Virus record (IMG/VR): IMGVR_UViG_3300042885_000668
Location: 1 to 21,886 of that record
DNA length: 21,886 nt
Reading direction: 5' to 3' (one strand)
Source: a virus
The translations under genes and the position numbers were made by a program. Positions 1-21,886 of the stretch are shown one piece after another (positions within the stretch are counted from its first letter, which is position 1; each line of letters opens with the position of its first letter). The notes beneath the pieces are model-generated. The model saw only the letters and a program-made list of their open reading frames with translations, was not told the origin of the DNA and did not search any database.

Positions 1-3000
1 ACATCGTAACCCTCTTCCTTAAGGGTCTCGATAGGGCCTTCCATCGTGTTGTTGATCGCGATGAAAGGCTTTTCATTGCCCTTGAGAGTTCGGATCGCAT
101 TGTCAGCGATCGCCTTGGCTTTAAGCGAAAGAATGTACTGGGTCGAAAGGTTAAATAGATGACTTCCGAAATTCGTGGATGAAACGCTTACTTTTGATTC
201 CGATGCACGGGTTTGATTTTCCACGTTCTCCATCTTCTTCGCGACCTTTGAGACCTTCTTACTGAAGCGCAGAATCTGCTGAAGAAAGTCCGTGTACACG
301 TCAGCAAGCTCGCGCTCGCGCTCTGCGTTGTCGGTAGAGGTAACGAAATCAAACGGCACTCCGCCCCAGTTCTGCTCACGGCGCACGAACTCTCCGGATT
401 CGGAGAGCATCGAAGTAAGCGCCTGCTGAAGCGCCAAGCCGCCGCTGTCGAGCAGTTCGGTCATTTCAGCTGGGCGCAATCCAGCACGCTGCATCAAAGT
501 TTTGAGCGCGTAGAGACCGAGGTTATCCGGACGCTTAGCGAACGTCGCAGATGCGAAGTACGCACCTTTTGACTTGGGAAGAATCTGATCGAATCGAATG
601 TTCGTGTCGGAATTTGCGCCGGCCGCTAGGTGAGCCTCGTCCAACACGAAGATTGCGTTTGGAGCAATACGAGATAGCGCCTCCCAGATGGGACCAAACG
701 ATTTGGCAATTCGCTTAGATTGACGGGCCCGCTTCTGTTTGGCGCCTTCCTTGAATCCAGGAGGAACATCCGATTTTAGCTGATCGTAGGTCGTGAAAAA
801 TGCGTTGGTTCCCTGAGGAAGTTCAGCCGTGTCGTTGATCTTTGCCAATTCCTCACGACTCTTAGCGGATGTTCTTCGCACCTTCACGGTCTCACCAGTG
901 GATGCGAGGTAATCGACGTTGCTGTTCGTGACATAAGGCCGAATACCATTCTCACCGATCGCCGGAAGATCTCGACCAGCCATGTCAGAGTACAGGGTTG
1001 GCTTGGCGGTGATGAAAACCGGAGTCAGTCCGTTCAGGCGTGCATACCGCAAAATGGCAGCAACGGTGCGCCCCTTGCCCACACCAGTTTGGTCTGAGTT
1101 GATCAGCGCCGAACCGCGTTCAATGTTCCGAATTGCCAAACCAGTAGCGTCAATCTGGGCGGCGGACATTATCTTAAACAACTGGTCCTTGGTCATCTGC
1201 AACCGATTAGCGACGTAGTTGTCGATCGGCATCTTGACCTCGGCCTCCAATTCGCGGAGGGCTCGCTCAGTGGCGTCAGCGATGTTTGAGGGGCTGACGA
1301 GTCCGGTTTCAGCGTTTTTGCTCTGGCTCTTGTAGGGCTTAGTACGCGCCTCAGACATAGCCTCCGGCTCTGACTCGATTTCGGGATCGACCGCAATCTC
1401 AGGCTCGGTGGGCACCGTGGTTTGGTCGATCGCATCAATGACGCCGGTTGCCTGGGTTCGATTGAGATCATCCAATCCCTCGACGGTATTGGCGGTCTCC
1501 TGCCAAATGGATAGAAGCGACCGCTTGAGCTTATCCCAGATTTCAGGGAGATCAGCACGCACTTGCGAAGCGAACTCGGCAAACGTGCGGATGCCGGCCT
1601 TGACGTACAAGGAAGCCATCTTGACGCCGATTACTAGAATCTCGGGGTCCACGCCCATGGCGGTGCCCCCTAGCTTGTCGCGCAGCTGCTTCTTTAATGC
1701 CTCCAGTTGCGTTTGCTCATCCGTAGATAGCTTCGATGTTAACCCGGGCCTTGCGGCAGGCGGCTTAACCACAGGTTCAATCCGTCCTCCTGCCACGCCT
1801 CCAGCTGCTCCTGGTTCTTTGACTCTGGGCGCTGGCTCAACCACTGGTCCAGTTGCCGCCGGTTCACTTGGAGTAGGAGTTCGTTGTTCTGGAGCACTTG
1901 GTACAACTGCTCCGGGTCCAGGAACAGGCTGCTCGACAGGAACAGGTTCTGGCCGCTTTCCTTGAGATAAGAGTTCAGGACTCGCAGGCGCTCCTGGAAC
2001 GCCTCCGGGTTGTCCTGCACCTCCTTCAACTGTCGGCTCCACAGCTGGGACATTTCCCATGCTAGTTGCTGCTGGGACGACAGGGGTTGTGACTTTCGAT
2101 TTGCGAGCTTCATTGATCAGCGGTTTGAGTTGTGCCCAGTTGTTGTAAACGCGAGGTGCTGAAACCCACGGACGGACCAAACCTCCTTGGGCGGATGGAG
2201 AGGTTGATCGTTTTCCGTCGATTACCACAATATCGACCGGCCATCCTGCCCCCATCTTGGAGTACATACTGCCGTCGATGGTGAAGAAGTCGGTAACATT
2301 AAACCGATTGAACAGGTCAAGGTACTCAGCCCGTTCGTAGGATTTCAGCCGGTTTTCTGGAGTTCCCAGCTTGTTGGACTGCGATCCAGTCTTGGATCCC
2401 AAGATCAGCACGGCCTTTCCGTTGGGGGCCATGGCTTCGAGCGTGTTCAGCGCAATAGCGAGGTCGATGCTCGAAGTATCCGCCCGCTTGATACTGCTTC
2501 GGAAGAGCGGGAACGATTCCTTATAACCTTCAAGGAATCGAGCGCCAAACGGAGGGTTGATAATGACGCGATCCGGTTGAGCAGAATCCAACAAGTCAAA
2601 GAACTCCTTGCTGACGGCATCAAGTCCGGTGGCAGGTTTTCCAATAAAGCGTTCCAGACGCGTGCGGCGGTTGGGATCCAACTCGTTAGCAAGAATCTCC
2701 TGCTTAGTCGGATCTGACGTGACAAGCAGCATTCCATTGCCGGCGGTCGTTTCGGCAATGCGTTGACCACTCTCTATGTCAGCAAGGATGCCGGCCAGAT
2801 AAGCAAGCGGAGGCGGCGTGGAATAGGCTTGCGCGGTTTTACTGGACGCAGTTCGAGTACGCAGATCCGGCCCTTGTTCGTACCGCTGAGTCAGCTTGTC
2901 GTAGGTCTCAGTCGGATCTACTCCAGCAGACCGATCTTCACGCACAGTCTGTGCGGTAGCTTGAATGATCTGCGATTCAAGTTCCTCTTCGACTTCTTTC

Positions 3001-4346
3001 TTGTTCGGTTCAACCAGTATTGGGCCGGGAACAGGTGTTGGTTTGGCAGGAGGAAGCACGGACGCCGCTAGAGAGATTTCCTCCGGAGGACGGATTAGCT
3101 CTTCTGGTACGATCGGCGCTTTGGGTGTAGGCTCTACCGGCGGCGCAATAGCCTCTTCAACAGCGGCAGGAATCGTGGGTTCCGGCTGGATTGAAATCGG
3201 TCCAGAGGGCGGCCCGCCTGCATTGATCCCGCCAAGCTCTTCGGCAATGTCGGGAGTGAGCGCATCCTCTATGCCAGATACGGTGGCAGCAGAATTCGGA
3301 AGAGGGTTTGCGGGATCATCACCAATGGCTGCACGGCTGGCAGCCTCACGATCAATGAATCCAGGAATGCCATCAACCACCGCACCTCTTCCAAGGCGCT
3401 CCTGCTGCAAGCTACGAAGCCTCTGTCCACGCGAAATCTTGCCAGCTCCACCGGCAACGAGTCCGACCAGTGTTCCGACGCCCGCACCAACCTCTCCGGA
3501 CTCAAGGATTCCTTGGCCTAGTTTCTGGTCAGGGTTGTAGATTTTCTGAGCGGCCAGATTCTGAAGGAACTGTTCCGACGATTCCTGTGCTGCTTCTTCA
3601 AGGCCAGTTTTGAAAGCGCCACGAACAACCCTTTTTCCAATAGCGCCAGTTACCAGACGCTTTACTGCTGGAACAGCACCTAACGCGCTTTCGGTGATCG
3701 CACCAATCGGTGCTGTAGCCATGAGCACCTTACGCTGTGCCTGTGGCTTTTCAGCGCGAAGCCGACTGGCTTCCATCGCGTCTCCTTTTGCCAACGCCTC
3801 CGCAATCTTGGTGTCGTAGAATTGACCTGCCTCTTGCGCGGCATCTTCACCAGAACTAAGGCCGTATGCCAGCTGTCCAACGCCGGGTATCGCTGCAACC
3901 GGAAGCGATCCAACGCCGCTTGCCAACTGGGTAAGATAATCTTCTTCCCGCAACGGATTGACCGGGAACGCTTCCGCCGCTCCTGCTTGAAGGTTCTGAC
4001 CCAGCTTAAACGTCGGATCATTTTCAGTTCTCGCTTGGAGAACTTCAGGTGAAACTTCCCTAGTGCGTTGCTGCCATGCTTCGAGCCTACGGTTGTAAGC
4101 TTCCATTCCAGCGGGGCTTTCTGCTTGCGCCGCTGTCATCATCGGAGGCGGCTCTTCTGACGCTAAACGCGCAAGGCCCATCATGCTTCCACCAACCATG
4201 CGACCGCCTTCCCGCATGAAGGCTGATCCAGCGGAAGAAAGCGCACCTTGATCTAAGGTATCGACAAATTCTTGAAGTTCATTTTCACCAACATCATCAG
4301 GAACCTCGATTAGACCGATGTCTTGAATATCAATGAGCTTAGGCAT
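1..4346 (-). CDS. Giant polyvalent protein: N6-adenine methyltransferase plus Strawberry-notch-type DEAH helicase (C-terminus outside window)
   Basis: An uninterrupted minus-strand frame runs from ATG at 4346 to the window edge, giving 1448 residues without an end. Residues about 225-300 are Ala/Gly-rich with a hydrophobic stretch, a pattern seen in phage proteins ejected into the host. A Pro-rich linker covers about 345-450. A class I methyltransferase follows: STPPPLA near 511, SAM loop TAGNGM at 534-539, catalytic NPPF at 597-600. A second Pro-rich linker spans about 745-870, then a helical segment 870-950. The helicase starts near 1030 with Walker A region QTGVGKGRT (1086-1094), DEAH at 1236-1239, then an ASATFAKR motif. 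This order of domains is that of polyvalent anti-restriction proteins (P1 DarB type, AAA_34/Strawberry-notch helicase). It starts 3 bases after the stop of a putative ejection protein, which fits packaging in the virion and protection of incoming DNA; that role is inference. The call is very sure for the domains, moderate for the role. Confidence 0.88.
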   Translation of the reverse strand, partial: MPKLIDIQDIGLIEVPDDVGENELQEFVDTLDQGALSSAGSAFMREGGRMVGGSMMGLARLASEEPPPMMTAAQAESPAGMEAYNRRLEAWQQRTREVSPEVLQARTENDPTFKLGQNLQAGAAEAFPVNPLREEDYLTQLASGVGSLPVAAIPGVGQLAYGLSSGEDAAQEAGQFYDTKIAEALAKGDAMEASRLRAEKPQAQRKVLMATAPIGAITESALGAVPAVKRLVTGAIGKRVVRGAFKTGLEEAAQESSEQFLQNLAAQKIYNPDQKLGQGILESGEVGAGVGTLVGLVAGGAGKISRGQRLRSLQQERLGRGAVVDGIPGFIDREAASRAAIGDDPANPLPNSAATVSGIEDALTPDIAEELGGINAGGPPSGPISIQPEPTIPAAVEEAIAPPVEPTPKAPIVPEELIRPPEEISLAASVLPPAKPTPVPGPILVEPNKKEVEEELESQIIQATAQTVREDRSAGVDPTETYDKLTQRYEQGPDLRTRTASSKTAQAYSTPPPLAYLAGILADIESGQRIAETTAGNGMLLVTSDPTKQEILANELDPNRRTRLERFIGKPATGLDAVSKEFFDLLDSAQPDRVIINPPFGARFLEGYKESFPLFRSSIKRADTSSIDLAIALNTLEAMAPNGKAVLILGSKTGSQSNKLGTPENRLKSYERAEYLDLFNRFNVTDFFTIDGSMYSKMGAGWPVDIVVIDGKRSTSPSAQGGLVRPWVSAPRVYNNWAQLKPLINEARKSKVTTPVVPAATSMGNVPAVEPTVEGGAGQPGGVPGAPASPELLSQGKRPEPVPVEQPVPGPGAVVPSAPEQRTPTPSEPAATGPVVEPAPRVKEPGAAGGVAGGRIEPVVKPPAARPGLTSKLSTDEQTQLEALKKQLRDKLGGTAMGVDPEILVIGVKMASLYVKAGIRTFAEFASQVRADLPEIWDKLKRSLLSIWQETANTVEGLDDLNRTQATGVIDAIDQTTVPTEPEIAVDPEIESEPEAMSEARTKPYKSQSKNAETGLVSPSNIADATERALRELEAEVKMPIDNYVANRLQMTKDQLFKIMSAAQIDATGLAIRNIERGSALINSDQTGVGKGRTVAAILRYARLNGLTPVFITAKPTLYSDMAGRDLPAIGENGIRPYVTNSNVDYLASTGETVKVRRTSAKSREELAKINDTAELPQGTNAFFTTYDQLKSDVPPGFKEGAKQKRARQSKRIAKSFGPIWEALSRIAPNAIFVLDEAHLAAGANSDTNIRFDQILPKSKGAYFASATFAKRPDNLGLYALKTLMQRAGLRPAEMTELLDSGGLALQQALTSMLSESGEFVRREQNWGGVPFDFVTSTDNAERERELADVYTDFLQQILRFSKKVSKVAKKMENVENQTRASESKVSVSSTNFGSHLFNLSTQYILSLKAKAIADNAIRTLKGNEKPFIAINNTMEGPIETLKEEGYD

Positions 4347-4349
4347 GGT

Positions 4350-5294
4350 TTATTTGGCTAAGACTAGCTTGCCTGTAACCGGGTCTCGTTGAAAGCGCGC
4401 TTTTACGGGAGCATTGGTGGATTGCGCTGATTTTTGTTGGGCTAACTCGCTTGCAACCTGCTCTGCGGTCAGCTTGATTTTCATTGGACCTCTAGGGGTT
4501 TCGATTTCGATTTCTCCTGGAAATACAGGTTTCTCAGCTTTTTCAGCCTTGGGTTTCCTTACCAAGACATTTTTTCCATTGATTACACCGCGTGTGTAAC
4601 CTTCAGGAATAGTTTGAGCAGGTGCTGTCCTCGTAGGAGCTTGCGCCATCATTTGTGGCACATTATCTTGGGAGATCCCTTCTCCAAGCACGTCAAGCGT
4701 GGTCATAATTGGCTCAGATCCACCGCCCATAATACCAAATGTGTTGTCTCGGGGAGCGCCGCTGATGGTTGATTCCAAATCGGGAGGAATTGGCACACCT
4801 GCCGAATCGCCTCCTGGAAGAATTCCTTGCGAGGCCATGATACGAGCCATCTGTTGATCATTCGTTGCTTTCTGGATAATCCCCTGAACCTTTCCCTTCA
4901 GATACGACTTAGATTTTCTATCTTCGTCGGAAAGCGTGATTCCGCCCATTTCGATTCCGCTTGTTTCCGCAAATCCAGCTGTCTCTAACAACTGATCTTT
5001 GTTTCCGCCCTCTTCCTGCGCTGTGGCAGATCCAACAATGTCTATCGAGCCGTCACGATTACGTTTCAAAAACCTACCAAACTTAATCGCTAGCCCTTCA
5101 TCGCGCCCTGTTGCCGCCAACGCCGCCGCCTCTCGCCGCTGGTCAACGAGGTCCTGGTAATACTGCCCGCGCATCCGCGTCTCTTCAGCACGCTGCGCCG
5201 CTGCTTCCTCCCTGGCCTGGCGCTGATTCGCCAGCTGCACGCCTTGGAGGTACGATTGCCCGATGTTTTCGAGTCCTGAGAAGGGGTTTGCCAT
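4350..5294 (-). CDS. Putative internal virion / ejection protein, coiled-coil N-terminus
   Basis: This encodes 314 residues from ATG at 5294 (MANPFSGLEN). A longer reading back to 5369 is open but would overlap the upstream gene, so I reject it. Residues about 15-65 are a Gln/Ala/Glu/Arg-rich helix likely to form a coiled coil (LANQRQAREEAAAQRAEE). The middle is low in recognisable motifs. The C-terminal quarter carries a short beta-like stretch (EIEIETPRGPMKIKL) and ends in a turn GKLVLAK. It starts 4 bases after the gene for the Gly-rich protein at 5299-6051 and ends 3 bases before the giant polyvalent protein. I do not recognise a family. Position between the tail genes and an ejected anti-restriction protein, plus the coiled coil, suggests an internal core or ejection protein; a tail-associated chaperone is also possible. 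Confidence 0.75.
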   Translation of the reverse strand: MANPFSGLENIGQSYLQGVQLANQRQAREEAAAQRAEETRMRGQYYQDLVDQRREAAALAATGRDEGLAIKFGRFLKRNRDGSIDIVGSATAQEEGGNKDQLLETAGFAETSGIEMGGITLSDEDRKSKSYLKGKVQGIIQKATNDQQMARIMASQGILPGGDSAGVPIPPDLESTISGAPRDNTFGIMGGGSEPIMTTLDVLGEGISQDNVPQMMAQAPTRTAPAQTIPEGYTRGVINGKNVLVRKPKAEKAEKPVFPGEIEIETPRGPMKIKLTAEQVASELAQQKSAQSTNAPVKARFQRDPVTGKLVLAK

Positions 5295-5298
5295 AAGA

Positions 5299-6051
5299 TT
5301 AGATCGTTTTCGGCATGATGCTCTGTTGCATTGCAACATTGCTGCTTCCAGCGCCTGCCCCGCCACCAAATCCGCCTTGTCCTAACGCACCAAATCCAAG
5401 GTTGGTCAATCCAGATCCTAGCGATCCAAGGTACTGGCCACCAACCCCGCCCGCGCTTGGCATATTATAAGTCCCAAGCAAAGCGGCTTGTTTTTTGGCG
5501 CGTTCATCAGCCCTCAAGTTTGCAATCATCTGAGGCGTAAACTCATAGTTTGCCATCTGCGCCATCGGAGTGGTGCCTATAATGTTGGAAAACTGTTGAG
5601 CTCCAGCCTGCTGGAGATCCATTGATGTCCTACCTAGGTCCCGCGCCGTTAGGTTGCGAGCCGCCTGGCTTCCAGCGTATCCTCCAGTTAGAGCCTTTGA
5701 GGCGGTATTGCGTTGAATTTGGGCAGCAAGGTCAGGCGGCAACTCTCCACGAAGCAACGACATCGCGTTCTGGGTGCGCTGAGCTTGGCCCTCCTGATAG
5801 CCGGGAATCTGGATGCCGAGGGATTCAAGAAGCTGCGCCCGGTTGAAGGCGTTTCGTTGTGCTTCAAGTTCTCTGGTTTGAGGTGCCAGTTTCCCTGACT
5901 CTCCAATCAACTCTCCAAGGTCTAGGCCAGGCAAATTTGCCGCGCCGCGAGCGCCAGCGCGATCTTTGCTAGCTTGGTTGGCAGAAACTGCTGCGCCAGC
6001 CGCGCCAGCAACAACGCCGGTTGTGATAACTGCCGATGCTACGAATGACAT
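5299..6051 (-). CDS. Putative ejection/internal virion protein, Gly/Ala-rich with hydrophobic N-terminus
   Basis: This encodes 250 residues from ATG at 6051, overlapping the end of the cupin-like gene by 13 bases. Residues about 4-26 form a hydrophobic Ala/Gly/Val segment (VITTGVVAGAAGAAV) that could insert in a membrane. The middle is Gln/Ala/Arg-rich and probably helical (QRNAFNRAQLLESLG; QAARNLTARDLG). The last 50 residues are strongly Gly-rich. Podophage ejection proteins of the gp14 type are short, have a hydrophobic N-terminal segment, and are encoded after the tail tube genes, as here. I see no catalytic motif and no lytic transglycosylase signature. The function is therefore inferred from composition and gene order. 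Confidence 0.72.
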   Translation of the reverse strand: MSFVASAVITTGVVAGAAGAAVSANQASKDRAGARGAANLPGLDLGELIGESGKLAPQTRELEAQRNAFNRAQLLESLGIQIPGYQEGQAQRTQNAMSLLRGELPPDLAAQIQRNTASKALTGGYAGSQAARNLTARDLGRTSMDLQQAGAQQFSNIIGTTPMAQMANYEFTPQMIANLRADERAKKQAALLGTYNMPSAGGVGGQYLGSLGSGLTNLGFGALGQGGFGGGAGAGSSNVAMQQSIMPKTI

Positions 6052-6503
6052 AGTAAGTATTGGTTTTGACCCACGTAAGTGAGGTCGTTCAAAAGCTCTT
6101 CGTGATCCGTCTTGTTATCCAGATTCAGGTGAACCGTGGTCCAAATGGTGTCCTCATGGATCAGCAGCACGCGGCGAGTTCCTGGCTTGGTGATGCCCGA
6201 ATACGGCGCCGTGTAGGTCACCATACCCTCGTTCTCGCTAACCACCGTGACCCTGCCTTTGGTGATGAAGAACGGATTGTCGAACTTATGGATGCGGCTG
6301 GTGACGACACATCCAGCCGGCATGAAGATTTCACGCACGTACATCCCCTCTGGGAACGTGTGTTTTAGCGGACACTCCTGCTGCGGAATATTCGCCACAA
6401 ACGCTTCCCACCTGTCCAGACGATCGTCGAACGTGACGGTCTCATCCGTCAGGATGTCGAGCCACGTAACAGGTTGAACGGCTACTGGAAGCTCCTCAGT
6501 CAT
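6039..6503 (-). CDS. Small cupin-like beta-barrel protein of the tail operon
   Basis: This encodes 154 residues from ATG at 6503. The start overlaps the stop of the adaptor-like gene as ATGA, a common sign of coupled translation. Residues about 55-127 show the alternating beta strands of a small jelly-roll or cupin: REIFMPAGCVVTSRIHKF, then a turn ITKGRVTVV, then RRVLLIHEDTIWTTVH. H72, H116 and H125 are possible metal or ligand contacts, but the canonical cupin HxH...E motif is not clear, so a purely structural barrel is also possible. It sits inside the tail/ejection operon, which suggests a virion or assembly role rather than metabolism. I recognise the fold pattern but not a named family. 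Confidence 0.75.
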   Translation of the reverse strand: MTEELPVAVQPVTWLDILTDETVTFDDRLDRWEAFVANIPQQECPLKHTFPEGMYVREIFMPAGCVVTSRIHKFDNPFFITKGRVTVVSENEGMVTYTAPYSGITKPGTRRVLLIHEDTIWTTVHLNLDNKTDHEELLNDLTYVGQNQYLLCHS

Positions 6504-7591
6504 CAGATGAATCCACTGAACCGAAATTGAATCTTCGCGGACCCGAACGGCTGCACGTTAATCACGCTGCGCTCATTGGGGCTGTACGCCTCAAGCTCAT
6601 TCCGAAGCGACCGCAGTGCTAGCTGGATCTCGCGCTCAGCCTCGGTGTACTGATTCCGGTCTTCCTTCTGGATCGCTTTCATCATGTGCTTGATCGCCTG
6701 GAGGTTCCCGATAAACAGCCAGTCTGAATCAACGATCGCCGGTATGAAGTCCAGACGAACGATCGCCTCCACGACCGTGTTGGTGCAAGCCTCGTCTGCT
6801 GGCACGCAGCCGTCTCCGTTGTCGATGCAGCAGTTGTCCTGGGTGGTGCTGCACGAGTTGGCGCCACCGCACACCTCGGGCATCCCGACAAGGTAGGTGC
6901 GACGGTACTCAGGGTTCTGCTCGCTCGGACCCCAGACTGCGACTTGGGTTTGTAAAAGGGTTGTCGGGTTGTACGCCAGAATCGTCAGGCTTCCTTGAGT
7001 CAACGGCTTCTGGGCGCCAGTCAGACCCGGCTGCTTGAAGAGGTTGGTTGTCTGGACGTAGGCCGTGATGGAGGGGTTTGGAAGCGTGACGTACTCGCCC
7101 CAGACGTATTCTCCGCTGACCGAGTCCAACGTGCGGATTGGAATTCCATTGGGATCGAGCCCCTGCAAGAGAACACGCTTACCAACGTCAGCTGATAGCT
7201 GTGGTGTCACCCTGATGTAGCAGTTACCAACCGAGTCTCGAAACTGCGTCACCATGCCGCGATCTAGCAGCTGGTCTTGCTCGCATCCTTCACGGCCACA
7301 TCCGGTGCGCGGTGCCCGGGTGTCCGTCTGGAACTCGTACCACTGGTTCTGGATGGGAATGTTGTAGCCGCAGAGGTTCATCGCCTCGATCGTCTTAACC
7401 TCGCGAGGCCAGGTGATGCAGCCAGCGGTGACGCAGACGCGCAGCTTCTTGTACGTACCCCACCACTTGCCCATGTCCGCCAAGCGAGCTTGAGCCTCGT
7501 TGAGCAACTGGACAAAACGCTCGTCGCAGGTGGCCAGACCTACTGCCTGCGGGATCGTGGAGTTCTTGGCTTGGGCGAGGGTTTTTCTCAT
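6503..7591 (-). CDS. Putative tail tubular protein A-like adaptor (head-to-tail connector)
   Basis: This encodes 362 residues from ATG at 7591, 1 base after the TAA of the tail-fibre gene. The N-terminus (LLNEAQARLADMGKWWGTYK) is helical and resembles the start of podophage adaptor proteins, which bind the portal and carry the nozzle. Residues 50-90 continue with RVCVTAGCITWPREVKTIEA, then beta-rich sequence. The C-terminal part (about 295-350) is a long helix, AIQKEDRNQYTEAEREIQLA. It lacks any enzyme motif. An unusual Cys-rich stretch lies at residues 241-269 (C241, C247, C254, C255, C262, C269), with seven more Cys spread over the protein. The adaptor call rests on the N- and C-terminal helices, the size, and the presence of a nozzle gene in the same operon. 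Confidence 0.7.
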   Translation of the reverse strand: MRKTLAQAKNSTIPQAVGLATCDERFVQLLNEAQARLADMGKWWGTYKKLRVCVTAGCITWPREVKTIEAMNLCGYNIPIQNQWYEFQTDTRAPRTGCGREGCEQDQLLDRGMVTQFRDSVGNCYIRVTPQLSADVGKRVLLQGLDPNGIPIRTLDSVSGEYVWGEYVTLPNPSITAYVQTTNLFKQPGLTGAQKPLTQGSLTILAYNPTTLLQTQVAVWGPSEQNPEYRRTYLVGMPEVCGGANSCSTTQDNCCIDNGDGCVPADEACTNTVVEAIVRLDFIPAIVDSDWLFIGNLQAIKHMMKAIQKEDRNQYTEAEREIQLALRSLRNELEAYSPNERSVINVQPFGSAKIQFRFSGFI

Positions 7592-7592
7592 G

Positions 7593-8570
7593 TTATCGGA
7601 TGGCGCGGGCCATGACTTTCCATTTGGCTTCGGTAATGGCGGTAAGCGTTCCGGTGGTTTTGTGGTTTACAGAAAGAGTCGTAATTTGATCGCTGCGTAC
7701 AAATCCGATTGAAGTGGTGTTGGAATAAGATGTAACGCGCAGGTCGCTTTCTGATTGATTTGATCGAAGGATACTTCCAACTGGGATGTAGTCTCCACCA
7801 GCTGGATTGACTCCCGCGTATCCAGCATCACCACCTGCATCTACGCAGATAATCCCAATATCCCAAGTCAGCGGATCAGCTCCTAACCCGTGTAAAAAAC
7901 TCACCGAAGCACCAGAAGCCGGAATCGCCAGATAACTCGCAACCGGAGTAATATACCCCGACTCCCAGACCGTAGCCGGAGTCGAGTTTGTCCGTAAAAA
8001 CTGGCGGTCAATTCCAGGAGAGAAATTCGATGGACCCACATTGCCGGGATTCAGAAGCTGAAACCGAGTGCCGTCGTACACAACGACGCACACCTGCCCG
8101 GCTCGTATGTCGCCTGCAACCAATGGAACGGTACCAAACTTCGTGATTGCCTTAACCGCAAGGCCGTCAACCGACAGCGTGCTAGCTCCAGTGTTTACGA
8201 TTGACCCAACAAAAACGTATGACACCCCTGTCCGGTACGCCTGATTTACACCAGGAGAGGCGGGCGTCAACGTAAGCGTGTAGGCGTTGGCAACGCCGGC
8301 TCCGACGCCATACGTAAACTGCGTCTGAACCCGCGACCATCCAGCCGGCGCCGTCGTGTTGTACTTCAGGACCTCGACCGGATTCTGGTTTGAGTCCAGT
8401 CGCAGCCAGTAGAGCGAAAGATCAGCTGGGGCAACTGCGCCTGCCGACCACTCTGGTGGCGCTGAATACTGGGCGATTATCGCCTCCGCGTAGGCGTCCA
8501 AACGATCCTGCTCGGATGCGTAGCAGGCGGGCGGAGGAAGTGTGCCGGCAGTTAGGTTGATTTCAGGCAT
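7593..8570 (-). CDS. Tail fibre / putative receptor-binding protein
   Basis: This encodes 325 residues from ATG at 8570, 2 bases after the tailspike stop. Residues about 15-35 (CYASEQDRLDAYAEAII) look like an attachment helix. Residues about 95-175 hold a beta-rich domain with segments YTLTLTPASPGV, GASTLSVDGLAVKAIT and VVVYDGTRFQLLNP, a pattern common in phage tail-fibre proteins. The C-terminal third is Gly/Ser/Thr-rich and ends in a lysine-containing strand AKWKVMARAIR, and it would be the receptor-facing tip. Base composition of the tip region (about 7600-7850) looks more AT-rich than the neighbouring genes, which would fit exchange of the host-range domain. The position right after the tailspike supports a fibre role. 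No enzymatic motif is visible. Confidence 0.72.
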   Translation of the reverse strand: MPEINLTAGTLPPPACYASEQDRLDAYAEAIIAQYSAPPEWSAGAVAPADLSLYWLRLDSNQNPVEVLKYNTTAPAGWSRVQTQFTYGVGAGVANAYTLTLTPASPGVNQAYRTGVSYVFVGSIVNTGASTLSVDGLAVKAITKFGTVPLVAGDIRAGQVCVVVYDGTRFQLLNPGNVGPSNFSPGIDRQFLRTNSTPATVWESGYITPVASYLAIPASGASVSFLHGLGADPLTWDIGIICVDAGGDAGYAGVNPAGGDYIPVGSILRSNQSESDLRVTSYSNTTSIGFVRSDQITTLSVNHKTTGTLTAITEAKWKVMARAIR

Positions 8571-8572
8571 GG

Positions 8573-11500
8573 CTAGATGCGGTAAAGGTAGTCGTTTGGC
8601 TTACACGGGCCTGGGTCGCATTCAAGCGCCAAACAGCCCTCGGGACAATCGAAATAGAAGAACTGCTCAAGAGGCGCAACGCAGCGTGTTGGGCGCCCTG
8701 TGAGAAATGCGTTACCGAACTGACCTCCGTTATTGCGTACCAACCCTTGTCCGCTGAGCCTTCGGACGCTGTTGCATCCAATCTGGATGTTATCGACGTA
8801 CCGGAAGAAGTTTCCGATCGAGGAGGTAAACGCTACGTCTGGCCCAGGACTCGCGCAGGTAAACGTTGTGGTCGTCGGGGTTCCGGTTACGATCACCTGG
8901 TCGTTGAACGAAGCGTTACTAAGCCCTTCAACGGTCACGTGGTATCCAAGGAGTATTTGGTGCGCCTTGTTCGTCGTGTACGTGGCCACTCCAGCGGTGC
9001 GCTGGAATCCGATGGGTTTGATTTCCCATGGGAAGTTGATCGGGCTGTTGATGCCGAGGAATCCGCTTCCTGACGTAACTGGCGTATTTGGAAGCGGACC
9101 CACCGGGTTGTTAACCGTAAACTGCGTGGTCGAAGGTGTTGAAAGGACGGTAAACACGCCGTTAAACGTGCCGTCCGTCACACTAACCATCGAAATTTCC
9201 ATTCCCACCTGAAGTTCATGCGGGGAGACCGTGGTGAACGTCGATATACCAGCTGCGTCTCTTGACGCCCCTGTCGGAAATGGGGCCGGCGGAGCCAGTG
9301 GCCTAATCGGTATCTGGTAGTCCGTCGGATAGTACCAAGTGGACTTGTTGACATCGTGGTTGTTGACCAGGAAAACAGCGTCCAGCGGGGTGTATGCTGT
9401 CTGGTAGAACCATGATCCTGGCCCTGTCAGGAGAACATCGTTGTTCTCGATCAACATATCCTTGTGCCCCGAAATCAAGGTTGAGTAGGTCTCAGGGTTA
9501 GTGACGCTGGGCACCCCTGAAATCAATGTAAACCAATCCTGCACAACCAAGGCGATAAACGCTGATATGTTCAGCGCCGAGTTGTGATGGATGTGGGTTC
9601 CCTTGTGCTGGTAGGAATCGACGTAGAAGCAGGTGCCACGGAACCCGTCGAAATTGTTGTAGCTGATATCGGCGCCGTTAGTTTCACGAACGGTGATAGC
9701 AGTAACCGGACTCTGCTGGTCAACTGGATTAGGGCCACCCTGAACCCGGTTGTATTTGAACTCGCATCCTGTAGCAAAGATGCGCTGGCTTCGGAGCATG
9801 ATTACCTGGCCGTCGAGGTAAAGGCCGGGGAGTATGTTTGGGCCAGGTGCGGAAACAGTGAATCGGTTGTCATCCAGTAATGAAATCACCGTCGATTTTG
9901 CGTAGACAGGTGGTTTGTAAAACACGCTGCCAACGACTGTAGCGGGCACGTTCGGGAGAACTTGAGCAACGGTGAAGTTAAAATCGTCGATAATCGACGC
10001 GACAACCCATGTTCCGTTAAACGAAGAATCAAATGTGATGCCACTGATTATAACCTGGTCTCCCGTGTTGACGAAGTGTATTCCAGCTGTGGTGTATGTC
10101 GCAATGCTAGCATTCCGTTGGACTACTGAGGCGTATGTCATCGTCACCGGGACCACATCCCCAACCCGCAACGTGTGTTTCATCACGCAGGTGTATGTCG
10201 CAACTCCACCAACGCGAGAAACCACATTGATCGGGTTAATAAGACTTGAAAACCCGCCAACCACACACTGAGTGTTCGACTCTGCGCTACCGGGGTACAG
10301 GGTGCTTTGAATCGAGTTGCGTCCTTGGTAGCTGAAATCGTTGTTTAGAACCCTTGCTCCCTGAGTGTTGTCAGAAACATTCATCGGAAGAAACGACTTC
10401 GCGATAAACGTCTCGGCATCCGCAATTCCAACTCCAAAATCGTAGAACTGGTTGTTCTGAATGAGCGCGTTCTCGCCGACGTGGTTGATTCCAGCGACGG
10501 TGAATAACGAGTTTACACCAGCTTTGGTTTGCGGTGTAAGAGCTACATTTGGATAAGCCCAAGCGCGGGCGTTTTCGTTTACCAAAGTGTAAACGTATCC
10601 AACACTAGGAGTGGATCCAATATTTGTTCCTACATTAACGCAAGTAAACTGAGTTGGGCTCGGTGGAGCCAATGTTACAAACGTACCGTTAAAAGACGCA
10701 TTTGAAAGACCCTCAATAAGAACAGTTTCACCGCCTACAAAGCCATGTGGAGTTGCAGTATCATATATAGCAACGTTTGTGTTTCGCTCGAATCCGTTAA
10801 TTTGAGTTGCTGTAGTAGGCGCTGCATTTAGGCAGAATACCTCTTCAGTTGAAAGAAATCCGGCAACTACAAAAGTGCCATTGAAAGCCGCACTTGCAAA
10901 TCCTGTGACATTTATTGAATCTCCGATTGTAAATCCAAAATTCCACTGCGGATGTTTAGTGTAGATAGCATAGCCAAACGGATTTATTCTTGCACGTAAA
11001 AGCACCACCCTTAGGTCGCGTTGAAAAGAAAATGATGTTATGTTTGTAATGCTTCCAAATCCTACAAATGAAAGATCGTTTCCTGTGCCTGCTGTGATTA
11101 CATTACTTATGTATTGCGAAATTGCGCTAATGTTAGTGTATGGCGCAGGTGAAATAGGGGGGCTGTAGGCCGGAGGGGCAACTGCGTAAAATTGAGTGTT
11201 AGGTAAATTCGGTTCGTACAACGGTTGCAATACGTTGTAAGTATTTATACCATTTGTCCTTTGAACAGAAACTATCTTTATATCGGCCACCGAATTATTG
11301 GCGTAGTTTCCGTCGAAAGTAATTCCTTCAATTATCGTGTTCTTGCAGTTGATGCTATCCAGAGGCGCGCCTGCGTAAGCGCCAGGTGCCCCAACAACTC
11401 CAAACCCTGTGTAATTTCCAAGGGTCTTCAGCATCTGAATGTTGAATCCAAAAGTGTCCCCTCTTTTCGTGGAAGTGTTATCGGCAAACTTCAGGATGGT

Positions 11501-11977
11501 CTTGCCGACGCCCTGGCCTGTGAATGCGACGTTGTTGATTACGCCTGTGAATGGTGGGTAACCCATCACAAGTGACGAAGTGTAGCCGCCGCCAATTAGG
11601 TTGATCCAACCGTCTTGGGTGACCAGGGGTGCATCAGGTCCAGGAACCGCTGCTGTAAATTGCGTCGGAGTAGGTATGCTGAGAACCGCGAATCCAAACT
11701 GTAACGGCCCGGTGCCGTTGAAGGTGATGTCCGTAAACCCGTACAAGGTGATCTTCTCGCCGACAACGAGCCCGTGCGGTGTGGACGTGTTGAACGTCGC
11801 AACGCCTGCGGTGCGGACACGGTCGATGATCTTCGCCCCAGGACTCGATCCAAGCAGGAATGTCCCCACTGGAAAATCGCAGCGCAGCGCAGCGAATAGG
11901 CATTCATTGATCGCCCACGCGCTGTTTCTCAGTCCACAGGGATCGGCGCCGTAATCGACTGGGTTTGAAGAAGGCAT
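8573..11977 (-). CDS. Tailspike with parallel beta-helix and about seven inserted repeat modules
   Basis: This encodes 1134 residues from ATG at 11977, 1 base after the nozzle stop. An in-frame extension to 12049 would overlap the nozzle gene, so I reject it. The N-terminus (VDYGADPCGLRNSAWAIN, residues 7-24) is the entry motif of pectate-lyase-like beta-helix spikes. Beta-helix rungs are seen as IIEGITFDGNYANN (215-228), ALIQNNQFYDFG (504-515), ARVLNNDFSYQGRNS (541-555), ISYNNFDGFRGTCFY (771-785) and MLIENNDVLL (841-850). Between them lie repeats of a 60-residue module near 52-117, 318-391, 395-455, 585-715 (nested pair), 904-966 and 990-1052. The C-terminus has four close cysteines (C1111, C1115, C1120, C1125). 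The fold implies binding to, and perhaps cleavage of, surface polysaccharide, but I cannot assign catalytic residues. Confidence 0.85.
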   Translation of the reverse strand: MPSSNPVDYGADPCGLRNSAWAINECLFAALRCDFPVGTFLLGSSPGAKIIDRVRTAGVATFNTSTPHGLVVGEKITLYGFTDITFNGTGPLQFGFAVLSIPTPTQFTAAVPGPDAPLVTQDGWINLIGGGYTSSLVMGYPPFTGVINNVAFTGQGVGKTILKFADNTSTKRGDTFGFNIQMLKTLGNYTGFGVVGAPGAYAGAPLDSINCKNTIIEGITFDGNYANNSVADIKIVSVQRTNGINTYNVLQPLYEPNLPNTQFYAVAPPAYSPPISPAPYTNISAISQYISNVITAGTGNDLSFVGFGSITNITSFSFQRDLRVVLLRARINPFGYAIYTKHPQWNFGFTIGDSINVTGFASAAFNGTFVVAGFLSTEEVFCLNAAPTTATQINGFERNTNVAIYDTATPHGFVGGETVLIEGLSNASFNGTFVTLAPPSPTQFTCVNVGTNIGSTPSVGYVYTLVNENARAWAYPNVALTPQTKAGVNSLFTVAGINHVGENALIQNNQFYDFGVGIADAETFIAKSFLPMNVSDNTQGARVLNNDFSYQGRNSIQSTLYPGSAESNTQCVVGGFSSLINPINVVSRVGGVATYTCVMKHTLRVGDVVPVTMTYASVVQRNASIATYTTAGIHFVNTGDQVIISGITFDSSFNGTWVVASIIDDFNFTVAQVLPNVPATVVGSVFYKPPVYAKSTVISLLDDNRFTVSAPGPNILPGLYLDGQVIMLRSQRIFATGCEFKYNRVQGGPNPVDQQSPVTAITVRETNGADISYNNFDGFRGTCFYVDSYQHKGTHIHHNSALNISAFIALVVQDWFTLISGVPSVTNPETYSTLISGHKDMLIENNDVLLTGPGSWFYQTAYTPLDAVFLVNNHDVNKSTWYYPTDYQIPIRPLAPPAPFPTGASRDAAGISTFTTVSPHELQVGMEISMVSVTDGTFNGVFTVLSTPSTTQFTVNNPVGPLPNTPVTSGSGFLGINSPINFPWEIKPIGFQRTAGVATYTTNKAHQILLGYHVTVEGLSNASFNDQVIVTGTPTTTTFTCASPGPDVAFTSSIGNFFRYVDNIQIGCNSVRRLSGQGLVRNNGGQFGNAFLTGRPTRCVAPLEQFFYFDCPEGCLALECDPGPCKPNDYLYRI
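8822..9010 (-). repeat. Tailspike repeat module 7 (residues 990-1052)
   Basis: Last copy, with segments FQRTAGVATYTTNKAHQ, VEGLSNASFNDQVIVTG and TTFTCASPGPD, just before the C-terminal tip. The FNDQ in place of FNGT is the main departure from the pattern. Confidence 0.8.
9080..9268 (-). repeat. Tailspike repeat module 6 (residues 904-966)
   Basis: Copy with segments AGISTFTTVSPHELQVG, DGTFNGVFTVLSTPSTTQF and TVNNPVG. It follows a Pro-rich link after the last beta-helix rungs. Confidence 0.8.
9833..10225 (-). repeat. Nested tailspike modules 4 and 5 (residues 585-715)
   Basis: The front half of one module (RVGGVATYTCVMKHTLRVGD, 10124-10225) stops after VTMTYAS. A complete second module follows at 9935-10123 (RNASIATYTTAGIHF, SSFNGTWVV, FNFTVAQVLP). 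The missing rear half of the first (STVISLLDDNRFTVSAPGPN) then appears at 9833-9934. This reads as one module inserted in another. Confidence 0.65.
10613..10795 (-). repeat. Tailspike repeat module 3 (residues 395-455)
   Basis: Copy with segments FERNTNVAIYDTATPHG, IEGLSNASFNGTF and SPTQFTCVNVG. The EGLSNASFN core is identical to that of module 7, about 590 residues away. Confidence 0.8.
10805..11026 (-). repeat. Tailspike repeat module 2, divergent (residues 318-391)
   Basis: A degenerate copy starts FQRDLRVVLLRARINP, lacks the usual VATYTT strand, and recovers at FTIGDSINVTGF and ASAAFNGTFVVAGF. It lies in the AT-rich middle of the gene and is followed directly by module 3. Confidence 0.6.
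11627..11824 (-). repeat. Tailspike repeat module 1 (residues 52-117)
   Basis: First copy of the module, between the beta-helix entry motif and the first rungs. Key segments are AGVATFNTSTPHGLVVG, then ITFNGTG, then TPTQFTAAVPGPDAP. It is longer than the others by several residues after FNGTG. Confidence 0.8.
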
Positions 11978-11978
11978 A

Positions 11979-14018
11979 CTATTCGGAGAGTAGCGGGCAG
12001 GCAACGCGGCTGAGATCGCCGTAGATATCCTCTTGGAGTCGCTGGGCAACCATCGCCACGCGCTTGAGCCGGAAGCGGCCGGTGTTCACGTAGCGCAACT
12101 GGAACTCGTAGCCATCACGAGTAAACCCTCCGGTCTGCACGTCACACTTGTCCGGAGGCTGCGGGAGGGCAATGCGCGATCTGGCTGGCGGCTGGTAGTA
12201 TTTGACCTCTTGGCAGTTAATCACCGCAGGAGGGCAGGAAATCTCGCCCGGCTCGCAGTTGCGGTACTTGGCGCAGTCTTTAATCTCGGCCCATGGTTGC
12301 CAGCACTCACCCTCGTTAGCCTTGAAGTAGACCTTGGCTTCGATATTGCCCATCACCTGGTCATACCACTGCTCGGCGCTAACAAGGCGCTTCTTGTTTG
12401 TGGGTTCACCAAATGTCAGTGAGCGGGTCTCAATGGTCCAGTCGATCGGTACATCATCGAACCCATCGAAGTCAAACTGGCCGTTCTTGGTGACCTCAAA
12501 GAGACCGATGTCCCCTTGATTCAGTCCAAACATGAAGCAGCGTTCTTGCTTCTGGATTCGGATCGTCAGCATCTGGAATACATCAACTCCAGTCCAGACC
12601 CCCTCCCATGCCGGCGGGAGTTTTCGGCCCATGCCCGAGACAAGATCAAAGTCCAGCACTACGACCCCTCGGTGTATGATACCTCGGTTGTTGACCTTCT
12701 GAGGCTGAATGGTCATTAGCAACCGATTGTCGAAGTTCACGGAGCTAGCAGCCGTCAGGTAAAAATCCGTGTCGTAAGCCAGCGCACGGGTCACCTGCCG
12801 GCTGATCGGAGTATTTCCAAACTCAGTGAAATCGCGCCTGGCATAGATCAACGAGCGAATACCGTCCTGAGCGCGGAAGAATAGATCACCGTTCACTGGC
12901 ACGATGGATTCGTGGTTGAACGATCCGAAGTTTAGAAGCGCGAATCGCTGGATTGGATAATTGAGATCCTTCCAAACATCCCGGTCCACAGGCGCGTTAA
13001 ACGCGTAAGTGGCGGTCGGGGTGAACACCAGCAGGTCGCCGTCGCCAAGGGACGTGTCCAGGTTGGCCGCGAATGCCAACCCTGTGATCGGGCCGCTTGA
13101 GACCGCAAAGGCGCCGCCTTCATTGATGAATGTGTTCTCGGTAAATCGAATCACGCTGTCCCGGCCGTAAGCAGGATCACCGTAGACCAAGTCTCCGCCG
13201 TAGTATTCCGAACCGCTGGCAACCCAAAGGCGTCCTTTTCCGTATGCCATCGGGCCGCCTGTTGGCACTTCTTCTCCAGTTGCTCGACGCAATGTGGAAC
13301 CGTCAAACAGATACGGTTGATTCTGAGTGTCTTGGACGATCATCCAATTCTCAGCCTGCTGAAAATAGACGTGTAAAATCTGAGGATTATTGGCCGCTAG
13401 CTGATAGGCATTGAATGTTGGGCCAAGCAACGGACCTGCGTCAACTCCCGGTGAGTACGTGGTAAATGTCGTTAGGCTTGGGGTAGTCTGAACCAGAAAA
13501 TCTCCGAAAAATCCCTGCGGAAAAGACGCACCTGGAGGTTCAGGAAGCCGTACCACCATGCCTGGTGATAATCCGTGAGGCGCTCCGCAAACGTAGGTGG
13601 CGACGTTAGAAACTCGACCGCGAGTTTGAATCTGAAACTGGAAATTTATTGGCGTTATGTCTGTAACGCTGAATCCGGCGTTGATGTCGATCTGGAAGAC
13701 TTTGCCTCCGATCGACACAAAAATGTAAGGGTCTTCGTTGTCGGCAGTGTAGGTTCCGCATCCCTGAAAAAACCCCTCTTTGAACGCCGATTGCACCGCA
13801 GCGTTGTAGTAGCCTCCGTTGTAGAGAACGGTTGGATCGGCAAACTTCAGCAGTTTGGTCCAAATCCCAGGCCGCGCTTTCGGGAATCCTCCGCGCACCG
13901 TCGTGTTCACCGCCCATGCTAGCTGGTTGGGTTGGATGAGTGAGGGCGAAAAACCGCTATCCACCCCACCTTCAGCGGTGAGGAGGCCATCTACTATGCG
14001 ATTTTTTTCTGCGACCAT
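11979..14018 (-). CDS. Tail nozzle protein (tail tubular protein B / gp12-like)
   Basis: This encodes 679 residues if ATG at 14018 (MVAEKNRIVDGLL) is used; a TTG at 14060 is in frame but adds a Cys-rich tail with no matching pattern. The N-terminal segment SGFSPSLIQPNQLAWAVN followed by RGGFPKARPG is typical of podophage nozzle proteins. Later segments agree: AYFxQAE-like VYFQQAENWMIVQD (218-230), PYLFDG, GKGRLWVASG (260-269) and YYGGDLVYGD, as expected of the beta-propeller-like tube tip. A 60-residue module found repeatedly in the next gene interrupts the sequence at about 132-194. Cysteines cluster at 572, 582, 588, 595, 602 and 625. It is the first gene of the minus operon, and its start overlaps the start of the terminase gene by 23 bases. 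Confidence 0.82.
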   Translation of the reverse strand: MVAEKNRIVDGLLTAEGGVDSGFSPSLIQPNQLAWAVNTTVRGGFPKARPGIWTKLLKFADPTVLYNGGYYNAAVQSAFKEGFFQGCGTYTADNEDPYIFVSIGGKVFQIDINAGFSVTDITPINFQFQIQTRGRVSNVATYVCGAPHGLSPGMVVRLPEPPGASFPQGFFGDFLVQTTPSLTTFTTYSPGVDAGPLLGPTFNAYQLAANNPQILHVYFQQAENWMIVQDTQNQPYLFDGSTLRRATGEEVPTGGPMAYGKGRLWVASGSEYYGGDLVYGDPAYGRDSVIRFTENTFINEGGAFAVSSGPITGLAFAANLDTSLGDGDLLVFTPTATYAFNAPVDRDVWKDLNYPIQRFALLNFGSFNHESIVPVNGDLFFRAQDGIRSLIYARRDFTEFGNTPISRQVTRALAYDTDFYLTAASSVNFDNRLLMTIQPQKVNNRGIIHRGVVVLDFDLVSGMGRKLPPAWEGVWTGVDVFQMLTIRIQKQERCFMFGLNQGDIGLFEVTKNGQFDFDGFDDVPIDWTIETRSLTFGEPTNKKRLVSAEQWYDQVMGNIEAKVYFKANEGECWQPWAEIKDCAKYRNCEPGEISCPPAVINCQEVKYYQPPARSRIALPQPPDKCDVQTGGFTRDGYEFQLRYVNTGRFRLKRVAMVAQRLQEDIYGDLSRVACPLLSE
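13437..13625 (-). repeat. Copy of the tailspike module inserted in the nozzle protein (residues 132-194)
   Basis: Segments RVSNVATYVCGAPHGLSPG, ASFPQGFFGDFLVQTTPSL and TTFTTYSPGVDAG align with the tailspike modules VATYTT..PHGL.VG, SFNGTF.V and TQFT...PGPD. It separates the strands FQIDINAGFSVTDI and LHVYFQQAENWM, which I would expect to lie close together in related nozzle proteins. Confidence 0.75.
13981..13986 (+). promoter_or_regulatory. Shine-Dalgarno AGGAGG that decides the terminase start
   Basis: AGGAGG lies 9 bases before ATG at 13996, and it is the only strong Shine-Dalgarno in the window. It favours that ATG over in-frame ATGs at 14017 and 14062. Because the same bases encode part of the nozzle protein on the other strand, it could be chance. 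Confidence 0.5.
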
Positions 14019-15834
14019 GACGCTTGAACGTATTGAAAGGCCGCAGCAGCATTCCCGCAAGATGAATGAAAGCGCAGATTACCTGTCTATACCGTGGCGT
14101 ACTAAAGACCGCTTTCTCATCGAAGCCGAAATGGTTCGTCGCGGCGGATACATAATGTCCGGTGGCGTCAAGTACGGATGTGGGAAATATCATCACTTCA
14201 AAGCAGCCATGACGGCGCTTTGGCCTCACTTCGATTGGCACATCTGGTCTGACCTGCTAATCAAGACTTTCGCGGAAAATCAAGAGGTTGGAATCATGGG
14301 CCCAGGATCATCTGGCAAGACCTACACCTCCGCAGCATTCGGGCTCTGCACGTTCTACATCTACCCCACCGGCACCTCGATCATCATGTCGTCAACGACG
14401 CGTGAGGGCCTCCAGCTGCGAATCTGGGGCTCGATCAAGGAGCTGCACAACAAGGCCAAGGCCCGCCGGGAATGGCTTCCTGGGCGCGTTATCGAGAGCC
14501 GGTTTATCCTGACCAGTTCTGACCAAGACGCCGAGGCGCAGGATTTCCGCGATGGAATCATCGGTGTAGCGTGCAAGGTTGGTGGTACGTTCGTTGGCCT
14601 CTCGAACTACGTCGGACTCAAGAACGACCGAGTGATGCTGATCGCAGACGAGGCGTCTCTAATGAGCCGGGGATTCCTCGATTCAGTCGCTAACCTTCGC
14701 AAGAATCCAGAGTTCAAGCTGATCGCGATGGGGAATCCCAAGGATCGCAACGACGCGCTTGGGGTAGTCTGTGAGCCGCACTCTACGATGGGCGGCTGGG
14801 AAGGCATTGAATACCTTGAGCAGACACGCACCTGGAGAACGCGGGCTCCAGGAGGGGTTGCTGTCCAGCTATGCGGGTACGACACGCCGAACGCGAAGTT
14901 TCCGAAAGGAACCAATCCGTACCGAGGCATCATCACGCCAGAGCAGATTCAGGCGGACTTGGATTACTACGGCCGAGACTCGTTGCAGTTCTCGATGATG
15001 AACCTCGGTTTGCTGCCCCGAGACGGCGGTACCCGACGCGTGGTAACCATGTCTCTGTGCGAGCAGAACCAAGCGTTCGATGAAATCGTGTGGCAGGGCG
15101 CCGACAAGATCACACGAATCATCGGGATCGACGCGGCGTACTCAGGCATCGGTGGTGACCGATGCGTTATGATCGACCTTCAGTACGGCCCGGACAGCAC
15201 TGGACGCATCGTGCTAGCATTCGCTGAGGCCCCGATCGTAATCCCTGTGACGGCCGTCAAAGCGCAGCAGGCAGAGGAGCAGATTGCCGAGTACGTGCTT
15301 CTCTACTGCAAGCAGCGCAACATCCCGCCTAATCAGGTGGGATTCGATTCCACCGGACGCGGCACGCTGATGTCTGCGTTCGCCCGCCTGTGGTCGCCCG
15401 AGGTGGTGCCGATCGAGTTTGGTGGCCGGCCGACGGATCGCCCTGTTCGGAAAGGTGATCCGAAGACTGAGCGGGAAGCCTACGGCAAGATGGTCACGGC
15501 CCTTTGGTATTCGTCGCGCCTGCTGATCGAATCCAAGCAGCTGAGGAAACTGCCTCGGGAAGTTGCTGAAGAAGGGTCTATGCGCGAATGGGGAATCTCC
15601 CGCACTGGTTTGATCGACGTGGAGCCCAAGCACAAAACCAAGGAACGCATGGGCCGATCCCCTGATTTATGGGACTCTTTCGTGGTCGCACTCGAAATGG
15701 CTCGCAGAACGGGATTTGAGATTGCAGGCGGGCAGGGGGTTGGTATTGTCAAGCGACAGACACCAAAGTGGCTGACACGTCTGTCAGATAAGCGTCGCAC
15801 GATGGATACTGAACATTCGCTAACCTATTCCTAA
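13996..15834 (+). CDS. terL: Terminase large subunit (DNA packaging ATPase and nuclease)
   Basis: The terminase motor pumps phage DNA into the prohead and cuts it. From ATG at 13996 the protein has 612 residues. Walker A is GPGSSGKT at 102-109, and Walker B is VMLIADEA at 213-220 with E219 catalytic. A coupling motif AMGNPKDR follows at 244-251. The C-terminal RNase-H-like nuclease shows acidic residues in IIGIDAAYSG (D379), VGFDSTGRG (D451) and SPDLWDSF (D557, D560). Starts further upstream (TTG at 13855) are open but run deep into the divergent nozzle gene. No separate small terminase subunit is visible next to it. It heads the plus-strand packaging/head operon, with SSB 4 bases downstream. 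Confidence 0.95.
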   Translation: MRFFSATMTLERIERPQQHSRKMNESADYLSIPWRTKDRFLIEAEMVRRGGYIMSGGVKYGCGKYHHFKAAMTALWPHFDWHIWSDLLIKTFAENQEVGIMGPGSSGKTYTSAAFGLCTFYIYPTGTSIIMSSTTREGLQLRIWGSIKELHNKAKARREWLPGRVIESRFILTSSDQDAEAQDFRDGIIGVACKVGGTFVGLSNYVGLKNDRVMLIADEASLMSRGFLDSVANLRKNPEFKLIAMGNPKDRNDALGVVCEPHSTMGGWEGIEYLEQTRTWRTRAPGGVAVQLCGYDTPNAKFPKGTNPYRGIITPEQIQADLDYYGRDSLQFSMMNLGLLPRDGGTRRVVTMSLCEQNQAFDEIVWQGADKITRIIGIDAAYSGIGGDRCVMIDLQYGPDSTGRIVLAFAEAPIVIPVTAVKAQQAEEQIAEYVLLYCKQRNIPPNQVGFDSTGRGTLMSAFARLWSPEVVPIEFGGRPTDRPVRKGDPKTEREAYGKMVTALWYSSRLLIESKQLRKLPREVAEEGSMREWGISRTGLIDVEPKHKTKERMGRSPDLWDSFVVALEMARRTGFEIAGGQGVGIVKRQTPKWLTRLSDKRRTMDTEHSLTYS

Positions 15835-15838
15835 CCTT

Positions 15839-16258
15839 ATGGCATCATTCAACAAAGTCATCCTGATCGGCAACCTCACCCGAGACGTAGAACTCAAGTA
15901 CCTTCCAAAAGGGACTGCTGTTTGTAACCTGAGCTTGGCGGTTAATCGCCGCTGGAAGACCGAGGCTGGTGAGGAGAAGGAAGACGTGTACTTTGCTGAG
16001 TGCAAGGCGTTCGGGAAGCAGGCTGAAACGCTTGCTCAATACGTCAGGAAAGGTAATCCGTTGATGATTGAAGGGCGCCTAACCCGGGAAGAGTGGGACG
16101 ACAAGAAGACCGGAGACAAGCGATCCACCACGCGGATTATGATCGAAACCTTCCAGTTTCTTAAGGAACGTAGCGAAGGTGCCGCGTCCGCGCCGCGCCA
16201 GGAGTCCGCGCCGGCCGCCCCGAAGCCTGATCTCGACGCCGATGATCTGCCGTTTTAA
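15839..16258 (+). CDS. ssb: Single-stranded DNA-binding protein
   Basis: This encodes 139 residues of the bacterial SSB type. The N-terminus MASFNKVILIGNLTRDVELK is the first OB-fold strand pair. LSLAVNRRW, VYFAECKAFGKQAE and GNPLMIEGRLTREEW complete the OB fold to about residue 110. An Ala/Pro-rich linker then leads to the acidic tip DADDLPF, the peptide that recruits replication and repair partners in the host. All of this is diagnostic. It lies 4 bases after the terminase gene, which places a replication protein in the packaging operon. It probably coats phage single-stranded DNA during replication, and its host-like tip suggests it uses host partners. Confidence 0.95.
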   Translation: MASFNKVILIGNLTRDVELKYLPKGTAVCNLSLAVNRRWKTEAGEEKEDVYFAECKAFGKQAETLAQYVRKGNPLMIEGRLTREEWDDKKTGDKRSTTRIMIETFQFLKERSEGAASAPRQESAPAAPKPDLDADDLPF

Positions 16259-16270
16259 AAATCAGGCAGC

Positions 16271-16549
16271 ATGAATTACAACACGTTTCCAAACGGTGGA
16301 TGGCAGTTCTACGAACCCGCAACCAAGTGGACCGCGCCAAACCCGATGAATTACGATTTTCATTCGATGGCGCGATTGATCCAGCAGCACAGGATTGCCA
16401 ACCACCTTCCATCGTCATTTGAACAAGCGGTGAGTGATCTGGAAGCCTACACAAAAGCTCGTTTTCCCCAGCAAACAACAACTCAATCCACTCAAACCAA
16501 TGCTCAACCAAGGGTATCAGGCTGTCGCTCGTGCGGTGGAAAGGGTTAA
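16271..16549 (+). CDS. Small conserved phage protein with C-terminal CxxC
   Basis: This encodes 92 residues from ATG at 16271, 12 bases after SSB, the largest gap in the window. The N-terminus is aromatic-rich (GGWQFYEPATKWTAPNP). The middle is helical (FHSMARLIQQHRIANH). A Gln/Thr-rich link precedes the end, GCRSCGGKG, whose CxxC pair could bind metal. I recall similar small proteins with a WQFY...W.APNP start next to a zinc-binding protein in metagenomic phages, but I know no function. Its 3' end overlaps the next gene by 50 bases in another frame. Confidence 0.75.
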   Translation: MNYNTFPNGGWQFYEPATKWTAPNPMNYDFHSMARLIQQHRIANHLPSSFEQAVSDLEAYTKARFPQQTTTQSTQTNAQPRVSGCRSCGGKG

Positions 16550-16892
16550 AAATACGGCGCAAGGGGTAAGGATTCTTGCGGAATGGCTGGGCGATGGCGG
16601 TATTCCTGTTGATCGCTCAGTAGCGCAGCATCGTCTTGATACGTGTCTGCACTGCCTGCACAACAAACCCACTAAGCCAGATGCAATCGAGAAGACTGTC
16701 GCTGAGGTTATCATTGAGCAGGAGCAACTGCGCCACGACATGGCTATGATCCTTCAAGGTGAGTCTAATGCTGGCACCTGCGAAGTCTGCGGCTGCTACC
16801 TGAAGCTCAAGGTTTGGGTGCCATTGAGTTATCTAGGCGATCGTGAAATGCCTGATAAATGCTGGATTTCGCAGGAACGGAAAGCAATCTGA
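16500..16892 (+). CDS. Putative zinc-binding protein of the head operon
   Basis: This encodes 130 residues from ATG at 16500 (MLNQGYQAVARAVER); the open frame upstream to 16434 is a shadow of the previous gene. After a helical start comes LAEWLGDGGIPVDRSVAQ, then Cys pairs CLHCLH and CEVCGCYLKLK, then PDKCW near the end. The paired cysteines suggest one or two zinc ribbons. The pattern 'low-complexity helix, CxxC, helix with ..EQEQLRHDM.., CxxCxC.L..KVW.P, P..CW' recurs in phage genomes between terminase and portal genes. The role is unknown; binding of DNA, or structural use in the capsid, are possible. It overlaps the gene before it and ends 7 bases before the portal gene. Confidence 0.82.
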   Translation: MLNQGYQAVARAVERVKNTAQGVRILAEWLGDGGIPVDRSVAQHRLDTCLHCLHNKPTKPDAIEKTVAEVIIEQEQLRHDMAMILQGESNAGTCEVCGCYLKLKVWVPLSYLGDREMPDKCWISQERKAI

Positions 16893-16899
16893 GATCAAT

Positions 16900-19173
16900 A
16901 TGAGTTTCAAAGAACCAAGTAGAGTCTGGAATGTTGTTAGTGCGATGCTAGAGGCTGAACAGCCTCGTTCTCGCAATCGCGCTCGCATAAACGCTACCTT
17001 TAACGGTAATCCTCCATACAGCGAAGAGGAGGCTCGCGACAACAAGATCCAGACAAACGTCAACTTCCTGGAAGGTACGCGCATCATTCATGCGGCACGC
17101 CAGCAGTTTACGAACGCGTTCCTGAAGCCTCAGAATTACTTTTCTGTGGGCCTCGATACCGGCCCTCGGGATAAGCGCACTGAGTGGGGCAACATCATCA
17201 CGAAGCAGTTGAACCGCGTGATGAAGCGGTCTCCGAAGTATTCCACGGTCTTGGAATCTCAGTTTGCCGCGACGGTTCTTCACGGCATTGGTCCGGTGAC
17301 TTGGTTGCGTGATCGTGAATGGTGCCCGTCGGCTCGTGGAACCGAAGACATTCTGGTTCCTACGAACACGCTGACCACGATGGAGAATATGTCGCACTTC
17401 GCGATCTACACCTCCTTTACGGCTGCTGACCTTATCCGCATGACTCGCGGTGAGAACGTCGATCCCGGCTGGAACCTAAAGCTGGTGAACGAGCTGCTGG
17501 CCGCGATGATCCAGCGCGAGGCATCGAGCCTCCAGGTCAACGATTGGTCCGGCCAATACTTCCCTGAAAAGATTGAGGAAGACTTCAAGGAGAACTCTGG
17601 TTACTGGGGCTCTGATGCGACTCCGGTGCTGCGGTGCTACGATTTCTACTTCCTAGACACGACCAGCGACGATCCTTCTTGGCGCCGCCGCATCATTGTT
17701 GACCAGTACAACAGCGGGATCGGTAATATGCAGACCGCTGGCGAATGGCTCTTCGATGCCGGCGACCGCTGTTACGGCCGGGATATCTTCGAGCTGATGC
17801 ACATCCAGTTTGCTGACGGCGCTGTGGTTCCCCCGTTCCGTTGGCACTCAGTACGATCACTGGGCTACCTGCTTTATGCGGTGTGCCACCTCCAGAATCG
17901 CCTGCGCTGTAAGTTCACTGACTCCGTTTTCGAGCAGATGCTCTGGCTCTTCCGCAATGTCGCTGATGGTGACATGGAACGGATGGAGAAGATCGACCTA
18001 GTGAACATGGGCGTGATTCCCGAGGGTCTCTCCTGGGTTCCGCAGTCTGAGCGTCACGTTGTCGATTACCCAATGCTGTCAGGCGCTATGGCGATGCACC
18101 GCCAGATCATGTCTGAGTCGAGTGCTGCCTACACGCAGGACGTGAATGACGGATCATCGAAAGAGCTGACCGCTACCGAGGTTATGGCTCGCGTGAACAA
18201 CGCCAACGCGCTGATGGGCTCGATGCTTACACGCGCCTACACGCAGCAGAATTTCCAGTACCGCGAGATCGCTCGCCGGTTCTGCACGATCGACCACCCC
18301 GACTGCAAACAGTTCCGTCGTAAGTGCGAGGCTGACGGTGTTGATCCCTCCGTCTGGAACAACCTCGACGCGTGGGACATCATGCCCGAGCGCGTCATGG
18401 GTTCCGGCAACAAGATGCTGGAGATCGCTCAGGCTGACCGCCTGATGGCTATCCGACCGCTGCTAGCTCCGGATTCTCAGGCCGAGGTCGTGCATATGTA
18501 TGTGGAGGCAAACACCGATGATCCCCTTCTGGCAAATCGCTTGGCTCCGATCGACAACAAGCCGGTCTCCCCGGCTGTCGAACGCGCTACTCTGGCGTGG
18601 GGCACGCTTATCGACGGTCAACCTGTCGTTATCGCAAGCGCACTCAATCGCCCCGAGTACATCCAGACGCTGCTTCAGATGCTTGGTGGCGCCATTGGTC
18701 GTATTGAAAAGGAAGGTGGCGGCATGACCACGATGGACCGCGTGCTGGGATTGGCCAACGTGATACAGCATATCCAGGAGCAGATCCAGTTGATCTCTCA
18801 GGACCCGGGCCAGGAGCAGAACATCAAGCTCTACAACGACGGCATCGGCCAGGCTTCAAACTACATCAAGGGCTACGTACAGCGCCTCCAAGAGCAGGCT
18901 CAAGCTCAAGCCGAAGCCGGCGCAGCTGGCAACGGAATGGATCCCGAGACCGCTGCGAAGATCCAGGCGATGCTCATCACCGCTCAGTCCAAGTCGCAGA
19001 TCGCTGCGGCAAACTCCGAACAGAAACGGATTCAGAAGCAGGTCGCGTTCGATCAAGATCAGCAGCGCAAGAATGCTAGCACGATCGCTGAGGCTCAGCG
19101 TAAAGGCGCTCTGACTCGCGCAGACATTGCTGCCATGGATCTTAAGACTCAGGCCAATATTCTCAACCAATGA
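16900..19173 (+). CDS. Portal protein (head-tail connector)
   Basis: This encodes 757 residues from ATG at 16900 (MSFKEPSRVW). An in-frame ATG at 16843 lies inside the previous gene and is less likely. The portal is a 12-fold ring at one capsid vertex through which DNA enters and leaves. Features in agreement are the size, a helical N-terminus with a patch IQTNVNFLEGTRIIHAA, a mid-protein segment near 290-340 (FRWHSVRSLGYLLYAV...QNRLRCK) and the ELTATEVMARVNNANALMG helix that is typical of podophage portals. The last 150 residues are Gln/Ala-rich helix (QRLQEQAQAQAEAG), as in the portal barrel. It sits between terminase and scaffold, the expected place. The next gene starts at its stop codon (ATGA). 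Confidence 0.88.
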   Translation: MSFKEPSRVWNVVSAMLEAEQPRSRNRARINATFNGNPPYSEEEARDNKIQTNVNFLEGTRIIHAARQQFTNAFLKPQNYFSVGLDTGPRDKRTEWGNIITKQLNRVMKRSPKYSTVLESQFAATVLHGIGPVTWLRDREWCPSARGTEDILVPTNTLTTMENMSHFAIYTSFTAADLIRMTRGENVDPGWNLKLVNELLAAMIQREASSLQVNDWSGQYFPEKIEEDFKENSGYWGSDATPVLRCYDFYFLDTTSDDPSWRRRIIVDQYNSGIGNMQTAGEWLFDAGDRCYGRDIFELMHIQFADGAVVPPFRWHSVRSLGYLLYAVCHLQNRLRCKFTDSVFEQMLWLFRNVADGDMERMEKIDLVNMGVIPEGLSWVPQSERHVVDYPMLSGAMAMHRQIMSESSAAYTQDVNDGSSKELTATEVMARVNNANALMGSMLTRAYTQQNFQYREIARRFCTIDHPDCKQFRRKCEADGVDPSVWNNLDAWDIMPERVMGSGNKMLEIAQADRLMAIRPLLAPDSQAEVVHMYVEANTDDPLLANRLAPIDNKPVSPAVERATLAWGTLIDGQPVVIASALNRPEYIQTLLQMLGGAIGRIEKEGGGMTTMDRVLGLANVIQHIQEQIQLISQDPGQEQNIKLYNDGIGQASNYIKGYVQRLQEQAQAQAEAGAAGNGMDPETAAKIQAMLITAQSKSQIAAANSEQKRIQKQVAFDQDQQRKNASTIAEAQRKGALTRADIAAMDLKTQANILNQ

Positions 19174-19427
19174 CCCCAAAACAAGAGTTTCAAAAAAACC
19201 AACAGCGCCTCAACGAGCTTAAGCGCCTCCTGGATAATCAGGACTTACAAGCTGCCCTACTCGTTGCGTTCAATAATTTCTGCTGGAACCTGCCAGCCTC
19301 AGAGAATCCTCAACACGGATGGAATGCAAACTGTCGCAGACAGGGCGCAAAAGCGTTGATTGATGAACTCAACGGGCTTGCAGAGATGCGGAAAGATAAA
19401 CCGACCACCACTCAAAACCTCGAATGA
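19170..19427 (+). CDS. Small conserved helical phage protein between portal and scaffold
   Basis: This encodes 85 residues and overlaps both neighbours by an ATGA junction, so it is probably translated by coupling. The N-terminus is a charged helix (QEFQKNQQRLNELKRLL). The second half holds HGWNANCRRQGAKALIDELNGLA, in which the R.QGA..fI..L..L pattern recalls small proteins found between portal and scaffold genes in other phages. No known function. An accessory factor in head assembly is plausible from position only. Confidence 0.75.
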   Translation: MTPKQEFQKNQQRLNELKRLLDNQDLQAALLVAFNNFCWNLPASENPQHGWNANCRRQGAKALIDELNGLAEMRKDKPTTTQNLE

Positions 19428-20671
19428 GAATCCTATTATCACCTGATGCCCCAACTGATCGCGGGGCGGATTACACTGACGCCTTTGCAGGAATCGACGC
19501 CATCGAAGGCAGCGGGCTGGACAACCCAATGGGATCATCGTCCCAGCAGGCTCCTCAAGAGGTAACACCTGCGCCTGCGGTATCCGCTCCAGAGGTTCAG
19601 GCGCCTGCCCCCGCTGACCTTGCTAAGCCCAAGAACGAGGATTTCTTCAACCTCGATAAGTTCACCCCCAAGAAGGATGAACCGGCACCGACCGCTAAGG
19701 CTGAGCCCACCAAGCCTGAGCCCACCTCTATCAAGCAGTTTCGTGAGCAGTACGACTTGACCAAGAAAGAGCGCGATGATTTCGCGGCCAAGGTCTCTGA
19801 GCTTGAGCGTGCTAGGTCTGAAGGCACTAGGAAGGAAGTCGAAGAGGCCACCAAGTCACTGAAGGCCGAGATGGATTCCATCCGGAAGAACGCCGAGGAG
19901 CTGGACACCGAGGTGCGGTATCTAAACTACACGCGTTCCGGTGAGTACAAGCAGAAGTACGAGACCCCTCTGCGCGAAGCCTGGCAGACCGCCCTAGGCG
20001 ATATTGACGGAATCCGTGTCACTGATGCCGATGGCACTGAGCGCGACGCCAGTCACCATGATATCATGGCGATCCTGAACGTGCCGGTCGCCAAGGCCGC
20101 GATTATCGCCCAGGAGATGTTTGGTGCAGCTGCGCCTGAGATAATGACTCACCGCCGCCGGTTACTCGAACTCACTCAGTCTCGCGACAAGTCCATCGCT
20201 GAATGGAAGGAGAAGGGAGCGCAGCGTGAAGTTGAGCGATCGAAGCAGGTGGAAGGACGTCAGTCTCGCTCACGTGAACTCTTTGAATCGCAGTTCTCGG
20301 ATTACGAAAAGAGTCACCCACAGCTGTTCGGCAGGGAAGAGGGAGATGATGATGGCAACAAGCTCCTAGACGAAAGCGATCGGCTGATCCGAATCGCGCT
20401 GAAAGGCGAGGGCGTCGATGCTGACATGGGCTACGAGGACAAGGTTGACCTCATTACGAAGGCTCAGGCACAGGTTGCCCTACGTGCTCGGGCCTATGGC
20501 CGTGAGCGCCTGCGAGTAATCCGTCTCCAGCAGAAGGTGGCAGAGCTGGAGAAGAAGGTTGGAAAGGTCCGATCCTCGGAACCCGGTCAGGGTGAGGGGA
20601 CTTCTACTGCGACGCGCATGGCTCCTAAGAGTGCTGAAGACGCGATCGACGAGTTGCCGTCGGCGTACTGA
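19424..20671 (+). CDS. Capsid scaffold-like protein
   Basis: This encodes 415 residues from ATG at 19424. The composition is that of an internal scaffold: an Ala/Pro-rich disordered N-terminal part (about 40-105), then a long charged coiled coil (TKKERDDFAAKVSELERA, 120-165), a conserved-looking middle (DIMAILNVPVAKAAIIAQE) and a second charged helix near 380-405 (LRVIRLQQKVAELEKKVGK). It ends AIDELPSAY. It directly follows the portal block, where the scaffold normally lies. No protease active site is visible, so it is not obviously a scaffold-protease fusion. The major capsid gene that would usually follow is absent, and a convergent gene ends 1 base beyond its stop codon. Confidence 0.75.
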   Translation: MRILLSPDAPTDRGADYTDAFAGIDAIEGSGLDNPMGSSSQQAPQEVTPAPAVSAPEVQAPAPADLAKPKNEDFFNLDKFTPKKDEPAPTAKAEPTKPEPTSIKQFREQYDLTKKERDDFAAKVSELERARSEGTRKEVEEATKSLKAEMDSIRKNAEELDTEVRYLNYTRSGEYKQKYETPLREAWQTALGDIDGIRVTDADGTERDASHHDIMAILNVPVAKAAIIAQEMFGAAAPEIMTHRRRLLELTQSRDKSIAEWKEKGAQREVERSKQVEGRQSRSRELFESQFSDYEKSHPQLFGREEGDDDGNKLLDESDRLIRIALKGEGVDADMGYEDKVDLITKAQAQVALRARAYGRERLRVIRLQQKVAELEKKVGKVRSSEPGQGEGTSTATRMAPKSAEDAIDELPSAY

Positions 20672-20672
20672 G

Positions 20673-20918
20673 CTACCAGGCGGCGCAACTCCAGTGCTTC
20701 GCAGAGAGCTTCGTGCCCGGTGTGTCACAACCATGCCGGGCACGAAAGCTTTTACGGTTCTTCGGGATGTGCTTCTTGATGGTCATGTTCGGATCACCAA
20801 AGCGCACGAGCTTCACTTGCCCGCCTTCCTTAGCCAAGACAGCGGACTTCTTCGAGGCGCCTGGCGTAGACTTCGGTTTGTTGTACCCGGCAAATTTCTG
20901 GCCCCGGTAGGTAATCAT
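20673..20918 (-). CDS. Small conserved basic phage protein (RFGDPNM / KSFRARH / WSC type)
   Basis: This encodes 81 residues from ATG at 20918 (MITYRGQKFAGYNKPK), whose start overlaps the lipoprotein stop as ATGA; the earlier in-frame start at 20942 is less likely. The core KLVRFGDPNMTIKKHIP, then RKSFRARHGCD and KHWSC near the end, is a pattern I know from small proteins in marine and environmental phages, including T7-like ones. Their function is not established. The positive charge and the two conserved cysteines suggest nucleic-acid binding or a small metal site. It is the last gene of the minus-strand small-gene cluster, and its coding sequence contains the candidate plus-strand terminator hairpin. 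Confidence 0.85.
   Translation of the reverse strand: MITYRGQKFAGYNKPKSTPGASKKSAVLAKEGGQVKLVRFGDPNMTIKKHIPKNRKSFRARHGCDTPGTKLSAKHWSCAAW
20710..20746 (+). terminator. Candidate transcription terminator for the plus-strand operon
   Basis: A perfect 11-bp inverted repeat (TTCGTGCCCGG at 20710-20720, CCGGGCACGAA at 20736-20746) flanks a 15-base loop, 38 bases after the scaffold stop codon. On the plus strand it is followed by AGCTTTTAC, a short T run. The T run is weak and the loop is long, so intrinsic termination is uncertain. The repeat lies inside the coding region of the convergent 81-aa gene. On the minus strand no T run follows. Confidence 0.45.
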
Positions 20919-21139
20919 TTGGCTTTCGGCAGTACGTACCACCCAGCTGGAAGTGTAACCCGACTGGGCCCAGAGAGCTTGCCGTCCTTGTCAAACGCGT
21001 AGACGCGAGCGCGGACGGGCTCTGCTAGCATCACGGGGTCACCGCTAGGAACGAGGATCACCTTGGTCTGCTGGCAACCCAGGCAGATTGGCAACACGAG
21101 CAGCCAAATCAGATTTGAGAGGCTTTGGCGCATTTCCAT
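20915..21139 (-). CDS. Small outer-membrane-type lipoprotein, possible lysis (o-spanin-like) protein
   Basis: This encodes 74 residues from ATG at 21139, or 72 from ATG at 21133, which has a better-placed purine-rich GGAAG before it. The N-terminus RQSLSNLIWLLVLPICLGC is a signal peptide with a lipobox ending LGC, so the mature chain would start at Cys22 and be lipidated. The short mature part (KVILVPSGDPVMLAEPVRARVYAFDK and VTLPAGWYVLP) looks beta-stranded rather than Pro-rich. It overlaps the 55-aa gene by about 90 bases in another frame and follows holin-like genes. The arrangement recalls Rz/Rz1 spanins, but the mature sequence is not a typical spanin, so I treat lysis as plausible only. 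Confidence 0.75.
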   Translation of the reverse strand: MEMRQSLSNLIWLLVLPICLGCQQTKVILVPSGDPVMLAEPVRARVYAFDKDGKLSGPSRVTLPAGWYVLPKAK

Positions 21140-21212
21140 CTTCCACTTTCGGTGCAGGCGTCTCTCGGAAGAAATCCAAGAGAGCCTTCACGAGTTGATA
21201 GATCCAGTTCAA
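21045..21212 (-). CDS. 55-aa protein with TTG start overlapping the lipoprotein gene
   Basis: The frame gives 55 residues from TTG at 21212. The TTG overlaps the stop of the upstream gene as TTGA, in line with the ATGA junctions around it, so I prefer this non-ATG start. Upstream of it the same frame is only a shadow of the 64-aa gene. The N-terminus NWIYQLVKALLDFFRETP is an amphipathic helix, not a clear membrane segment (K9, D13). The rest is charged and Pro-rich (KVEDGNAPKPLKSDLAARV). It overlaps the start of the lipoprotein gene by 95 bases. I recognise no family. It could be the partner of the lipoprotein in lysis, but there is no direct evidence. Confidence 0.65.
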   Translation of the reverse strand: MNWIYQLVKALLDFFRETPAPKVEDGNAPKPLKSDLAARVANLPGLPADQGDPRS

Positions 21213-21403
21213 ACCGGAGGAACGACAGGAGTCTTTTCGGCGTCCTTGGCCATTATGAGACCAATGCCGGCGGTCACCGCTGCGATGGTCGAAGCGATGT
21301 CGATGTTGGTGCTGGGATCGGCGTCGAAGGCGGCCCGTAGGGCGCCGCCAACAGCGATAAGGATTGCCCCGAGGCCAGCGAGAGTTGTTTTCGTGTTTTT
21401 CAT
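21209..21403 (-). CDS. Holin-like small membrane protein, 64 aa
   Basis: This encodes 64 residues from ATG at 21403, whose start overlaps the previous stop as ATGA. Two hydrophobic helices are visible, about 8-26 (LAGLGAILIAVGGALRAAF) and 36-51 (ASTIAAVTAGIGLIMA), joined by a polar turn DADPSTNID. The N-terminus is basic and the C-terminus ends KDAEKTPVVPPV. Two short transmembrane segments in a tiny protein next to another membrane protein and a lipoprotein make it a holin candidate. Small membrane proteins of this KNTKTTLAGL...AVGGAL type are common in phages, but most have no proven role. Confidence 0.75.
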   Translation of the reverse strand: MKNTKTTLAGLGAILIAVGGALRAAFDADPSTNIDIASTIAAVTAGIGLIMAKDAEKTPVVPPV

Positions 21404-21570
21404 TTGGATTTGAACAGCCTATAGGCTCCGTAACAGGCGCACAAGAGACCAACCACAGCGGTCACCAGTCGCACCCAATCGGTTAGGATTGGCAGGAATG
21501 ATGCAGCGGTGGCACCTGCTGCTGCTGCTAGGCTGAGTCCAGGGCTGGTGCTGCTGTTCGTTGGTTCCAT
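21400..21570 (-). CDS. Holin-like small membrane protein, 56 aa
   Basis: This gene reads from ATG at 21570 to TGA at 21400-21402. Its start overlaps the previous stop as TAATG and its stop overlaps the next start as ATGA. It encodes 56 residues: a polar Ser/Thr N-terminus, an Ala-rich segment (SLAAAAGATAASFLPIL, 13-29), then a clear transmembrane helix (VRLVTAVVGLLCACYGAY, 33-50) and a basic end RLFKSK. The basic tail would stay in the cytoplasm. One or two membrane segments fit a small holin or antiholin, paired with the 64-aa protein. There is no family signature, so the call rests on topology and context. Confidence 0.72.
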   Translation of the reverse strand: MEPTNSSTSPGLSLAAAAGATAASFLPILTDWVRLVTAVVGLLCACYGAYRLFKSK

Positions 21571-21719
21571 TACTCGGATTTAGGCTGTGCGGCTGCAACT
21601 ATAAGGTCCACAAGCGGAAGGGCTGCACGGGCGTTAGCAACGCCACCAGCCTTAACCGCGATGTCGATGAGTTGGAGGAGGCTGTTGGCCTGCTCCTGAG
21701 TGAGTTCGATGGTAATCAT
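21570..21719 (-). CDS. Small acidic helical phage protein, 49 aa
   Basis: This gene reads from ATG at 21719 to TAA at 21570-21572, overlapping both neighbours by a few bases (ATGA and TAATG). It encodes 49 residues that look like two helices: LTQEQANSLLQLIDIAVKAG and AALPLVDLIVAAA. Small proteins with this two-helix shape (polar helix, Gly turn, hydrophobic helix) are frequent beside lysis genes in phages, but I know no assigned role. It may be soluble or associate with a membrane through the second helix. Confidence 0.7.
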   Translation of the reverse strand: MITIELTQEQANSLLQLIDIAVKAGGVANARAALPLVDLIVAAAQPKSE

Positions 21720-21886
21720 ACGACGGGAGCGTCAGCGATAACCACAGGCTCCGCAACCTTAACCGGAGGCGGCACCGGCACCCACGGCAACGGCAGCGTC
21801 ACCACGGGCGGATTGATCTGATTCTCAATCTGCTGCGTCACGTTGGCTTCGATAGCGGTCTTATCGACTCCGTTGCTATAGCACCA
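21716..21886 (-). CDS. C-terminal end of an unidentified Pro/Val-rich protein (start outside window)
   Basis: A minus-strand frame is open from the window edge to TGA at 21716-21718 and gives the last 56 residues of a protein. The first part is polar (YSNGVDKTAIEANVTQQIENQ). The rest is Pro/Val-rich (PPVVTLPLPWVPVPPPVKV) and ends IADAPVV. Such low-complexity ends occur in phage structural and lysis proteins, but this piece alone does not identify the gene. Its stop overlaps the next start as ATGA, so it belongs to the same operon. Confidence 0.65.
   Translation of the reverse strand, partial: WCYSNGVDKTAIEANVTQQIENQINPPVVTLPLPWVPVPPPVKVAEPVVIADAPVV

Follow-up and report, generated by a model that had tools for sequence, protein, structure and literature searches.

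The window, i.e. the whole stretch of DNA analyzed here, is a virus record of 21,886 bases, which covers part of the genome of a tailed phage that has not been cultured. Its minus strand carries at 8573-11977 a gene for a protein of 1134 amino acids (ATG at 11977), predicted to form a β-helix with eight small β-barrel modules. On the basis of the β-helix model and the gene neighbors we infer that this protein is a tailspike. Elsewhere on the fragment a terminase match lies at 13855-15834, and positions 6039-6503 encode a protein resembling a short tail fibre. An open frame at 3-4346 (minus strand) extends over more than 1448 amino acids and matches AAA_34 (P-loop NTP hydrolase pore-1), with an additional sub-threshold match to N6 DNA methylase; its product is probably a large helicase/methylase protein. 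The spike gene adjoins an ORF of 693 amino acids (11979-14060) in which a module-like stretch, RVSNVATYVCGAPHGL..., was recognized by eye at 13431-13616 (minus strand), and homologs of this neighbor at many loci match the module profile at the corresponding place. The whole spike gave no match in Pfam, NCBIfam or the PDB, and no relative of it was found in the bacterial genome collection. In tblastn searches among 50,697 named phages no relative of the whole spike was detected at the sensitivity used, the module consensus had no match, and the nested segment described below gave weak matches to Microbacterium phages only. Relatives of the spike were found at 74 loci in the viral collection, and a wider scan of this collection returned further, more distant ones.

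The spike has eight modules of ca. 60 residues, which we call M1 to M8 and which were traced with an iteratively built module profile; all positions given are on the minus strand. Profile matches define M1 (residues 55-120, 11618-11815), M3 (332-393, 10799-10984), M4 (397-457, 10607-10789), M7 (907-967, 9077-9259) and M8 (992-1052, 8822-9004). M4 is a side-by-side copy that homologs may have once, twice or not at all, as seen at the corresponding place in L019, L036, L045 and L075. M2 is divergent (residues about 238-322, 11012-11266), and its halves were detected in the homologs L059, L060 and L069-L071. After its strand 2, in a loop other than the one interrupted in M5, M2 is extended by a Pro-rich stretch of at least about 25 residues, so that another loop of the module fold also takes insertions, though no module is found there. 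The remaining two modules are nested. The front half of the outer module M5 (residues 587-612, 10142-10219, hmm positions 1-26) is followed by a linker (613-619, 10121-10141) that lies within a continuous predicted strand of residues 608-622, by the complete inner module M6 (620-681, 9935-10120, hmm 1-61), by a second linker (682-695, 9893-9934) in which the predicted strand 690-700 begins, and by the rear half of M5 (696-716, 9830-9892, hmm 38-58). According to AlphaFold2 and Foldseek, the predicted host β-helix precedes this pair at residues 475-586 (10220-10555) and continues after it at residues 717-900 (9278-9829).

A second profile was built solely from modules of other slots, which avoids circularity. 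With this profile the inner module scored 46.8 bits, as a complete homolog of the outer module, and the front and rear halves of M5 scored 22.3 and 14.9 bits, the rear half being the weakest match of the pieces. Spliced together, the two halves were matched as a single domain across hmm positions 1-56 with 38.2 bits, and uninterrupted alleles of the M5 slot (L004 and L014) reached 61 bits. None of 2000 shuffles attained the score of the front half, and the same was found for the rear half, the inner module and the spliced outer module. A sequence-only reading of the window had proposed a split module copy around a complete second copy, and this is borne out by the profiles. Of the limits it assigned (585-618, 619-681 and 682-715), those of the front and inner parts agree within a few residues, whereas residues 613-619 and 682-695 are linkers. 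Judged from these sequence comparisons, we regard the nested segment as a genuine insertion of a domain into a member of its own family (A1-B-A2, where B is a homolog of A). In all spikes examined M5 is the only nested slot; M4 and one more module near the N-terminus account for the other changes in length, which are ordinary tandem additions. When other spike families were scanned for nested modules, the same family came up again and no other.

A first structure model of residues 540-770 was poor outside the modules and was superseded by an AlphaFold2 model of residues 475-900 (58 sequences, pTM 0.69). Over the nested part the pLDDT of this model mostly lies in the range 79-93 and falls to 54 at residues 675-684. 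The predicted strands are, in spike numbering, 578-589, 592-597, 608-622, 625-630, 641-644, 655-662, 667-671, 690-700, 705-709 and 715-731. In the 15-residue strand 608-622, strand 3 of the outer module is continuous with strand 1 of the inner module. These confidently predicted strands follow one another in the order that two barrels placed serially on the β-helix would give. In the arrangement suggested by the model, the module would be a five-stranded β-barrel that is itself a side loop of the β-helix tail spike; the inner barrel would be carried outward on the outer one, branching from the helix, and a long return strand would lead back from the inner to the outer barrel.

Foldseek searches with the 475-900 model returned GH110 galactosidases and β-helix tailspikes first, with LKA1 gp49, phi297 gp61, K1 lyase and GH110 at E 1e-5 to 3e-4 and low TM-scores, followed by the E1 FCCH domain and the K1F and phi92 endosialidases. 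For the smaller model (540-770), E1 FCCH and the endosialidases were the top matches. The hits to endosialidases and E1 FCCH have a high probability and an E-value of about 1e-3 with low TM-scores, most of the model being something else. A profile of 20 modules matched the endosialidases of phi92 (E 0.0012) and K1F (E 0.026) in the PDB. The best match to the endosialidase β-barrel family PF12195 was that of an L080-type module (E 9e-6, 26 bits, below the Pfam curated cut-off of 35 bits), and the inner module of the window gave no PF12195 match. Taken together, the module is best described as a remote relative, and no certified member, of the endosialidase β-barrel known from K1F and phi92. The likeness consists of a remote sequence match (HGL-x-VGD-x-V ... 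tV-x-s-v-x-x-x-x-FTV), a probably similar fold by Foldseek and the location of the barrel in a tail protein, a putative depolymerase in the case of the spike, whereas the spike differs by its β-helix host and its eight copies, one of them nested. The E1 FCCH domain (PF16190), for which Foldseek gives a fold match to the module and the profile a weak one, belongs to eukaryotic ubiquitin-activating enzymes and has no functional link to the spike.

Among spikes of uncultured viruses, 61 distinct full-length sequences were compared, and the M5 slot is filled with an inner module in 28 and empty in 33; counted by locus, with near-copies and one partial spike included, 39 are filled and 42 empty. 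The empty alleles, found in L004, L010, L014, L016 and others, hold a single uninterrupted module, for example VATYTCVMKHTLRVGDVVIVNSFSNPTFNGSLTVISTPDAFRFTANTGGPDVLPG. Homologs that lack the inner module had been anticipated from the sequence and do exist, and the segment is not a single unrelated domain. The literal joint expected for them, VTMTYAS running straight into STVISL, is absent; the empty alleles read GDVVIVNSFSNPTFNGSLTVIS. Filled and empty alleles form pairs in which the remainder of the spike is 97-99% identical: L053/L048 (L048 is partial), L019/L039, L028/L010, window/L004 and L054/L073. Between residues 151 and 600, each block of 30 residues is 100% identical in the window spike and L004, and from residue 721 on the identity is 93-100%. 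When filled and empty alleles are compared as DNA, the upstream flank is common up to the GDVV codons and the match resumes downstream at LPGLYLDG. The filled L012 and the empty L016 have almost the same DNA, letter for letter, in the outer rear half from ACTCCAGACGCATTC on, so that the two outer halves belong to a single module that has been interrupted. At the junction, filled alleles read GDVVPVTM (window, L054, L058) or GDVVSVTM (L035), and empty alleles have VIVNSF or VVVSGF at the corresponding place. The FNG motif is intact in empty alleles and worn to YAK, YVN or YFK in type A filled alleles. On a flank tree built from β-helix residues 470-584 and 722-895, the distribution of filled and empty states needs 13 changes, at least 8 of which are forced by well-supported branches. 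In the simplest reading, filled and empty versions have been swapped many times between close relatives by homologous recombination in the conserved flanks, at the GDVV codons upstream and the LPGLYLDG codons downstream.

Where the inner module came from was examined with module trees, which rest on 60 columns. In these trees the slots separate, and the inner modules join those that L075 and L079-L091 carry in the M5 slot, with SH-like support of 0.87-0.93 (88% SH-aLRT in another tree). The rear signature I-x-D-x-x-F-(T/S)-V-x-Q is common to both groups as well. The grouping and the signature favor descent of the inner module from the same-slot module of a divergent lineage like L075 and L079-L091, the incoming allele having landed within the resident module without replacing it. 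Against this stand the small number of columns, AU tests that did not reject placement of the inner modules with C1, C2, N1 or N2 (p 0.11-0.38) and rejected placement with N3 (p 0.003), and the front half of the divergent same-slot modules, which resembles the outer module more closely than the inner one. A certain same-slot source was given up after the AU tests. Such a source, which is compatible with the best explanation given below, is a serious candidate with chances that we put somewhat short of even. We propose with a little more reserve that an allele of the M5 slot itself became the inner module when recombination with a divergent spike lineage put it inside the resident, with empty and nested alleles now occurring on the same backbone; if so, growth by self-nesting would be a side effect of ordinary recombination between alleles. 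In the single module that L075 has in this slot, the front half is nearer to the outer modules and the rear half to the inner ones, and from its sequence this module may be either chimeric or near the ancestral form.

Rough estimates of dN/dS, with synonymous sites near saturation, are 0.07-0.10 for the inner module in both filler types, similar to the β-helix, and about 0.2 for the outer rear half, which evolves faster under the same reservation. As far as such rough values go, the inner module is kept under purifying selection. With respect to function, the K1F endosialidase binds polysialic acid at three sites, one of which is its barrel, and this barrel is also a hotspot for discriminating between hosts (PMC12632334); by analogy the nested pair probably changes or extends the sugar-contacting surface of the spike. 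The main rival to a sugar-contact role is a structural one, in which the barrels are spacers or subunit contacts that bind no sugar and their presence or absence is nearly neutral. Small barrels around the β-helix of GH110 enzymes contribute to dimerisation (PMC7939477), and the coexistence of filled and empty alleles in close relatives also suits a structural role. The repeated recombinational exchange, the purifying selection on the inner module and the sialic-acid-binding, host-discriminating site in the K1F barrel count against it, and we consider it reasonable though not the probable case.

The direction of change can be read from the rooting of the flank tree. The slot is empty in L075, in the outgroup L079-L091 and throughout the clade of L018, L020, L022-L025, L055 and L068. 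Since the outgroup spikes hold one module in the slot, we take the insertion to be the derived state. The junction residues V-x-V-T-M/I, common to both filler types and absent from empty alleles, suggest a single origin; resting on a few junction residues, one origin of the insertion is most likely. If the filled form were ancestral, the empty forms would be repeated deletions of the inner module, in keeping with the recurrence of empty alleles in many places on the tree and with change counts that do not tell gain from loss. Both the empty rooting group and the empty clade argue against this history, as does the FNG motif, which in empty alleles is as intact as in a never-interrupted module and is worn in type A filled alleles, and we consider it improbable. 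Less probable again, and already disfavored, is that the segment is what remains of three side-by-side modules, the first deprived of its rear and the third of its front, and only seems nested: side-by-side gain does occur in this gene (M4 and the further N-terminal module), but no homolog has two or three tandem modules at the slot, and the outgroups and many close relatives carry an uninterrupted module that matches the outer halves, in one pair almost letter-for-letter in DNA.

Beyond one 14-nt repeat and two weak imperfect repeats, no transposon-like ends or target-site duplication were found at the insert, and therefore no insertion mechanism is claimed. The 14-nt direct repeat is exact, lies at 10091-10104 and 10190-10203 (99 nt apart), and corresponds to the VATYT/IATYT strand codons shared by the inner and outer front halves. 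The explanation that we favor, and hold with considerable confidence as a whole, is a same-family insertion in the strand 3-4 loop that is derived, of single origin and later exchanged by recombination, with a probable role at the sugar-contacting surface. It would have begun with a single insertion of a module into the strand 3-4 loop of the outer module, and a later split would have produced the two filler types. The proposal made from sequence that modules insert into loops of existing modules and are tolerated there is upheld for this one site, where the loop is uninterrupted in close relatives and the insert is under purifying selection. As a recurrent process it is not supported, with one nested slot, a suggested single origin and tandem growth elsewhere.

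Domains nested within other domains are common, and repeated insertion of a domain into its own family is known from the HABAS domains of RNA polymerase (PMC11515920, PMC13114784). In the β′ Si3 region of that enzyme a small β domain is likewise inserted recursively within its own family (PMC11515920). The HABAS fold and protein are unrelated to the spike module, HABAS occurs in many copies with domain swapping, and the accessible text of that paper does not describe near-identical uninterrupted alleles coexisting with filled ones. Mosaicism of phage receptor-binding proteins similarly involves recent domain recombination in tail spikes of close relatives (PMC10684548); the survey counts swaps between different folds, and its accessible part makes no mention of nesting within one's own kind. 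A limited literature search found no report of same-family nesting in a phage spike. What we consider new and unusual is such nesting in a phage spike with empty and filled alleles coexisting on nearly identical backbones.

The steps that lead to discontinuous or recursively nested domains are usually ancient, whereas here the self-nesting step is visible in living populations. Because both states occur on backbones that are 97-99% identical, its cost, its structural consequences and its use are directly measurable. For the phages themselves, it shows a way by which spikes could gain a protruding barrel without a longer central helix, the gain being exchanged by recombination in conserved flanking codons.
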